Assembly (NCBI GenBank): GCA_018657065.1
Contig: JABHXU010000025.1
Span: 1-64,000, forward strand
DNA length: 64,000 nucleotides
Source: an archaeon
GTDB lineage: Archaea; Nanobdellota; Nanobdellia; Woesearchaeales; GW2011-AR15
Direction: 5' to 3'
Positions 1-64,000 of this stretch are shown here, in pieces (positions within the stretch are counted from its first letter, which is position 1; every line of letters starts with the position of its first letter). The notes under the pieces were generated by a model that was not told the origin of the DNA, did no database searches, and was given only the letters and a program-made list of their open reading frames with translations. Position numbers and translations under genes: made by a program.

Positions 1-72
1 GATAAAAGTCTTTGTGAAAGAGCAGGAGACATGGAGGATATTTGCAATGAGGAATGGGATGAATACAATTAA
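1..72 (+). CDS. C-terminal end of an unidentified protein (truncated by window start)
   Basis: The first base lies inside a reading frame that gives 23 residues (ending EEWDEYN) before TAA. The tail is acidic with two Cys. It is followed at once by an oligo-T tract, as expected for the end of an archaeal gene. A second frame is also open up to about position 111 but is a poorer candidate because it runs through the T tract. The family cannot be recognised from this fragment. Confidence 0.35.
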   Translation, partial: DKSLCERAGDMEDICNEEWDEYN

Positions 73-89
73 TTTTTTTTATTTTTTTT
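73..89 (+). terminator. oligo-T terminator
   Basis: Two runs of eight T separated by one A directly follow the stop codon at 72. Intrinsic termination at T-rich tracts without a hairpin is usual in archaea. Confidence 0.45.
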
Positions 90-130
90 ATACTATAAAA
101 TAACTAATTCTTGAAATAATTAATAAAAAC

Positions 131-304
131 TTAAAAACCAAATAACGAAGCTCCCCAAATATTAAGAGCAATGACAAATAACATTACAAATATTGCTAAA
201 AATACTATGTGGCCAGGTTTAAATTCAATTTTAGATTTATAGTCATCAAAATACCTTGTAATTCCAGCGGAACTAGTTGGCATATTGATTTTGTTTTTCG
301 CCAT
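131..304 (-). CDS. Preprotein translocase subunit Sec61-beta (SecG)
   Basis: This 57-aa protein is the small non-essential subunit of the archaeal SecYEG/Sec61 translocon. It has a short polar N-terminus with the family signature MPTSSAGITRYFDD (residues 8-21) and one C-terminal transmembrane helix (about residues 33-53), the normal tail-anchored layout and length. The frame is open further upstream to 376, but the ATG at 304 starts the conserved part; the longer start would add 24 non-conserved residues and overlap the divergent gene. It ends 58 bases after the T tract of the preceding gene. Confidence 0.85.
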   Translation of the reverse strand: MAKNKINMPTSSAGITRYFDDYKSKIEFKPGHIVFLAIFVMLFVIALNIWGASLFGF

Positions 305-357
305 AGAGCCAAGGAACAAAGGTGAATTTAAAAAGATTGCGTAATTTACTATTTGAT

Positions 358-1311
358 ATGAAGAAATATGCGGCAAATATTGTTACATCTTCTAGATTTG
401 TTTTTGGTTTAATTATGGTTTATTTATCTATAAAAAATAAATTAATCTTGTTTTTGATATTTTATATTCTTGCATTAGTTAGTGATATTTTAGATGGATT
501 TTTTGCAAGAAAATTTTATCAACAAACTAAATTTGGAGGTAAATTTGATATAATTGCAGATAATTTTATTGTTTTATGTTTACTTATTGGTTTATATTAT
601 CTAAAATCTGAATCATTAAAATATTGGGTTTATTTTGCTTATATTTTTGTGTATTATATTTTCGTTCAAATAATTAGTTTAGTAAAAGTTCGAAAATTAA
701 TTTTTATGAGGACTTATGTAGCAAATTTCACAGCAATTTTTTTTCCTTTTGTAATTCTTTCTTTAATATTTTCAAACACAATAGTTTTTGTATATGTATA
801 TTGTTTTTTAATGATTTATAGTTTAACAGAAAAATTATTTTTACAAATTAAAAACAAAAAATATTCTATATTTAGACTAAAAATAAAACAAATCTTGTTT
901 TTTTTCCTAATTGTAATAATTCTCAGTAGTGGAATTTTTTTAATAAAAACACAAACACATGTTTGCTTTGAAAAAAAATGTATAGAAGTTGAAATTATGG
1001 ATACGGCAGAAAAAAGAGCTTTAGGATTAATGTATAGACAAAAAATAAATGAATCTGAAGGGATGTTATTTATTTTAGATCGTGTTCAAATTCCTAAATT
1101 TTGGATGAAAAATGTGCAATTTTCAATTGATATGATTTTTATTGATGAAAATTTAACAATAGTTGATATTGAAAAAGGTGTTCCACCTTGTTACTACGAA
1201 CCTTGTTTAAGATACTCACCAGGTAGTGAAGTTTTGTATGTTGTTGAAGTGATTAGTGGATTTTCTGACACATATAATATAACAAAAAATAAAATAATAA
1301 AAATAAAATAA
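358..1311 (+). CDS. CDP-alcohol phosphatidyltransferase fused to a DUF192 domain
   Basis: The N-terminal half (about residues 1-170) is a multi-helix membrane domain with the CDP-alcohol phosphotransferase motif: DG-x2-AR-x8-G-x3-D-x3-D at residues 46-68 is complete (DGFFARK then GGKFDIIAD). A last helix at about 178-197 is followed by an extracytoplasmic DUF192 domain (about 201-317) with the hallmarks RALGLMYR, MLFIL, FWMKN and DMIFID. The first domain should transfer a phospho-alcohol from CDP-lipid or to an alcohol acceptor at the membrane; the role of DUF192 is unknown. A GTG at 322 is in frame, but it would leave only 17 bases to the divergent Sec61-beta start, and the ATG at 358 gives the usual short N-terminus before the SR motif. 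The fusion is unusual; these domains are normally separate genes. Confidence 0.8.
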   Translation: MKKYAANIVTSSRFVFGLIMVYLSIKNKLILFLIFYILALVSDILDGFFARKFYQQTKFGGKFDIIADNFIVLCLLIGLYYLKSESLKYWVYFAYIFVYYIFVQIISLVKVRKLIFMRTYVANFTAIFFPFVILSLIFSNTIVFVYVYCFLMIYSLTEKLFLQIKNKKYSIFRLKIKQILFFFLIVIILSSGIFLIKTQTHVCFEKKCIEVEIMDTAEKRALGLMYRQKINESEGMLFILDRVQIPKFWMKNVQFSIDMIFIDENLTIVDIEKGVPPCYYEPCLRYSPGSEVLYVVEVISGFSDTYNITKNKIIKIK

Positions 1312-1373
1312 CACTGGACATTCTAACGTGAGATTTTTAAATTGAATTTATCTTTTTTTATTAGGTGATTTAA

Positions 1374-1829
1374 ATGGAATATCAAATAGTAAAAAAACCA
1401 AAATTTAGAGTAGTGGGAATGGAAATTAATACAACAATGATAGATGGAAAACATGCTAAAGATTGTCCTATGGTTTGGGAAAAATTTATGCCTCGAGAAA
1501 AAGAAATAAAAAATCTTAATCCAGGAATTTGTTATGGTTTATGTATAATGAAAAATGAAAATGAATTTAGATATATTGCTGCTGTTGAGTCAGATGGAGA
1601 AATTCCTAAAGGTATGATTGAATTAGAAATTCCAGAGTCTGAGTATATAAAAACGACGCATAAAGGACATATAAGTAAAGTAGGTCAGACGTGGAACTTA
1701 TTAATGCTTGAATTGCTTCCTACGAGCGGAAAAATAGGAGATATGAATGGAATATCATTTGAATATTATGATGCGCGTTATAAGAATGATGAAACAAATG
1801 AAACAGATATTTATTTGCCTGTCAAATGA
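1374..1829 (+). CDS. GyrI-like / AraC effector-binding domain protein
   Basis: A stand-alone 151-aa effector-binding domain of the GyrI-like (SHS2-fold, small-molecule-binding) family. It shows the typical layout: an N-terminal strand (KKPKFRVVGMEI), a central GICYGL segment, a WNLLMLELLP helix region, and the diagnostic C-terminal FEYYDARY...TDIYLPVK. There is no DNA-binding domain, so it is a free ligand-binding or enzyme-like member. A GGTGAT Shine-Dalgarno lies 7 bases before the ATG. Its stop overlaps the start of the next gene (ATGA), so the two are translationally coupled. The ligand cannot be told. Confidence 0.8.
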   Translation: MEYQIVKKPKFRVVGMEINTTMIDGKHAKDCPMVWEKFMPREKEIKNLNPGICYGLCIMKNENEFRYIAAVESDGEIPKGMIELEIPESEYIKTTHKGHISKVGQTWNLLMLELLPTSGKIGDMNGISFEYYDARYKNDETNETDIYLPVK

Positions 1830-2602
1830 TTCAAAATTCTTTTATTTTTCTTCCAAGAATAAAACAAAAAAAAGAACAAAATATTTGGGATCAAGGTGTA
1901 AATAATTGGAATGATTTTTTAACATGTGATATTAAAGGTATATCTAAACCCACAAAGGCAAATTATAATAGAATAATTGAAAAATCTAAGCAAGCATTAA
2001 GAGAAAATAATTCTAATTACTTTGTTGGAAAACTTTCAAGTATTGAAACTTGGAGACTATATGATTATTTTAAAGATGAAGCAATTTTTTTAGATATTGA
2101 GGCGAGTTCTTCAACAAGTAAAAATGCATATCTTACAGTTATAGGAATTTATGATGGTATGAATACGAAAATTATGGTAAAAAATTATAATTTAGATTTA
2201 AATAAATTGAAAAATGAATTGCATAAATATAAATTAATTATAACATTTAATGGTTCATCTTTTGATATTCCTTTTTTAAATAAAAAGCATCCAGGTGTTT
2301 TACCTAGAATCCCACATATTGATTTAAGACATATTTGTGCAAAGATTGGATTAACTGGAGGTCTTAAACAAATTGAGAAAAAATTGAAAATAAAAAGATC
2401 AAATATAATAATTGAAAAATTATATGGTGGAGATCCAATAAAACTGTATAGAATGTTTCTAGGAAGTGGAGACCCATATTATTTAAAATTATTAGTTGAG
2501 TATAATGAAGAAGATGTAATAAATTTAAAAAAGATAGCAGATTACTCAATTAATAAATTAAAAAATGAAATTCTCACAAATAGAAAAACAACACTTGCTT
2601 AA
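1826..2602 (+). CDS. RNase H-like (YprB/DnaQ-type) 3'-5' exonuclease domain protein
   Basis: A 258-aa protein with an exonuclease-like RNase H fold of the YprB ribonuclease H-like group. Visible acidic motifs are DIEA (about 88-91, ExoI, normally DIET), FNGSSFDIPFL (ExoII) and the C-terminal YNEEDVINL (ExoIII, YxxxD). This puts it among DEDDy-type nucleases acting on DNA or RNA; the substrate is unknown. In many genomes this domain sits beside helicases, but here it follows a GyrI-like protein by a 4-base ATGA overlap and runs 38 bases into the next gene. Confidence 0.75.
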   Translation: MIQNSFIFLPRIKQKKEQNIWDQGVNNWNDFLTCDIKGISKPTKANYNRIIEKSKQALRENNSNYFVGKLSSIETWRLYDYFKDEAIFLDIEASSSTSKNAYLTVIGIYDGMNTKIMVKNYNLDLNKLKNELHKYKLIITFNGSSFDIPFLNKKHPGVLPRIPHIDLRHICAKIGLTGGLKQIEKKLKIKRSNIIIEKLYGGDPIKLYRMFLGSGDPYYLKLLVEYNEEDVINLKKIADYSINKLKNEILTNRKTTLA

Positions 2603-3152
2603 ATCTTGGGTAGGTGTAAGTATAGCTTTTACAATTCTTAATACAAATGTATTTAATCCGAGTTTAGTAATTTTTTTTATAATTTCACTTTTAACAGTAG
2701 GTTTAGGTTTTTTAGTGCATGAATTAGCTCATAAATTTGTAGCACAAAAATATGGTTGTAATGCAGAATACAGATCTGATGATAAAATGTTATTGTTTGG
2801 AATCTTAACAGCTTTTTTTGGGTTTTTATTTATTGCACCTGGAGCAGTAATAATAAATGGAATTATAACAAAAAAAAGATCTGGGATAATCTCTTTAGCA
2901 GGTCCAGTTTCAAATATTATTTTAGGAGCAGTTTTTTTAGTCTTGACTTTAATTGTTCAAAACAATTTTTTATTTCAAGTAATGAGTTATGGTTTAAGAA
3001 TAAATTATTTTTTAGCAATATTTAATTTAATTCCAATTTTAAATTTTGATGGTAGAAAAATAATAAAATATAATAAAATAATATATGGTTTAACTGTTTT
3101 TTTTGCACTATTATTATTACCAATTCAACAAGTCTTGCTCAAGATCATTTAG
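2565..3152 (+). CDS. Site-2 protease family (M50) intramembrane metalloprotease
   Basis: 195 aa with about five membrane helices. The zinc site HELAHK lies in the second helix (about residues 51-56) and a second motif, NLIPILNFDGRKI (about 151-163), supplies the third metal ligand (Asp). An SLAGPVSNIILG segment typical of M50 proteases sits between. No PDZ domain is present, as in the compact archaeal S2P type. Members cleave membrane-bound substrates such as anti-sigma factors or other regulators. It overlaps the upstream nuclease by 38 bases and, convergently, the lipoprotein gene by 36 bases. Confidence 0.85.
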   Translation: MKFSQIEKQHLLKSWVGVSIAFTILNTNVFNPSLVIFFIISLLTVGLGFLVHELAHKFVAQKYGCNAEYRSDDKMLLFGILTAFFGFLFIAPGAVIINGIITKKRSGIISLAGPVSNIILGAVFLVLTLIVQNNFLFQVMSYGLRINYFLAIFNLIPILNFDGRKIIKYNKIIYGLTVFFALLLLPIQQVLLKII

Positions 3153-3362
3153 TTCTGTATCAACCTCGTCTTGATTTAAATCTTGATCAATGGTTTCTAC
3201 TTCAGTGATACTTCCTGTCACATCATTATTTGAATCTTCAATTTTTGGTTCTGTTGGTGTTTCAAAAACATCATCATCATCAGAAACTTGATTTTTCGAA
3301 CAACCAGTAATAGTAATTAATATTACAAGTAAAACAGCAATTAAGGAAAACAATTTTTTCAT
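3117..3362 (-). CDS. Small acidic lipoprotein
   Basis: 81 aa with a lipoprotein signal peptide: KK, a hydrophobic core and a lipobox ending TITGC (Cys about residue 21). The mature part is short, very acidic and Thr-rich with no recognisable domain. It should be anchored to the outer face of the membrane by a lipid on the Cys. AGAGGTG lies 5 bases upstream of the ATG. It follows the secreted coiled-coil gene on the same strand after 42 bases and may be cotranscribed. The function is unknown. Confidence 0.65.
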   Translation of the reverse strand: MKKLFSLIAVLLVILITITGCSKNQVSDDDDVFETPTEPKIEDSNNDVTGSITEVETIDQDLNQDEVDTELNDLEQDLLNW

Positions 3363-3404
3363 TTTACACCTCTAAAAATAAATTAAATTAAAAAAGTATA
3401 AAAA

Positions 3405-5027
3405 TTATTCGGTTGTTTCCTCTTCATTTTCTTCGCATTCAGAATTAATACATATTTCTCCTTCTGAACAATCGCTATCTTCGGTGCAAATTTCTTCATC
3501 ACTTTTATCATCGTCTAAGCATTTAGGTTCATCATATTTTGCACAAGCCATTTTTGTGCAACCAGCTTGATCTGAGCCTTCTATTTTGAAACAAGTGTTG
3601 CAGCCATCAAAGAAGTTTACACAAGAATCTGGAATTATTGTGTTCCAGCTTTCAGAATTATATTCCTCTTCATTATTTTCTTCATTGTTTTCTTCATCTT
3701 CTTCGTCATCATTGTCTTCAATATCTTCATTTGATTCATCCTCACTATCTTCTTCATCCTCTTCTTCTACAACATAGTAATCCTCTTCTTCATCTTCAAG
3801 TAATTCTTCAACTTTGTCATATCCAGTTTCTCTGATTTCTTTTATGATTTCTTTTGAGGTTTCATGTGCGTCTTTTAAAGATTCATGAGCAAGTTTTAAT
3901 AACTCTTTTCCATCTTCTACTAAAGCTTTAGCGTCTTCTCTATTATATTCATCTGAATTAATTAATTCTTTTGCTTCCTCAAATTTATCTTTAGCATCTT
4001 TGAAATATTCTTTAGCTGTTTCAAGTGATTCACTATATTCATCTAATAATTCATCAGCGATAGATACATCATATCCTAATTCTTCAAGCTTATTTAGTGC
4101 TCTTTCAAATTTGTTTTCAAGAAATTCAGCTCTTGAAGTTACATCATGAACTTTCGATTTAATTAATTGTCCAGAGTAAAATCTAACTTTTTCTTTCATT
4201 TTGTTCCAGTTTTTAACAATAACAGCACCAGCTTCTTTGACTTCTTCTTTAGTTGTTGCTACATCAACTTCTTCTTTAGCATCTTGAATTAATTCAATAT
4301 TTTCATCAATTTTTGTTAAAATTTCAATAGCCTCTTCTTCAGTTAAATCATCATTTTCTTCAACTTTTGCTCTAACTGTTTCTAAGCTATTTAGAACTAA
4401 ATCTGCAACACTGGTTAAATAATCTTTAGCTGCATTAATTTGCGCTTCATCGTCTCCTAATTCAACAGCATCTTTAAACGCAGCTTTTTCATCAGCAAGT
4501 TCATCTTTAATTTCTTTATGTTTATCTTTTAACCATTCATATCTTTCTCTAGCTTCTTTATAATTATCAACTGTTCTTTTTCTAAACATATCAGCTTTAT
4601 TTGTGAATTTTTTTATATTGTAATTTTGAAGTTTTTGTTTTAGAACTTCTGGTTTTTCAACAGCTAATTTTGCTACTTTTGATCTACCCATTGCTTTAAT
4701 TTTTGCTTTTTGTTCATCTGTTAATTGATCAACATTTGGAAAATTATCTCGAACTTGTTTTCTAATTGTTCTAGCAATGGCTTCTTTGTTTTTTTCGATT
4801 TGTCCACAGATATTATTTAATCTTCTGACATCTTGTCTAGGATATTTATTTTTTAGATATCTTACACAAAGTGATACAGAACCTTGAGCTTTTGCTTCAT
4901 CAACATCACTTTCTAAGATGTCATCAGAATCTTCCGGTGCAATAGTGTTTCCAGCTCCATTACCTTGAGCAAAAACACTGCTTATAAGTATTATTGTTAG
5001 TATTAATAAACTAAATATTTTTTTCAT
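3405..5027 (-). CDS. Secreted acidic coiled-coil protein with Cys-rich tail
   Basis: 540 aa with a Sec signal peptide (residues 1-20, ending VFAQ). Residues about 50-410 are charged and helical, rich in Lys/Glu heptad-like repeats, and are predicted to form long coiled coils. Residues about 415-460 are almost pure Asp/Glu. The last 75 residues hold about 12 Cys, including an ICTEDSDCSEGEICINSEC unit of the dicysteine surface-repeat type also seen in archaeal and myxobacterial surface proteins. No C-terminal membrane helix is present, so it is probably secreted. AGAGGT precedes the ATG by about 8 bases. No enzyme motif is visible; a structural or adhesive role is a guess. Confidence 0.65.
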   Translation of the reverse strand: MKKIFSLLILTIILISSVFAQGNGAGNTIAPEDSDDILESDVDEAKAQGSVSLCVRYLKNKYPRQDVRRLNNICGQIEKNKEAIARTIRKQVRDNFPNVDQLTDEQKAKIKAMGRSKVAKLAVEKPEVLKQKLQNYNIKKFTNKADMFRKRTVDNYKEARERYEWLKDKHKEIKDELADEKAAFKDAVELGDDEAQINAAKDYLTSVADLVLNSLETVRAKVEENDDLTEEEAIEILTKIDENIELIQDAKEEVDVATTKEEVKEAGAVIVKNWNKMKEKVRFYSGQLIKSKVHDVTSRAEFLENKFERALNKLEELGYDVSIADELLDEYSESLETAKEYFKDAKDKFEEAKELINSDEYNREDAKALVEDGKELLKLAHESLKDAHETSKEIIKEIRETGYDKVEELLEDEEEDYYVVEEEDEEDSEDESNEDIEDNDDEEDEENNEENNEEEYNSESWNTIIPDSCVNFFDGCNTCFKIEGSDQAGCTKMACAKYDEPKCLDDDKSDEEICTEDSDCSEGEICINSECEENEEETTE

Positions 5028-5117
5028 TTTCTTAACCTCTGCGAGTTTTAATAACTCTAAATTAATGACCTAAGAATTTAATTCATTCCTAATTCATAAT
5101 AATTGAACTTGTGTTTT

Positions 5118-5143
5118 ACTTTATAAACATACTTTATAAACAT
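5118..5143. promoter_or_regulatory. Tandem duplicated TATA element
   Basis: The 13-mer ACTTTATAAACAT is repeated twice back to back. Each copy holds a palindromic TTTATAAA, so both could serve as TATA boxes; on the minus strand they would place starts about 70-85 bases upstream of the secreted protein gene at 5027. Confidence 0.5.
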
Positions 5144-5202
5144 CAAAAAATAAAACTTTATATTACCTTAAAATCAAAAAATAGGTTTTATTTATCCTTT
5201 TT

Positions 5203-5220
5203 AACCTTTATAGTAAGGTT
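5203..5220. promoter_or_regulatory. Inverted repeat beside the dehydrogenase promoter
   Basis: AACCTT-6-AAGGTT forms a perfect 6-base inverted repeat that overlaps the probable TATA region (TTTATAT at 5219-5225) of the gene at 5259. It could be an operator. Confidence 0.35.
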
Positions 5221-5258
5221 TATATCTTGTATACTTCTTCTTTATTTTTGGTGATTTT

Positions 5259-6134
5259 GTGAAGATTGGTTTTATTGGTTTAGGAACTATGGGTAAAGGA
5301 ATGGTTCAAAATTTATTAAAAAATAATTTTGAAGTTGTTGCTTATAATAGAACAAGATCAAAAGGGGAAGATATTAAATCTGAAAATTTTTCAATGGTAG
5401 ATTTTCCTAAAAATCTTGTAGATTGTGATATGATTTTTATTTGTGTGTCTAATGATAATTCACTTCAAGAAGTTCTTTTTAATGAAAAAGGGTTATTTGA
5501 ATCATTGACAAGTAAATCTGTACTCGTAGATTCTTCAACAACATCTATTGATATGACACAAAAGATATTAGATCAATGTAATAAATTAGGTGTGAAATTT
5601 ATTGATGCACCTGTAACTGGTGGGAGAATTGGAGCAGAAACTGGTAATCTATTTTTCATGTATGGTGATTCAAACAATATTTTTGAAAAATATAAATTAG
5701 TGTTTGAGGCAATGGGTAATAGATTTAAAAAGTGTGGAGATGCAACATATGGTCAAAGAGCAAAGTTGGCGCTAAATGTTACACAATCCATGCTACTTGA
5801 AAGTTATTTGGAAGGAGTTACTTTAGCTGTAAAAAATGGAGTTCCGATTGAAACAATTATGTATATTTTTGAAAATTCATTTGCACAAACAAAAATGTCT
5901 GGGACAATGCCAAAAATTAGAGATAAAAATTTCAAACAGAATTTCAAACTTGGTTTAATGAGAAAAGATATTGGTTTAGCTCAGAGAGAAATTGAAAAAT
6001 TAAATTTGAACCTTCCGTTCGCAAAAAAAATATCTGAGATCTATGATGAAGCAATTAATCAAGGCTATATTGAAAAAGACTTTACTGTTATTTCTAGAAT
6101 AATTGAGAGAAATAATAATTTTATTATTAATTAA
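5259..6134 (+). CDS. 3-hydroxyisobutyrate dehydrogenase-family NAD(P)-dependent oxidoreductase
   Basis: 291 aa, the usual length for the beta-hydroxyacid dehydrogenase family. The N-terminal Rossmann motif is GFIGLGTMGKGMVQNLL, followed by the substrate-binding DAPVTGGRIGAETGNL (about residues 116-131). A KLALNVTQS segment carries the catalytic Lys of the second domain. It oxidises or reduces a 3-hydroxyacid, but the sequence does not tell which one. The start is GTG, supported by GGTGAT 9 bases before it and by the Rossmann motif starting at residue 2. The alpha-oxoamine synthase begins 9 bases after the stop, so the two form an operon and may act in one pathway. Confidence 0.85.
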   Translation: MKIGFIGLGTMGKGMVQNLLKNNFEVVAYNRTRSKGEDIKSENFSMVDFPKNLVDCDMIFICVSNDNSLQEVLFNEKGLFESLTSKSVLVDSSTTSIDMTQKILDQCNKLGVKFIDAPVTGGRIGAETGNLFFMYGDSNNIFEKYKLVFEAMGNRFKKCGDATYGQRAKLALNVTQSMLLESYLEGVTLAVKNGVPIETIMYIFENSFAQTKMSGTMPKIRDKNFKQNFKLGLMRKDIGLAQREIEKLNLNLPFAKKISEIYDEAINQGYIEKDFTVISRIIERNNNFIIN

Positions 6135-6143
6135 GGTGAAAAA

Positions 6144-7406
6144 ATGGGAAAAGAGAGATTTAAAGAAATATTAAATAGTGAATTACAAAGACTTGATGAA
6201 AGTAATGTTAGCAAAAGAAAGGAAAATATTATTGAAAAATTTGTTTCTATTGATGGAAGAGCAAAAAAAGCAGTAGTAGACAATAAAGAATATATCTTAT
6301 TTAATTCAAATGATTATTTAGGTTTTAGATTTAATGAGGATATTAAAAAAGCAGAAGAAAAAGCTATTAAAAAATTTGGTAGTGGACCTGGAGCTGTTAG
6401 ATTTATTTCAGGCAGTTTAAAAATATATAAAGAATTGGAAGAGGAACTAGCAAAATTTCACAACGCCGAATCAGCAATTACTTTTTCTTCTTCGTTTGCA
6501 GCAAATTTAGCAGTTATTCATTGTTTTATTAAAGGTCAAACCAAATCATCTCTTGTAGGACGAGAGGTATTAGTTATTTCAGATGAATTGAATCATAGGA
6601 GTATTATTGATGGAATAAGAGTTTCTGGTCTTTCAAAAGAAAATAAAGTGATTTTTAAACATCTTGATTATGATCATCTAAATCAAATTTTGGAAAAAAA
6701 TAAAGGAAAATTTTCTCGTGTATTAATTATCTCAGATGGTATTTTTTCAATGCTTGGTGAATATGCAGATTTAAAAAAAATACAAGAATTAGCAAAAAAA
6801 TATGATCAATATTATGAAGAAGGAATTTTAACAATTATAGATGACGCACATGGAGTTGGAGCATTTGGTGAAACTGGAAAAGGATGTCAGGAAGTGTGTA
6901 ATACTAAACCTGATTTAATTGTTGCAACAATGGGAAAAGCATTTGGATCTGATGGAGGCTATGTTGTAGGTGACAAAATTTATATTGATTATTTAAGAGA
7001 AAGTGCAGCTACATATATATACAGTAATCCAACTTCACCAGGAACAGCAGCAGCAGCACTTAAGGCTCTTAAAATTCTCCAATCAGAAGAAGGAAAAAGG
7101 TTATTAGAAAAATTAAAACAAAATCAAAAGTATTTCAAAGAGAAAATGAAATATAATGGTTTTAGATTTGCAGCAGATTCAACCCATCCAATTCAACCAA
7201 TTTTAATTGGAGATTCTAAAAAAACAAGAGAATTAACAAATAAATTGTTTGAAGAAGGAATAATAGTTACACAAATTTCATATCCCGTTGTTCCGCTAGG
7301 AAAAGATGAAATAAGAATTCAAATATCAGCTGCTCATGCAAAGGAAGATATAGATGAATTAATTGAAAAAATTGTTCCAATTGCAAAAAAACTTGAGATT
7401 ATATAA
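6144..7406 (+). CDS. Alpha-oxoamine synthase (KBL / 8-amino-7-oxononanoate synthase-like PLP enzyme)
   Basis: 420 aa, fold-type I PLP enzyme of the alpha-oxoamine synthase family, which joins an acyl-CoA (or acyl carrier) to an amino acid with decarboxylation, or runs the reverse cleavage of 2-amino-3-ketobutyrate. Diagnostic parts are FNSNDYLGF near the N-terminus, GSGPGAVRFISGS, DDAHGVGAFGETGKG (PLP Asp and His) and ATMGKAFGSDGG with the PLP Lys. Family members include glycine C-acetyltransferase, BioF and serine palmitoyltransferase; the substrate cannot be assigned. No biotin or threonine dehydrogenase gene is near. AAGGTG stands 6 bases before ATG. It is coupled to the dehydrogenase upstream. 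Confidence 0.85.
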   Translation: MGKERFKEILNSELQRLDESNVSKRKENIIEKFVSIDGRAKKAVVDNKEYILFNSNDYLGFRFNEDIKKAEEKAIKKFGSGPGAVRFISGSLKIYKELEEELAKFHNAESAITFSSSFAANLAVIHCFIKGQTKSSLVGREVLVISDELNHRSIIDGIRVSGLSKENKVIFKHLDYDHLNQILEKNKGKFSRVLIISDGIFSMLGEYADLKKIQELAKKYDQYYEEGILTIIDDAHGVGAFGETGKGCQEVCNTKPDLIVATMGKAFGSDGGYVVGDKIYIDYLRESAATYIYSNPTSPGTAAAALKALKILQSEEGKRLLEKLKQNQKYFKEKMKYNGFRFAADSTHPIQPILIGDSKKTRELTNKLFEEGIIVTQISYPVVPLGKDEIRIQISAAHAKEDIDELIEKIVPIAKKLEII

Positions 7407-7459
7407 TCTTAATTTTATTTTCAAAAGTTTTATAACAAAACTATTTATTCTTTTAACGT

Positions 7460-8656
7460 ATGTTTGTTGGATTAGTAGGAAAACCTTCGGCAGGTAAATC
7501 TACCATGTTTAAGGCAATTACACTTATGAATGTTGATATTGCTAATTATCCTTTTACAACAATTAAACCAAATTCTGGAATTGGTTTTGTAAAAATTAAA
7601 TCTGCTGCTGTTGAATTTGGAAAAATACCAAATCCACGGGAAGGATATTTTAAAGATGGATGGAGATTTTCACCTGTTCAAGTAGTTGATGTAGCTGGAC
7701 TTGTACCTGGAGCACACGAAGGAAAAGGATTAGGATTAGAATTTTTAAATGATTTAAGTCAGGCTGATGCATTAATACATGTTGTAGATGTTTCAGGTAG
7801 TTTAAATGAAAAAGGTGAGCCAGTTGAAAAAGGTACATATGATCCAAGTAAAGATGTAAGATTTTTAGAACATGAACTAGATATGTGGTATTTTCAAATT
7901 TTTCAAAGAGCATGGAGAAAATTTTCATATTCAATTAATCAAACAAAAGAAAATGTTGTTAAAGCAATTTCAAACCAGTTTTCAGGAATAAAGGTAACTG
8001 AAGAAATGGTAAAAGAAAAATTAAAAAAACTAAATTTGCTTGATAAATTAATTATTAAATGGACAGAAGAAGATTTAAAATTATTAACTCAAGAATTAAG
8101 AAAAGAAACAAAACCAATTATTATTGCAGCTAATAAAGTTGATGTTCCTGGAGCTAAAGAAAATTATGATAAACTAAAAAAAGATTTTCCAGATTACATT
8201 ATTGTACCTTGTTCAGCAGAAGCAGAATTAGCTTTAAAAGAAGCAGATAAGCATGGAATTATAAAATATATTCCTGGAGAAAATAAATTTGAAATTTTGC
8301 AACCTGAAAAATTAAATGAAAAACAAACAAAAGCACTTGAATTTGTTAAAGAAAATTTGCTTGATATTTATAGTAGTACAGGTGTTCAAGAGGTTATGAA
8401 TAAAGCAGTGTTTAATTTACTTAGATATATTGCACTTTTTCCAGCAGGAGATAAATTAGCTGATGCTAATGGAAATGTTTTACCAGATTGTTTTTTAATG
8501 CCTCCAGGAACAACTGCTGTAGATTTTGCATTTCATTTACATACAGATTTAGGAAATAATTTTGTTAGGGCAGTAGATATTAGAACAAAACAATCTATGA
8601 AAAAAGATGCACCATTGAAACATAGGGATATGATTGAAATTTTACATAGTAAATAA
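7460..8656 (+). CDS. ychF: YchF/OBG-family GTP-binding protein (archaeal type)
   Basis: 398 aa, translation-associated P-loop NTPase of the Obg/YchF group. G1 is GLVGKPSAGKST at the extreme N-terminus, G3 is DVAGLVPGAHEGKGLG, G4 is ANKVD and G5 is CSAEAE. A helical segment lies at about 140-200, and a C-terminal TGS domain (about 320-398) begins near NVLPDCFLMPPGTTA. The extreme N-terminal P loop and the NKVD motif match the archaeal COG0012 branch. These proteins bind ribosomes. It stands alone, with the convergent neighbour starting 9 bases past its stop. Confidence 0.9.
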   Translation: MFVGLVGKPSAGKSTMFKAITLMNVDIANYPFTTIKPNSGIGFVKIKSAAVEFGKIPNPREGYFKDGWRFSPVQVVDVAGLVPGAHEGKGLGLEFLNDLSQADALIHVVDVSGSLNEKGEPVEKGTYDPSKDVRFLEHELDMWYFQIFQRAWRKFSYSINQTKENVVKAISNQFSGIKVTEEMVKEKLKKLNLLDKLIIKWTEEDLKLLTQELRKETKPIIIAANKVDVPGAKENYDKLKKDFPDYIIVPCSAEAELALKEADKHGIIKYIPGENKFEILQPEKLNEKQTKALEFVKENLLDIYSSTGVQEVMNKAVFNLLRYIALFPAGDKLADANGNVLPDCFLMPPGTTAVDFAFHLHTDLGNNFVRAVDIRTKQSMKKDAPLKHRDMIEILHSK

Positions 8657-8665
8657 GTTCAACAA

Positions 8666-9871
8666 CTATTTTTTCTTCTGTTTTTTTCTAAACATATTTT
8701 TAAAAATTATAAAGTATATTACTACCAAAATAACTATAAATAATGCTGCTAAAAGTATAATTTCAATCCAAGATTTTTCTTGAGCAAAAATTCCTATAAC
8801 ATTGGCAGTAGCAACAGAATTTTTAATCCTTATTTTTTTATTTGAAACATCAATTTTATAACTTTTGATCGGATTTCTGTTTAAATAATATAATTTAACT
8901 GATAGATAATATTTGCCAGGCTCAATATTCTTTGTGTCCCAATATGTGTTAATAATATTATTCTCATACTTTTTAACATTAAAGTAATCAGATCTGAATG
9001 TATTTACAACATTATTGTTTGAATCAAAGACTTCGGTTACTAAATAAGCTCTTGAAATATCTTCTCCCCAATAATTTTTTACATTAATATCGAATTTTGC
9101 TATTGTTCCAAGTTTAAAAGTCTCAATATAAACTTTATCTATGTCTAGAATAGGTTCACCAATTTCAAAATTTTTCTCTTTTTCAATTTTTTCTTCATCA
9201 AAATACACATTTAAAATTGCCTTATATTTTCCAGGAAGAGTAGTAGCTATCCATTTGCTAACTATTTTTGATTTATCTTTTGATTTCAGTGAAATTGCAT
9301 TTGTTTTTAATGTTGAAATTTTGCTGTTTTCTATATTATATATTTCTATCTCTGCATTAAGGTTTTCAATGTCTTTAGATCCAACATTTTTTACACTGAT
9401 TGTAAAAGTTACTTCTTCATTTTGTTTATTTTTTGAAATAGTTGTTTTTGGAATCACATATTTTTTTGGATAAGGAACAATTACATTTATGGATTGCATA
9501 ATTCCTAAGTTTGCACTCAATATATTTTCAGCTGAACTTTTTGAAGAATCCATGACAAGAATTTTCAAATCATGGTTACCCGGATTTAAATTATTTGGTA
9601 AGTCTAAACTGTAAGAAATAGTTTTTTCATAAGTATTTTTTCCAATAAAAATTTCTTGTTCCTTAAAATTAACATAATTGCTTAATTCTCCTTTTGGAAT
9701 CAAAGATAATTTTAATTCTTTATTTTCATTATTTATTATCTTTAGATTAATAGTAGACTCTGAATATTTTTGGTGAAATATATCTACTTTTGAAGGAGAT
9801 ATACCTAGAGCACCAGCAAAACTAACTAAAACCAACCCCAATAACAAATAATTAATAATTTTTAATTTCAT
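8666..9871 (-). CDS. Membrane-anchored extracellular beta-sandwich protein (last gene of surface operon)
   Basis: 401 aa with a signal peptide (residues 1-22), three or four consecutive Ig/CARDB-like beta-sandwich segments with KNVGSKDIENLNAEI- and KNYWGEDISRAYL-type strands, a C-terminal transmembrane helix (about 368-390) and a basic cytoplasmic tail of Lys/Arg. This is the layout of a type I surface protein facing outwards. Its ATG overlaps the stop of the 3233-aa gene by four bases (ATGA), so translation is coupled. A scaffold or docking role for the giant protein is a reasonable guess from context only. Confidence 0.7.
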   Translation of the reverse strand: MKLKIINYLLLGLVLVSFAGALGISPSKVDIFHQKYSESTINLKIINNENKELKLSLIPKGELSNYVNFKEQEIFIGKNTYEKTISYSLDLPNNLNPGNHDLKILVMDSSKSSAENILSANLGIMQSINVIVPYPKKYVIPKTTISKNKQNEEVTFTISVKNVGSKDIENLNAEIEIYNIENSKISTLKTNAISLKSKDKSKIVSKWIATTLPGKYKAILNVYFDEEKIEKEKNFEIGEPILDIDKVYIETFKLGTIAKFDINVKNYWGEDISRAYLVTEVFDSNNNVVNTFRSDYFNVKKYENNIINTYWDTKNIEPGKYYLSVKLYYLNRNPIKSYKIDVSNKKIRIKNSVATANVIGIFAQEKSWIEIILLAALFIVILVVIYFIIFKNMFRKKQKKK

Positions 9872-12800
9872 GATTCCTCACCAATTATGTATAATGTAAC
9901 TTTTCTATTTCCTGGTGGTTCTTCAATAGGCACAGTTACATTTATGTCAATTTCTGCTTCATCATTTGAATCTGAATAATTAAGGAAACCTATTGCAGTT
10001 CTATTTTCTTCACTAATCAAAGTTAAGTTTGTCCACGTGTTTGTTGAGTTAGATAAATTAAACGAATTAGGTTCAGATGCAGTTTCATCTATTTTATACA
10101 TGAAATATTCAGTGTTTCCGTCAACAGTTGTAAATATGGATTCATTTATGCTAATCCAAGTAATATTTGCAAATACATTTCCATCATTTCTAACAACAAA
10201 TGGACCTCCAATCGTATCAGTGTCTAAACTTTGTCCTGTAGCCATTTCCCCAAAATTAATTGTATTATTAACTAAAGTTAATATTAAAGTTGGAGGGATA
10301 GTAAATGACCAAACATCTGACCAAGGTCCATAATCAATTCCATCATATGCTCTTACACTCCAATTATAAGTGCAATCTAATTCAAGTTCTGACGTTGGAG
10401 TATAATTCAGATTAGTTAAACTTGTTATGTGTCCGTAGTCTGGACAAGTGTCAGAAGTTAGATTTAAACTAAATTCAAGTGGATCTCCTTCTGCGTTTGT
10501 TATATTATCCCAAATAAGTGTTGTAGGATTTGTTATAAGTGAACTGTTGGTATCACTAGGGTCAAGTAATATGACTTTTTCTGGTGCAGCATTTCCAATA
10601 ATTACACTAGATGAATTTAAGTTCGATCCATCTTGGTAACCATCATTAACTGTAACAGAACAATGCCATTCGTCACCATAAGTTGTTTCATTGTAAATTA
10701 AAACTTGAGAGTTCCTTCCTTGTGATCCTGCTAAAAAGTTTTGATATATTTGATCTGAAGATAATATAATATCATATACTTTAAATTCATCTAAATATCC
10801 TGCTATGTTTCTATCTAATCCACCTCTATTTCCAATTAATAAATTGTACCCAGTATTAAATGTTCTACCATTTGTTTGTTCACCTTGACTATTACCATCA
10901 ATATAAAGGAAGTAACTATCTAAATTTGTTTCCCAAGTTACAGAAATATGGTGCCATGATCCATCAAACACACTTGGAACACCAGACCATTCTGAAGCAG
11001 CACTGTTATCAAGTTGGAAATTTATTACATCATCAGCATTATCTCTTGATAAATCAAAATAATAATTTCCTTGTGAGGAACCAAAGAAATGTGCAGTAGC
11101 TGTTTCTGATCCTGTTTCTCTATACCAAAATTCAATGGTTCCTATTGTTCCATTGATTGCAGACATAGGTACTTCTATTCTGTCAGTTGTTGAATCAAAC
11201 TCATAAGCACCACCAATTTTTCCACCTGTTCTATTAAATATTGCACCTAAGACCGTTCCATTGTTACCATATCCACTATAATCTGAGGCATTATTTGCTT
11301 CATTCTCATTTCCTTCAAAAGGCATATAAAGTACAGTTGTTGAAACATTATTTTTGTACCAATTAGTTATATTTCTAACTGAATGAGAGTCACTATCAGA
11401 AACACTAATCCAATTACATGTTAAATTTGATGCTTGATTAGGACTGCCAGGAGAGATTGTTGGAGTTGCATGAGTTGGAATATTATTATATTTTAATCTG
11501 TTTGAGCTTGTGTAGTTTATATCATTCATTACATTATCATAATTTTCATATCTGTATTTGTAACATTTACCTGCAGTTAAACTGTCGGTGTAAGGACTTG
11601 AAGGATTCAATCCATTCTCTTGCCACCAAGAACTATATGAACCACAAGTATTATCATCTTGTATAGTTGCAGATTGAGCAAGTAATCTACTGGCTGAGAT
11701 ATTTAATCCTGCACCAGAATCTGTTCCATCACTAAAAGTAATTGATACAGTATCATTATATGAATCTGGGTAAACAATTGATCCACCACTTGGTGCAGTA
11801 ATATCTCGAGTTATATCAAAAGTATCATCTGCACTATTTCCTGAGTTAGCATAACAAGTAACTGTTGCTGTTGTTGAATATGTATCGTCAGTAGCCCAAG
11901 TGTATTGATGTTTATATTCACTACTTGTATCAGCTACACCAGCACTTACAGTTGTAGGGAAAGTTACATTATTAATTCCAGTTAAAGAAGCGTTAGCACT
12001 AACATTAACTGAAAATTGTCCTGTTGTTTCTGTGTTATAAAATATTTCATTTCCACTAATATATTGGTATCCTAAATTTGTGTCTTCAAATAATACATCA
12101 ATACTACAATTAGGAACTTCTGTTGTAACTTTTGCAGTATTTGCACTTGTGAAATTAACACCATTTAACACATTGTCAAATATTTCATATCTATACTGAT
12201 AACAGTTCCCAGTTGCAACTGTTGTATCAGCATAGGATCCGTCTGATTCAGTAATAATTGTTCCCCAAGATCCATAACTTCCGCAAGATCCTGCATCAAG
12301 TGTTGCACTTCTTCTTAATATATTTCCAGTACTTGTATTTAGACCAGACTGAGAATCTGAACCAATTGAATAAGTAATAGGAACATTTTCACTTACATAG
12401 TATCCATCTGTGTATGAAATTGAGCCTGATGTTGGTGAAGTTGTATCTAATGTAATATTTAGAGTATCAATAGCACTATTTCCTATAACATCGTAACATG
12501 TTATTGTTGCATTTGTTGAATAAGTGTCATCAGTGGCCCACGTATATTGTTGAGTATATGCACTTGTTGTATCTGCTGAACCAGAGCTAACTGTTGTAGG
12601 GAATGTAACATTATGTACTCCACTTCCATCATCAGTAGAATCAACAGTTACTGTGAATTGTCCAGTTCCTAGAGTATTATAAAAAATTGTTGTGGAACTA
12701 ACATATTGATAACCTGAATTTGTGTCTTCTGAAAGACCTGAAATTGTACATGTAGGTGCAATAGTATCTTCGCAATCATTTGATTCACAAGTATAGCCTG

Positions 12801-15800
12801 CAGCACATTGTCCATCATTAGAACAATCAAACCAAGTTCCACTTTCACAATAATCATTATCTCCATCTCCATCAATGTCTCCAGAAACGTATCCTGTTGC
12901 ATAACAAGTATTACTATATACACAATCAGTGCTAGCGTCACAACAAGCATCAGTTATACTTGGTGTTATATCTATTGTTTCATTAAAGTCTGAATCAAAA
13001 TCATATTCACCAGCATCGTCTCCACAACAATTTGAAAAGTCTCCGCCAATATCCCATTCTTTTCCTGCGTCTCCACCTGTTTGATCAACAACACAACCAC
13101 AAACAGTAGAGTTATAATCTCCGTCACTAATAAATCCACAAGTGGCGTTAATATATCCAGATGTGCCATCACATGCACTTATTGTTTTTTCATCAGTTCC
13201 TACGTCAGCACCACATGCTTCTTCACATGTACCATCCTCACCTACTTCACTTGTACAATCATCACATACATTATCATCTGGATCATATCTTTTTGCTCCA
13301 GCACTAAAGTCTCCATCAGTAAAGGATTCATCACAAGTATCACCTTCTGAACAACTTGCTCTATTTGCGTATGAATAATATGTTGAACTTGCAAAGCAAA
13401 CAAAATTACTTGTTTCACAAGTACTTGAAGCGCAAATTCCATCTTGACTAATTCCATTTCCATCTAATGAAGAATCACAACTATCCCCAGAACTTGCGTC
13501 ACAAGTTGTAACAATATTTGCATCAGATAAATCTGCATTTGTACATCCATCTGTTCCGCAATTAATTCTAACAATACCTGAAGTTACACAACTGTTTTCA
13601 ATACATGCTCCGTTTCCAGAAGGACCTGTTTCTGGACTAGTGTCACAAATTTGAGCTTCATTTGTTGTAGTACATGAATTTGTTTCATCTCCATCTCCCC
13701 AACCAGGAGCACTACATCCAGTAGTTCCTGTACCACATTCTGCGTCAGAAGTTGCAGTTGCACTACTTACAACAATTAATGTTTCCTCACAACTTGAACC
13801 AACACAATAACCAGATCTTATGTAACTGCCTGTTCCATGATTGGTTGAACATTCTAAACCATCTGCACAATCATCTAAATATTTTGAATTTGAAGAATTA
13901 TATGCAGTAATTCCATCTTCATCACAACTATTAATGTCACTTATACACATTCCAGCAGGATCAAAACCATTACTACCAGGAGCACCATCAATACATGCCC
14001 ATCCATCTTGAGTTGAGCCGCTACAACTTGCTAACATTTTTGCATCAGTTAAATCTGTTGAATCACAAGTATCACCACAATTAACAGCAACTCTATCAGT
14101 ATCACATAAATTTTCAACACAAACCCCATCAAGAGTTGGAGGATTACCACTTGTAGGGTCACTTGCACAAACAACACCTTCATTAGTTGTATCACATTGG
14201 AAATCTTCGTCTCCATCAATAATACTAGGACTACTACATCCTGACAAAGCACCACATTCTGTTCCATCAGTGTCTGCAGCTAATTCAGTAGTTGCACAAC
14301 TAGTTCCCGCACAAAAACCATCTCTAGTATAATTTCCACCACTAGTTGCATCAGAATCGCATTCATAATCTGCTGCACAGGTTTGGTAGTAAATAGAACT
14401 ATTCTTAGCTACTTCACCGCTAGTATCACAATTATTAGCTGCACCTGAAGCACAAGTTCCTGTTTGTGAGTAATCTCCTCCAATTGTATCACAAGCATGA
14501 CCACTTGTAGTATCACATGTATTGTATGAGGAGTCTGAACTAAATGGAACAGCTTCACAAGATCCATCGCCACAGTCTACTCTTATTGCTCCTGATTCAT
14601 CACATCCATAAACTCCACCAGATCCACCAGGACTACTATCATAACAAGTTCCTGAACTACTATATGCAGTTCCACCAGTACTACAACCATACCCTGCTAA
14701 AGAACCATATGAAGCATCATAATCACAACTTGCTCTACATAGTGCATTTACACAAACTTCTGAACCAGAACAATCATCTCCAGTTGAACATACACAATCT
14801 GAATCAACTGCATCAATATCTCCATCACAATCATTATCATATCCATCAATGCAATTAGTTTCTGTTGTTTCAGCACTTGCAGCCCAGTTCCAAGCACCAG
14901 CATTAGTATAATAACAAGTAGCATTAGAAGTTTCATCTTCATTATCAATTAAATCATGGAATCCTAGACATTCATAAGTTCCACTACAAGTAACTGTTTG
15001 AATTTCACAACAGTTTGCACCAGTACATGCAGAAGTACAACTGGTAGCATTAATTTCTGCTTCTGTTAATATTGTATCTCCTAAACTTGTATCATCACTA
15101 CTTTCACAATCATAAGAATTATGATCCCATCCATCAGCATCTGCTGCGCATGCATCAGTTGCGTGATAATAACAAACATCACTCGAGTAAACACCGCAAG
15201 CCATAGCACCATCAGCAAAACTTCCTGAGTCGCAGCTAGAAGGAGATGCTTCTCCAGTTTCACAACCAGCATTGGCTCCAGATGCAGAACATCCTTCATT
15301 ATAATAACAAGTTGTTCCACTTACTGTTCCTGAATCATAACAAGTATCTGTTGAAGCAGTAAAACCTGTAGTGGCACAAGCAATATCATAATAACATTTG
15401 TCACCAGCATCATAATACTGGTAATCTTCAGCAAACCCAGTTATTGTTTGACCATCGTAATCTGTATCTGTACTATAATCCCATCCATCAAAGTCAACAG
15501 CACAAGCATCAGTTGCACTATATAAACACCTATCATTGCTTGCTGAATAATCATATTGACCACAGTTGGCATTACTTCCACTCATATCTCCTTCATCACA
15601 TGTTGGATGAGTTTCTGATGAAATTCCTGAACAACCTGTTCCACTACAAGAATCTGCTTCGTCAACAGATCCACCATTATCATAATAACAATCATTTCCT
15701 GATTCGTATCCGGGATCATAACATGCAACACTAGTTGCACTCCATCCTGTTGTTTCACAACTAAATGAATAATAACATTTGTCACCAGCATCATTATATT

Positions 15801-18800
15801 GGTAATCTGTTCCACTATTTGCACCTATTACAGTGACGCCATCATAATCAGTATCTAGTGTCCAATCCCATCCATCAAAGTCTGCGTCACATGGATCAGT
15901 TGTGTCATGATAACAAGCATCAGTTGTTGAACTATAATCCCAGTCACCACAATTTGCATCTGTATCTGAATAAGAGCCTTCATCACATGTTGGAGCACTA
16001 TCTGAAGAAATTCCTGTGCAACCTGTATTTGAACATGAATTAGATTCATCAACAGATCCTCCGTTATCATAATAACAAGATGCTCCACTTCTATACCCAG
16101 GATCATAGCAATTTGCAGTGCTATAATCCCATCCATCATCATCTGCTGCACATAAATCAGTGTTGTCATAATAACAAGCATTGTTAGCGTCATTGTAACA
16201 ATAACCTGCTCCATCAGCGAAATCTCCAAAATCACAAGAATAAGGTGCAGATGCTCCACTAGTACAACCTGCATTAGCTCCACTACCACTACACCCTTCA
16301 TCATAATAACATTTACTTGCACTAACAACACCTTCATCTAAACAAGTGTCTGAGGTTGAATCAATCCAAGAATTATCACATGTGATAGAATAATAGCAAA
16401 GATCTTCTGAATCAGCCATTTGATATCCAGATGAACAAGTTGTACAACTAGTTGAACCTACAGTAGTATCTGTGTTATCAGAACAAACCCCATCACACCA
16501 ATGACATGTTTCACTTGATACCCAATCTTCATTAATATCTCTTTCATCACATCCACTATTTGCACCACAACCACTTTCACAAACAACACCAGTTTTACTA
16601 GCTTCTGTTAAATCAAAACCTGCAGTAGCTTGTTGTCCTGTTGTTGGATCACATTCAACACAATCTCCTTCTGATTCATCCCATTTAAAAAATTCATCAG
16701 TCCAAGTATCAGAATCTTTATCAGTAGCACTTGCACAATCAGCGTAGGTAGTATAAGCCCATCCACCACTAGCAACATCTTGATCAGCACAAAAAGTAGG
16801 TATGTCTATACCAGTTACAGGATAACCTGTACAAAATTGTCCATCTTGATCACTAGCAGGATTGGATGTGTATGCAACACTACTTGAATCCCATATAGTC
16901 CCGTCATAAGTAGATTCATCATCAATTACAAAGTAAGAGTTTCCATCATAGCAAGTACCTAAAGTTCCTCCCGCAGCGCAAAATCCTCTTGCACCAGACC
17001 AACCAACTTCTTCACATAAGTCTCCATAATCTCCTATTCCACCATCATTACAAATTGCATCTGCGTCTGCAGCCCAATAATCCCATCCAGTGTCCCTTGT
17101 TGTATCAACTCCAGCATTGTCATCATCAACAACATAATCACAATCATCATCAGCAGTATCAGTAAGTCCATCACAATCATTATCATATCCATCACTGCAT
17201 GCAGAACCTGATTCAGCACTTTCAGCACTTGCTCCCCATTCCCAAGCAGCAGCGTTAGTATAATAACAAGTTGCGTTAGAAGTTTCATCTTCGTTATCAA
17301 TTAAATCATGGAATCCTAGACATTCATATCCCGCTCCACAAGTTATAGTTTGAATTTCACAACAATCTGCACCAGTACATGCAGAAGTACAACTAGTTGT
17401 ATTAAGTTCTGCTTCAGTTAAAAGAGAATCTCCTAAACTAGTATCGTCACTAGATTCACAATCATAAGAGTTGTGATCCCATCCATCAGCATCAGCTGCA
17501 CAAGCATCAGTTGCATGATAGTAACAAACATCACTTGAATAAACACCACAGGCCATAGCACCATCTGCAAAACTTCCTGAGTCACAACTTGCAGGAGCAG
17601 AGTCACCTGTTTCGCAACCAGCACCAGCACCAGCAGCAGTACATGCTTCAGTATAATAACAAGTTGTACCTACAACAGTGCCTGAATCATAACATGTATC
17701 TTCTGAAGCAGTAAATCCACTTGTTCCACAAGCAATATTATAATAACATTTGTCAGTAGCATCGTCATATTGGTAATCTTCAGCAAATCCAGTAACAGTA
17801 ACACTATCTAATGTTGTGTCAGTTGCATAATCCCAACCATCATCATCTGCTAAACAAGCGTCACTAGCACTATAATAACATCTATCATTACTTGCTGAAT
17901 AATCATATTGGCCGCAGTTAGCATTACTATCAGTCATATCACCCTCATCACAACTTGGATGAGTTTCACCAGTATTACATCCTGTATTCGCACCAGTGTC
18001 TGAACATCCTTCATCGTAATAACAGACGTTTCCACTAACAACACCTTCATCTTCACATGATTCTGAGGCTCCGTCACTAGCACTTCCATCTCCACAAGTA
18101 ATGTCTCCATAATAACACGTATCTGGTGCGTCTAATAAGATTCCATTTCCATATAATAAAGCAGATACAAGACTATTTGATGCACTTTCATCAGCACAAG
18201 TAATATCTGCATAATAACAATATCCCGAAGTGTCAACAGTTTTTGAAGCAGCAGTACATAGAGTATTTGAACTACTAAAAAATCCATTTCCGCAGTAAGT
18301 TCCACTTGCACTATTACTTCGTGCTGTTGAACTACAAGTAATTGTACTATAATAACAAGTTAAACTTGTGTCACCAGTTCTAGATCCAGATGTATAACCA
18401 TTACCATAAAGTGTTGTTGCACCTTGGTCAGCTCCATTAAAACAACTATCACAAGTTACAGATGTTGATGTTGTTAAAGATCCTGAATAAGTGGAATAAT
18501 CATCACTTGTGGAATCATCACCACAACAATAATAATTGCTTCCAGTAACAGATCCTTGTGAAGCAATCCAGCTATCACCTAAACAAGCACATACAGTTGA
18601 ACTTGTGTCTCCATCAGTATCATAAACACAAGCAGTTGAACAATATCCAGCACTAGCTGCGCAACCATTAGGTGAATAATCATCACATCCAGTATCGCTT
18701 CCTGCACCAATTTGACAATCACTATCATGGCTTCCACAAGCATTTGTTCCCCAACCACAATTAGTAGCAGAGTAACATACGAGATTATCTCCACCAGCTC

Positions 18801-19569
18801 CACCAGCTTCATTGTCACATAGATTTGAGGTACAATCTCCATCTACAGCACAAGTACATCCATTTGCTTTTGTTGATGCCCAAGAAGTCGTTTGACAATA
18901 TTTGCCCTCGTATGCAGTGCAACTTCCTGCAGTTACGTGTGTTCCTAGACCACCGTCATCAGTTTCAGCTCCACCACAATCAAATAATAATCCATTTGAA
19001 CATAGCATATTACTTACAACAGCACCATCTGCCATTGCCGCATTGTTGTAACAACAACTATTTCCTGATCCACTTCCTTCCCAATCTTCACCATTGTCGT
19101 CTCCGCAACACTTACTAGTTCCACCACTTCCTGTACTTATCCAAGTACCTCCGCCCGTACTACATTCACCACATGTTGCGTCATTTCCATAAGTATCGCA
19201 ATTACCTGAATAGGCACAACCAGCACCATAAGTACATGAATAAGCAGCATTAGCTTGTTGTGATAAGAAATTCAAAAACATAAAACTAATTAACACTAGG
19301 AAGCTGAAATATATTAAAGTGTTTTTAACTTTAGCTTTTCTTCCAAATATTAAAAATGAAGAATTTAGATAATCATCTAATTCTTTTAATGAAGGAAGTG
19401 ATAAAATAAATTCTTTAATTTTATTTACAAGATAAATTGAGAAAAACCAAAATATAATTGACATTAAATCTGAGTCTTTTATTTTGTGTTTTGAAACATC
19501 ATTAAAACTAGGTGGAAGAGCTATTAATTTTGTTTTTTTCATTTTCCTAGTTTTATTTTTTTCTTTCAT
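9868..19569 (-). CDS. Giant Cys-rich surface protein with Ig-like and LamG domains
   Basis: 3233 aa. A basic 35-residue N-terminus and a hydrophobic stretch (36-52) precede a second helix (83-103) ending in the signal-peptidase-like ANA-AYSC. Residues about 110-2250 are Cys/Asp/Ser/Gly-rich, with about 20 CYY tripeptides, repeated DGWDY units and DGYDNDCDG motifs of the MopE-like metal-binding type. Two Ig-like repeats follow at about 2276 and 2488 (both hold TFPTTVS and YTWATDDTYST), then a LamG/concanavalin-like domain (about 2740-2945, with GAYEF, IEFWYRE and WHHISVTW), a fibronectin-like domain and a C-terminal beta domain. There is no C-terminal membrane helix; it may be held by the N-terminal helices or secreted. 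Both ends overlap neighbours by 4 bases. The C-terminal third carries many N-glycosylation sequons. Confidence 0.85.
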   Translation of the reverse strand: MKEKNKTRKMKKTKLIALPPSFNDVSKHKIKDSDLMSIIFWFFSIYLVNKIKEFILSLPSLKELDDYLNSSFLIFGRKAKVKNTLIYFSFLVLISFMFLNFLSQQANAAYSCTYGAGCAYSGNCDTYGNDATCGECSTGGGTWISTGSGGTSKCCGDDNGEDWEGSGSGNSCCYNNAAMADGAVVSNMLCSNGLLFDCGGAETDDGGLGTHVTAGSCTAYEGKYCQTTSWASTKANGCTCAVDGDCTSNLCDNEAGGAGGDNLVCYSATNCGWGTNACGSHDSDCQIGAGSDTGCDDYSPNGCAASAGYCSTACVYDTDGDTSSTVCACLGDSWIASQGSVTGSNYYCCGDDSTSDDYSTYSGSLTTSTSVTCDSCFNGADQGATTLYGNGYTSGSRTGDTSLTCYYSTITCSSTARSNSASGTYCGNGFFSSSNTLCTAASKTVDTSGYCYYADITCADESASNSLVSALLYGNGILLDAPDTCYYGDITCGDGSASDGASESCEDEGVVSGNVCYYDEGCSDTGANTGCNTGETHPSCDEGDMTDSNANCGQYDYSASNDRCYYSASDACLADDDGWDYATDTTLDSVTVTGFAEDYQYDDATDKCYYNIACGTSGFTASEDTCYDSGTVVGTTCYYTEACTAAGAGAGCETGDSAPASCDSGSFADGAMACGVYSSDVCYYHATDACAADADGWDHNSYDCESSDDTSLGDSLLTEAELNTTSCTSACTGADCCEIQTITCGAGYECLGFHDLIDNEDETSNATCYYTNAAAWEWGASAESAESGSACSDGYDNDCDGLTDTADDDCDYVVDDDNAGVDTTRDTGWDYWAADADAICNDGGIGDYGDLCEEVGWSGARGFCAAGGTLGTCYDGNSYFVIDDESTYDGTIWDSSSVAYTSNPASDQDGQFCTGYPVTGIDIPTFCADQDVASGGWAYTTYADCASATDKDSDTWTDEFFKWDESEGDCVECDPTTGQQATAGFDLTEASKTGVVCESGCGANSGCDERDINEDWVSSETCHWCDGVCSDNTDTTVGSTSCTTCSSGYQMADSEDLCYYSITCDNSWIDSTSDTCLDEGVVSASKCYYDEGCSGSGANAGCTSGASAPYSCDFGDFADGAGYCYNDANNACYYDNTDLCAADDDGWDYSTANCYDPGYRSGASCYYDNGGSVDESNSCSNTGCTGISSDSAPTCDEGSYSDTDANCGDWDYSSTTDACYHDTTDPCDADFDGWDWTLDTDYDGVTVIGANSGTDYQYNDAGDKCYYSFSCETTGWSATSVACYDPGYESGNDCYYDNGGSVDEADSCSGTGCSGISSETHPTCDEGDMSGSNANCGQYDYSASNDRCLYSATDACAVDFDGWDYSTDTDYDGQTITGFAEDYQYYDAGDKCYYDIACATTGFTASTDTCYDSGTVSGTTCYYNEGCSASGANAGCETGEASPSSCDSGSFADGAMACGVYSSDVCYYHATDACAADADGWDHNSYDCESSDDTSLGDTILTEAEINATSCTSACTGANCCEIQTVTCSGTYECLGFHDLIDNEDETSNATCYYTNAGAWNWAASAETTETNCIDGYDNDCDGDIDAVDSDCVCSTGDDCSGSEVCVNALCRASCDYDASYGSLAGYGCSTGGTAYSSSGTCYDSSPGGSGGVYGCDESGAIRVDCGDGSCEAVPFSSDSSYNTCDTTSGHACDTIGGDYSQTGTCASGAANNCDTSGEVAKNSSIYYQTCAADYECDSDATSGGNYTRDGFCAGTSCATTELAADTDGTECGALSGCSSPSIIDGDEDFQCDTTNEGVVCASDPTSGNPPTLDGVCVENLCDTDRVAVNCGDTCDSTDLTDAKMLASCSGSTQDGWACIDGAPGSNGFDPAGMCISDINSCDEDGITAYNSSNSKYLDDCADGLECSTNHGTGSYIRSGYCVGSSCEETLIVVSSATATSDAECGTGTTGCSAPGWGDGDETNSCTTTNEAQICDTSPETGPSGNGACIENSCVTSGIVRINCGTDGCTNADLSDANIVTTCDASSGDSCDSSLDGNGISQDGICASSTCETSNFVCFASSTYYSYANRASCSEGDTCDESFTDGDFSAGAKRYDPDDNVCDDCTSEVGEDGTCEEACGADVGTDEKTISACDGTSGYINATCGFISDGDYNSTVCGCVVDQTGGDAGKEWDIGGDFSNCCGDDAGEYDFDSDFNETIDITPSITDACCDASTDCVYSNTCYATGYVSGDIDGDGDNDYCESGTWFDCSNDGQCAAGYTCESNDCEDTIAPTCTISGLSEDTNSGYQYVSSTTIFYNTLGTGQFTVTVDSTDDGSGVHNVTFPTTVSSGSADTTSAYTQQYTWATDDTYSTNATITCYDVIGNSAIDTLNITLDTTSPTSGSISYTDGYYVSENVPITYSIGSDSQSGLNTSTGNILRRSATLDAGSCGSYGSWGTIITESDGSYADTTVATGNCYQYRYEIFDNVLNGVNFTSANTAKVTTEVPNCSIDVLFEDTNLGYQYISGNEIFYNTETTGQFSVNVSANASLTGINNVTFPTTVSAGVADTSSEYKHQYTWATDDTYSTTATVTCYANSGNSADDTFDITRDITAPSGGSIVYPDSYNDTVSITFSDGTDSGAGLNISASRLLAQSATIQDDNTCGSYSSWWQENGLNPSSPYTDSLTAGKCYKYRYENYDNVMNDINYTSSNRLKYNNIPTHATPTISPGSPNQASNLTCNWISVSDSDSHSVRNITNWYKNNVSTTVLYMPFEGNENEANNASDYSGYGNNGTVLGAIFNRTGGKIGGAYEFDSTTDRIEVPMSAINGTIGTIEFWYRETGSETATAHFFGSSQGNYYFDLSRDNADDVINFQLDNSAASEWSGVPSVFDGSWHHISVTWETNLDSYFLYIDGNSQGEQTNGRTFNTGYNLLIGNRGGLDRNIAGYLDEFKVYDIILSSDQIYQNFLAGSQGRNSQVLIYNETTYGDEWHCSVTVNDGYQDGSNLNSSSVIIGNAAPEKVILLDPSDTNSSLITNPTTLIWDNITNAEGDPLEFSLNLTSDTCPDYGHITSLTNLNYTPTSELELDCTYNWSVRAYDGIDYGPWSDVWSFTIPPTLILTLVNNTINFGEMATGQSLDTDTIGGPFVVRNDGNVFANITWISINESIFTTVDGNTEYFMYKIDETASEPNSFNLSNSTNTWTNLTLISEENRTAIGFLNYSDSNDEAEIDINVTVPIEEPPGNRKVTLYIIGEES
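14820..15617 (-). repeat. Internal long repeat, copy B, in the giant surface gene
   Basis: About 800 bases (protein residues about 1318-1583) match copy A at 17168-17972 along their full length. Both run from a THPxCDEGDM segment through GVYSSDVCYYHATDAC and LGFHDLIDNEDETSNATC to DGYDNDCDG. Differences are scattered and mostly conservative. Confidence 0.8.
17168..17972 (-). repeat. Internal long repeat, copy A, in the giant surface gene
   Basis: Partner of copy B, offset by about 2.35 kb (protein residues about 533-800). Shorter, more diverged relatives of parts of the unit (CDEG...DACxADxDGWDY) lie between the copies around 15850-16340. Confidence 0.8.
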
Positions 19570-21581
19570 TTATAGTCAATTTTTAAATATGGTCTACAAT
19601 CTTTAGCACCACTTGGGTTTTCTCCTCCACAATTTTCTAAGTTATCTTCACCACTAAAACAAGTAATGTCACCATTACTACCTTTAGCATCATCACCAAT
19701 CCAATCTAAAAATATATTGCTGTAACCTTCATTGATATTGTAATTTACAATTGAAGTAACATCTACACAATTCCAATCATTAGGATTATTAATTATTCCT
19801 GTGGAAATAAGTAAAGATTCAGTAGAATGTATACGAATATCATTACAATAACTATAATCACTATTTCTAATAAAATTTGTTTGCTTATTATTTGATAAAT
19901 AATTATTGTATGCACAAATTTCAACACTTTTAATTGAAGAATCTTCTAAATAATAAATATCAAAATCAAATTGTCCAACAAAATTGAAATTTCTATTTAA
20001 TCTATTTTGGATAGCACAAAAATCTTTGGCATTACATTCAGAATATGTTACACAACTGTCACAATCATTGTTATAATATACTGCTTTTGTAGGAATAAAT
20101 TTTGGTGTTTTTGTTTTTTCTTCTGATAATGCGTATATTCCATCATCATAAACTACAAAATTTTTCTTACCACTTAATGTTGTGATTGCAGTTGATGTTC
20201 TTTGCCATCTTTTACAACTTTCATTTTCTTGTTGTGTGCATTTTAACACAACATCATCTTCATCAATATTAAGTTCAAATTGAACAGCTTGAGTATTGTT
20301 AATTAAGAATACAAAATTTGAAAGTCTATTGTCATTTGTTTCAATAGCTTTGATACTAGATTTAGATAAATTATTTGATAAAAGTCTAATAATATTATTT
20401 GAGTAGTTTAATACAACAGTATTATCAAATGAATCAATCAACTTAAAACCAACAAGTGAATTATTAAATCTTTGAAGATCAGTTAACATTATATTAATAG
20501 GAATAATTTGTTCAGTCACATTTGTTTCATTAACTAGTGTTTCATTGAACTTTAATGTCTCGTTAATAGATATATTTAAAATTGAATTATTTAGATCTGA
20601 AATATTTGTTAAATTACTAATTGTTTGATTTAAAATTGTAATGTTTGTTAGGTTTCCTAAAGACATATTTATTGAAATATTTGTATTATTAATTGTTGTA
20701 TTTAATTCAATAGAAACATTTGTTTCATTTGTTAGAACAGGGATTATAGGAATTTGAATTTCTTCACTATTTTCGCTAATATTGGTATATGTATAACTTA
20801 TACTTTTTATAAATAATTCAGTATCATCTAATAAGATTGTAAGTGTAATGTCATTTCCAGAGTTTACAATACAAGTATCTTTACAATAATTATTAAATGT
20901 TTTTACAAAACTATTTTCATTAGATGTTTCAGAATCAACTGAAGTATTAGTATTGGAATCATTTGATTCATTTTGTTCTGTGATGTTTGATTCAATCGTA
21001 GTATTTTCTTGAATTATTGTTTCATTGATTTCAATATTAATGTCAATTTCTTCTTCAATTATTTCTTCACCAAATGATTCATTTATTTCAGAGAGAATTT
21101 CAGATGAATTATCTTCAAAAGTAGTTGAATTAATTTGTTCAATTATTTCTTGAATGCTTTCATTATTATTTTCAAAAGTTTCATTAGATATTTTTTCTTC
21201 AATAAAGCTTTCATTATTTTCTAATGGAATATTTACAATTGTTTCATTATTATTTTCAGTAGAGGTATTGTCAATTACTAGTCCAGTCAGTAAATTTTGG
21301 TTTTTGTTTTCAAGATCTTGAATTTTGATTAAATTTAAATCATTGAATATTACTCTCCCAGTTCCATTTCCAGTAAATTCACCACTTATTCTTATTGAAG
21401 TTATTTCACCTTTAGCAGTGTATGTTAATCTACTTGTGGAATTAAAGAATTCTTGAATTTGGATAACTTCAACTTGTGATTCTCCAACAACAAAACCTGT
21501 GTGAGCTGGTTCAATCATCAAGAGTCCTATACTAAATGTTAAAATTATAGCATAAAAGAAAGTTGATTCAAGATTATTCAT
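19566..21581 (-). CDS. Asn/Thr-rich putative glycosylated surface protein with C-terminal DNRLRE-like domain
   Basis: 671 aa. An N-terminal hydrophobic segment (about 8-32) acts as signal or anchor. Residues about 95-370 are low-complexity and dominated by Asn, Glu, Ile, Ser and Thr, with more than thirty N-x-S/T sequons, so heavy N-glycosylation is likely. The last 140 residues have the pattern of the DNRLRE/CBM96-like jelly roll (CVDVTSIVNYN, GYSNIFLDW, then ITCFSGED and RPYLKIDY). Several Cys pairs (CDSCVTYSEC) lie just before it. Its start overlaps the HTH gene by 8 bases and its stop overlaps the giant gene by 4. Probably a partner or stalk component of the same surface structure. Confidence 0.7.
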   Translation of the reverse strand: MNNLESTFFYAIILTFSIGLLMIEPAHTGFVVGESQVEVIQIQEFFNSTSRLTYTAKGEITSIRISGEFTGNGTGRVIFNDLNLIKIQDLENKNQNLLTGLVIDNTSTENNNETIVNIPLENNESFIEEKISNETFENNNESIQEIIEQINSTTFEDNSSEILSEINESFGEEIIEEEIDINIEINETIIQENTTIESNITEQNESNDSNTNTSVDSETSNENSFVKTFNNYCKDTCIVNSGNDITLTILLDDTELFIKSISYTYTNISENSEEIQIPIIPVLTNETNVSIELNTTINNTNISINMSLGNLTNITILNQTISNLTNISDLNNSILNISINETLKFNETLVNETNVTEQIIPINIMLTDLQRFNNSLVGFKLIDSFDNTVVLNYSNNIIRLLSNNLSKSSIKAIETNDNRLSNFVFLINNTQAVQFELNIDEDDVVLKCTQQENESCKRWQRTSTAITTLSGKKNFVVYDDGIYALSEEKTKTPKFIPTKAVYYNNDCDSCVTYSECNAKDFCAIQNRLNRNFNFVGQFDFDIYYLEDSSIKSVEICAYNNYLSNNKQTNFIRNSDYSYCNDIRIHSTESLLISTGIINNPNDWNCVDVTSIVNYNINEGYSNIFLDWIGDDAKGSNGDITCFSGEDNLENCGGENPSGAKDCRPYLKIDYK

Positions 21582-22104
21582 CTTTTCTCACCCCTTTTTT
21601 AATAGCTCTATTGTATGTTGTCCAAATTGTTCTATCATCTCTATTTAAAATTACAGCAATCTCATGATAATTCATAGATTCTTTAAAAAATAAACATACA
21701 CTTTCAAAACAAGTATAATTTTTAGAAAAACTGCCAATAGGAATTTTATGTATATAATCAGAATTTAGTTTTGGAAAATACTTCTTCTTGGCTTTTTTAT
21801 AAGTAACTGCGCAATTATTTGGAGATCTATATGTTAATTTAGAAATTTCTTTAAAAGAAAGGTTTCTATTTTCATGTAAAAATTTTACAATGCTTTCAAA
21901 AATTCCTAACTCTTTATTGAAAATAGATCCAGGTAAATACTTTTCATATTCTTTTTTATCATTTAATGAAGCTTTGATTTCTTTATCTAAATGGTATTTT
22001 TCTTTTAATGAGGCAAGAAAAGAAGTTAAGAGTTTTTTATCTTGATTTGAGAGAACTGATTCTAGATCAATATCTACATTCAAGTCATCTCTTTTTACTT
22101 TCAT
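21574..22104 (-). CDS. Tandem helix-turn-helix DNA-binding protein (first gene of surface operon)
   Basis: 176 aa with an internal duplication. Unit 1 (about 57-107) is PGSIFNKELGIFESIVKFL...SFKEISKLTYRSPNNCAVTYKKAKKK and unit 2 (about 120-171) is PIGSFSKNYTCFESVCLFF...YHEIAVILNRDDRTIWTTYNRAIKK. Each ends in a helix-turn-helix-like pair of helices with a conserved T-Y-x-x-A-x-K-K recognition end, reminiscent of sigma-70 region 4-like HTHs; no known family is claimed. An acidic N-terminal region precedes them. Its coding end overlaps the surface gene, so it is made with the operon. Repeated AT-rich sites directly upstream are natural targets, which would make it an autoregulator; this is inference. 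Confidence 0.65.
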   Translation of the reverse strand: MKVKRDDLNVDIDLESVLSNQDKKLLTSFLASLKEKYHLDKEIKASLNDKKEYEKYLPGSIFNKELGIFESIVKFLHENRNLSFKEISKLTYRSPNNCAVTYKKAKKKYFPKLNSDYIHKIPIGSFSKNYTCFESVCLFFKESMNYHEIAVILNRDDRTIWTTYNRAIKKGVRKDE

Positions 22105-22113
22105 AATTACTAA

Positions 22114-22320
22114 TTATAAATTATTTAAGTAATAGTATTTATATTTTGTCATTATATTCAAATTAATTAAGTAATTATTAAATTAAATAAGTTAATTTTT
22201 TAGTATTTCTGCTATATAAATGTAAACTAAATGAGTTTTTTTTAAACTAAATGAGAAAAGAATATGTGTTTGATCATTAATTAAATAAGTATTTTTATAA
22301 ATTATTTAAGTAATTAAGTC
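22114..22320. promoter_or_regulatory. Array of repeated AT-rich operator-like sites
   Basis: An exact 20-mer (TTATAAATTATTTAAGTAAT) occurs at 22114-22133 and 22295-22314. Related TTAAGTAATT or AAATAAGT cores lie near 22165, 22185, 22283 and 22314. Between them the 13-mer TAAACTAAATGAG occurs at 22223-22235 and 22243-22255, exactly 20 bases apart, which is about two helical turns. The array sits immediately before the tandem-HTH gene. Spacing is irregular and there are no unique spacers, so it is not CRISPR. Confidence 0.55.
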
Positions 22321-22344
22321 TTTTGTTTTTTATATATTAGAATA

Positions 22345-22425
22345 AATGGAAAAGAATTAGAGGAAAGGTCTAGGAAAAGGCGGGCCTTTTCCTAGGAATA
22401 GACAGAGGGTGAGTCCTTTAATTGA
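22345..22425. ncRNA. GC-rich structured element (candidate leader RNA)
   Basis: In an otherwise very AT-rich intergenic region, CTAGGAAAAGG (22370-22380) and CCTTTTCCTAG (22385-22395) form a perfect 11-base-pair stem with a 4-base loop. AATT/AAAGG (22355-22368) can pair with CCTTTAATT (22415-22423) to close an outer stem. It would be transcribed on the minus strand as part of the surface-operon leader. A free-standing RNA on the plus strand cannot be excluded. It was not recognised as tRNA, SRP RNA or RNase P RNA. Confidence 0.45.
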
Positions 22426-22443
22426 GCGTGAATCTTTCATGGG

Positions 22444-22539
22444 TTACACCATCGTGGAGATGTTAGTATAAATGAATTGTTCAAATGTTGGAAAATCAAA
22501 TAATTGGTGCCAAAAATTTATTTTATCTTTTTTAGTCAT
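22444..22539 (-). CDS. 31-codon leader ORF upstream of the surface operon
   Basis: ATG at 22539 is preceded at 6 bases by GAGGTGG, one of the strongest Shine-Dalgarno sequences in the window, and runs 31 codons to TAA (MTKKDKINFWHQLFDF at the start). A TATA box lies about 50 bases upstream. The GC-rich hairpin begins about 20 bases after its stop, and 340 bases separate it from the HTH gene. A leader peptide, a small protein or the remnant of a longer broken gene are all possible; a second short frame with ATG follows 3 bases after the stop. No family is recognised. Confidence 0.4.
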   Translation of the reverse strand: MTKKDKINFWHQLFDFPTFEQFIYTNISTMV

Positions 22540-22585
22540 ATTTAACCACCTCACAATTTGTTATATGAAAATTAATGATCAAAAT

Positions 22586-22596
22586 CATATATAAAC
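22586..22596 (-). promoter_or_regulatory. TATA box for the surface-operon leader
   Basis: GTTTATATATG on the minus strand; a start about 26 bases downstream (about 22565) leaves a 25-base leader before the Shine-Dalgarno-bearing mini-ORF. Confidence 0.45.
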
Positions 22597-22662
22597 AGTC
22601 GTAAGCAAAAATCTGATTATAAATTCACAAAATTTAAAAACCCCAAAAACAAAAAACAGTTA

Positions 22663-23322
22663 ATGAATACATTATATTTAGTAGAGTTTAGATTTTTTCT
22701 TTTACCTGTTTTAATGCAGGTATTTTTTGCAATAATTACTTTGTTTATATCATATCAAGCATTTAAAGTTTTTAGAATAACAAAACATCCACAGTCAAAA
22801 TCTATGAGTGCTGCTTTTTTTTTAATTTTTATTTCTTACGTCGTTCAAGCAACAATTAATTTTTTGAATGTTATGAAAATTAATCCAGATATTTATGTTG
22901 TTTTTGGTATTCATCCATTAAGCGTATTTCATAATCAAGGTCTTTATTTTCATATTTTGTTTATGACTTTTGGACTTGCTTTTTTAATGTTTACAGTATT
23001 TAAATCAAAAGAATCTAGTTTACTTTGGTATTTTGTGTTAACTTCTGTACTAGTATTTTTTCTTTCAAGTAATAAACTAATTGGATTTTTTATGTTAACT
23101 GTTCTTTATTTAGCATTTTTATCTTACCATTATATGCTTAATTACAAAAAAAGAAAAAAAATTGGTCCTTTACTTGTAGCACTTGCTTTTGTTTCAATGC
23201 TTATAGGACATTTAGGATTTTTGTTTTTAACGAAATCAACATTGTTCTATGCAATTGGGCATAGTTTTAGTTTTGTTGGATATCTATTGTTATTAGTTAA
23301 TTATCATATTATAAAAAAATGA
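22663..23322 (+). CDS. Seven-helix integral membrane protein
   Basis: 219 aa composed almost entirely of seven hydrophobic helices (about 12-32, 46-66, 88-110, 119-137, 139-155, 166-187, 193-214) joined by short loops with basic residues (KRKKI) on one side. There is no enzyme motif and no recognised family. The stop overlaps the start of a winged-helix regulator (ATGA). The coupling suggests a membrane sensor with its own DNA-binding partner, but this rests on context. A TATA-like TTATAAAT lies about 40 bases upstream. Confidence 0.65.
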   Translation: MNTLYLVEFRFFLLPVLMQVFFAIITLFISYQAFKVFRITKHPQSKSMSAAFFLIFISYVVQATINFLNVMKINPDIYVVFGIHPLSVFHNQGLYFHILFMTFGLAFLMFTVFKSKESSLLWYFVLTSVLVFFLSSNKLIGFFMLTVLYLAFLSYHYMLNYKKRKKIGPLLVALAFVSMLIGHLGFLFLTKSTLFYAIGHSFSFVGYLLLLVNYHIIKK

Positions 23323-23591
23323 GAAAAAGAGACCGCTTGGAAATAATTAAAGATATTCTTCAAGCAATTTCAGATAAGAGAGGAAATATCAAACCTACGC
23401 ACATTATGTATAAAGCAAATCTTTCTCATCAAATGCTGACTGAATATATGAATGAAATTCTCGAAAAAGAATTAGCAGATGAAACAATTATTAAGAAAAA
23501 AAAGAAATATGAAATTACAACTAAAGGGCTAAGTTATCTTAAAGATTATAATATGATCCGAGGATTTGTTGATTCTTACGGACTTGAGTAA
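23319..23591 (+). CDS. Winged-helix transcriptional regulator (HTH_45/ArnR1-like)
   Basis: 90 aa, a single winged helix of the archaeal COG3432-type group. The N-terminal RDRLEIIKDIL helix is followed by THIMYKANLSHQMLTEYM (recognition helix) and the wing YEITTKGLSYLKDY. This compact family regulates transcription in many archaea. It overlaps the seven-helix protein gene by 4 bases and was probably made with it. The target is unknown. Confidence 0.8.
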   Translation: MRKRDRLEIIKDILQAISDKRGNIKPTHIMYKANLSHQMLTEYMNEILEKELADETIIKKKKKYEITTKGLSYLKDYNMIRGFVDSYGLE

Positions 23592-23637
23592 TTATTAAAC
23601 ATTAATTTTTTAATTGAATTATTTTATCATTACTATT

Positions 23638-24432
23638 ATGAAATTAATTTCTTGGAATGTGAATGGAATTCGAGCTGTAATAAAAAAAGGTTTTTTAGAT
23701 TTTTTAAAAAAAGAAGATCCAGATATTTTGTGTATTCAAGAAACAAAAGCTCATAGAGAACAAGTAGATCTTAATCTACCTCAATATAATATGTTTTGGA
23801 ATTCAGCAGAAAAAAAAGGATATAGTGGTACATTGATTTTAAGTAAAATTAAACCATTATTTGTCCAAAAGGGAATAGGTTTAGAAGAGCACGATAATGA
23901 AGGAAGAGTATTAACTGCAGAATATAATTCTTTTTACTTAGTTAATGTATATACTCCTAATTCTAAAAGAGGATTAGAAAGAATTGAATATCGGCAAAAA
24001 TGGGATCACGATTTTTTATTATTTTTAAAAAGATTAGAAGAAAAAAAACCAGTTATTGTATGCGGCGATTTAAATGTTGCACATAAAGAAATTGATTTAA
24101 AAAATCCTAAATCAAATATGACAACAAAAACTAGGCCAGGTAATGCCGGTTTTTCAGATCAAGAAAGACAAGGATTTACAAATTTAGTTGAAAGTGGATT
24201 TATTGATACATTTAGATATTTACATCCTGATGAAATAAAATATTCCTGGTGGAGTTATATGTTTCAAGCAAGAATGAAGAATGTTGGTTGGAGAATTGAT
24301 TATTTTGTTGTTTCAAGTTCAATTATTAAAAATGTAAAACAAGCAGATATTTTAACAGAAGTTATGGGAAGTGATCATTGTCCGGTTTTACTTACTTATA
24401 GTACGCAACAGGATGACCGATTAGCGTACTAA
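23638..24432 (+). CDS. xthA: Exodeoxyribonuclease III / AP endonuclease
   Basis: 264 aa from the ATG at 23638, the family length. All catalytic motifs of the Xth branch of the endonuclease/exonuclease/phosphatase superfamily are visible: WNVNGIRA, QETKA (metal Glu), YTPNSKRGLERIEYR, GDLNVAHKEIDL (Asp and Asn), GFSDQER, RIDYF and GSDHCPV (catalytic His). It cuts DNA at abasic sites and removes 3' blocks in base-excision repair. A TTG at 23614 is in frame but would add eight residues before the conserved start MKLISWN. A hairpin follows the stop. Confidence 0.92.
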   Translation: MKLISWNVNGIRAVIKKGFLDFLKKEDPDILCIQETKAHREQVDLNLPQYNMFWNSAEKKGYSGTLILSKIKPLFVQKGIGLEEHDNEGRVLTAEYNSFYLVNVYTPNSKRGLERIEYRQKWDHDFLLFLKRLEEKKPVIVCGDLNVAHKEIDLKNPKSNMTTKTRPGNAGFSDQERQGFTNLVESGFIDTFRYLHPDEIKYSWWSYMFQARMKNVGWRIDYFVVSSSIIKNVKQADILTEVMGSDHCPVLLTYSTQQDDRLAY

Positions 24433-24434
24433 CT

Positions 24435-24460
24435 ATTAAATGAACTAAGATTCATTTAAT
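24435..24460. terminator. Hairpin after exonuclease III
   Basis: ATTAAATGAA and TTCATTTAAT form a perfect 10-base-pair stem around a 6-base loop, two bases after the xthA stop and 46 bases before the next start. Confidence 0.45.
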
Positions 24461-24506
24461 ATTATGATGCATAATTATTTTAAAGTAACATTAATTCTAT
24501 GAAAGA

Positions 24507-25151
24507 ATGATAAAAGGTATAATTTTTGACATGGATGGTGTAGTAATTGATAGTAATAGTTTTCATTATAATAATTGGAATTCTTATTTTGAAGAACATT
24601 TCGGAGTAACATTACCTAAAGAAGAGTTTGGAATGAAATTAGGTGAGAGTCATCATCATTTCACACTTCATTTTGTAAATAAATATGCTAATAAAGCAGA
24701 TTTTGAAAAAGTTAGGTCAGATATTTATGCAAGGTATAGTATTAATAGGGAGAAAATTCCACTTAAAAAAAATTTCAAAGAAACATTAATTGAATTAAGT
24801 AAAAATTATAAAATTGCAATAGCATCAGGCGCAAATATTGAAGCAGTTATTGATACTCTAAAAATATATGGAATAACAAAATATTTTGATTTTAAAATTG
24901 GTGGAGATCAAGTCAAAAGAGCAAAACCAAATCCTGAAATTTTTTTAAACGCTGCAAAAGGAATTGGTTTGAAACCAGAAGAATGTGTTGTTATTGAAGA
25001 TGCAGCAATGGGACTTCAAGCAGCAAAAGCAGCAAATATAAAATGTATAATGGTTGATGATGTTATAACAGCATCTCAAGATCATAGTGCGGCAGATGGA
25101 AAAATTGAAAATTTCGAAGAACTAATTGAAAAAATTAAAAAGTTAAATTAA
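24507..25151 (+). CDS. HAD-family phosphatase / beta-phosphoglucomutase-like hydrolase
   Basis: 214 aa, HAD superfamily subfamily IA. Motif I is DMDGVVIDS (nucleophile Asp9), motif II lies in IAIASGAN, motif III has the Lys of KRAKPNPEIF, and motif IV is VIEDAAMGLQAAKAA. The alpha-helical cap (about 15-90) is of the phosphoglucomutase/phosphatase type. It should hydrolyse or isomerise a small sugar phosphate; the exact substrate is unclear. It stands alone. Confidence 0.88.
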   Translation: MIKGIIFDMDGVVIDSNSFHYNNWNSYFEEHFGVTLPKEEFGMKLGESHHHFTLHFVNKYANKADFEKVRSDIYARYSINREKIPLKKNFKETLIELSKNYKIAIASGANIEAVIDTLKIYGITKYFDFKIGGDQVKRAKPNPEIFLNAAKGIGLKPEECVVIEDAAMGLQAAKAANIKCIMVDDVITASQDHSAADGKIENFEELIEKIKKLN

Positions 25152-25167
25152 TCCTAATTCTTTTTTT

Positions 25168-25515
25168 TTATTTTATAAAAACAAGTACAATTTTCATAAC
25201 TGTAAGTGAACCTATGGCCCAGGAAATTGGAATCCAAATTGGAAGATTAAAAAAAGTTGGATTTGCAAAATTATAAATTCCTACTGTTGTTAAAACAAGT
25301 TCAATAATTGTTCCAATTAAACCTCCAACAAAAAATAATGTGTGATCTCTAGGTTTGTACCAAAAGATAGTTCTAGTAATGTAAAGAGTTGTTAATAAAA
25401 TTAGAGTTAATATATTGTTTTGCCAAAATAAAATTACTAAAAATAAACATAATGATAAAATTAAAAATTCTCTAATAATTTCTCGTTTTTGATGTTTTTT
25501 TAATTTTTTAAACAT
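25168..25515 (-). CDS. Small four-helix membrane protein
   Basis: 115 aa with about four membrane helices, a basic N-terminus (KKLKKHQKRE) and a GGLIGTIIELVLTTVGIYNF segment followed by PIWIPISWAIG. The Gly/Glu and Pro-Trp pattern recalls DUF2878-type membrane proteins, but the match is too weak to name. It starts 3 bases after the Lrp gene's stop, with GAGAGGT of that gene's end as ribosome-binding site, so it is translated with the regulator and could be its target. Confidence 0.55.
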   Translation of the reverse strand: MFKKLKKHQKREIIREFLILSLCLFLVILFWQNNILTLILLTTLYITRTIFWYKPRDHTLFFVGGLIGTIIELVLTTVGIYNFANPTFFNLPIWIPISWAIGSLTVMKIVLVFIK

Positions 25516-25518
25516 TTT

Positions 25519-25938
25519 TTATAACCTCTCTTTGATTTTTATTGTGCTAACCATAGTTAGAGTATCTTTAACTTCAGGAAGTTTTCGTAGCTCTAAAATA
25601 AAATCATTGAATTTTCCTATATTTTGAAATTTACATTTCATAACTAAATCATAACTTCCTGTGATTCCAAAAACATCTTTTATGCAAGATTTTTTAAAAA
25701 ATAAATTAGGTATTTCTTTATTTGAATTAACTAAAATAAAAACAATAAAATCTTCATTCATTGTTTTATCATTAGTTACAATTGAGAATTTTTCAATTGT
25801 ATTGTCTTCTAATAATTTTTGAATTCTAGAATGGATGGTTGAGGGTCTAATTTTAGTTTTTTCGAAAATGTCTTTTAGAGACTGTCTACTGTCTTTTTTT
25901 AGTTGTTTTATTATTTTTTTATCTGTTTTATCAAGCAT
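25519..25938 (-). CDS. Lrp/AsnC-family transcriptional regulator
   Basis: 139 aa. The N-terminal winged HTH (about 1-55; LDKTDKKIIKQLKKDSRQS, then IRPSTIHSRIQKLLED) is joined to a C-terminal RAM ligand-binding domain (about 62-139) with the ITGSYDLVMKCK turn typical of the family. It should bind an amino acid or similar ligand and act as an octamer or dimer. It is cotranscribed with a small membrane protein, perhaps an exporter it controls. Confidence 0.9.
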   Translation of the reverse strand: MLDKTDKKIIKQLKKDSRQSLKDIFEKTKIRPSTIHSRIQKLLEDNTIEKFSIVTNDKTMNEDFIVFILVNSNKEIPNLFFKKSCIKDVFGITGSYDLVMKCKFQNIGKFNDFILELRKLPEVKDTLTMVSTIKIKERL

Positions 25939-26034
25939 AATATTTGTAAATTTTCTATGTTTTTTATATTTTTCTAATTATTTTACAACAAAATCTATAT
26001 TTTATTAAATATTAATTATATTTTTTAATATAAT

Positions 26035-26045
26035 CTTTATAAATA
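26035..26045 (+). promoter_or_regulatory. TATA box of ahcY
   Basis: CTTTATAAATA at about 26 bases before a predicted start near 26066, leaving about ten bases of leader to the ATG at 26076. Confidence 0.45.
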
Positions 26046-26075
26046 TGCATTTCTTTTTTTCTTTTGTGATTTATT

Positions 26076-27485
26076 ATGGATATAACTAATGAATATATTG
26101 TAAAAGATTTAAGTTTGGCAGGGCGTGGAAGAAAAGAAATTGTTCTAGCTGAAAAAGAAATGCCTGGACTAATGGCTTTAAGACAGAAATATGGTGAAGA
26201 AAAACCATTGAAAGGCGCTAGAATTACAGGAAGTTTACATATGACTTTGCAAACAGCAGTACTGATTGAAACATTAACAAAATTAGGCGCTGATGTTAGA
26301 TGGGCATCATGTAATATTTATAGTACACATGATCCTGCAGCTAGTGCAATAGCAAAAGAAGGAGTTCCAGTTTTCGCATATAAAGGTGAAACATTAAAAG
26401 AATATTGGGAGTATACAGCTAAAGCATTAGATTTTAATGGAAAGGGCCCTCAAATTATTGTAGATGATGGTGGAGACGCTACTCTTATGATTCATAAGGG
26501 TATGGAAATAGAAAAAGATCCTTCAATTCTTGAAAAAGATTATTCAAACGAGGGAGAAGATTATCAAGAATTAATGAATACTCTAAAAGAAATATATAAT
26601 GAAACACCTACAAGATGGACAAGTATATTAAATGAAGTAAGAGGTTGCTCTGAAGAAACAACAACAGGAGTCCATAGATTATATCAAATGATGGAACAAG
26701 GAAAATTATTGTTTCCGGCTATTAATGTAAATGATTCAGTTACTAAATCAAAATTTGATAATTTATATGGATGTAGAGAATCACTTGCAGATGGGATTAA
26801 ACGAGGAACTGATGTAATGGTTGCAGGAAAAATCGTTGTTGTTTGTGGATATGGAGACGTAGGGAAAGGATGTGCACAATCAATGAAAGGTTTTGGTGCA
26901 AGAGTAATTATAAATGAAATTGATCCTATTTGTGCACTTCAAGCATCAATGGAAGGTTTTGAAGTAAAACCTGTTGAAGATTCTTTAGATGAAGGAGATA
27001 TTTATGTCACAGCAACAGGAAACAAAGATATAATTACAATTGAGCACATGGAAAAAATGAAGGATCATGCTATTGTTTGTAATATTGGTCATTTTGATAA
27101 TGAAATTCAAATGGATAAATTAGAAAAGTATCCAGGAATTCAAGAAATAAATATTAAACCACAAGTTGACAAATTTACTTTTCCAGATGGACACTCAATA
27201 ATTATGTTGAGTAGAGGGAGATTAGTTAATTTAGGAAATGCTAAAGGACATCCAAGTTTTGTAATGAGTAATAGTTTTACTAATCAAGTTTTAGCTCAAA
27301 TTAAACTTTGGAAAGAAGATCATGAAGTAGGTGTTTATATGTTACCTAAAGAACTTGATGAAGAGGTAGCAAGATTACATTTAAATCAACTTGGCGTTAA
27401 GTTAACTAAATTGTCTAAGGAACAATCCGACTATGTAGGAATACCTGTTGAAGGTCCATATAAAAGTGATCATTATAGGTATTAA
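26076..27485 (+). CDS. ahcY: Adenosylhomocysteinase
   Basis: 469 aa. It hydrolyses S-adenosylhomocysteine to adenosine and homocysteine, clearing the product of SAM-dependent methylation. Evident parts are [50 protein letters not shown], the NAD-binding [10 protein letters not shown] (about 259-268), [20 protein letters not shown] and the C-terminal DHYRY. It carries the insertion of about 40 residues after the DDGGD motif ([14 protein letters not shown]...) that is characteristic of many bacterial and eukaryotic enzymes and absent from typical archaeal forms of about 420 aa. Horizontal acquisition from bacteria is likely. Confidence 0.95.
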
Positions 27486-27566
27486 GAGAATTTTTCATTA
27501 TTTTTTTCCTTTTTTACAAAAATTTCTTTAAATCAATTTATAATTTTGTTTTGATTTCTATTTTTT

Positions 27567-27866
27567 ATGTATATTCAACCTTTAGAACAATTATATCATA
27601 CTGCGACTTATGCGTACCTCAATGTAGCAAATAATTTACATATAGATCCATTAATTCTTTCACAAAATCTTGCACCACAATATCAAGAACCATCTGGACT
27701 GAGTCCTTTGGAAATAGCATTAGGTATTGGTGGAGGAGTGGCTGGTATAGCTTTTATTATTGGTGGACTTGCAACAAAAGGAAGAGAAAATCTTGCTAAT
27801 CCAAAAAGAATCACAGATCAATATGGTGATCGTATTAATAAACCTAAAAAGCCAAATCAACCCTAA
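27567..27866 (+). CDS. Small single-helix membrane protein
   Basis: 99 aa with a Gly-rich transmembrane helix (about 51-70, IALGIGGGVAGIAFIIGGLA), an outside N-terminus with few charges and a basic Pro-rich cytoplasmic tail ending NKPKKPNQP. No family is recognised. The 80-base gap after ahcY is AT-rich with TATA-like sequence, so it probably has its own promoter. Confidence 0.5.
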   Translation: MYIQPLEQLYHTATYAYLNVANNLHIDPLILSQNLAPQYQEPSGLSPLEIALGIGGGVAGIAFIIGGLATKGRENLANPKRITDQYGDRINKPKKPNQP

Positions 27867-27871
27867 TTTTT

Positions 27872-28234
27872 TTATCCAGCTCTGCTTCCATTAGGTATTG
27901 GTTTTTCTGGTGTAGCTAAAACAGGGATAATTTTATCTGAATATCCAATATCAAAAAGCATACCTTCTGATAATTCACCCATCATTTTTCTAGGTTCAAG
28001 ATTTACAACAAAAAGTGCTTGTTTACCTTCAACTTCTTTAGGATCTTGTCTTTCTTTTTTCATGCCAACAATAATGTTTCTTTTGTGATCTCCTAAATTA
28101 ACAATTAATTTTACTAATTTGTCAGAGTCTTTCATATCCTCAACTTTTTCTATAGTACCTATTCTAATATCAATTTTATCAAGATCACCAAAATTTATAG
28201 TTGGTTTAATTGGTGCTATTTTTATTTTTTCCAT
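27872..28234 (-). CDS. tRNA-binding OB-fold domain protein (EMAP-II/Trbp111/MetRS-beta type)
   Basis: 120 aa, a free-standing tRNA-binding OB fold. The diagnostic run is FGDLDKIDIRIGTIEKVEDM, then KLVKLIVNLGDHKRNIIVGM, VVNLEPRKMMGELSEGMLFDIG. Related domains form the C-terminus of MetRS or a separate tRNA-binding subunit that holds tRNA for aminoacylation. A MetRS partner is not in the window. The frame opens at 28249 (ATG), but the second ATG at 28234 begins the conserved region and gives normal length. Confidence 0.85.
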   Translation of the reverse strand: MEKIKIAPIKPTINFGDLDKIDIRIGTIEKVEDMKDSDKLVKLIVNLGDHKRNIIVGMKKERQDPKEVEGKQALFVVNLEPRKMMGELSEGMLFDIGYSDKIIPVLATPEKPIPNGSRAG

Positions 28235-28282
28235 AATTTGTATTAACATAGAGAAGTATTTAATTTTTTCTTGATTTAATAA

Positions 28283-28750
28283 TTAAAACCATCTAGGAAC
28301 TTCTTCTAAAAATCTTTCATATGATTTTCCATATTTTTTTTTGAGTTCAGGTTCTTCAACATACACTAAGAATAAATGCATTGAAACAAAAAATAAAAGT
28401 GCATATGCAAGTAGAAGAAGATGTCCATTTAGAAAAAATATTCCTACAATTACTAATGAGTTTGAAATATACATTGGATTTCGAGTATATTTGAATATAC
28501 CTTGTCTAACTAATTTTTTTGTGGTTTCAGTTATTGAAGGTGTTCCTTTTCCATATTTTTTAAACATAAATGTCATGTGTAAAATTATTCCTAAAGAAAC
28601 TCCAATAATGATATACCCAATTATTTTATAAACTATGTCAGAAAAAACAGGAAGAGCGTAAAATAAATTTAAGAGAATAGTATATTTAGGAATAAAGAAC
28701 CAAAAAAAGAAGATAAAACTTATAACAAAAATAATTGATTTTAATTTCAT
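28283..28750 (-). CDS. Isoprenylcysteine carboxyl methyltransferase-family protein
   Basis: 155 aa with four membrane helices and the ICMT/PEMT signature near the C-terminus: GIFKYTRNPMYISNSL for SAM binding, then VYVEEPELKKKYGKSYERFLEEVPRWF. Bacterial and archaeal members methylate lipids or small hydrophobic substrates at the membrane with SAM; the natural substrate here is unknown. It follows the tRNA-binding protein and TrmB-like regulator genes with ordinary gaps. Confidence 0.82.
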   Translation of the reverse strand: MKLKSIIFVISFIFFFWFFIPKYTILLNLFYALPVFSDIVYKIIGYIIIGVSLGIILHMTFMFKKYGKGTPSITETTKKLVRQGIFKYTRNPMYISNSLVIVGIFFLNGHLLLLAYALLFFVSMHLFLVYVEEPELKKKYGKSYERFLEEVPRWF

Positions 28751-28769
28751 ACAATAACTTTTGCAGTTA

Positions 28770-29534
28770 TTATTTAATAATTTTACTTTGTTTCCATATA
28801 TTCATAAAATAATTTCTTAAAATATTAGCTAAATGTGGTGATTCTGCCCATAGTGTGATATAATCTTCATCATTATATACTTCAGGTTCTCCAAAAGTAA
28901 TTCTGACTGTATTTTTGTCAAAAACACTTAGTCTTGTTCCTATTGGTCCAAATTTAGATTCATTGTATTCTCGAATTTCTACTCCAATATCAATCCACTT
29001 TTTTACATGTGTATTTTCTTTAGTATTAGGAACAAGCATTTTTGCTTTTAAGCCATTAGAAATTGAGTTTTTCATATTTCTTAAATTAACAGGATTTGAA
29101 ATACTTAATCGATTAATTGATAAAATTTCTTTTTTGCATAATTTATTTTGAGCAGACATTTTTTGAATTATAGCTTTTTTACTTCTAATGATCCAAAATA
29201 TTTCTTTAAATTCAGTGAGTTTAGGTTTATTACTTTCTTCAATGAATTTCCCTAAATTTTTTTCTAATAGATTAATTGACTTTTTTCTTTGACTTACTTC
29301 TTCTTTTAATTGATTGATATCTAGTATTTTGAATTTCTTTGGGCTTACAGGTAAAGAAACAATTTTTTTGTTTTTTTCTAATTTGTTTAACATTTCATAT
29401 GTTTTATTTCTTGGTAGTTTACTATAGTTTGAAATTTCTTTTGCACCACTGGGTCCAAGTTCAGATAAAGCAAGATAGACACGAGCTTCATACTCTGTAA
29501 ATCCTAGATTTTTTAGCAAATTAAGGGAGTCCAT
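28770..29534 (-). CDS. TrmB-family transcriptional regulator
   Basis: 254 aa. The N-terminal winged HTH (about 1-70) opens with LKNLGFTEYEARVYLALSEL and RNKTYEMLNKLE, the signature of the TrmB family. A coiled-coil linker (about 78-105) leads to a C-terminal sensor domain that ends IWKQSKIIK. Founding members sense sugars and control sugar transport in Thermococcales; the ligand here is unknown. It stands just upstream of the methyltransferase on the same strand, 19 bases apart, so they may be cotranscribed. Confidence 0.88.
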   Translation of the reverse strand: MDSLNLLKNLGFTEYEARVYLALSELGPSGAKEISNYSKLPRNKTYEMLNKLEKNKKIVSLPVSPKKFKILDINQLKEEVSQRKKSINLLEKNLGKFIEESNKPKLTEFKEIFWIIRSKKAIIQKMSAQNKLCKKEILSINRLSISNPVNLRNMKNSISNGLKAKMLVPNTKENTHVKKWIDIGVEIREYNESKFGPIGTRLSVFDKNTVRITFGEPEVYNDEDYITLWAESPHLANILRNYFMNIWKQSKIIK

Positions 29535-29630
29535 ATTAAATTTGAAAGAAGACCTTATATTTAAAACTGTAATTTTTGTCCCCTCTATGAGTCCTATACT
29601 TTTATTTTTATTAATATACTAACAAAAGTT

Positions 29631-30194
29631 ATGAATTTTAAATTAAGGAGATTAAAGCACCTAAAAAAAGAATTATTAACTAAATTGGCTGTACTTATTA
29701 TTCTAGTGTATATAATTGTTTTAGTGTTTTTATTATATCGTCCCTTTTTCATATTCTTTTTTTTATTGTTTTTAGCTTCTATTTCAAGAATGTATAACCA
29801 TATCTATTGGTTACCTCAATTAGGTTTTGAATTATATTCAACAGCTACTATTTTAACAGGACTTTTACTTGGTCCTTGGTTAGGATTACTTCAAGGAATA
29901 TTGTCACAATTTTTTGCATATTTTTTTTCAGGAAAAATTAAACATTATGCATTGATAGGTATAATTTCTTGGGCAATAATTGGTTTTATTTGTGGTTTAA
30001 TTAGAAATTTAAACATTAGTGTGACAAAAATTGGAATTTTTTTTATAGTGTTATATGAAGGCATTACCACACCGTTATTTAGACTATCAGGCGTACGAAC
30101 ATTTTCAGCAATATTCCATTTAATAACACACATAATCATTGGAATCTTTTTATTTTCAACATTAGCTCCAATACTTTACAATATATTAAGGTGA
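29631..30194 (+). CDS. Six-helix membrane protein, possibly ECF-type substrate-binding component
   Basis: 187 aa with about six helices. The stretch STATILTGLLLGPWLGLLQGILSQFF (too long for a single helix; residues about 66-90) has the Gly-rich small-residue pattern of ECF-transporter S components, which capture vitamins or metal ions for a shared ATPase. No ATPase is near, so the assignment is tentative. Its TGA stop sits in the AAGGTGA that serves as the Shine-Dalgarno of the following MazG-like gene, so they are one operon. Confidence 0.5.
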   Translation: MNFKLRRLKHLKKELLTKLAVLIILVYIIVLVFLLYRPFFIFFFLLFLASISRMYNHIYWLPQLGFELYSTATILTGLLLGPWLGLLQGILSQFFAYFFSGKIKHYALIGIISWAIIGFICGLIRNLNISVTKIGIFFIVLYEGITTPLFRLSGVRTFSAIFHLITHIIIGIFLFSTLAPILYNILR

Positions 30195-30198
30195 TAAA

Positions 30199-30492
30199 AT
30201 GAAAAAATTAGTAAGAGATAAAATAATTCAAATCATTAAACAAGATGGCAAAAAGCCAAATTATTATGTGGCTGAAAACAACGAGTATTTTAAAAGACTT
30301 AAAGAAAAGTTACTAGAAGAAGTTAATGAATATTTAGAAGAAAATAATTTTGAAGAACTTGTTGATATAATTGAAATTGTCTATGCTTTAGCAAAGTTTC
30401 AAAATTTTAATAATTTAGAAGAAATGAGAATAGAAAAACAAAACAAAAGAGGATCATTTAATAATAAACATATATTGGTGATAGAAAAATGA
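30199..30492 (+). CDS. MazG-like/phosphoribosyl-ATP pyrophosphohydrolase-type nucleotide pyrophosphatase
   Basis: 97 aa, one all-alpha NTP-PPase domain. It has KLVRDKIIQII at the N-terminus, the metal-binding EE-x-x-E (KLLEEVNEYLEE) and the partner EELVDIIEIVYALAK, ending EKQNKRGSF. Such small house-cleaning enzymes remove non-canonical NTPs; the related HisE acts in histidine synthesis, but no his genes are near. It is coupled to the NUDIX gene through a 4-base ATGA overlap, and both may sanitise nucleotides. Confidence 0.85.
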   Translation: MKKLVRDKIIQIIKQDGKKPNYYVAENNEYFKRLKEKLLEEVNEYLEENNFEELVDIIEIVYALAKFQNFNNLEEMRIEKQNKRGSFNNKHILVIEK

Positions 30493-30893
30493 AAGAATTT
30501 CAAATTGGAGTTAAAGCACTTATAGTTGATAATGGAAATATTCTTCTTATGAAAAGATCAAAAAAATATCATGGAGCAAGTTTAGAAGGTGTTTTAGATA
30601 TACCTGGAGGACGAATTAATTTTGGTGAAGAACCAATAGATGGACTTAGAAGAGAAATTAAAGAAGAAACAGGAATGGAGCTTGATAATATAAAAAGAAT
30701 ATTAGATGCGTCTACAATTTTTAAAGATGAAAAAAGACATATAGTTAGAATTACATATTTATGCAGTGTAAAAGATACAAATGTAGTTATGAGTGAAGAA
30801 CATACAGAAATACAATGGACACCACTTGAAAAAATAGATTTTGAATTTAAAGATAAATTAATTGGAAAATGTGTGAAACTTATTTCAACCTAA
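30489..30893 (+). CDS. NUDIX hydrolase
   Basis: 134 aa with a complete Nudix box: GGRINFGEEPIDGLRREIKEETGM (G-x5-E-x7-RE-U-x-EE-x-G-U; residues about 43-66) and a conserved VKALIVDNGNILLMKRS strand pair. It cleaves nucleoside diphosphate linked to some group X, releasing NMP. The neighbouring MazG-like enzyme suggests a nucleotide-cleansing pair. The last 14 bases overlap the end of the convergent Cys-rich gene. Confidence 0.9.
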   Translation: MKEFQIGVKALIVDNGNILLMKRSKKYHGASLEGVLDIPGGRINFGEEPIDGLRREIKEETGMELDNIKRILDASTIFKDEKRHIVRITYLCSVKDTNVVMSEEHTEIQWTPLEKIDFEFKDKLIGKCVKLIST

Positions 30894-33800
30894 GCCGTTT
30901 AATAATCCATTCTTTATCTTCAGCAGTCATACCTAATTTATCCATATAATTTTGAGCTTGGAGTTTGGATTTAAAATTCATGTCTTTAATTCTTTTTAGA
31001 TAATTTTCTCTTTTTTTCTCAATAAAATCTGAAATATATTCCTGTTCTGTTTTAGGTTTTTGTCCTTCTTTAGAATCAGAGGTTTTTTGAGTTAATGTTA
31101 TACTACCTACAGCTATAGCAATTAAAATTATTGGTAAAACGATTCTTTTGAAAAGGCTTTTTTTTGGTTTTAAATCAAGCATTTGAGCGACAGGTAATCC
31201 TTTGACTTTTTCTAAACATTGTTCTGAAATTTTTCCTTTTACTTTATATTCAATGTTAATATTTGTTGGTTCAGTAAAATGCCAAGCAATAATTGGATCA
31301 TCTTCAATGATTACATAATCCTCATTTGCGAACTCAATTTCTTTTACATGTGTTGCTAAACATTTAGGAATAAATAAAGTATATTCCATATCTTTAATTG
31401 TTTCATTACTTGTGATTTTATTTTGAAGTTTTGTACTTCCACTTTGAAATTGATAAGAGATTTCTTGTTCAATTTTATTAACACTTTCTTTAGCAACTTT
31501 AATATCTTCATCACTTAAATCAATACTTTTAGCAATTTCTGTTACTTCATATTCTTCAACAGTAATATCTACTTCTGCAATTTCAGAACATTCAGCATTA
31601 CAATTTGTGAATTCGCCTCGAACACAATATTTTTCACCTGGACAAGTCCCAATAAAACATTCTTCAATTATTTCTTCATCTACTTTTCCATCACAGTCAT
31701 TGTCTAATCCATCGCAAAATTCTGGAACAGAATCATATGGTGTAACACATTCACTCCATCGTCCACTGTCTAGACAAGTTTTAACTCCTTTAATACATTG
31801 ACCTGTTTCTGTACCACATTCTTGTTTATCACCAATTTTACAGTCACATTCCTCATCTATTTCTCCATCACAATCATTATCAATATTGTCACAATGAAAT
31901 TCTTCTTCAGATGAAATAAAAGTATCGGGGAAATTACAGGTAAAATTTTGAGACATAGAATCACAAATAGCTCTAATATCTTTACATACACCTGAGTTTT
32001 CAATTTTTGAATTTAATTCAGAACATAAGGGTGTTTCTTGAACTAAGATGTCATCAACTATATCATTACAATCATTATCCTTATTATCACAAATTTCAAT
32101 ATTTCTAGGAAATCTGCTTCTATCCTCATCATCACAATCTAATGAATTATTTACATAGCTTTCAGGAGCAAAAGAAAAATATCCACTATTTTGAGAACCA
32201 AATCCGTCACCATCTAAATCTAGAAAATAAACTTCTTCAATTAAACAATTGCTACATAAATCACCATCAAGGCTATTTTCATCATCACATTCTTCATCAT
32301 GCCATTCTTGGATCTTTCCATCACCACAATAGGTACAATCATTTCTACATAAATCATTGTTATCAGAATTTCCATCATCACATTCTTCAGTTCCTTGTAT
32401 TTCCCCATCCCCACATCCAAGACTAATTCCTGAAGCAATTATACAATTAGTACTACAGTAAGTACATTCTTCACCATATTCACATGCAATTGAATCCTCT
32501 GGATCAATATTCAAAGGTCCATCATCACATTCTTCATTAGGTTCTAGAACTCCATTTCCACAAACAGTGTTTAATATACATCCACAATTAATACAATTAT
32601 AATATTGATCACAATTAATACCTGCACTAGGTTCACAACTTTCAGTATTTTGTTGAATACTATCACCACAATATTCTTCTTTGCAAGTAGAACTACACCC
32701 ATCGTTATTATATGGATTTCCATCATCACATTCTTCATAGTTACTTTGTGTAGTTCCATCTCCACAAGTACCACCATTTTGAGTAGCTGTTTTACACAAT
32801 AAGGAACAATAATTACAAACGTTATTGTAAGCACAGTTTGGATCATTTGTATTACTAGTTCCATCATCACATTCTTCATAATTAATTTGAATAGTCCCAT
32901 CCCCACAATAATCTCCTACAACAGTTTGATCATCGCAAGATAAGTCACAATAAGAACATGTTTGATCATATGAACAAGATACAGAATTTACATTGTTAGA
33001 TCCCTCATCACAACCTTCATATTTTCCTTCACTATTTGGGCTTTGAACTGAAGAGTCCCCACAATAAGTTAAGACACAAGAATTTGAACATCCGTCAAAA
33101 TTGTTTCCATTACCATCATCACATTCCTCATAAGCGCTTTGTTTAGATCCATCCCCACAATAGTCTCCTACGGCAGTTTGATCATCACAATCTAAGTCAC
33201 AATAAGAGCAAGTTTGTTCATAAGGACATGAAAATGAATTAGTATTGTCTGGTCCATTATCACAATCCTCACTCCCTTCGACAACATCATTTCCACATAT
33301 TTCTGATTCAATTGGGTCTTCTTCACCTGTAGGAGAAACCATTCCATGAACCAGAGCATCTCTAGCAAAAAAAGCATTTTTACCTGATACAACTAGATTG
33401 TAAAGAATTTTTGACGAAGAGATTTGATCTAAATCATCAATATTGTAATATTGTAAATTAATTCCATCTCTTATATCATCATGTTTATTTAAACTAAGAA
33501 TTGTAGATAGTCCAAAATATGATTCATATCCATTATAATTATAAGCTGCCCAGTTATAACTAGGTCTTCTATAAATTGGTTGTTCTTTTCCAATTAATAA
33601 TTGTCTATTATTTGAATTATCTCGTTCACCAAAAATTAATCGTATATAACTACCTGTTTTTTTGTAGATTTTCTCAATAGTATAAATTTGTCTAGGAAGT
33701 CCTATCGTTACATCCCAACCAACAATTTTATCTCCTACTTTTAGATTTTTGATAGATTTATATTCAATACTTTGTCCATCTGCATTTGGATGGTGAATTA

Positions 33801-34035
33801 AAATAGGTGTATTTTCTTCAAAACCTCCAAACATTTCTCCTTCAGTTTGACATGAACTACTACAACCATCATTATTTTGAGTATTTCCGTCTTCACAAGT
33901 TTCAGAATCATCAACAAAGTTATTACCACAAACAATATTACCACTTTGAGAAATAACAAAAGAAGAAAAAGTTAAGATTATAAGAGTTACTGATAAAATT
34001 AATATAAACCTTTTTTTAAAACCTGATTCAACCAT
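30880..34035 (-). CDS. Cys-rich surface protein with degenerate Hint domain and MopE-like repeats
   Basis: 1051 aa. Signal peptide about 8-30. A Hint (hedgehog/intein) fold lies at about 66-232: GGFEENTPIL, KNLKVGDKIVGWD, then the ending LYNLVVSGKNAFFARDALVHG. Its catalytic Cys is replaced by Gly71, the block-B His by Gln (GKEQP) and the terminal HN by HG, so it looks inactive. Myxococcus-type Cys repeats (CGDG...EECDDGN...DGCS) flank it and run to about 600, followed by MopE-like metal-binding DNDCDG units (about 610-800) and a beta-rich region. One transmembrane helix (about 960-985) and a 65-residue charged cytoplasmic tail end the protein. A TATA box lies about 45-55 bases upstream. Confidence 0.82.
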   Translation of the reverse strand: MVESGFKKRFILILSVTLIILTFSSFVISQSGNIVCGNNFVDDSETCEDGNTQNNDGCSSSCQTEGEMFGGFEENTPILIHHPNADGQSIEYKSIKNLKVGDKIVGWDVTIGLPRQIYTIEKIYKKTGSYIRLIFGERDNSNNRQLLIGKEQPIYRRPSYNWAAYNYNGYESYFGLSTILSLNKHDDIRDGINLQYYNIDDLDQISSSKILYNLVVSGKNAFFARDALVHGMVSPTGEEDPIESEICGNDVVEGSEDCDNGPDNTNSFSCPYEQTCSYCDLDCDDQTAVGDYCGDGSKQSAYEECDDGNGNNFDGCSNSCVLTYCGDSSVQSPNSEGKYEGCDEGSNNVNSVSCSYDQTCSYCDLSCDDQTVVGDYCGDGTIQINYEECDDGTSNTNDPNCAYNNVCNYCSLLCKTATQNGGTCGDGTTQSNYEECDDGNPYNNDGCSSTCKEEYCGDSIQQNTESCEPSAGINCDQYYNCINCGCILNTVCGNGVLEPNEECDDGPLNIDPEDSIACEYGEECTYCSTNCIIASGISLGCGDGEIQGTEECDDGNSDNNDLCRNDCTYCGDGKIQEWHDEECDDENSLDGDLCSNCLIEEVYFLDLDGDGFGSQNSGYFSFAPESYVNNSLDCDDEDRSRFPRNIEICDNKDNDCNDIVDDILVQETPLCSELNSKIENSGVCKDIRAICDSMSQNFTCNFPDTFISSEEEFHCDNIDNDCDGEIDEECDCKIGDKQECGTETGQCIKGVKTCLDSGRWSECVTPYDSVPEFCDGLDNDCDGKVDEEIIEECFIGTCPGEKYCVRGEFTNCNAECSEIAEVDITVEEYEVTEIAKSIDLSDEDIKVAKESVNKIEQEISYQFQSGSTKLQNKITSNETIKDMEYTLFIPKCLATHVKEIEFANEDYVIIEDDPIIAWHFTEPTNINIEYKVKGKISEQCLEKVKGLPVAQMLDLKPKKSLFKRIVLPIILIAIAVGSITLTQKTSDSKEGQKPKTEQEYISDFIEKKRENYLKRIKDMNFKSKLQAQNYMDKLGMTAEDKEWIIKRLRLK

Positions 34036-34137
34036 CTTTTTAATAATAACATAGGAAGTAGTTTTTTTAAATTTATCCCATATATTTAACTGAAACCAAA
34101 TAATATGAAAATAAAATTCATTTTCAAATATTCTGAT

Positions 34138-36474
34138 TTAATTAAATCCGAATAAATTTGTTTGTTTGGTATTTTTTAATAAATCATCAAATTGTGTGTC
34201 ATAAAATACTAAGACAGAATCAGCAATGGGTTTAATTTGTTTTTCAATATAATGTGCATAATCTAATTCATTTTCAATTTTTTGAACAGCTTCAGGTCCT
34301 TTAGTTGTCATAACATACGCAATAATTGAACTTGTTATTTTATCAAGTTTTCTAGCTGCTTTAACATGTGGTGGAGTGGTTTTAACATATTTGTCTAAGT
34401 CTTTTCTAATAGCTTTTCTGTAAATTAATAAATCATCAAATTTTCCTTTATTTAAGTCATTAACAAAATTTTTTATATAATCAACAATTTCTTTTTTATG
34501 AAAAACTCTATCAATTAACTCTAATTGAAATTTTTTTGAAACATCTGTCCAATCTCTTCTAACAAATTCTAAACCTGTGAAATCAATTTTTTCTTTTCCG
34601 TCTTTTATTAATAGACCAGCATATCTTTTTTTTGCACCAATTTCAGTTCCTCTAATTTTTGGCATCAAAAATCTAATATATATTTTTTCAAATTGTAATT
34701 CAACATAATTTTCTAAATTTAATCTACTTGTATATTTATTCCAGTATTCATTAATATAATCTTGAATTTTTAGAGCAATTTTTTCACCCTCTTCTGAACT
34801 CTTTGAATTAGTTTCAACAAAGATTGAATCTGTGTCACCATAGATTACACGATTACCTTTTTTTTCAACAATATCGGCGGTTGTTTTTACAATATATTGT
34901 CCAAAATGTGTAATTGCATTAGCCATATCAAGTGAATAAAACCTACAATTTGGATTTGCAAGCACTCCAAAGAAAGAATTCATGGTAATTTTTATTGCGT
35001 AACTTTTTTCAAGATTTTTTTCTTTTTTTGCTTGATCTCTAGCATCCCATAAATTTTTAAGAATTTTTGGAAGTATTCCTGATTTTCTTTTAAACATAGC
35101 ACCATTAGGAGACATTATAACTTCTTTTTCTTTGAACTTAGAATGTAATTCTTTAGGTACAAAGGATAATGGATCAATATTAAAAGTCCTCATAATACTA
35201 GGATAAATACTTTTGAAATCAAGAACAACTATATTATCATATATTCCAGGGATAGAGTTTTTAACATACCCTCCCTTGATTCTAGCAGTTCGTTCTTTAA
35301 ATTCACTTGTTTTACAAATATATCCTAATTTTTTAGTTTCTCTAATGTATAAATTATCTAAAGAAGCTATTGATGCTTTGACTCTATCAAGTTGCATTCC
35401 AGTAAGAAGAGATCTTTGGACAGTCATATCAATAATTCCTTTTTTATCTAGTATATCTATGACAAGTTTAGAATCTAATAAATTATAATCTGCAAGTTTT
35501 TGAGGATCTTCCTTAAACAACCTTTCAATTTCTGTTCCTTTATCTAAATCTTCAAAAATATTTAATTTTGAAGCACTAAGTATTTCTTCAGCAGCAGTTT
35601 GTAATTTATAATCTTTAAGTTTAATAAAAGATATTTTCAGAAGAGTCATAGCATCAAGTATTACTCTTCCAGGAACATTTGCAGTAGAATCTTTAAAAAA
35701 AGAACTATTAAATCTTAAATATCCAGGTTGACTTGATCTACCAATATTAAAAATAATATTATATTCATCAAATTTTTCTTTAATAATTTTTAAATCAAAA
35801 TCAATTAAATTCCAACCAGTAATTATGTCTGGATCATATTTATGTATAATCTCTTTAAACCTAACTAATAGAGATTTTTCATCTTCAAGAGATTCACAAT
35901 TTTCAAGTTTTTTGTTAGAAACAATTAGCACTTTTGAAAAATCTTTTGCATACATAGATATTGAAAATATATTTTTCATACTCATAGAAGTTTCAATATC
36001 GATAGCTAGAACCCGTAAATTTGGTTTGTAATAAATAGGATTTAATTCTGGTTCTTGATATACTCTATCAATATTTTCACTTTTTTTATAATCTCCCTTG
36101 ATTTCAATTGATCCTTTGATATCGTGATCCATTAAAAATCTATAAACAAATTTAATATCTGCTTCATATGAAAAAATATCATATTTATGAAATTCTTCTC
36201 GAAGCTTTGCCATTTCTTTAGGTTGAGCAAAAGTAACTCTACTTAATTTTTTTTCAAAGAAATTTTTCATCTTTGTGTCTTTCACACTATAATTAATTTC
36301 AGAATTAATTTCTTCAAGTTTTTTTACATCATCAGTTCGAATGTAAAAATAAGGTTTAAAATGATTAATTGTTAAGAATGATTCTCCATTTTCTAGTCTA
36401 CCATATAAATAAACATAAGCTTTTTCATTAATTACTCTATACGTCGGGTAGACAATGAATCCTTTCATAGTCAT
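34138..36474 (-). CDS. polB: DNA polymerase family B (replicative, with proofreading)
   Basis: 778 aa from the ATG at 36474. Exonuclease motifs are AIDIETSMS (ExoI), GWNLIDFD (ExoII) and YNLLDSKLVIDI (ExoIII). Polymerase motifs are DFKSIYPSIMR (A), KITMNSFFGVLAN (B) and YGDTDSIFVE (C), all intact. The C-terminus KQTNLFGFN fits a PIP box (Q-x-x-L-x-x-F) for binding PCNA. No intein interrupts it. The frame extends upstream to 36531, but those residues are not conserved and would overlap the divergent ABCE1 promoter. It is the chain-elongating or repair polymerase of the replisome. Confidence 0.95.
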   Translation of the reverse strand: MTMKGFIVYPTYRVINEKAYVYLYGRLENGESFLTINHFKPYFYIRTDDVKKLEEINSEINYSVKDTKMKNFFEKKLSRVTFAQPKEMAKLREEFHKYDIFSYEADIKFVYRFLMDHDIKGSIEIKGDYKKSENIDRVYQEPELNPIYYKPNLRVLAIDIETSMSMKNIFSISMYAKDFSKVLIVSNKKLENCESLEDEKSLLVRFKEIIHKYDPDIITGWNLIDFDLKIIKEKFDEYNIIFNIGRSSQPGYLRFNSSFFKDSTANVPGRVILDAMTLLKISFIKLKDYKLQTAAEEILSASKLNIFEDLDKGTEIERLFKEDPQKLADYNLLDSKLVIDILDKKGIIDMTVQRSLLTGMQLDRVKASIASLDNLYIRETKKLGYICKTSEFKERTARIKGGYVKNSIPGIYDNIVVLDFKSIYPSIMRTFNIDPLSFVPKELHSKFKEKEVIMSPNGAMFKRKSGILPKILKNLWDARDQAKKEKNLEKSYAIKITMNSFFGVLANPNCRFYSLDMANAITHFGQYIVKTTADIVEKKGNRVIYGDTDSIFVETNSKSSEEGEKIALKIQDYINEYWNKYTSRLNLENYVELQFEKIYIRFLMPKIRGTEIGAKKRYAGLLIKDGKEKIDFTGLEFVRRDWTDVSKKFQLELIDRVFHKKEIVDYIKNFVNDLNKGKFDDLLIYRKAIRKDLDKYVKTTPPHVKAARKLDKITSSIIAYVMTTKGPEAVQKIENELDYAHYIEKQIKPIADSVLVFYDTQFDDLLKNTKQTNLFGFN

Positions 36475-36561
36475 AAGTAAGGTTTGTGAATATTTAAAGA
36501 TAGTGTCAAAGTGTCTACTGACCAAATACATTTAAATAAATCTCTAAACTCTAAAAATACT

Positions 36562-38313
36562 ATGGTAAAGAGAATAGCTGTTGTTGACAATACAAAGTTA
36601 AAAGATATGGATAAAAAAAAACACATCCAATCTCTTTGTCCAGTTAATAGAAAAGGCGATGAATGCATGTATTTTGATGGAAATAAGCTTTTTATAGATG
36701 AACCTATGTGCATTGGTTGTGGGATTTGTGCTAATGCTGCTCCTGACGCTATTAAAATAATTAATTTACCTGAAATTTTAACAAAAGATCCAATTCACAG
36801 ATATGGAGAAAATGCTTTTGCACTTTACAATTTACCTATTCCAGTATTTGGAAAGGTTGTTGGATTGTTAGGTGTTAATGGGATAGGAAAATCAACAGCG
36901 ATTAAGATTCTAGCAGGTATTTTAAAACCAAATTTAAGTAATTTTGAAAAAAATGCAGATATTGAAGAAATTATTGAGTATTTTAAAGGAACAGAAGCTC
37001 AATTATATTTTGAAAAAGTAAGAAAAGGAGAAATTAAAACAGCATACAAGCCTCAGCATGTTGATATGATCCCTAAACAATTTGACGGTAAAGTTATAGA
37101 ATTGTTAGAAAAAGTTGATGAAAAAAAGCAATTAAATGAAATGGCAGAAAAATTTGAATTAACCAAAATTCTAGATAGAAATATAAAAAATATCTCTGGT
37201 GGAGAACTTCAAAGACTTGCAGTTGCAGCTACTTTTTTAAAAAAAGCAAATTTATACATTTTTGATGAAATAACGTCTTATTTAGACATTAAACAAAGAT
37301 TGAAAATTTCAAAAGCCATAAGAAATTTAGCAGATGAAAATACTGCGGTTATTGTAATTGAACATGATTTAATAGCTCTTGATTATATGGCTGATTTAAT
37401 CCACATATTATATGGTCGAGAATCAGCTTTTGGAGTAGTATCCAAACTTAGACCAACAAAAAATGGAATTAATACTTTTTTAGAAGGATATCTCAAAGAA
37501 GAAAATGTGAGATTTAGAGATAATAAAATTAGATTTGATGTAAAGTCCGCAGTAAAAGTTGCAGAATCAATGTTACTTACAAAATGGCCTAAAATTACAA
37601 AAAAATTAGGAGATTTTAGTTTGGAAACACAAGAGGGTGAAATAAATTCTTCAGAAAAAATTGGTATTTTAGGAGAAAACGGAATTGGAAAAACAAGTTT
37701 TGTAAAAATGTTAGCAGGTGAAATTAAACCAGATGAAAAAAATTTGGATTTGAAGATTAAAGTTTCATATAAACCTCAATATTTAGATTCAGATTCAGAT
37801 GAGCTTGTTATGGTAGTACTTCAAGAAGCAATTCAAAAATATGAAACGGAATTAATTAGACCTCTAAATATAAAATCTCTTTTATTAAAAAAAATAAATG
37901 AACTTTCAGGTGGTGAATTACAAAGAGTTGCAATTGCACTATGTTTATCTAGAGATGCAGATTTAATATTATTGGATGAACCTTCAGCTTATTTAGATGT
38001 TGAAAAACGACTTGTTGTTTCCAAAGTTATTTCAAATATAGTTGAGCAAAGAAAAGTGTCAACATTAGTTGTAGATCACGATTTATTATTCTTAGATTAT
38101 TTGTCTGACAGACTTTTGGTTTTTGAAGGAGAACCTGCAGTCAAAGGAATTGTGAAAGGACCTTATGATATGGAAAAAGGAATGAATTCTCTTTTAGCAA
38201 AATTAGAAATTACAATGCGAAGAGATGAAACAAGTTATAGACCAAGAATAAATAAGTTAAATAGTGTGAAAGATCGTGAGCAAAAAACAAAGAAAAAATA
38301 TTATTACGCATAA
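36562..38313 (+). CDS. ABCE1/RLI ribosome-recycling ATPase with reduced Fe-S domain
   Basis: 583 aa from the ATG at 36562. It splits ribosomes after termination with aRF1/aPelota. The two ABC cassettes are intact: GVNGIGKST and GENGIGKTS Walker A, ISGGELQR and LSGGELQR signatures, FDEITSYLD and LDEPSAYLD Walker B. The N-terminal ferredoxin region has Cys26, 35, 50, 53 and 56 only. The first three cluster ligands and the last (Ala60 in CIGCGICANAAP) are missing from the normal set of eight. The frame opens at 36511, but MVKRIAVVD is the family start. The membrane-protein gene begins inside its last 38 bases. Confidence 0.92.
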   Translation: MVKRIAVVDNTKLKDMDKKKHIQSLCPVNRKGDECMYFDGNKLFIDEPMCIGCGICANAAPDAIKIINLPEILTKDPIHRYGENAFALYNLPIPVFGKVVGLLGVNGIGKSTAIKILAGILKPNLSNFEKNADIEEIIEYFKGTEAQLYFEKVRKGEIKTAYKPQHVDMIPKQFDGKVIELLEKVDEKKQLNEMAEKFELTKILDRNIKNISGGELQRLAVAATFLKKANLYIFDEITSYLDIKQRLKISKAIRNLADENTAVIVIEHDLIALDYMADLIHILYGRESAFGVVSKLRPTKNGINTFLEGYLKEENVRFRDNKIRFDVKSAVKVAESMLLTKWPKITKKLGDFSLETQEGEINSSEKIGILGENGIGKTSFVKMLAGEIKPDEKNLDLKIKVSYKPQYLDSDSDELVMVVLQEAIQKYETELIRPLNIKSLLLKKINELSGGELQRVAIALCLSRDADLILLDEPSAYLDVEKRLVVSKVISNIVEQRKVSTLVVDHDLLFLDYLSDRLLVFEGEPAVKGIVKGPYDMEKGMNSLLAKLEITMRRDETSYRPRINKLNSVKDREQKTKKKYYYA

Positions 38314-38962
38314 TAAATTAATTACTTTTTTAATTATAATTTTTGTAGTTTCTTTTTTTCTTGTAAGTTTATTTTCTTCTGTATTTTCTTATATTTATAA
38401 TTCTAAATTATATGACAAAAAGTACCAAAAATTTGGAGTATATAATATATTTGATAGAAATATAGCATTAAATAAAACTAACAATATCATTAATTTTTTT
38501 GATTCTAAAGAAGAACTGGATTCTAATTTTTTTAACAAAAGTGAGATAAGTCATTTGAATGATGTTAAAAATGTTCTAAAAAAAATTAAAATTATTTATT
38601 ATATCTCTTTGGTTAATCTTTGGTTGGTTATTGTGTTAATTGTATATTTAGATAAACCTAACTACTTAGAACACCTTATAAATTTAATTTATTATTCAGG
38701 AATTTTTATTTTAATTATTTTTGTAGTTTTAGGAATCTTGTATTTAATTTTTGGTTTTTATTATGTATTTGAAAAATTTCATCAAATTGTGTTTATTGAT
38801 AATTATGCTTTTGATCCTATGGATAGTAATATGAAATCACTGTTTCCTGACAGTTTTTTTTTATTTACTTTAAAATCAATATTTATTGAACTATTGACAC
38901 TAGGAGTTATATTTAGTATAATAGGTGGAATAATAAAAAAAATATTAAGAAAAAAAAATTAA
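38276..38962 (+). CDS. DUF1461-family integral membrane protein
   Basis: 228 aa with four to five membrane helices: one at the N-terminus (about 14-40), two at about 107-125 and 135-165, and one at the C-terminus (about 200-220). The diagnostic FEKFHQIVFIDNYAFDPMD...LFPDSFF segment (about 164-196) marks DUF1461, a family of unknown function. GTG start; it overlaps the ABCE1 gene by 38 bases. The extracytoplasmic loop (40-100) is polar. Confidence 0.75.
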   Translation: MSKKQRKNIITHNKLITFLIIIFVVSFFLVSLFSSVFSYIYNSKLYDKKYQKFGVYNIFDRNIALNKTNNIINFFDSKEELDSNFFNKSEISHLNDVKNVLKKIKIIYYISLVNLWLVIVLIVYLDKPNYLEHLINLIYYSGIFILIIFVVLGILYLIFGFYYVFEKFHQIVFIDNYAFDPMDSNMKSLFPDSFFLFTLKSIFIELLTLGVIFSIIGGIIKKILRKKN

Positions 38963-39727
38963 TTATCTCTTAGCACCAAAGCCTCTTATGATTTCTAGAG
39001 GTAAAGCAAACACAACAGTATTTGATTGATCTGAAGATAAGTCATTTAGACTTTGCAAAGTTCTTAAATGAAGTGCACCTGGAGATGCTGATAACATTTT
39101 TGCAGCATGTGCCATATTTTTAGCTGCCATAACTTCTCCTTCTGCTTTAATAATCACTGCCTTTTTTTCTCTGTCTGCTTCAGCAGCTTTAGCCATTGTT
39201 CTAACCATACTTGAAGGAAGCTCAATATGTTTAAGATCAACACTATGTACTTTTATACCCCAAGGATCTGAGGATTTATCAACTAAAGCTTGAATTCTAC
39301 TTGATACAGCATCTCTATTAGCCAAAAGTTGGTCTAGTTCAGCTTCACCTACAACATCTCTCATCGTAGTTTGAGCTAGTTGTGAGATTGCAGTATGATA
39401 ATCTTCTACTTCTAAAATTGCTTCTTTTGCACCAATAACTTTGTAATAAAGAACAGCGTTAACTTTAACAGTAACGTTATCCTTTGTAATAGCATCCTGA
39501 TCAGGGACATCTACAACAGTTACCCTTATGTCAACTTTTTGATATGCTTGAAAAATAGGCATAACAAAGTTTAGTCCAGGATGCATAATTCCAGAAAATC
39601 TTCCTAGAGTAAATTTTATTCCTCGTTCATACTGGTTAATAACTTTTAAACCAGAAAACAAAAATAATACAAATACTATAAATATAAAACCAAATCCAAA
39701 TAAAATTGAAAACACCTCCGCTAACAT
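38963..39727 (-). CDS. SPFH/Band 7 protein (slipin)
   Basis: 254 aa. One N-terminal membrane helix (about 2-27) is followed by an SPFH domain (about 30-200; VINQYERGIKFTLGRF, KDNVTVKVNAVLYYKV, then GIKVHSVDLKHIELP), and a coiled AEADREKKAVIIKAEGE segment. This is the slipin/stomatin layout. Members form oligomeric rings on membranes and often pair with an NfeD protease, which is not present here. The start at 39751 is TTG; the ATG at 39727 fits the family better. The gene's stop abuts the convergent DUF1461 stop with no gap. Confidence 0.9.
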   Translation of the reverse strand: MLAEVFSILFGFGFIFIVFVLFLFSGLKVINQYERGIKFTLGRFSGIMHPGLNFVMPIFQAYQKVDIRVTVVDVPDQDAITKDNVTVKVNAVLYYKVIGAKEAILEVEDYHTAISQLAQTTMRDVVGEAELDQLLANRDAVSSRIQALVDKSSDPWGIKVHSVDLKHIELPSSMVRTMAKAAEADREKKAVIIKAEGEVMAAKNMAHAAKMLSASPGALHLRTLQSLNDLSSDQSNTVVFALPLEIIRGFGAKR

Positions 39728-39785
39728 TTTAATAATTAAACAGAATATCAACTATTTAAAATTTATTATAAAAAAAATAAAAATA

Positions 39786-40580
39786 TTACTTTCTAATTGA
39801 TTTGTTTTCTTTTAATCCCAAATAATATTTTGTTATGAAAATTGCTCCGAATGGTGCAACTAAAATTGATACTGCAGATTGAATAGCTGTTTGAATTGCA
39901 CCACCAACAACAGGAATCATACTTAGGATCATAGACATTAACCAAATTGGAAGCATTAAAGCACTAGCTAGAGCACTTCCAATTAATCCAAGTAAAAGAA
40001 TTCTTCCAAAAGTTCCCCACCAATTTCCTTTAACCAAAATTCTAGATAACTTTAAGGAATTAAAAACTCCTTTTTCATCATATATAATAGCTGAATTACT
40101 TAAACTCCAAAACACACTGATTACTGTGTAAAGAATTGTTAATATAATAAATAAAAAAACAAGAATGAGTCCATGTATAAATGTAAATGTTCCACTTATT
40201 TTCCAAAAAAGTAATCCAGGGATTACAACTAATAAACTAAGCAAACCATATATAAAAAGAACAAAAAATGATTTTCCCATTAAGGGAAGAACAAATCTTT
40301 TTGCATCATAAAATAAAGTTTTTGGTGTAATATTTCTATTCAAGTCTTTGAGTTTGATAATTCTAAAAACAGAACTACTCATAAGAAGACTAAGAATCAT
40401 ATAAATTGTCATATAAATAACCATGATGAAAAGTAATAATAAATTGATTCCTGTTTCAATATTTTTTGTTGGGTCAAATAGTGTTCCAAGTTGTAATATG
40501 GAAATTAATAAATTAAAAAAGAATGCCAGAATTGTACTAGGTATAACAAAAATTATTAATAAATTTTTAAAATATAGCAT
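39786..40580 (-). CDS. Multi-helix membrane protein (probable non-AUG start upstream)
   Basis: 264 aa from the first ATG, with about six helices, resembling DUF975/DUF4013-type membrane proteins; no name is safe. The ATG at 40580 has no ribosome-binding site, whereas the same frame continues 21 codons upstream (ADVSLEKLLTDSFNEYTKNF, a family-like amphipathic start) to ATC at 40643, which follows AAGGTGAT at 6 bases. No ATG, GTG or TTG lies in that stretch, so initiation may occur at ATC or the base may be wrong. Confidence 0.6.
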   Translation of the reverse strand: MLYFKNLLIIFVIPSTILAFFFNLLISILQLGTLFDPTKNIETGINLLLLFIMVIYMTIYMILSLLMSSSVFRIIKLKDLNRNITPKTLFYDAKRFVLPLMGKSFFVLFIYGLLSLLVVIPGLLFWKISGTFTFIHGLILVFLFIILTILYTVISVFWSLSNSAIIYDEKGVFNSLKLSRILVKGNWWGTFGRILLLGLIGSALASALMLPIWLMSMILSMIPVVGGAIQTAIQSAVSILVAPFGAIFITKYYLGLKENKSIRK

Positions 40581-40714
40581 GAAATTTTTTGTATATTCAT
40601 TGAAGGAATCTGTAAGTAATTTTTCTAAGGAAACATCTGCGATTTTTTATCACCTTTAAATTTTATATTTAATTCATTATTCCTGACATATATAATGCTT
40701 TTTGTTTTGGCAAA

Positions 40715-40724
40715 GTTTAAATAA
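40715..40724 (+). promoter_or_regulatory. TATA box, leaderless start of the DUF58 gene
   Basis: GTTTAAATAA centred 26 bases before the ATG at 40746, so the transcript should begin at or near the start codon. Confidence 0.45.
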
Positions 40725-40745
40725 CAGAGTAACTGATTTTTTCAT

Positions 40746-41642
40746 ATGCCTTTAAAAAAATTTAATGCTAATTTAGTTCCAGGACTTAAAGAACTTTCTA
40801 TGCAAGTAAAAAAAGATCTTTTAACAACAGCAAAGTCAGGAGAATTAGCATCAAAATTAAAAGGAAGAGGAATAGAATTTGAAGATTATAGAGATTATAA
40901 TCCTGCAGATGATGCTCATAGGATAGATTGGAGAGCTTCACAAAGGTCACAACGTCTTCTTGTAAGGGAGTATAAACTTGATGTAAATTTTAATGCTTTT
41001 TTTTTAATTGATACTAGTGAAAGTATGTTGTTTTCTTCAGTTAAAAAATTAAAATGTGAATATGCTGCAGAAGTAGCAAATTCAATATTTTATGGGGTAT
41101 TAACTTCTGGGAATTCATCTGGATTTGGACTCTTTAATGATGGGGTAGTAAAACTTGTTAAACCAATGTTAGGTAAAAAACAATATCATTTATTTGCAAA
41201 GGAAATAAGTGATGTAAAAAACTATGGTGGAAAAAAAGATTTTAAAAAAGCTGTTCGTCACACCCTGTCAATACTAGATAGAAAAACACTAATTTTTATT
41301 TTTAGTGATTTTATTGGATTAGAAAAAGATTTATTTGAATATATTAAATTAATATCACATGTTCATGAAGTAATTGGTGTAATGATTAATGATCCTAGAG
41401 ACATATCACTTCCATCTAATGTAGGACAATTAGTTTTACAAGATCCTTTTTCAAATGAAACAATTTATGTAGATTCAAATGAATATTCAAGAATTTATAA
41501 TGAATATAATCAAAAGCGAATTAATATAATACGTGCAGTATTTCAAAGAAGTAGATCAAAATTATTAGAATTAAATACTAGTAAAGGATTTTATGATCCT
41601 ACATTAAAATTTTTCACACAAATAGGTGCAAGATGGAGATAA
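40746..41642 (+). CDS. DUF58 domain protein
   Basis: 298 aa of COG1721. The hallmark GRGIEFEDYRDYNPADDAHRIDWRAS lies at about 40-65, and a von Willebrand A-like part follows (FFLIDTSESMLF, MIDAS-like). These proteins usually sit beside a MoxR AAA ATPase and VWA proteins and take part in metal insertion or chaperone-like maturation. Here the VWA protein is the next gene (10-base overlap), but no MoxR lies within the window. The TATA box gives a leaderless start. Confidence 0.9.
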   Translation: MPLKKFNANLVPGLKELSMQVKKDLLTTAKSGELASKLKGRGIEFEDYRDYNPADDAHRIDWRASQRSQRLLVREYKLDVNFNAFFLIDTSESMLFSSVKKLKCEYAAEVANSIFYGVLTSGNSSGFGLFNDGVVKLVKPMLGKKQYHLFAKEISDVKNYGGKKDFKKAVRHTLSILDRKTLIFIFSDFIGLEKDLFEYIKLISHVHEVIGVMINDPRDISLPSNVGQLVLQDPFSNETIYVDSNEYSRIYNEYNQKRINIIRAVFQRSRSKLLELNTSKGFYDPTLKFFTQIGARWR

Positions 41643-42586
41643 TATTTAATAATCCACTTATGTTGTTGTTACTTTTTACTATTCCTATTTTAGTTATCTT
41701 ACATTATTATTTTTTTCAGCATAATAAGAAAAAAGCAATTAGGTTTTCAAATTTTTCAGCAATGAAAAGAATAACAGGAACAAAATTAATTACAAAAAAC
41801 ACAACGCAATTAATTCTTCGAAGTGTTTCATTAACTTTTTTGATTTTTGCTTTTTCAATGCCAATTATCTGGTATGAATCAGACATTAGTATAACAGATT
41901 ATGTTATTGCAATTGATGCGAGTGCAAGTATGACAAATACAGATGTTTTGCCAAACAGGCTAGAAGTTTCTAAACAAGCAGCATCTTCTTTTTTATCAAA
42001 ATTAGATTCTAAAACAAATATTGGTGTTGTGTCTTTTGCTGGAGTAACTTTTGTAAAATCTCCACTTACAACAAGAATTTCATCAGTGCAAGAAGCAATA
42101 TCAAATATTGATATTGAACTTTCTGGTGGAACAGATATTGGTGCCGCTATGATAACTTCAACAAATATTTTAACACCAGGTGATAAAACTAAATCAATTA
42201 TTTTGATTACAGATGGATCTGATACTGCAGGTGCATTTGTTGATGAAAGTGTTGAAACAGCATTAAATTATGTAATTTCAAATAATATTATTGTACACAC
42301 AATTTCAATTGGATCAGGTCTAGGAACTGCAGGATATTTAGAAAATAGTGGACTTCCTGCAGTTTATGATAGTGATAGTTTAAAAATGGTAAGTAGTTCA
42401 ACAGGTGGAAAACACTATGAAGTGAAAAATACCGCAGAAATTGCTTCGGCATTTTTAGATATAGATCTACAAAGTGAACAAGGAAGAGATAGTTTTGATT
42501 TGTTTAATTTATTTTTTGTAATAGGATTTATATTAATACTCTTTGAATGGACATTGCTTAACACAAAATTTAGATCTATTCCTTAG
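41633..42586 (+). CDS. BatA-like VWA domain membrane protein
   Basis: 317 aa. Two N-terminal helices (about 8-25 and 60-80), a VWA domain (about 88-270) with MIDAS DASASM and the later Thr and Asp (GGTDIG, TDGSD), and a C-terminal helix (about 290-308). This is the BatA/aerotolerance-type architecture. The 10-base overlap with the DUF58 gene makes translation coupled. Its usual ATPase partner MoxR is missing nearby. Confidence 0.88.
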   Translation: MEIIFNNPLMLLLLFTIPILVILHYYFFQHNKKKAIRFSNFSAMKRITGTKLITKNTTQLILRSVSLTFLIFAFSMPIIWYESDISITDYVIAIDASASMTNTDVLPNRLEVSKQAASSFLSKLDSKTNIGVVSFAGVTFVKSPLTTRISSVQEAISNIDIELSGGTDIGAAMITSTNILTPGDKTKSIILITDGSDTAGAFVDESVETALNYVISNNIIVHTISIGSGLGTAGYLENSGLPAVYDSDSLKMVSSSTGGKHYEVKNTAEIASAFLDIDLQSEQGRDSFDLFNLFFVIGFILILFEWTLLNTKFRSIP

Positions 42587-43280
42587 AAACAGGTTCTTGA
42601 TATAGCAAAGCTAAAAGATATAATCCTTCTGTAAGAATTTGAGATGCAAAATTAGGTAATTTGGTTCCAGAATTTAATTCAGGATTAGTTTCTAATATTG
42701 ATTCTTTTAGTTCTTCGAGAATTAATTGAATATTTGAATCAAATTTCCCAAGATTTGAATTTGCCATTATTCTTTGTGAATCATTAGAATCATTAGTTAC
42801 ATATAATAATGCATCCCAAGTTAATGTTTTTTTAGATAATTTTATATGATAAAAATCTCTTTCTTCTATTTTTTTCATTTCATTAATATAAACACTACTT
42901 TTTTGAATTAAAGTTTCATGAGATTGTATTAATTCATCAAGAGAACGATTTTGATATAATGGAATTTCATCATTTTCTCTTAAAATTGATTTTGGTTCAA
43001 AAAATGTTCCTCTTCCCTGTTTACCGCGTATGTGAGAGATTTCAATAGCGTGGTGTTGTTCTAATTGACCAAGTAAATTAGTTCTAAATGCATAATTTAA
43101 TAATCCAAGTTGATAAGCAGTTGTAAAAATTCTTTCAATACTACCAAAAGATTCTATTTGTGAAACTAAATAAAGGTCCTTATCAGTTAATTGAATTCTA
43201 ACATCTCTTAGAATATCAGTTGTAATATAATCTGCCAATTTAACTTGAGCTACTAAAGACTTATTTAAAAATATTATCAA
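42576..43280 (-). CDS. Uncharacterised protein downstream of radical SAM gene
   Basis: 234 aa, soluble and mostly helical, with no Cys pairs and no membrane segment. A charged middle (RGKQGRGTFFEPKSILREND) and a Leu-rich C-terminal helix are the only notable features. The start is TTG at 43280, since no ATG or GTG lies near; there is no clear ribosome-binding site, so the start is uncertain. It follows the radical SAM gene by 18 bases on the same strand. The function is unknown. Confidence 0.55.
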   Translation of the reverse strand: MIIFLNKSLVAQVKLADYITTDILRDVRIQLTDKDLYLVSQIESFGSIERIFTTAYQLGLLNYAFRTNLLGQLEQHHAIEISHIRGKQGRGTFFEPKSILRENDEIPLYQNRSLDELIQSHETLIQKSSVYINEMKKIEERDFYHIKLSKKTLTWDALLYVTNDSNDSQRIMANSNLGKFDSNIQLILEELKESILETNPELNSGTKLPNFASQILTEGLYLLALLYQEPVSKE

Positions 43281-43298
43281 GAATTAATTAGAATTTCT

Positions 43299-44759
43299 TT
43301 AAGGAATAACTTTCCCAACAATACTTCTAAGCATGTGGTCAGTTACTTCAATAGTGTAGAATTTTTTTAAAGGAATTCTTTCTTTTATTCCAACAATTAA
43401 TGGATAAGTCCCTATTTGTCTTCCAAATGTGGTTTTTCCATCATAAATTTCACTATAAATTTTTTTTAAAATAGTTCCTTTAGGAACAATTCTTTTTAAC
43501 ATAGGAAAATCAATTTTTTGTCTAATTTCGTTTCTCCACTTCCAATAATGCTTTTTATTTTTATTTAGAAATTTTGATCCAAATTCAATTGAAAGTTTTG
43601 TGTTAGGTAAAATAGAAGCTTGTCTAATATTAATTCTTCGAAGCATCATTCCATTGTCATAAATTTCTTTTAATGTTTTTATATTATATTCATGTGTTTT
43701 TTTAGTTTCTTTTCCTAGTCCCAAAATTATATTAATTCCGGGAAGTAGTGTAGGCATTCCATTTTCCCCTTTAACTTGACCATATTTATTAACAATTTCT
43801 ATGGCTTTCATAGCAATTTTAGGTGAACAGTTAAGAGTATTAGCTTTTATAACCTCAGGATCAAAAGATTCTACTCCAAAAGCTGCTACATTTCCAGGTG
43901 TGCAATATTTTACAATTGCTTTAGTTATATCAATGCCTTTTTTTGAAATAACAGATACAGGATTTACATTGTCAATGTGTAAAATTTCAATATCAGGAAA
44001 TTTTTTGTTTATAGTTTTAAGAAGGAGAATTGGATCTTCAATTGAATAAAAATCTGCTTGTTTCCCAAGCCTAAAATATCTACATCCTAAATCATAGAAT
44101 TGTTTTATTTCTTGAATAATATGTTCTGTTTTTCTATTTGAAAATCGGTTTTTTAAAGGTTCAGTACAAAAACTACATTTACCAACATTACATCCTCTAG
44201 AAGTTTCAATTTCAATGATTCTATAATCAGGAATTTCTTTAATTATCTCTGAACCTTTTAGTGCATATTCTTGCAATTTATCAAATTCTCCAAATTCAAT
44301 TCCGTATTGTTTAATTTCTAAATTTTTTGGAAGTTTTTCAGAAAATTTTCCTCCTTCAAGTTGTGTTCCAAAAACTGCGGGGCCAGTTAATATTTTTTTA
44401 CATCTAACTTTGTCTAAATGATGCATCAGTTCTAAAATTGTGCCAGGGACAGCAGATAAATATTTTCCAGGAACGTGAACTCCAAGAATTATGATTAATA
44501 TTTCAGTATGATCTAAAATTTGTTTAACAGATTTAGTTAAGTTATAAGCTCTAATATTAGTTTTATCTTTGCCTGTAACTTCATTTAATTTATCATCAAA
44601 AAAATAATGTAATCTAAAATCATCTATAGTTATATAATTTGGGTTATGGCCTTGATTTTTTAAAAGTCCGTATATGTATCTAGGATATGTTCCTAAATAT
44701 GGTGGAACACCTAGACCTGAAGCTTCATCAGTATAACAATCAAGAATTGTATAGTTCAT
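43299..44759 (-). CDS. Radical SAM Fe-S protein (COG1031-type)
   Basis: 486 aa from the ATG at 44759. An N-terminal cobalamin-binding-like region (about 1-170, opening DEASGLGVPPYLGTYPRY) precedes the radical SAM core with the cluster motif CNVGKCSFC (C-x4-C-x2-C, about 190-198) and a TIM-barrel-type middle (GVESFDPEVIKAN, GINIILGLGKET). The last 60 residues form a small basic beta domain. It matches the archaeal COG1031 group of unknown reaction. The frame's TTG at 44777 is less likely as a start than the ATG. Confidence 0.85.
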   Translation of the reverse strand: MNYTILDCYTDEASGLGVPPYLGTYPRYIYGLLKNQGHNPNYITIDDFRLHYFFDDKLNEVTGKDKTNIRAYNLTKSVKQILDHTEILIIILGVHVPGKYLSAVPGTILELMHHLDKVRCKKILTGPAVFGTQLEGGKFSEKLPKNLEIKQYGIEFGEFDKLQEYALKGSEIIKEIPDYRIIEIETSRGCNVGKCSFCTEPLKNRFSNRKTEHIIQEIKQFYDLGCRYFRLGKQADFYSIEDPILLLKTINKKFPDIEILHIDNVNPVSVISKKGIDITKAIVKYCTPGNVAAFGVESFDPEVIKANTLNCSPKIAMKAIEIVNKYGQVKGENGMPTLLPGINIILGLGKETKKTHEYNIKTLKEIYDNGMMLRRINIRQASILPNTKLSIEFGSKFLNKNKKHYWKWRNEIRQKIDFPMLKRIVPKGTILKKIYSEIYDGKTTFGRQIGTYPLIVGIKERIPLKKFYTIEVTDHMLRSIVGKVIP

Positions 44760-44783
44760 AATATTAAGAAATGACAAAAGGTT

Positions 44784-45545
44784 TTATACTTTTCTCACAA
44801 AATCAAACAAAGATTTAGTAACAACAATATCTGGACGATATTTGAAATTTGTAAGTTTTGAAAGTTGCATCATTAAATCATCAGTGACTCTTCTGAGAAT
44901 TTCTTTATTTTTTTTATTAAATTTATTGAGATTTAAATTAAAATATTTTTCTACACTAAAAGGATCACCAAAATTCATTGTTATTTTTCTTTTACAATTG
45001 AATTTAAATGGATTTTTTGAACCAATAGGAAATTTATACACATCATCTGAACCAGTTAACCCTATTGGGATAATTTTTTTTTTTGATTTAATAGCTAATC
45101 TAATTACACCAGTATATCCTCTAGCTAAAACTTTTTTTTTTTGATGAGTGTATCCTCCTTCTGGGAAAATTAAAACATTTTCTCCTTGTTTGAGTTTATC
45201 AATTACAGTTAATAAATGATCATTGTATTTTTTTCGAGTTTTATTCGTGCTTAATTTCAAAAAGTCATAACAAATAGAAATAGGCCATGCAGCGTAATAG
45301 TAATGATTATGAACTATGGTAAAAAGTTTTTTATTTGTTTTTGGAACAATTTTTGCTAAAGCTAATATGAAATCAAGACCACCACGGTGAGTCATGGCAA
45401 ACAAATAATTTTCTTTATTGGATAATTTTTCAAGACCTTTTGTTTCAATATTTAATAATTTATTAATCAAAGGAATCCAAGTTAACTTGCTAAAAGCATA
45501 AACCATTATAGATTTAAAAGAATCTACAGTTAAAAATATTTTCAT
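44784..45545 (-). CDS. PlsC-type acyltransferase
   Basis: 253 aa. The acyltransferase motif I is THRGGLDF (H-x4-D, about 51-58, normally NHxSxxD), motif III is FPEGGYTH (normally FPEGTRS), and motif IV includes IPIGLTGSDDV. A hydrophobic N-terminal segment may bind the membrane. The family acylates lysophosphatidate or other alcohols. Archaeal core lipids are ethers, so the substrate here is uncertain; it may modify a sugar, a protein or a scavenged lipid. The start at 45557 is TTG; ATG at 45545 is chosen. It lies just upstream of the radical SAM gene. Confidence 0.85.
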   Translation of the reverse strand: MKIFLTVDSFKSIMVYAFSKLTWIPLINKLLNIETKGLEKLSNKENYLFAMTHRGGLDFILALAKIVPKTNKKLFTIVHNHYYYAAWPISICYDFLKLSTNKTRKKYNDHLLTVIDKLKQGENVLIFPEGGYTHQKKKVLARGYTGVIRLAIKSKKKIIPIGLTGSDDVYKFPIGSKNPFKFNCKRKITMNFGDPFSVEKYFNLNLNKFNKKNKEILRRVTDDLMMQLSKLTNFKYRPDIVVTKSLFDFVRKV

Positions 45546-45585
45546 AAGTAGTATCAATAATTTTATAATTTTGTTGTTAAACTAA

Positions 45586-46284
45586 ATGAATATGATTTCA
45601 ATTATTATTCCTTCATTTAATGAAGAAAAATATCTAGGAAAACTTCTAGACTCAATAAAATCTTCAAAATTTAAAGATTTTGAGATTATTGTTTCAGATA
45701 ATAATTCAAAAGACAATACTAAAAAAATAGCTAAGAAATATGGATGCGTTGTGACAAAAGGTGGTAAACCTGGAGTCGGAAGAAATAATGGAGCTAAATT
45801 AGCAAAACATGATTTGTTGTTTATTGATTCAGATGTAATTATTAAAGATCCATTATTGCTTGAAAATTTTTTAAAAAGAGCAAGAAAATATGATTTAGCA
45901 ACTTGTAAAATTCTCCCATTGTCAAACAATTTTTTTCACAGAGGTTATTATATTGTTAAAAATTATACAAACAAATATTTATGGATAAAAAGAAAACATG
46001 TGTCTGGTCAATTTCTATTTATTAAAAAAAATTTATTTAAGAAACTTAAAGGATATGATGAAACATTATATTTAGCAGAAGAACATGATTTAGCTACAAG
46101 AGCATATTTAGAAAATGCTAAGATTGGATTTTTTATGGATTTAAAAGTGTATAATTCTGTTAGACGAATAAATAAAGAAGGATTTTTAAAACAAACTTTT
46201 AAAACACTTTATTCAGAACTTTATAGATTTTTATTTGGTAAAATTAAGAAAAAAATAATAAAATATGAATTTGGTCGGTACTAA
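45586..46284 (+). CDS. Family 2 glycosyltransferase
   Basis: 232 aa. GT-A fold: MISIIIPSFNEEKYL, VSDNNSKDNT, the DSDV metal-binding motif (FIDSDVII, about 85-92) and SGQFLFIKK...DETLYLAEEHDL as acceptor region. No membrane domain. It should transfer a sugar from a nucleotide sugar to a lipid, glycan or protein; the substrate cannot be told. It is divergent from the acyltransferase and convergent with the archaetidylserine synthase, with two hairpins after the stop. Confidence 0.88.
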   Translation: MNMISIIIPSFNEEKYLGKLLDSIKSSKFKDFEIIVSDNNSKDNTKKIAKKYGCVVTKGGKPGVGRNNGAKLAKHDLLFIDSDVIIKDPLLLENFLKRARKYDLATCKILPLSNNFFHRGYYIVKNYTNKYLWIKRKHVSGQFLFIKKNLFKKLKGYDETLYLAEEHDLATRAYLENAKIGFFMDLKVYNSVRRINKEGFLKQTFKTLYSELYRFLFGKIKKKIIKYEFGRY

Positions 46285-46345
46285 TACGCTACAGACAAGT
46301 AATCTAGCGTATTATCTAGCTAACTTAAAAAAATTAAGTTAGCTA
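46282..46345. terminator. Paired hairpins between convergent genes
   Basis: TAATACGCTA (46282-46291) pairs with TAGCGTATTA (46305-46314). A second perfect 12-base-pair stem joins TAGCTAACTTAA (46317-46328) and TTAAGTTAGCTA (46334-46345) around an A5 loop. Placed between convergent genes, they can serve both directions. Confidence 0.5.
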
Positions 46346-46347
46346 TA

Positions 46348-46875
46348 CTAAATTATTTTTTTAATTCTATGAGTTGAAATCATTAAATATGCTGAGATAA
46401 TTGCAATTCCAGTATAAATATATAATTCATTTGAGCCATAGGACACAAATTGACTAATAAAATAAATTAATGCAAAATTAAAACCATTAAATGTTATAGG
46501 CATACCTTCATATACACTACCATCAATAAGTTTTGTTACATTAAATCTAGCTAATCTTAATAATCCACAAATTACAATTAAAAAACCACTAATTAATGCT
46601 AACCAATGGTCAAACATTGTTATAATCATAACAGCAGGAGCAACTCCAAAACTAATAACGTCGGCAAGTGAATCAATATCAAATCCTAATTTGCTACTTT
46701 TTTTTGTTAATCTAGCAACTTTTCCATCAAGAAAATCAAATAAAACTGCAAAGAGTAAATAAATTGCGGAAAATAAATAATTTCCTCTTGTAGAACTATA
46801 GATTGACATCATTCCAGATGTGACATTTAATAAACTAAAATAATCAGGTAATTTAAGCATTTTAAATATTTTCAT
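46348..46875 (-). CDS. pssA: CDP-archaeol/CDP-diacylglycerol serine phosphatidyltransferase
   Basis: 175 aa with about six membrane helices. The CDP-alcohol motif is complete: DGKVARLTKKSSKLGFDIDSLAD (DG-x2-AR-x8-G-x3-D-x3-D; about 49-71). Sequence beyond it (FGVAPAVM, GLLRLARFNV, GMPITFNG) matches the serine-transferring branch. With the adjacent decarboxylase (4-base overlap) it makes archaetidylserine and then archaetidylethanolamine. Confidence 0.92.
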   Translation of the reverse strand: MKIFKMLKLPDYFSLLNVTSGMMSIYSSTRGNYLFSAIYLLFAVLFDFLDGKVARLTKKSSKLGFDIDSLADVISFGVAPAVMIITMFDHWLALISGFLIVICGLLRLARFNVTKLIDGSVYEGMPITFNGFNFALIYFISQFVSYGSNELYIYTGIAIISAYLMISTHRIKKII

Positions 46876-47459
46876 TTTATTTCACCTAGTATTGTTTCGC
46901 CGTCTTTTACTATTTGATTTAATTTGACGTTTAATCTTATTTTGTCTTTAGGAATAATAACAGTAACTTGACTTCCAAAAGTTATGTGACCTATATCTTC
47001 ACCCTTTTTTATATCTTGATTAGTTTTTACATAGGATTTAATTTTTTTGGCAAATGCTCCAGCAACTTGTACAACTTTTATCTTAAGACTATTTTTTTTA
47101 TTAAAAATTGTCATGGAATTTTGTTCGTTCTCAAGCCATTCTAATTTTTCTGCTCCATTTACAACATTCATAAATTTTCCTTTTGAGTATTTTTGATCAA
47201 TAATTTTTCCAGAAATAGGTGACCTTTGAACATGGATGTTATGAATATTCATCATTATACAAATAACAACACATTTTTTTGCAATGTCTTTAGTTAAAAG
47301 AGTAACGTGACCTAAAAGTCCTTTTCTAAGTCTTATATTTTTTGATGTGTCTAAGATCCTTACAATTTTTCCATTTGCAGGACAGATTATGTTATTTCCT
47401 TTTGGAATATTTCGTTTAGGATTTCTAAGAAATATTTTTTCTAAAAATTTTACAATCAT
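46872..47459 (-). CDS. asd: Phosphatidylserine/archaetidylserine decarboxylase
   Basis: 195 aa, short soluble-type decarboxylase. The NIHNIHVQRSPISGKI motif (about 72-87) is diagnostic, and FGSQV (about 160-164) is the GS site where Ser becomes the pyruvoyl group after self-cleavage. It removes CO2 from archaetidylserine. It overlaps pssA by 4 bases, and CarS, which supplies CDP-archaeol, lies 840 bases away. Confidence 0.92.
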   Translation of the reverse strand: MIVKFLEKIFLRNPKRNIPKGNNIICPANGKIVRILDTSKNIRLRKGLLGHVTLLTKDIAKKCVVICIMMNIHNIHVQRSPISGKIIDQKYSKGKFMNVVNGAEKLEWLENEQNSMTIFNKKNSLKIKVVQVAGAFAKKIKSYVKTNQDIKKGEDIGHITFGSQVTVIIPKDKIRLNVKLNQIVKDGETILGEIK

Positions 47460-47538
47460 CTAAGTTATAATTTAAAAGAAATATATAAATTAATAGGAAA
47501 GAAAATATTTATATCTAAATAGACTGTTTCTATTTTAA

Positions 47539-48255
47539 ATGTCATTAAAATTAAGAAATATTTTTAAGAATTATAAGGTGTTAAATAAGTATCCAAAATA
47601 TTTTACACCATTTAAAAAAGTGTTTTATCAAATAGCGTATTTAATTGCTGGTACTAATGTTAAGACGAGAGAAGCATGGCTTAAAAAAAAGAAAATCAAA
47701 AAAATCAAAAAGATCCTTAGAAAAGGGGATATTATGATTCTAGGAGATCTTAAAACTATTTTATCTTATTTTGTAGATGGATCAGTTACACATGCAGGTA
47801 TTTGGGCAGGAAAGGGTAAAATGATTCATGCGATAGGCACGGGAGTACAATTTATGAAAATTAAAGATATATTTGCAGAATATGATACTTTGGCAATTTT
47901 AAGAATTAGTCCTTTTATTAAGAAAAAAAGATATATTATCTATAAAGCATTGCAATATGCTAAAAAACAACTTGGAAAACCGTATAATTTTGAACTTAAC
48001 ACTACAAAAGGTAATTTTTTTTGTTCACAGCTTGTGAATGATTCTTTTAAAGCTGCAGGTTATAACACTGGTCTAGAAAATTTTCGAGATAATCCCTCAT
48101 TTAAAAGTAATATTCTAAAATTAATTAATGACAAAGGAGATCCTCTTGAACCTGGTTGGTTTTTAGAAGGTAATTTTGAAGTTATTTTTGTTTCTCCAAA
48201 TATGGTTATAAAAAATAATAGATTCTATTTAAAAGAAAGTCAGAAGAAAAAATAG
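47539..48255 (+). CDS. YiiX/YebB-like NlpC/P60-fold cysteine hydrolase
   Basis: 238 aa, circularly permuted papain-like fold. The conserved His lies in SVTHAGIWAGKGKMIHAIG (about 94-112), and the catalytic Cys in NFFCSQLVNDSFKAAG (about 154-169). Such proteins cleave amide or ester links in cell envelopes or lipids. The first 60 residues are basic. There is no signal peptide, so it may act inside or at the membrane. It lies among lipid genes; a lipid or lipoprotein substrate is possible. Confidence 0.8.
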   Translation: MSLKLRNIFKNYKVLNKYPKYFTPFKKVFYQIAYLIAGTNVKTREAWLKKKKIKKIKKILRKGDIMILGDLKTILSYFVDGSVTHAGIWAGKGKMIHAIGTGVQFMKIKDIFAEYDTLAILRISPFIKKKRYIIYKALQYAKKQLGKPYNFELNTTKGNFFCSQLVNDSFKAAGYNTGLENFRDNPSFKSNILKLINDKGDPLEPGWFLEGNFEVIFVSPNMVIKNNRFYLKESQKKK

Positions 48256-48298
48256 TATTAGGAAAATTTATATTCTATTATTCCTTTGTAAGATCAAA

Positions 48299-48847
48299 AT
48301 GGCAATACTAAACTTAATTTTTGAATGTTTTTGGTTCTTATTACCTGGATACTTAGCAAATTCAGCACCTGTTTTTGCAAGGAAAATTAATTTTTTGGAT
48401 TATCCTATTGATTTTGGAAAAAAAATAAATGGAAAACGATTATTTGGAGCGCATAAAACCTTTAGAGGATATTTTTTTGGAATAATAGTGTCAATTTTAA
48501 CAGTTTATGTTCAAACATTACTAATGAATAATCCTTTTTTTATGGAACATAGTATTCTTAATTATTCAAATCATAATTTTTTATTACTTGGATTTTTATT
48601 TGGATTTGGAGCTCTTTTTGGTGATTCAGTTAAAAGTCATTTTAAAAGAAAGATTGGAATCAAATCAGGAAAATCTTGGTTTCCATTTGATCAAACAGAT
48701 TTTGTATTTGGAGTATTAATTTTTGTTGCACCAGTGTTCATTCCTAGTGTTGTTCATATGGCTATATTAGTCGTATTTTCACTACTTATGCACTTAACCT
48801 TTGTTTATATTGGATATTTGCTTGGGATAAGGAAGCAGCCAATTTAA
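48299..48847 (+). CDS. carS: CDP-archaeol synthase
   Basis: 182 aa, five helices. It activates unsaturated archaetidic acid with CTP. Signature parts of the CarS family are LLPGYLANSAPV near the N-terminus, the cytoplasmic GKRLFGAHKTFRGYFFG (about 44-60) and the C-terminal FGDSVKSHFKRKIGIKSG...WFPFDQTDFVFG (about 106-142). It supplies CDP-archaeol to PssA and related enzymes. It overlaps the convergent PH-like gene by 4 bases. Confidence 0.93.
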   Translation: MAILNLIFECFWFLLPGYLANSAPVFARKINFLDYPIDFGKKINGKRLFGAHKTFRGYFFGIIVSILTVYVQTLLMNNPFFMEHSILNYSNHNFLLLGFLFGFGALFGDSVKSHFKRKIGIKSGKSWFPFDQTDFVFGVLIFVAPVFIPSVVHMAILVVFSLLMHLTFVYIGYLLGIRKQPI

Positions 48848-49356
48848 CGCTTCTCAGCCCAATCTGCAACTAAATATTGTTTATCCATAGCTAGAAGATG
48901 TCTATTAATTATTCTGATATTATTTTCTTGTCTTTTTTTTTTAAAATAGTAATCAATGTCAATGATAGCAGAGTATTCATAGCCTTCCTTATCTAAAACA
49001 AAAATTTTTTGGAGAGTTGGAAGCTTAAAGCCTTTATAAAAAACTCTATCGTAAATTAAGCGACCAGTTTGAAAACTAATACTTTTAACTTTTTTCCAAT
49101 CAATTTTTTTATTTTTTATCTTTAAGCTATCGGTATGTAATTCAAATTCTTGTATTTTTAATATACTCTTAATTAAAGGCATCAATAATAAATCAAGAAC
49201 AAATATAGGAATTCCAAATAAAATAAAAAATGGAGTTGTAAAAAAAACTAAACTAACAAAGAGGAAATTAAGAATTATTAAAACTATAAATAGTGTTTTT
49301 CCTAGATAACCCCAATTGATATCTGCTCTGAATATTAATTTAGATTTCATCTTCAA
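48844..49356 (-). CDS. Membrane protein with PH-like cytoplasmic domain
   Basis: 170 aa. Two helices at about 18-40 and 44-65 are followed by a soluble beta-rich domain with strands such as FELHTDSLKIKNKKIDWKKV, of the bacterial PH-like kind. No named family is certain. Its start overlaps the end of the EamA transporter gene by 17 bases, so they are probably cotranscribed. Confidence 0.6.
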   Translation of the reverse strand: MKMKSKLIFRADINWGYLGKTLFIVLIILNFLFVSLVFFTTPFFILFGIPIFVLDLLLMPLIKSILKIQEFELHTDSLKIKNKKIDWKKVKSISFQTGRLIYDRVFYKGFKLPTLQKIFVLDKEGYEYSAIIDIDYYFKKKRQENNIRIINRHLLAMDKQYLVADWAEKR

Positions 49357-50236
49357 TAACTGAGAGATTTTTTATACTTGATTTTCTAAATATCATCATA
49401 ATAGTTAATCCCGTAATTACTATTATTCCACCTATGATTTGTTGGATATTTAAAATGTCTCCTAAAATAAAATATGCTAAAATAACTGTTGAAAACGGGA
49501 GTAAATTTTTTACTAATGCAGATTTACCAATACCAATATAATCAAATGCTTTGTATTGAAGAATTTGTCCAATTACTGCTGAGAATAATGGAACTATTAC
49601 AAAAATTGGAATCGTAGAAATACTTGGAGGTTGGTAATTATGAGTGACAAAAGTAAGAATAGTTAAAATAAAAAGCATAAACCAGGCTCTAAAAAACATG
49701 AAGGTATAGTGGCTGATTTTTTTGGAATTTTTTTTAACCATTACAAATCCAAAGGAATAGATTAAGGATCCTAAAAGATAAATTAATGCAGTTAATACAA
49801 TTTTGCTGTTATTTGAATAAGAAAGAATTACAACCCCGATCATGGATAAAATAAGTCCATATAGTTCTTTTTGGTTAAAAACTTCTTTTAGAATAAAAAC
49901 ACCTAATAGTATTTGAAAAACAGTACCAAATCTGTCTAAAAATGAAATAACTCCTGGGCTAATATAAATTAAACCATAAAAAAAAGTTAAGATTCCTGCA
50001 GCATTAGCAGTAGCAAAAAAGAATAGTAATTTATAGTGTTTTTTAATGTCTTTAATTATACGTGATCCTTTTTTTCCAAATAATAATATTAATGACCAAA
50101 AACTAGCAGACATGAACCAAAACATCTGAGTTGTGTATACATTTGTGCTTTGATATAGAAATTTTACACATATTGCAGGCAATGAATGCATTAATACTAC
50201 TAAAAGCATGTAAAAATAACCTTTTGATTCATTCAT
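49340..50236 (-). CDS. EamA/DMT-family transporter
   Basis: 298 aa with ten transmembrane helices in two EamA repeats (about 5-138 and 147-285). Typical segments are SPGVISFLDRFGTVFQILLG in the first repeat and ALVKNLLPFSTVILAYFILGD in the second. It belongs to the drug/metabolite transporters; substrates vary and cannot be told here. The gene is divergent from the zinc-ribbon protein gene. Confidence 0.87.
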   Translation of the reverse strand: MNESKGYFYMLLVVLMHSLPAICVKFLYQSTNVYTTQMFWFMSASFWSLILLFGKKGSRIIKDIKKHYKLLFFFATANAAGILTFFYGLIYISPGVISFLDRFGTVFQILLGVFILKEVFNQKELYGLILSMIGVVILSYSNNSKIVLTALIYLLGSLIYSFGFVMVKKNSKKISHYTFMFFRAWFMLFILTILTFVTHNYQPPSISTIPIFVIVPLFSAVIGQILQYKAFDYIGIGKSALVKNLLPFSTVILAYFILGDILNIQQIIGGIIVITGLTIMMIFRKSSIKNLSVIEDEI

Positions 50237-50291
50237 GATTTCATTAAAAAAACATAATCTATATTAATAACTTTTTTATTTTAACAGAAAC

Positions 50292-50624
50292 ATGAAGTGT
50301 TATGTATGTGACAAAGAATTAAATTTTCTTTATTTTGTTGGAAAAGACAATGTATGCAACAAATGTATTGCAAAACATACGGTTTTTAAGGAAGTTAAGG
50401 TTAGTGAAGACATACTTCTTAGAAAAGCTCTTAGGTCTTTTGAAATCAAAGGTTTTGAAGATCTTAAGAATATAAGTTATGCAGACGTAGATAAGCTTGC
50501 TCATGGACAAATCAAAGAGAAATCTAAACAAACTGTTAAATTTAAGAAGAATAAAGTTAGTGCAGTTTCAGTTGATGATGGTGATTATTTAGATCCTCAA
50601 ACAGAATTAGATATGTCTTATTAA
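50292..50624 (+). CDS. Small zinc-ribbon protein
   Basis: 110 aa. Two Cys pairs (CYVC at 3-6 and CNKC at 22-25) make a treble-clef or zinc-ribbon knuckle at the N-terminus; the rest is basic then acidic and probably disordered. No family is recognised. It might bind nucleic acid or protein. Its stop abuts the convergent coiled-coil gene with no gap. Confidence 0.55.
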   Translation: MKCYVCDKELNFLYFVGKDNVCNKCIAKHTVFKEVKVSEDILLRKALRSFEIKGFEDLKNISYADVDKLAHGQIKEKSKQTVKFKKNKVSAVSVDDGDYLDPQTELDMSY

Positions 50625-51167
50625 TTATTTCTTTGATTTTTTTAAACTATTAATTTTGCTTTTTAGTTTTTTATTATCTTTTTCAAATTTTTTTATATTT
50701 TCTTTGTTATGTATATCAAGTCGATAAGTATAAAATTCTTCTAGTGTATCTTCTAATTCTTTATTTTTAATTTCTAATTTCTGTTTAGTTTTTTCTAATT
50801 CAAGTTGTTTATCTTTTATACCTTTTGAAATAATTTGAAGTTCTACAATTTGTGTGTGAATTCTTTGTTTATCTTTTTTTAATTCAATAATATAGTCATA
50901 CGATAAATTAATTACAAGTGAAACAAAAATTGAACCTGCAAAAAATACAAGACTAATTAACATATCTCGAAAATTTGTTTTTTGAATAAATATTAAGTAT
51001 AAAATATCAAATAGATAACCAATAATAAATAAGAATATTAGACCCGATAAAATTTTCCAGTTAATATTATGTTTTTTTTGATTTTCTTTTTTAGTTATTT
51101 TTAAAGATAAATTTAAAGACCAAATAAGAAAAATTATTCCTAAAGACACAAGCAAAATATGGATCAT
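50625..51167 (-). CDS. Membrane protein with C-terminal coiled coil
   Basis: 180 aa. Three helices (about 2-18, 36-58, 72-92), then a long Lys/Glu/Gln-rich coiled coil (about 98-178, with QLELEKTKQKLEIKNKELED). No enzyme motif. It could be a membrane tether or a scaffold. Its direction is away from Bud32 upstream with a 60-base AT-rich gap. Confidence 0.55.
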   Translation of the reverse strand: MIHILLVSLGIIFLIWSLNLSLKITKKENQKKHNINWKILSGLIFLFIIGYLFDILYLIFIQKTNFRDMLISLVFFAGSIFVSLVINLSYDYIIELKKDKQRIHTQIVELQIISKGIKDKQLELEKTKQKLEIKNKELEDTLEEFYTYRLDIHNKENIKKFEKDNKKLKSKINSLKKSKK

Positions 51168-51229
51168 TTTTAATTAAATTATTATTTAAACAATAAACAA
51201 ATAATTTAACCACATTTAAATTTAACGAA

Positions 51230-51820
51230 TTATTTTTTCTTATTTCTACCTCTACTTTCAACTTTTTCAAGCCGAGTTATAACTTCATTATAGTTTTTTG
51301 ATTTATTTTTATATCCTTTTAGAACTAGTGAAAACGCTTTTTCAAAAATAGTATGATGTTTACTTTCCAAAGCTTGTTTAATTAAATGTAAATCAACAGC
51401 TTTATCTTCTATTTTTTTTGAAAAATAACTTAATCCAAAATCAATAAAATAAACATTATTATCATAAATCATATTTGAAGTAGTTAAATCTCCATGAATT
51501 ATTTCTGAATTATGCATTAGAGCTAATTTTTCACCAATTTCGAGACATAAATTAAGATCACCTTCTAATATGTCTCTTATTTTTTTTCCTTTGATAAATG
51601 ACATCTTTATCTCCATATTTTTGTCATCCAGTTGAATAAGTTTCGGTGCAGGAATTTCTTTAGGTAATTTTTCTAAAATTTTTGCTTCTCTTCTTGTTCT
51701 AGTTTTTCGAAGAGGAAGGTCAATTTCTTTTATTCTATAATTTTTTTTAATTCTTTTTTTAATTACTATATTGTCTTCTTTAAAAATTTCAGCTTCTGCT
51801 CCTTTTCCTATAAGTGTCAT
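51230..51820 (-). CDS. bud32: KEOPS complex serine/threonine kinase-ATPase Bud32
   Basis: 196 aa, the minimal RIO/piD261 kinase of KEOPS, which makes t6A37 in tRNA with Kae1. Seen are GKGAEAEIF (P loop), the VIKKR Lys, HGDLTTSNMIY (catalytic loop, about 116-126) and IDFGLSYFS (DFG, about 132-140). The C-terminal tail KVESRGRNKKK carries the conserved basic end. Kae1 is not encoded in the window and the gene is not fused to it. Confidence 0.93.
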   Translation of the reverse strand: MTLIGKGAEAEIFKEDNIVIKKRIKKNYRIKEIDLPLRKTRTRREAKILEKLPKEIPAPKLIQLDDKNMEIKMSFIKGKKIRDILEGDLNLCLEIGEKLALMHNSEIIHGDLTTSNMIYDNNVYFIDFGLSYFSKKIEDKAVDLHLIKQALESKHHTIFEKAFSLVLKGYKNKSKNYNEVITRLEKVESRGRNKKK

Positions 51821-51894
51821 TAAACATAGTAATCCTAATGTTTTTTTAAATATATAGAAAAAATTACTTAAACGTAAGTATAAACTATTATTTT

Positions 51895-52449
51895 ATGGAC
51901 CCATTAAAAATCTTAGAAAAACATTATGATAAAAATTCTAAACTTTATGATTTATTAATACTTCATTCAACTCTTGTTACAAAAAAAGCAATTGAAATTG
52001 CAAAGAAAGTTCCTGAACTAAAACCTGATCTTAAATTTATTAAAGAGGCGGGAATGCTTCATGATATTGGCATAAAATTTGTAGATTCTCCAAAAATTAA
52101 TTGTTTTGGAAAACATAAATATCTTGAACATGGATATTTAGGTAGAGATTTACTAGATTCTGAAAATTTACCTAAACACGCACTTGTTTGTGAAAGACAT
52201 ATTGGAGTAGGAATAACAAAAAAAGAAATTATTGAAACTAAATTACCTTTACCAAAAAGAGATATGATTCCTATATCAATTGAAGAAAAAATAATTAGTG
52301 TAGCAGATTTATTTTATACTAAAGCTCCAGGATTTGAAAAAATAAAAAGAACAATAGATGAGATTAAAAAAAATATTTCTAAGCATGGAGAAGAAAAAGT
52401 AAAAAAATTTGAAAATTATTGTAAAATGTTTAAGCTTTTTTCTTATTAA
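51895..52449 (+). CDS. HD domain phosphohydrolase
   Basis: 184 aa, HDIG-type HD domain. Metal-binding His/Asp residues are in LHSTLVTKKAIEIA (about 24-37), AGMLHDIGIKF (HD, about 52-62), the KYLEHGYLGRDLL His and CERHIGVG His, with VADLFYTKAPG holding the last Asp. It should hydrolyse a phosphoester, possibly of a nucleotide, but the substrate is unknown. It ends inside the 3' end of the convergent SdpI-like gene. Confidence 0.85.
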   Translation: MDPLKILEKHYDKNSKLYDLLILHSTLVTKKAIEIAKKVPELKPDLKFIKEAGMLHDIGIKFVDSPKINCFGKHKYLEHGYLGRDLLDSENLPKHALVCERHIGVGITKKEIIETKLPLPKRDMIPISIEEKIISVADLFYTKAPGFEKIKRTIDEIKKNISKHGEEKVKKFENYCKMFKLFSY

Positions 52450-53095
52450 ATTTTTGATAAACAAAAAAACTGTAAAATATCAAAAAAAGGCTGCTTAAAA
52501 TTACTGGAGCCATAACTAAAATAAAGGCGTATTGTTGAAACATTATTCCTAGTAACGAGACAATACCTGATATTTTAAACAAAATTGATCCAATTTTATG
52601 AGTTTTTTCCCAAACTTTTTTATGACTTAATGTCCAAGGTGTTCTAATTCCCATAAACCAGTTTTGTTTTGCATTTTTTAAAAAACATCCAGTGTAAAAT
52701 ATTAAAACTGAAAATGCAGGTATCATTAATTTTACAAAATTTAGATTTTTATCAAAATGCGCAATTACAGTTAAAATATACAAGTAAAACATGTATCCGG
52801 TAAAGATCATAATAAACCCATCATATTGATTTCCAAATTTTGCAATATTTTTTTTGAGTGGATCAATTTTAGGTACAAAATAAAACATTAGTACACAAAC
52901 AGTTGATATGAATGGGATTAAAAATAATGCCCAAAATTTGTGCATATATCTATCAACTTCACCTTTCTGATTCCAATGAGTAGGCATAAGTTCAGGCATA
53001 CTTGGGTAAAGATACATACTTATTAAGTAAGTGAGCATTATAAGAAGTCCGACAGCAATTTGAGTAGGTTGTTTCATAACAATAATAAGTACCAT
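52430..53095 (-). CDS. SdpI/DUF1648-family membrane protein
   Basis: 221 aa with six helices. The DUF1648 motif MPELMPTHWNQKGEVDRYMHKFWALF (residues about 33-58) and the SdpI motif WFMGIRTPWTLSHKKVWEKTHKIG (about 146-169) are clear. In Bacillus SdpI is an immunity protein and signal receptor for a toxin; archaeal roles are unknown. An alternative start at 53077 (MKQPTQ) is as likely as 53095. It is the last gene of the pgk operon, 6 bases after the phosphoesterase stop. Confidence 0.85.
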   Translation of the reverse strand: MVLIIVMKQPTQIAVGLLIMLTYLISMYLYPSMPELMPTHWNQKGEVDRYMHKFWALFLIPFISTVCVLMFYFVPKIDPLKKNIAKFGNQYDGFIMIFTGYMFYLYILTVIAHFDKNLNFVKLMIPAFSVLIFYTGCFLKNAKQNWFMGIRTPWTLSHKKVWEKTHKIGSILFKISGIVSLLGIMFQQYAFILVMAPVILSSLFLIFYSFFVYQKFNKKKA

Positions 53096-53101
53096 GTACT
53101 A

Positions 53102-53599
53102 TTAATATTTTATGATTTCTGCAGAGTGAAGTTTTGTATCATAAATTGCAATGCTTGGTTTTATTTTTGTATATCTTTTATACCCACAACAACATCCAGG
53201 ATTAATGTGAAGAGTTTTTCCATAATTTTTTATTAAATATTCGTGTGTATGACCTGAAAAAACAACATCAAATTCTTCAGAAGTAATTAATGAGTTTAAG
53301 ATTGATTCATTATCACCATGGAAAATAGCAATTTTTCTCATATCAATTTCAATTTTTCCAATTCTATCTAATAATTCAAAATTTTTTATTTTTTTAATAT
53401 ACTCATTTTTATTTTTATCACAATTTCCTAGAACACCTTTTAGTTCACAATTTAATTTTTTGAAAAGATCTAAGGAAGAAGAATAAGTGTAATCTCCACA
53501 ATGAATAACAAGATCTACTTTTTTTTTGTTGAAGATTTCTATTGCTTTTTTTATATTTTCAATAATATCGTGGCTGTCGGAAATTATTCCAATCGTCAC
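53102..53599 (-). CDS. YfcE/MJ0936-type metallophosphoesterase
   Basis: 165 aa. Calcineurin-like motifs are DSHD (7-10), HCGDYT, GNCDK, FHGDN and GHTHEY, with all metal ligands present. The compact YfcE/MJ0936 family hydrolyses phosphodiesters in vitro. It overlaps pgk by 4 bases. Confidence 0.9.
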   Translation of the reverse strand: MTIGIISDSHDIIENIKKAIEIFNKKKVDLVIHCGDYTYSSSLDLFKKLNCELKGVLGNCDKNKNEYIKKIKNFELLDRIGKIEIDMRKIAIFHGDNESILNSLITSEEFDVVFSGHTHEYLIKNYGKTLHINPGCCCGYKRYTKIKPSIAIYDTKLHSAEIIKY

Positions 53600-54732
53600 T
53601 TAATCACCTTAAACACAGGTAATTTTTTTCCAGATAACATTTCTAAACTTGCACCACCACCAGTTGAAACATGTGTAATTTTTTTTTCTAATTTATATTT
53701 ATGAATTGCTTCACCAGAATCACCACCACCAACAATAACTGTGGCATTTAGTTTTGAAAGAAATTTTGCAATTTCTTTTGTACCTTTTTCAAATTTTTTA
53801 TATTCAAAAACACCAATAGGTCCTGCCCAAACAATTGTTTTTGCTTTACCTAAGATTTTTTTGTATGATTCAATAGTTTTAGGTCCTATGTCCATTATCA
53901 TTCCATTGATTTTTTTACCTTCTTCAAGTTTAGATTTAGTTTTTTCATTAAATTCTAATCCAGTTATATAATCTTTAGGTAATTTGATTTTTTTAGGATA
54001 TTTAATTAGCATTTTTTTACAAATTGGAATTGATTTTTCATCAAATTTTGAAATTCCAATATCATAATTTTTTGTTTTTAGAAAAGTATTTGCCAAAATT
54101 CCACTGATAATTAAATAATCAACCTTTTTTAGTAATTGATTTATAACTGCAATTTTATCGGCTTTAGCACCTCCAATTATGGCAACAAAAGGTCTTTTTG
54201 GATTTTTCATGTTAGTTTTTAAATGTTTAATTTCTTTTTCCATTAATAGTCCAAAACAGCTTGGTAAATATTTAGGAATTCCAACAACAGAAGAATGTGA
54301 TCTATGAGCAACACCAAAAGCATCAAAAACAAAAACATTGGCATAACTAGATAATTTTTTTGAAAAAATTTCATCATTATTTTTCTCTCCAATATCATAT
54401 CTTAAATTTTCTAAAACAATAATTTTTTTATTCGGAAGATTTAATTTTCTTAAGTTTGAATTCTTTTCAAAATAAACTCTTTTTTTAAGAAGATGAGATA
54501 ATCTTGATGCAGGTTTTTTCATTGAATATTTCTTATTTACTTTTCCTTTAGGTCTTCCTAGGTGACTAATAATAATAATTTGTTTAGGATCGCAAGATAA
54601 AATATGATTAATTGTTGGTAGGGCTTTTTTTATCCTTGAGTCATCAGTTATTTTTCCACCTTTAATTGGAACGTTAAAATCAACTCTAACTAATACTTTT
54701 TGATCTTTAAAATTAAATTTTGAAAATTGCAT
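53596..54732 (-). CDS. pgk: Phosphoglycerate kinase
   Basis: 378 aa, a little shorter than the usual 390-410. It interconverts 1,3-bisphosphoglycerate and 3-phosphoglycerate with ATP. Visible motifs are VRVDFNVPI, SHLGRPKGK, LENLRYDIGEK, DAFGVAHRSHSS, GGAKADKI, the nucleotide-binding GPIGVFEY and GGGDSGEA and the C-terminal STGGGASLEML. GGTGAC lies just before the start. It heads an operon with a phosphoesterase and an SdpI-like protein, which is not an obvious glycolytic set. Confidence 0.95.
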   Translation of the reverse strand: MQFSKFNFKDQKVLVRVDFNVPIKGGKITDDSRIKKALPTINHILSCDPKQIIIISHLGRPKGKVNKKYSMKKPASRLSHLLKKRVYFEKNSNLRKLNLPNKKIIVLENLRYDIGEKNNDEIFSKKLSSYANVFVFDAFGVAHRSHSSVVGIPKYLPSCFGLLMEKEIKHLKTNMKNPKRPFVAIIGGAKADKIAVINQLLKKVDYLIISGILANTFLKTKNYDIGISKFDEKSIPICKKMLIKYPKKIKLPKDYITGLEFNEKTKSKLEEGKKINGMIMDIGPKTIESYKKILGKAKTIVWAGPIGVFEYKKFEKGTKEIAKFLSKLNATVIVGGGDSGEAIHKYKLEKKITHVSTGGGASLEMLSGKKLPVFKVIK

Positions 54733-54784
54733 GAAGTCACCTTTAAATATTAAGAATGAAATGAGTTTTTATAATTTATCAAAA

Positions 54785-54792
54785 TTTAAATA
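54785..54792 (+). promoter_or_regulatory. TATA box, leaderless start of the AmmeMemoRadiSam enzyme gene
   Basis: TTTAAATA centred 26 bases before the ATG at 54815, which argues for that start rather than the upstream in-frame ATGs at 54731 and 54761. Confidence 0.5.
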
Positions 54793-54814
54793 CTACGTAG
54801 ACATAAGAAAATAT

Positions 54815-55819
54815 ATGCAAGAAGCAATGTTTTACAAATCTGAAAATGAGTTTTTAAAATGTGAACTTTGTCCACATAATTGTATAATTCCAAAAAACAA
54901 AAAAGGTATATGTGGTGTTAGACAAAATATAAATCAAAAACTTTTTAGTTTAGTTTACGGAAAAACAATTGCGTATCATGTTGATCCAGTAGAAAAAAAA
55001 CCACTTTATCATTTTTTACCAGGAAGTAAAATTTATTCTTTTTCAACAATGGGATGTAATTTAAAATGTAATTTTTGTCAAAATTTTGATATTAGTCAAT
55101 CTTTAAAAGGAAAAAATGCAGAAATTTTAGGGATTCAAATATCTCCTAAAGAAATTGTTAAAAGTGCAATAGCTTCTCATTGTAAAAGTATTGCTATGAC
55201 TTATAATGAACCAACTATTTTTTTTGAATATGCTTATGAAGTATGTAAAATAGCTAAAAAACATGGATTAAAAACAGTATTTGTAACAAATGGTTATATT
55301 AGAAAACAACCTATAACTAAAATTTCAAAATTTCTAGATGCTGTAAATATTGATTTAAAATCATTTAATGAATATTTTTATAAAAAAATTTGTGGTGCAT
55401 CATTAAAACCAGTGTTAGAAGCAATTAAACATTATTATAAAAAAGGAGTTTTTGTTGAGATAACAACATTGGTTATTCCTGGTGAAAATGATTCAAAAGA
55501 AGAATTAACAAAAATTGCAGAATTCATTAAATCTATTGATAAAAATATACCTTGGCATATTTCTGCATTTCATCCAGATTTTAAAATGTTGGAAAAAGAG
55601 CCAACAGCTATTGAATCATTGGAGAAAGCGTATTTAATAGGAAAAAAAACAGGTTTAAACTATATTTATACAGGAAATATTTATGGTGGACATGAAAATA
55701 CTTTTTGTCCTAAATGTAAAAAAGCAGTTGTAAAGAGAATTGCATATAATGTTATTGAAAATAATATTGATAAAGGACACTGTATGTTTTGTGATAATAA
55801 GATTTCTGGAATTTATTAG
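54815..55819 (+). CDS. amrS: AmmeMemoRadiSam system radical SAM enzyme
   Basis: 334 aa from the ATG at 54815. The N-terminal CELCPHNCIIPKNKKGICGVR knuckle (about 14-34) is followed by the radical SAM core with CNLKCNFCQN (about 81-90) and the TYNEPTIFFEYAYE segment, the normal PflA-like layout. The C-terminal CPKCKK...CMFC forms an added zinc-ribbon. In genomes with the complete system it acts with AmmeMemo proteins in a poorly known modification; partners are not in this window. The frame is open to 54731, but that would overlap the pgk start. Confidence 0.9.
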   Translation: MQEAMFYKSENEFLKCELCPHNCIIPKNKKGICGVRQNINQKLFSLVYGKTIAYHVDPVEKKPLYHFLPGSKIYSFSTMGCNLKCNFCQNFDISQSLKGKNAEILGIQISPKEIVKSAIASHCKSIAMTYNEPTIFFEYAYEVCKIAKKHGLKTVFVTNGYIRKQPITKISKFLDAVNIDLKSFNEYFYKKICGASLKPVLEAIKHYYKKGVFVEITTLVIPGENDSKEELTKIAEFIKSIDKNIPWHISAFHPDFKMLEKEPTAIESLEKAYLIGKKTGLNYIYTGNIYGGHENTFCPKCKKAVVKRIAYNVIENNIDKGHCMFCDNKISGIY

Positions 55820-56460
55820 ATTAAATAAAACAATATTCCTAAAAAATGAAATATACTTCCAGCCAAAACAAATAAATGCCAAATAAAATGAGTATAGGGA
55901 ATTTTTTTCCATAAATAAAAAACAACACCTAATGTGTAAGATAAGCCACCAAGCAAAATCCAAATAAACATTCCTTTAGGAAGCATTTCTAATGTTGGTT
56001 TAATAGCAATAACAATTAGCCAACCCATTGCAACATATAAAAGAGTTGCAAAGGTTTCTTTTTTTCCAAAAAAAACATTTTTAAAAATAATTCCTAGTAT
56101 TGCTAGTAACCAAATAATTCCAAATAAAATATATCCTAAAGTACTTCTCATGGGAACTAGAAAAATAGGCGTATATGTTCCAGCAATAAGTAGATAAATC
56201 ATTGAATGATCAATTCTTCTAAAAACATTTTTGGCTTTAGTAAAAGCAAAAGAATGATAAAGTGTAGAACCTAAATAAAGTAAAAATAAACTTGCACCAT
56301 AAATACTAAAACTTATTATTTTCCAAATATCTTTTTGTTTACTTGCATAAACAACTAAAATTATTAATCCTACAATACTTAAAAGTGCACCTATACCGTG
56401 TGATACACTGTGTGAGACTTCTTCTCCAATAGAAAATAGTCTACGTTTTTTATTGTTCAT
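55816..56460 (-). CDS. Hemolysin III / PAQR-family membrane protein
   Basis: 214 aa, seven helices. Metal-binding motifs of the family are visible: EEVSHSVSHGIGA (13-25), STLYHSF (65-71) with a later DHS, and the C-terminal YTHFIWHLFVLAGSIFHFLG. These are zinc-dependent ceramidase-like hydrolases by fold; bacterial members are called hemolysin III, though toxicity is not established. The gene lies convergent to the radical SAM gene (4-base overlap) and just past three hairpins. Confidence 0.88.
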   Translation of the reverse strand: MNNKKRRLFSIGEEVSHSVSHGIGALLSIVGLIILVVYASKQKDIWKIISFSIYGASLFLLYLGSTLYHSFAFTKAKNVFRRIDHSMIYLLIAGTYTPIFLVPMRSTLGYILFGIIWLLAILGIIFKNVFFGKKETFATLLYVAMGWLIVIAIKPTLEMLPKGMFIWILLGGLSYTLGVVFYLWKKIPYTHFIWHLFVLAGSIFHFLGILFYLI

Positions 56461-56500
56461 AGAATATAAAATAAAAAAGTAAGAATAAATAATTATCTGT

Positions 56501-56560
56501 TGATAATTTTAAAAATTATCAAAGAAAGACTTTGAAATTTCAAAGTTTTCTAAAGAAAAC
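56501..56560. terminator. Three consecutive hairpins downstream of thioredoxin
   Basis: TGATAATTT/AAATTATCA (56501-56521), ACTTTGAAATTTCAAAGT palindrome (56529-56546) and GTTTTC/GAAAAC (56545-56560) stand in a row. The last reaches into the end of trxA. They lie between trxA and the hemolysin III start on the same strand. Confidence 0.45.
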
Positions 56561-56861
56561 TTTCAATTTTTTCTTTTAGAGCATCTTTAGGTAAAGCACC
56601 AACGATTGTACCTGCAACCTCACCTTTTTTAAAGACAAGCATAGTAGGAATACTTCTTATTCCAAATTTACCTGCAGTATCTTGGTTTTCGTCAACATTA
56701 ACTTTTCCAAATTTAACATTAGTCATTTCTTTACTTAGTTCTTCGAATCTAGGGCCTAGCATTCTACATGGACCACACCATTCAGCCCAAAAATCAACAA
56801 CAACAGGTTTTTCTTCTTTTAAGACTTCTTTTTCAAAACTTTCATCTGTAATTTGTAACAT
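56550..56861 (-). CDS. trxA: Thioredoxin
   Basis: 103 aa, one thioredoxin fold. The active site is WAEWCGPCRML (WCGPC at about 29-33), and the cis-proline turn RSIPTMLVF is present (about 71-79). It reduces disulfides in the cytoplasm. AGGTGATAT precedes the ATG. A small membrane protein gene lies upstream on the same strand, with a 65-base gap. Confidence 0.95.
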   Translation of the reverse strand: MLQITDESFEKEVLKEEKPVVVDFWAEWCGPCRMLGPRFEELSKEMTNVKFGKVNVDENQDTAGKFGIRSIPTMLVFKKGEVAGTIVGALPKDALKEKIESFL

Positions 56862-56926
56862 AATATCACCTATAATTAGAGAACAATTTTACTTTATAAA
56901 ATTATGCTTAAACTAATTGTTTAAGA

Positions 56927-57223
56927 TTATTTTTTTTTATACTCTCTTAGATACCGTTTTAAAGGTGCAAGTTCAGCAGTTAAAAGACCTGCTAGACCAA
57001 CGGTTAAAAGAGCGGAAGTTATAACAAAAAGTTCATTTGCTTGCATTACATACAAAATACCATAAAAAGTCTGAACCATTAAGATTATAACCATGAATAA
57101 AAGTCCAAACAAAAATTTTTGTTTTTCCTTATTAAATTTAATTTTTCTAACATAAACTAGAAGTAAAAAAACTAAAAATACAAAATTCAAAAATAACACA
57201 CTTTTTGCAATATCACTAATCAT
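56927..57223 (-). CDS. Small three-helix membrane protein
   Basis: 98 aa with helices at about 7-26, 36-58 and 65-85, and a basic C-terminal tail (KRYLREYKKK). No family is recognised. It begins 48 bases after the small soluble protein gene on the same strand. Confidence 0.5.
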   Translation of the reverse strand: MISDIAKSVLFLNFVFLVFLLLVYVRKIKFNKEKQKFLFGLLFMVIILMVQTFYGILYVMQANELFVITSALLTVGLAGLLTAELAPLKRYLREYKKK

Positions 57224-57271
57224 TTAACAACGTAATGATCTTACCATATTTAAACATTTCTTAGAAATTAG

Positions 57272-57535
57272 CTAAAATAATCCTTTAATCATATCTAAAA
57301 CTGAAAGGTTTTTTTTTGAAATTGGCTTGAATAAAAAAACATCATCTGGATTATTCTCTTTATGTATTTCTTTCTCTCTATGGTTTTCAAGAATAGATAA
57401 AATATGGTCCATTTCATTTAAAGCCCCAATTATTTGGTGATGTTTTTCAGGTTTTAAATCTTCTTTATTATTAGTTAAGTAATTATTAAGTTTACTTTTT
57501 CTTTGTTTTATCCTATTTGACATAGAGTGGATCAT
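57272..57535 (-). CDS. Small soluble helical protein
   Basis: 87 aa, charged and mainly helical (IIGALNEMDHILSILENH), with a C-terminal KNLSVLDMIKGLF tail. Unknown family. Two ATGs (57535 and 57523) fit; neither has a clear ribosome-binding site. Same strand as the three-helix protein, possibly one operon. Confidence 0.45.
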   Translation of the reverse strand: MIHSMSNRIKQRKSKLNNYLTNNKEDLKPEKHHQIIGALNEMDHILSILENHREKEIHKENNPDDVFLFKPISKKNLSVLDMIKGLF

Positions 57536-57636
57536 GTGGCAAGGAAACGTAACCTATTATTTAAATTCACCGTAAAACACTAAAAATTTGTCAATAGACC
57601 GTAACAAATAAATAGTATATATGTTAAAAATAATTT

Positions 57637-58197
57637 ATGGTAGATATTCCAGTCAATATCAAGGATTATATTGTTCAATCAAGAAAATCAGGAATCCCTG
57701 ATTCTAAGATATTTGAAACATTAAAAACTGCGAATTGGCCTGAAGACATTATTAGTTCTGCTATGCAAGAGGCAAATGGAATTATTCAAAGTGTTCCTGA
57801 GCCAGTACAAGAACCAAATTTACAAAATCAAAATCAAACAAACATAGTTGGAGAAAAATCAGTTGAAACAAAAGAAACACAACCTTTGGATAATGTTCAA
57901 ACACAAACAAAAGAGATACAAAATGATAAACCAAAAAAAACAGGTTTTTGTTTTTTAACCTTAATTGCATTGTTATGTTCACCTATACCATTTATTGGTC
58001 TAGGTTTAGCTATGACTTCTTTTGATATTATTAAGAAAAAAAATAAAACCGGAACTTTAATTGCAGTTTTAGCATTAATAATTAACATTGCAGCAATTTT
58101 ATTTGTATTCTATATAATTGTTCAATTATTAACTTTAAATCCTACAGAACTTGAAGGGATTTCATTATATATTGTTGAAAAATTTAATATTTTATAA
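57637..58197 (+). CDS. Helical-module membrane protein, paralogue 1
   Basis: 186 aa. The N-terminus holds a helical module (about 6-46) of the pattern YI-x3-R-x2-G-x2-D-x-x-I-x3-L-x4-W-x4-I, then a Gln/Asn/Thr-rich linker and two membrane helices (about 107-128, 141-165) with a DUF4190-like turn (FDIIKKKNKTGTLIAVLALIINI). The next two genes are paralogues in the same direction. A role is unknown; the module recalls a UBA-like three-helix unit. Its stop is 1 base before the next start. Confidence 0.6.
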   Translation: MVDIPVNIKDYIVQSRKSGIPDSKIFETLKTANWPEDIISSAMQEANGIIQSVPEPVQEPNLQNQNQTNIVGEKSVETKETQPLDNVQTQTKEIQNDKPKKTGFCFLTLIALLCSPIPFIGLGLAMTSFDIIKKKNKTGTLIAVLALIINIAAILFVFYIIVQLLTLNPTELEGISLYIVEKFNIL

Positions 58198-58198
58198 A

Positions 58199-59353
58199 AT
58201 GACAGACGAAACATTAATTGATTATATTAAAAGTACAAGAGAATTAGGTTACAATGATCATCAAATAAAGATTAAACTTCTAGATACAGGATGGAATGAA
58301 AAAGAAGTTGATGAAGCATTAGGAATTAATCAAGAACCACCTAAAGCATCAGAAATTCCACCATTAAATAAACAAAAAGTTGAAGCAAATGATGAGCATA
58401 TAATAAAAATTGACAGAGATCCAGGAATTAGAATTGGAGAAAAAATTTCAGAAACAAAAGTTTCGAATGATGCTTTGAAACCTAAAAATATTTTAGATAA
58501 ACAAAAACTTTTGGATCAAAAAAATGAAGATGCACTTCATAAAGATGCTCCAGAAAAACCTGCTGAAAATCCTTTTGATGATGTTCCTCCTCCTTTAATT
58601 GAAGCTAGTGAAGAGGATAAACCAAAATTAGGTTCAAGTGATTTATTTACACAGCCAGATATTCCAGGTCAAGAAAAACCTCAAGAACAAGTTGAAGAAC
58701 CTTTAGAAAAGAAAAAAATGAGTATTTTAGCAATTGTTGCCCTTGTACTAGCTGTTTTTTTGCCACCTATAGGATTTATTTTAGGAATTATTGCATTAAT
58801 TTTAGTGATTGTTAAAAAAAGAAGAGGCATGGGTTTTGCAATTGCAGCAATAATTGTTAGCATAATAATGACAAGTGTAATTATTTTGGTTTTACCAATG
58901 TTATTTATGAAGAATATGTTTACCGATGTTAATACACAACTTGAGTCAATTAATACTTTAGCTGTAGGCCAAGCATTATGTACTTCTCAAGTAGATGTTG
59001 ATGTGATTAAAGTTGCAGGTACAGATAGAGCTTGTATTTCAAGTGATAAATTTGTAGCTCAAGTTGAAAATAAAGGACAAATAGATATTAAGAAATGGGG
59101 AATGCATTATACACAAAATTTAGGAGATCATGAAATGGAATCTACTGATGCACTTCCTGCATTGGATGTTGGAATAATTAAATTTGATTTATTTGGAATA
59201 AATCGTGATGAAATTGAGATTATTGAAATTGAAACATTTATAGAATTAGAAGATGGAAGTGAAGCATCTTGTGATTCAATGAATCTAAGATATCTTAAAG
59301 AAGAAATTTCTTCAATAGAAGACTGTGATTCAGTTGAATGGGATGATAATTAA
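58199..59353 (+). CDS. Helical-module membrane protein, paralogue 2
   Basis: 384 aa from the ATG at 58199. Module (about 6-42; TLIDYIKSTRELGYNDHQIK then LLDTGWNEKEVDEAL), a charged Pro-rich linker (about 45-165), two helices (about 176-202, 207-235) of the DUF4190 type (GMGFAIAAIIVS), then an extracytoplasmic domain of about 130 residues with four Cys and strands reminiscent of an Ig-like pilin head. The frame opens at 58151 inside paralogue 1; the ATG at 58199, one base after its stop, fits best. Confidence 0.62.
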   Translation: MTDETLIDYIKSTRELGYNDHQIKIKLLDTGWNEKEVDEALGINQEPPKASEIPPLNKQKVEANDEHIIKIDRDPGIRIGEKISETKVSNDALKPKNILDKQKLLDQKNEDALHKDAPEKPAENPFDDVPPPLIEASEEDKPKLGSSDLFTQPDIPGQEKPQEQVEEPLEKKKMSILAIVALVLAVFLPPIGFILGIIALILVIVKKRRGMGFAIAAIIVSIIMTSVIILVLPMLFMKNMFTDVNTQLESINTLAVGQALCTSQVDVDVIKVAGTDRACISSDKFVAQVENKGQIDIKKWGMHYTQNLGDHEMESTDALPALDVGIIKFDLFGINRDEIEIIEIETFIELEDGSEASCDSMNLRYLKEEISSIEDCDSVEWDDN

Positions 59354-59379
59354 AAATAAAAAAACAGGTAACTAAAAAA

Positions 59380-60187
59380 ATGGTAAACGATCAAATTAGG
59401 GATTATATTATAAGATCTAGGACAGCAGGTTATAATGACGAACAAATAAAAAGAGCACTTCAAAATAAAGGGTAGAATACTTTTGATATTAATGAATCAT
59501 TTAATCAAGTTGGAAGCGCACATAAAACAGTAACAAAGCATACACATGCGTCAAGTCATTCATCGCATTCAAGTTCTCATAAACCAACAAGTGAAAAATA
59601 CAATACTATGGCAATTATTGCTTTTGTTTCAACTTTTGTTGTACCTTTACTTGGTTTGATTTTAGGTTTTATTGCAATAGGACAAATAAAAAAATCTGGT
59701 GAAAAAGGAAAAGGATTTGCTATTGCAGCAATTGTGATAAATTTAATTGGTGTGCTAGTAATGATTGCGTTTTTTGGAGTTGGAATGGTTGCATATTTTG
59801 GAATGCTTGATCCTGCAAGAATGTTGCCTGAGAGATGTCAGTCTACAGCAGGTATGGATTGTATAGACCGAGCAGCAGTATCAACATCAGGAGTAGTTTT
59901 TCCATTAAGAAACAAACAATCAAGGTTTTAAAATTAATATAATGGATTTAAAAGGTATATCTTGTGATGGTCCTTCAGGAGGTATTGCTGGAACTTCTGG
60001 AAACATAATTACAAATTATGAGTTTGTGCCTTTTGAAGTTAATAATAATGAAATAATTAAACTTCAAATAGACTGTGACTTAAATTCAGGTGATAAGTTT
60101 TCAGATGTTTTTACTGTAACTTTTGAGAATCAAGAAACAGGATTAAGACATGATGTTAATGTTGATATTATGAGCAAAGTGTCTTAA
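59380..60187 (+). pseudogene. Helical-module membrane protein, paralogue 3 (broken)
   Basis: It starts with the same module (MVNDQIRDYIIRSRTAGYND), but the codon for the conserved Trp of the GW step is TAG (59473-59475). The frame then continues without other stops through a Ser/His-rich linker, an in-frame ATG at 59608 and two DUF4190-like helices up to 59931. From about 59920 the family sequence continues in another frame (NQGFKINIMDLKGISCDG and the tail to 60187, with a GLRHDVNV motif), so a one-base frameshift is present too. Translation from 59608 could give a 107-aa fragment. Two lesions suggest recent inactivation or assembly errors. Confidence 0.7.
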
Positions 60188-60218
60188 TTATTAAAAAAAA
60201 GTTAAGAAAAAAAAAGGA

Positions 60219-61148
60219 TTAAGCGGAAGCTTTTCCTTTTTCCATTTCATCATTTAAGAAGTTTAGATTTTCAATTAATTCTTTATATGAATTTCTAACA
60301 GTAACTTCAGTTACATCAGCAACTTTAGCAATTTCTGCTTGAGTTTTTCTTTCATTATGGATTTTACTTGCAATGTAAAGAGCACCTGCTGCAATTCCTT
60401 TAGGACTTCTTCCTGAAGTAATTTCTTCTTTTGTTGCAACTTGAACAATATCCAAAGCTTTTGTTTGGGTTTGTGGATCAAGTTTTAATTCACTTGCAAA
60501 TCTTGCAACATAATTCATTGGATCAATTGGTAGAGTTCTAATGTTTAGATTTCTACTGACATATTTGAAATTTTTAGCAACTTTCTTTTTATCTATACCA
60601 GTAACATCAGAGACTTCATTTAATGTTCTAGGAATATCATACATTCTTAGAACAGCATAAACAACTCCAGCTACAACAGCTTCAGTTGAATGACCTCTAA
60701 CAAGTCCTCTTTGGACTGCTTCAGTATAAATTCTTGAAATTTCTTCTTCAACATAATTAGGAAGACCTAAAACAGAGACAATTCTTTTAATTTCTGAGAG
60801 AGCTAATCTTAAATTTGATTCAATTGCAGTACTAACTCTTCTTTGCCAAAGTCTTAATCTGTAGAATTTATCTTTATCTTTTTTAGATAATTTGTGTAAA
60901 TCTGATTTAGTTCCTATAGTAGTACCTAGACCTCTATCTTCTTGTGTGTAAGTTAGTGGAGCTCCAGTTCTTCTTCTATTTTCACTTGATTCACTATCAA
61001 ACTCTCTCCATTCCTGGCCAAAGTCAAATAGTTTATCGTCTAAAACAAGTCCGCATGATTTGCATGCTACTTCTCCTTTTTCTTTATTCCAATGTAATGC
61101 TTCTGCAGTGCATTCAGGGCACTTTTTGTATTGTAAATCTTTGATCAT
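60219..61148 (-). CDS. tfb: Transcription initiation factor TFB (TFIIB)
   Basis: 309 aa from the ATG at 61148. Zinc ribbon CPECTAEALHWN...CKSCG (about 9-33), B-finger/reader region with GRR-like basic residues (ENRRRTGAPL), then two cyclin repeats (about 105-198 and 205-295; GHSTEAVVAGVVYAVLR and GRSPKGIAAGALYIASK). It bridges TBP and RNA polymerase. GGAGG lies 8 bases before this ATG, so the upstream GTG at 61172 is not the start. A long structured leader precedes it. Confidence 0.95.
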   Translation of the reverse strand: MIKDLQYKKCPECTAEALHWNKEKGEVACKSCGLVLDDKLFDFGQEWREFDSESSENRRRTGAPLTYTQEDRGLGTTIGTKSDLHKLSKKDKDKFYRLRLWQRRVSTAIESNLRLALSEIKRIVSVLGLPNYVEEEISRIYTEAVQRGLVRGHSTEAVVAGVVYAVLRMYDIPRTLNEVSDVTGIDKKKVAKNFKYVSRNLNIRTLPIDPMNYVARFASELKLDPQTQTKALDIVQVATKEEITSGRSPKGIAAGALYIASKIHNERKTQAEIAKVADVTEVTVRNSYKELIENLNFLNDEMEKGKASA

Positions 61149-61160
61149 TTTAGTTATCCT

Positions 61161-61205
61161 CCAGTTTCTCACTGGGGCATCAAAAACCTTTGGTTTTTAC
61201 ATGCC
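61161..61205 (-). promoter_or_regulatory. Structured 5' leader of tfb
   Basis: On the transcript, GGCAT..AAAAACC-AAA-GGTTTTT..ATGCC (61205-61176) forms a long stem and CCAGT-GAGAA-ACTGG (61175-61161) a second one. The second lies directly before the GGAGG Shine-Dalgarno (about 61156-61160), so folding could control access to it. The surrounding 100 bases are distinctly GC-richer than the neighbourhood. No known riboswitch class is recognised. Confidence 0.45.
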
Positions 61206-61305
61206 TCCTATGATTATTATGTAGCCTCGTCTTTCTAACTCGTATCACCCCTGTCAGAATCAGAAAAGACTCTAAATATTATGTGTATGGCAAGTTAAAA
61301 ACAGG

Positions 61306-61317
61306 TTATATTTAAAT
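61306..61317 (-). promoter_or_regulatory. TATA box of tfb
   Basis: ATTTAAATATAA on the minus strand predicts a start near 61286 and hence an unusually long leader of about 138 bases. Confidence 0.5.
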
Positions 61318-61377
61318 GTTTCGTTTAAGGTTTTTTGATTTATAGACGTGAAGCACGTTTTTAAGAGTTTTGCGAAG

Positions 61378-61386
61378 CTTTATAAA
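61378..61386 (+). promoter_or_regulatory. TATA box, leaderless start of prf1
   Basis: CTTTATAAA centred about 26-27 bases before the ATG at 61410. The divergent tfb TATA lies 60 bases away, so the two genes share a control region. Confidence 0.5.
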
Positions 61387-61409
61387 ATTTTTTAGATTTC
61401 AATATATTA

Positions 61410-62507
61410 ATGGCAATAACAAGTAAACAAAGACGTGAACTTCTTAAGTTCGTTAAAAATTTAGAGGGAATTAGAGGTAGACATACTGAGCTTGTTAGTG
61501 TTTATGTTCCTGCAGGCTATGATCTAAATAAAATAATTCAACATTTAGCTCAAGAACAAGGTACTGCAAGCAATATTAAAGATTCAACTACAAGAAAACA
61601 CGTAACAGACTCACTTGAGCGAATGATTCAACATTTAAGATTATATACGAAAACTCCAGAACACGGATTAGCAGCATTTGCAGGAAATACTTCAGACAAA
61701 GAAGGGCAACAAGATATTGAAGTTTTTTCACTTGAACCACCTGAACCACTAAATTTTCGACTTTATAGATGTGATAAGATTTTTGTTTTAGATGCTCTTA
61801 AAGAAATGTCAGAGCGTAAAGATATTTATGGTTTAATCGTTATGGATAAAAGAGAGGGAAATATTGCTCTATTAAAAGGGAAAACAATTTTGCCATTAAC
61901 AAAAACTTCTTCTTATGTTCCAGGAAAAACAAGAGCAGGAGGACAATCAGCACAGAGATTTGAAAGACTTAGGGAGGGTGCTGCAAAGGAATTTTATAAT
62001 AAATTGGCTGAATATGTAAAAGATAATTTTCTATATAATAAAGATCTTAAAGGCATTATTGTTGGAGGACCAGGTCACACAAAAAATGAATGGGTTGATG
62101 GTAATTATATAACTGATCTTCTTAAAAGAAAAATTATTGCAATTAAAGATTTAAGTTATACTGGAGAATTTGGACTTCAAGAATTAGTTGATAAAAGCCA
62201 AGATGTTTTAGCTAATGAAGAAATTAGCAAAGAAAAAGATCTAATGCAAAAATTTTTTGAAAAACTTTCAACATCTCCAAGAAATGTAGCTTATGGAGAA
62301 TTACAAGTTAAAAAAGCTCTGGATCAAGGAGCTGCAGACATAGTTTTGTTAAGTGAGATAGTTCCAGAAGATAAAGTTGAAGAATTTGAACTTGTAGCAG
62401 AACAATTTGGAAGTAAAGTAGAACTAATTTCAGTTGAAACTAGAGAAGGAACACAACTTAAAGAATTAGGTGGATTTGCTGCTATTTTAAGATATGAGAT
62501 GCACTAA
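61410..62507 (+). CDS. prf1: Peptide chain release factor aRF1
   Basis: 365 aa, normal length of the archaeal form. The codon-recognition domain has the NIKS-equivalent NIKD at 55-58 (ASNIKDSTTRK) and YRCDKIF (YxCxxxF, 119-125). The GGQ motif is at 177-179 (AGGQSAQRFERLREG). The C-terminal domain ends LGGFAAILRYEMH. It releases the peptide at all three stops and recruits ABCE1, also encoded here. All three stop codons end genes in this window. The Ser-to-Asp change in NIKS is unusual. Confidence 0.95.
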   Translation: MAITSKQRRELLKFVKNLEGIRGRHTELVSVYVPAGYDLNKIIQHLAQEQGTASNIKDSTTRKHVTDSLERMIQHLRLYTKTPEHGLAAFAGNTSDKEGQQDIEVFSLEPPEPLNFRLYRCDKIFVLDALKEMSERKDIYGLIVMDKREGNIALLKGKTILPLTKTSSYVPGKTRAGGQSAQRFERLREGAAKEFYNKLAEYVKDNFLYNKDLKGIIVGGPGHTKNEWVDGNYITDLLKRKIIAIKDLSYTGEFGLQELVDKSQDVLANEEISKEKDLMQKFFEKLSTSPRNVAYGELQVKKALDQGAADIVLLSEIVPEDKVEEFELVAEQFGSKVELISVETREGTQLKELGGFAAILRYEMH

Positions 62508-62539
62508 ACTTAATAAATGATTTTCTTATTTGATTTACT

Positions 62540-63202
62540 ATGCATTATTTAATAAAAAAAGCTTTCAAAGAATTGTATCCAAGTAAAGAAATAACTTTTG
62601 ACGCTAAAATAAAATATTCAAAAGCATTCAAAGGATATAATGCGAATGTTAAATATGCAAGAAATATGACGAATTTTGAATTTCGCTTATCATATAGTTG
62701 GAAAGAGATTAGTGATGAGATTAAAATTGGACTTCTTCAATCATTAATTAATAAAATGTTTAGAACAAATATTGAAACAATTAATCAAGAATTATATGAA
62801 ATTTATTTAAAGAAAATTCCTAAAGTTACACCGAAATTGGAATGTAATCCTCTTCTTGAAGAATCGTTTATTAGGATAAATGAAAAATATTTTAACGGTA
62901 TGATGATCCAACCTAATTTAGTTTTTGGTGGCAAAAATTTTCATACACTAGGTACTTATAATTATGCAAATGATCAAATTATGATTTCTTCTCTTTTAAC
63001 AAAGGACCAAAACTTACTAGATTATGTGATGTATCATGAGATGCTTCATAAAAAATTTCAATACAAAAAATCTGGAAAAAAAACATTTCATCATACAAAA
63101 GAGTTTAAAGAATGGGAAAAAAGATATGAAGATAAAGATGTTGAAAAAAAACTTCAGAATTTTGTTAGGAAAGAAAAACTAAAAAAAACATTTTTTTGGT
63201 GA
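62540..63202 (+). CDS. SprT/YgjP-like zinc metallopeptidase
   Basis: 220 aa. A zinc site HEMLHKK (HExxH) at about 175-181 with later His and Glu (FHHTKEFKEWEKRYEDKD) forms the SprT-like or WLM-type catalytic core. An N-terminal region (1-90) of unrecognised strands and helices precedes it. Related proteases act on DNA-protein crosslinks or are uncharacterised. It follows prf1 by 32 bases. Confidence 0.78.
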   Translation: MHYLIKKAFKELYPSKEITFDAKIKYSKAFKGYNANVKYARNMTNFEFRLSYSWKEISDEIKIGLLQSLINKMFRTNIETINQELYEIYLKKIPKVTPKLECNPLLEESFIRINEKYFNGMMIQPNLVFGGKNFHTLGTYNYANDQIMISSLLTKDQNLLDYVMYHEMLHKKFQYKKSGKKTFHHTKEFKEWEKRYEDKDVEKKLQNFVRKEKLKKTFFW

Positions 63203-63331
63203 AGCTATAAACAAATTATTGAAAAAATATTAAGAGAAATATAATTTATTATTAATCTCTCAAACAAAAACCTTAAAAACTTTAATAATTTAACGAGAGT
63301 TATCTTTATAAATATCAAGTAAATTCTCAAA

Positions 63332-63338
63332 GAGGAGG
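63332..63338 (+). promoter_or_regulatory. Strong Shine-Dalgarno of aIF5A
   Basis: GAGGAGG lies 8 bases before the ATG at 63347. An AT-rich TATA-like CTTTATAAATA is about 35 bases upstream of the start. Confidence 0.55.
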
Positions 63339-63346
63339 AAATAAGA

Positions 63347-63745
63347 ATGGCTGGAACAAAATTAGTTCATGTTGGAAGTTTAAAAAAAGGTAATTATATT
63401 GTTATGGATGGGCAAGCAAGTGTAATTAAAGATTTGCAAGTATCAAGACCAGGAAAGCACGGTCACGCGAAAATAAGAGTAGAAGCAGTAGGTATTATGG
63501 ATGGCAAAAAAAGACAAATAGTTATGCCAGGACACGATAATGTTGAAACTCCAATTATAGATAAATTAAATGCACAAGTTCTTTCAATAAGTGGCGACAC
63601 AGCAAATGTTATGGATATGGAAAGTTACGAAACATTTGATATGAAAATTCCAGAAGATTTATTAGACAAAGTTAAGGATGGAGTTACAGTGTTATACTGG
63701 GATATTCTTGGCGACAAAGTAATTAAACAAATTAAAGGAGATTAG
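63347..63745 (+). CDS. eif5A: Translation initiation factor aIF5A
   Basis: 132 aa. SH3-like N-domain with the exposed loop SRPGKHGHAK (about 32-41), whose Lys36 is the site of hypusine or deoxyhypusine; OB-fold C-domain. It helps ribosomes past difficult sequences and in termination. It starts a translation operon with eL40 (5-base gap; stop TAG followed by TAA). The deoxyhypusine synthase gene is not in the window. Confidence 0.95.
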   Translation: MAGTKLVHVGSLKKGNYIVMDGQASVIKDLQVSRPGKHGHAKIRVEAVGIMDGKKRQIVMPGHDNVETPIIDKLNAQVLSISGDTANVMDMESYETFDMKIPEDLLDKVKDGVTVLYWDILGDKVIKQIKGD

Positions 63746-63749
63746 TAAT

Positions 63750-63911
63750 ATGGTTAAATTCCCAGAAGCAGATAATAGATTGTTTAAAAGAGTTTTTGTA
63801 TGCAGAAAATGCAAGTCAAAAACAAAAACATCTAACCTAAAGGTATTGGCAGGAAAAGTCACATGCAAAGGATGTGGTGGACACGCATTTAGACCTCTTA
63901 GGAAAAAATGA
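63750..63911 (+). CDS. rpl40e: Ribosomal protein eL40
   Basis: 53 aa, short. It begins with the family pattern KFPEADNRLFKRVFVCRKC and has the two zinc-binding pairs CRKC (18-21) and CKGC (39-42), followed by FRPLRKK. The GGAG Shine-Dalgarno lies in the end of the aIF5A gene. The stop overlaps the start of the next gene (ATGA). Confidence 0.9.
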   Translation: MVKFPEADNRLFKRVFVCRKCKSKTKTSNLKVLAGKVTCKGCGGHAFRPLRKK

Positions 63912-64000
63912 TTTCTTTTCTAATTTTAAAAGAATATCAATGGACATTGCTATTCTATAGTGCTATAATGCTTATTATCTATCTAAATAAAGAAAAACTA
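63908..64000 (+). CDS. N-terminal part of a membrane protein (truncated by window end)
   Basis: ATG overlapping the eL40 stop (ATGA) opens 31 codons to the window edge without a stop. The visible part has one hydrophobic helix (about 12-25, LLFYSAIMLIIYL) after a short N-terminus. The overlap argues for coupled translation in the aIF5A operon. Too little is visible to name it. Confidence 0.5.
   Translation, partial: MISFLILKEYQWTLLFYSAIMLIIYLNKEKL

Follow-up and report, generated by a model that had tools for sequence, protein, structure and literature searches.

Local autoregulation and membrane-tethered regulators are both known kinds of control, and several described systems approach the locus analysed here. 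In Pyrococcus furiosus, LrpA abuts the TATA box on its downstream side and blocks RNA polymerase without displacing TBP and TFB, and both LrpA and Ss-LrpB bind cooperatively to several sites (PMC2995911). Regulators of the ToxR/CadC type combine a DNA-binding domain, a transmembrane (TM) segment and an ectodomain in one chain (PMC6320335, PMC5430869). The ECF sigma/anti-sigma pairs and SigI-RsgI of Clostridium thermocellum couple the gene of a sigma-4-like HTH protein to that of a single-TM protein (PMC12203970, PMC4711584), which in SigI-RsgI bears extracellular lectin-type domains. Very large surface proteins are described in the nanohaloarchaea, which are DPANN archaea, and LamG is mentioned there (PMC10266531). 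In the literature searched, outside which lie most subscription journals and preprints, no description was found of the HTH family, operator and HTH-giant fusion reported below, nor of an HTH partner or operator for the giant surface proteins of DPANN archaea. The protein family, the recognition code it uses and its association with giant surface proteins appear to be new.

The window analysed is a stretch of 64,000 nucleotides (GCA_018657065.1, contig JABHXU010000025.1, positions 1-64,000) from an archaeon of the Woesearchaeales (GW2011-AR15). Four minus-strand genes, overlapping by 8, 4 and 4 nt, were found where the first-pass annotation had placed them. The first cistron encodes a tandem-HTH regulator of 176 aa (P0004; 21574..22104), and its stop overlaps by 8 nt (21574..21581) the start of the gene for the 671 aa surface protein P0003 (19566..21581), an overlap class that is conserved in the homologues. 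P0003 carries an N-terminal TM and a 'TGF' module common to other HTH partners and a C-terminal domain which recurs in the partners at two further loci (L039 and L045), while its abundant N-x-S/T sequons allow glycosylation to be predicted from the sequence only; the DNRLRE-like end once ascribed to it found no DNRLRE match in Pfam. In the family to which the window belongs, P0003-like loci lie mostly beside an HTH gene, and the single-contig genome of a same-genus relative (G002) contains neither an HTH gene nor a P0003-like gene. The third gene (9868..19569) encodes the giant surface protein P0002 of 3233 aa, in which a stretch of ~80 aa precedes an N-terminal membrane segment. Its proposed Cys-richness and LamG domain were both recovered (214 Cys; Laminin_G_3 at residues 2792-2941, 10747..11196; Pfam E-value: 6e-20), its end is Ig-like, and its C-terminal region (residues 2986-3233; 9871..10614) is common to the C-termini of other HTH partners. 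The 401 aa product of the last gene (P0001; 8666..9871), a GISPxK Ig-like protein, is a membrane protein as proposed, its N-terminus bearing a signal/TM and its C-terminus a TM together with a KKQKKK tail. In several relatives, homologues of P0001 are found downstream of an HTH gene at a distance of one to five genes. All four products may together build one surface structure. No Rfam RNA or tRNA was found in the window.

The tandem-HTH character of P0004 was borne out by Pfam, in which two stretches match the region 4 HTH of the sigma-70 family (Sigma70_r4_2, PF08281; Bitscore: 28.3; E-value: 1.3e-6), and by an AlphaFold2 model with two helical units (pLDDT: 90.9). Covariation, described below, marks the recognition helices of HTH1 (residues 93-107, RSPNNCAVTYKKAKK; 21784..21828, minus strand), a variant of the W99A class, and of HTH2 (residues 155-169, RDDRTIWTTYNRAIK; 21598..21642, minus strand), which follows the consensus. 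The whole protein gave zero matches at E<=0.001 when compared against the PDB with Foldseek. The similarity is local, single HTH units matching region 4 of SigR/SigE (TMt 0.58-0.60; E-values non-significant) and also the HTH of RcsB. The core-binding domain of sigma-70 region 2 found no Pfam match in P0004, the NCBIfam matches being parts of region 4 only, and no Lrp-family model occurs among the Pfam and NCBIfam matches; the generic winged-HTH model HTH_24 matches weakly, below the cut-off. Unlike LrpA and Ss-LrpB, P0004 is a sigma-4/LuxR-like tandem HTH protein and not of the Lrp-type fold, and members of its family are encoded alongside a giant surface protein or fused to one. At five loci (L067, L080, L118, L147 and L157) the HTH regulators are seemingly duplicated, with about four HTH units in 327-358 aa, and these are free or, in L157, fused.

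Homologues of P0004 are present in 42 of 60 close relatives, with up to nine matches per genome, and a profile search recovered them in 163/371 genomes of the phylum sample. In a scan of 84,980 species, queried with a profile from a four-sequence alignment, matches were confined to Woesearchaeota, Pacearchaeota, related Nanoarchaeota MAGs and a few vaguely labelled MAGs, two of which bear a Euryarchaeota label. Homologue regions were drawn in match-list order before their neighbours were known, genes were called by a simple longest-ORF method on MAG contigs, and the controls were 665 further genes at these loci, each encoding 100-400 aa. A start overlap with the next co-directional gene was observed for 109 of the 118 standalone HTH genes (exactly 4 nt in 42/118), as compared to 107/665 controls (16%). 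The next gene lies within 30 nt and encodes an N-terminal hydrophobic segment in 107/118 cases, against 106/665 controls (16%). It is at least 600 aa long for 63 of these 107 partners versus 12 among the 665 controls, the partner lengths being minimum values since many contigs end inside the gene. At held-out loci from the named scan, the start overlap occurs in 36/47 and an N-terminal-TM partner in 32/47. The proposal that the HTH homologues would be found beside large surface genes is thus clearly upheld across the 118 homologues and 47 held-out loci, and the homologues are not scattered without surface genes. That this neighbourhood arose by chance or hitch-hiking, with no functional link between the genes, has next to no probability: no support for this reading was found, and it is contradicted by the overlap statistics as well as by the fusion, operator and covariation described below.

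The partner described by the first-pass annotation as giant and Cys-rich is so in the window, but this does not hold generally, since many partners lack Cys-richness and some are small. They belong to several mutually unrelated types, which include giants of up to 4782 aa (where the contig ends inside the gene), Ig-like proteins anchored in the membrane, and a ~240 aa family in which an 'RWKAYVGNVTG'-like stretch is conserved. The ~240 aa secreted family, which also shows a C-terminal 'YYFYVEL'-like stretch, is the immediate HTH partner at eight loci (L053, L055, L058, L064, L066, L075, L081 and L083), and no Pfam match was found for the two members examined. Another partner type, of ~190-240 aa with an internal TM, occurs at L124, L125, L127 and L131, where a ~740 aa gene with 18-20 Cys lies upstream.

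The repeated sites reported before the operon comprise an exact 20-nt repeat which forms part of an operator family upstream of the homologues. The consensus of this family, TACTTACATAATAAGTA, is a pseudo-palindrome of 17 bp. The motif CTTACATA occurs upstream of 42/110 HTH genes versus one of 473 control genes, and at the chosen threshold the PWM matched 84/110 HTH upstream regions, with 235 sites against 2.6 in shuffles. Matches were furthermore found in 33/39 held-out HTH upstreams and in 13/18 upstreams of fused genes, which had been left out of training; of the 24 control genes with a PWM match, nearly all are the divergent neighbour on the same intergenic region. A match is absent from 26/110 HTH upstreams, several of which show other repeated variants by eye. 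Repeated motifs of this kind, seen at L088, L115 and L142, are likely to be further variants of the code. Across 151 inter-site spacings a period of 10.6 bp was observed (R 0.71; Rayleigh p ~1e-33), consecutive sites clustering at 21, 31, 42, 53, 63 and 74 bp, so that they lie on one face of the helix; held-out spacings are phased more weakly (R 0.39; p 5e-4). The family-wide TATA peak lies at -40 to -30, and the commonest operator position is on its downstream side, starting at TATA +12 to +14. Upstream of the TATA box, operators also occur at distances of 20, 30 and 41 bp, and 27 of the 40 regions having both a TATA box and a site have operators on both sides.

The window array lies on the minus strand and consists of site 1 (TACTTAAATAATTTATA; 22296..22312; -208 from the ATG), site 2 (TACTTATTTAATTAATG; 22275..22291; -187), the operator-like sites 3 (AACTTATTTAATTTAAT; 22177..22193; -89) and 4 (TACTTAATTAATTTGAA; 22157..22173; -69), and site 5 (TACTTAAATAATTTATA again; 22115..22131; -27), at successive intervals of 21, 98, 20 and 42 bp. 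Sites 3 and 4 are weaker matches, and sites 2 and 3 are separated by a 98-bp gap that does not keep the phase. A TATA-box-like element (TATAAATA) is found at 22136..22143 on the same strand (-39 from the ATG), and site 5 starts 12 bp past its start. Across the 1.49-Mb genome the window variant of the operator, TACTTAWWTAATTWA, matches exactly three times, each time upstream of P0004. A second HTH gene, also in this genome, comes with a separate operator that has two matches at <=1 mismatch, both upstream of that gene. In the complete genome G093 and the fused-gene genome G333, the consensus operator was found at <=2 mismatches only at the HTH or fused gene, and in the same-genus relative G001 a related site occurs four times before the HTH gene. 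With each operator confined to its own operon, the regulatory loops look local and insulated. The operator lies in the promoter of P0004 itself with little elsewhere, as expected of an autoregulator, and a role for P0004 as a global regulator was rejected given this confinement. Paralogous surface operons in multi-copy genomes might instead regulate one another, as in variant switching, and both the presence of up to nine matches per genome and the differing codes of the homologues could be taken in favour of such cross-regulation; the insulation of the loops in this genome, where neither operator occurs outside its own operon, nonetheless renders it very improbable.

The relation between protein and operator can be read residue by residue. 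When residue-base covariation was ranked over 105 HTH/operator pairs, the recognition helices accounted for 25 of the 30 strongest pairs (7.4 expected), although the homologues are related and both the Mantel and the raw covariation values are inflated by ancestry. All 25 of these pairs join HTH1 to the right half-site and HTH2 to the left half-site in mirrored register, with residues 96/158 paired with positions 14,15/1,2, residues 97/159 with 13/3 and residues 99/161 with 14/2. After APC correction 21 pairs remain, of which 20 are consistent with the mirrored assignment and one is not, and this correction and the mirrored two-unit pattern would argue against ancestry as the whole cause. Where HTH2 has N instead of T, TACTTA gives way to TACATA; where HTH1 has this substitution, the right half shows the mirrored TGTA; and the LAVTY variant (W99A class) accompanies AATATATA. 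P0004 itself combines a consensus HTH2 (RDDRTIWTTY) with TACTTA left half-sites and a deviant HTH1 (RSPNNCAVTY, W99A class) with right half-sites AATTTATA in place of AATAAGTA, so that its operator variant fits the altered HTH1. The operators of single-HTH homologues are near-perfect palindromes, for example TACTTACAATGTAAGTA (6.2/7 matched positions versus 4.3/7; p 3e-13). These homologues must dimerise to cover the operator, from which we infer that a single tandem protein occupies each 17-bp site. The reading of a pseudo-palindrome by one tandem monomer, as predicted here, is a further difference from LrpA and Ss-LrpB.

The earlier suggestion that the HTH protein regulates this operon gains support, as a prediction, from the genome-wide specificity of the operator and from the covariation. 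In our assessment P0004 is very probably a dedicated local autoregulator acting through phased operators, most likely repressing itself and so limiting a costly surface protein. The P0004 monomer, with its two sigma-4/LuxR-like HTH units, would sit on the 17-bp operator with HTH2 on the left and HTH1 on the right, and would occupy several helically phased copies in the promoter of its own operon in vivo, being produced together with the overlapping surface-protein gene. Since one operator usually abuts the TATA box on the downstream side, P0004 most likely represses its own promoter by blocking the recruitment of RNA polymerase, and the purpose of such negative feedback may be to hold the output of a very costly surface protein. 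The predicted arrangement resembles that of LrpA and Ss-LrpB, with local autoregulation, an operator abutting the TATA box downstream and several sites (PMC2995911). The latter regulator, of the Lrp type, switches between positive and negative autoregulation (PMC2995911), and from the sites 20, 30 and 41 bp before the TATA box, phased HTH proteins could recruit TBP/TFB and activate their own operon, giving a bistable on/off surface display. Such a positive local loop is rather unlikely, as the commonest site lies directly downstream of the TATA box and is expected to block RNA polymerase.

In a sister order, identified as Pacearchaeota by the title of locus L231, which corresponds to genome G269, the giant surface protein itself ends in the tandem HTH, which makes up its final ~120 residues. 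Twenty-five such ORFs were found, with the HTH at the very C-terminus in all of them and preceded in 24/25 by a hydrophobic stretch and then a K/R cluster, a combination seen in 0/44 split giants with a readable C-terminus. The hydrophobic stretch is short in most and reaches the 19-residue TM threshold in six (L157, L159, L182, L183, L184 and L189); we hypothesize that this C-terminal segment inserts in the membrane. As the HTH is upstream in the split form and downstream in the fused form, the latter is not a simple read-through of the same arrangement. At L100 (genome G119) a free tandem-HTH gene is directly followed by an overlapping giant gene with a fused HTH of its own, while an apparent 3125 aa HTH fusion at L089 was discarded as an artefact of a run of N. 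The 25 fused ORFs of relatives unite HTH, segment and ectodomain in one chain, the TM of the C-terminal segment being predicted, and in this resemble ToxR/CadC (PMC6320335, PMC5430869), with the DNA-binding domain predicted to be cytosolic. They are unlike ToxR/CadC in their C-terminal HTH, a surface ectodomain of 1000-3500 aa and an apparent target which is their own gene. No such one-chain protein was found in the window, where the form is split. In the sister lineage the HTH would thus be a cytosolic C-terminal tail, and with the operator preceding the fused gene, the surface protein may read its own gene from the membrane and hold it in check. A tentative extension is that the Pacearchaeota-type giant acts as its own transcription factor, its cytosolic tail binding the operator of its own gene such that surface abundance or host contact is read at the promoter, with the split Woesearchaeota form as a two-gene version; we consider this possible, at somewhat less than an even chance. 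An extracellular, DNA-binding adhesin role for the HTH was rejected, as the free HTH genes lack signal sequences and the fused HTHs follow the hydrophobic and K/R segment in genes preceded by the operator.

The fused proteins also bear on whether the regulator and its partner form a pair that signals across the membrane, as an archaeal counterpart of ECF sigma/anti-sigma or SigI-RsgI, in which a cytosolic N-terminal domain of the surface protein holds and releases the HTH upon sensing of a ligand or host cell, the fused Pacearchaeota-type form being the one-component version. As in SigI-RsgI, a regulator gene with sigma-4-like HTHs overlaps that of a single-TM surface protein, and LamG is found both in the window operon and in fused partners. 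A ~90 aa, predicted cytosolic N-terminal domain is common to 18 fused proteins and 21/118 split partners, and the position of the fused HTH after the hydrophobic and K/R segment in 24/25 would suit such a pair. Against this, the immediate partner in the window, P0003, starts almost at its TM, with few preceding residues and no cytosolic anti-sigma domain, and the TM of most partners lies within the first 30 residues, which leaves nothing there to bind the HTH; the ~240 aa partners likewise lack a cytosolic domain. P0004 has no sigma-2 domain, the promoter is archaeal, and the predicted binding site of P0004 is a palindrome around the TATA box, all in contrast to SigI-RsgI. The signalling pair is accordingly an improbable account of the system as a whole, although a signalling or contact-sensing layer may possibly be added to the autoregulation where the partner has a cytosolic domain.

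Under the autoregulatory reading, archaea that are mostly uncultured and probably host-dependent would have a regulatory system that can be read, acting on surface proteins with a possible role in host contact. The protein-to-DNA code, which links residues 96/158, 97/159 and 99/161 to mirrored operator bases, is derivable from sequence alone, predicts operators from protein sequence and is directly testable, while the HTH-giant fusion would physically connect a surface protein with the promoter of its own gene. Furthermore, the operator or the HTH could be used as bait for surface-protein operons in poorly annotated DPANN genomes.

Additional elements can be observed near the operator array in the window. 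A repeated mobile element was considered for this region and is not supported, the 381-bp upstream segment being single copy in the genome. Upstream of the array, the intergenic region includes a 31-codon minus-strand ORF (22444-22539) with a Shine-Dalgarno-like GAGGTG (MTKKDKINFWHQLFDFPTFEQFIYTNISTMV). Between this ORF and the operators lies a strong hairpin, CTAGGAAAAGGCCCGCCTTTTCCTAG (22370-22395; fold z -3.2), which is terminator- or RNA-like, and both the small ORF and the hairpin are enclosed by a 21-nt inverted repeat of 90% identity (22262-22282 and 22570-22590).
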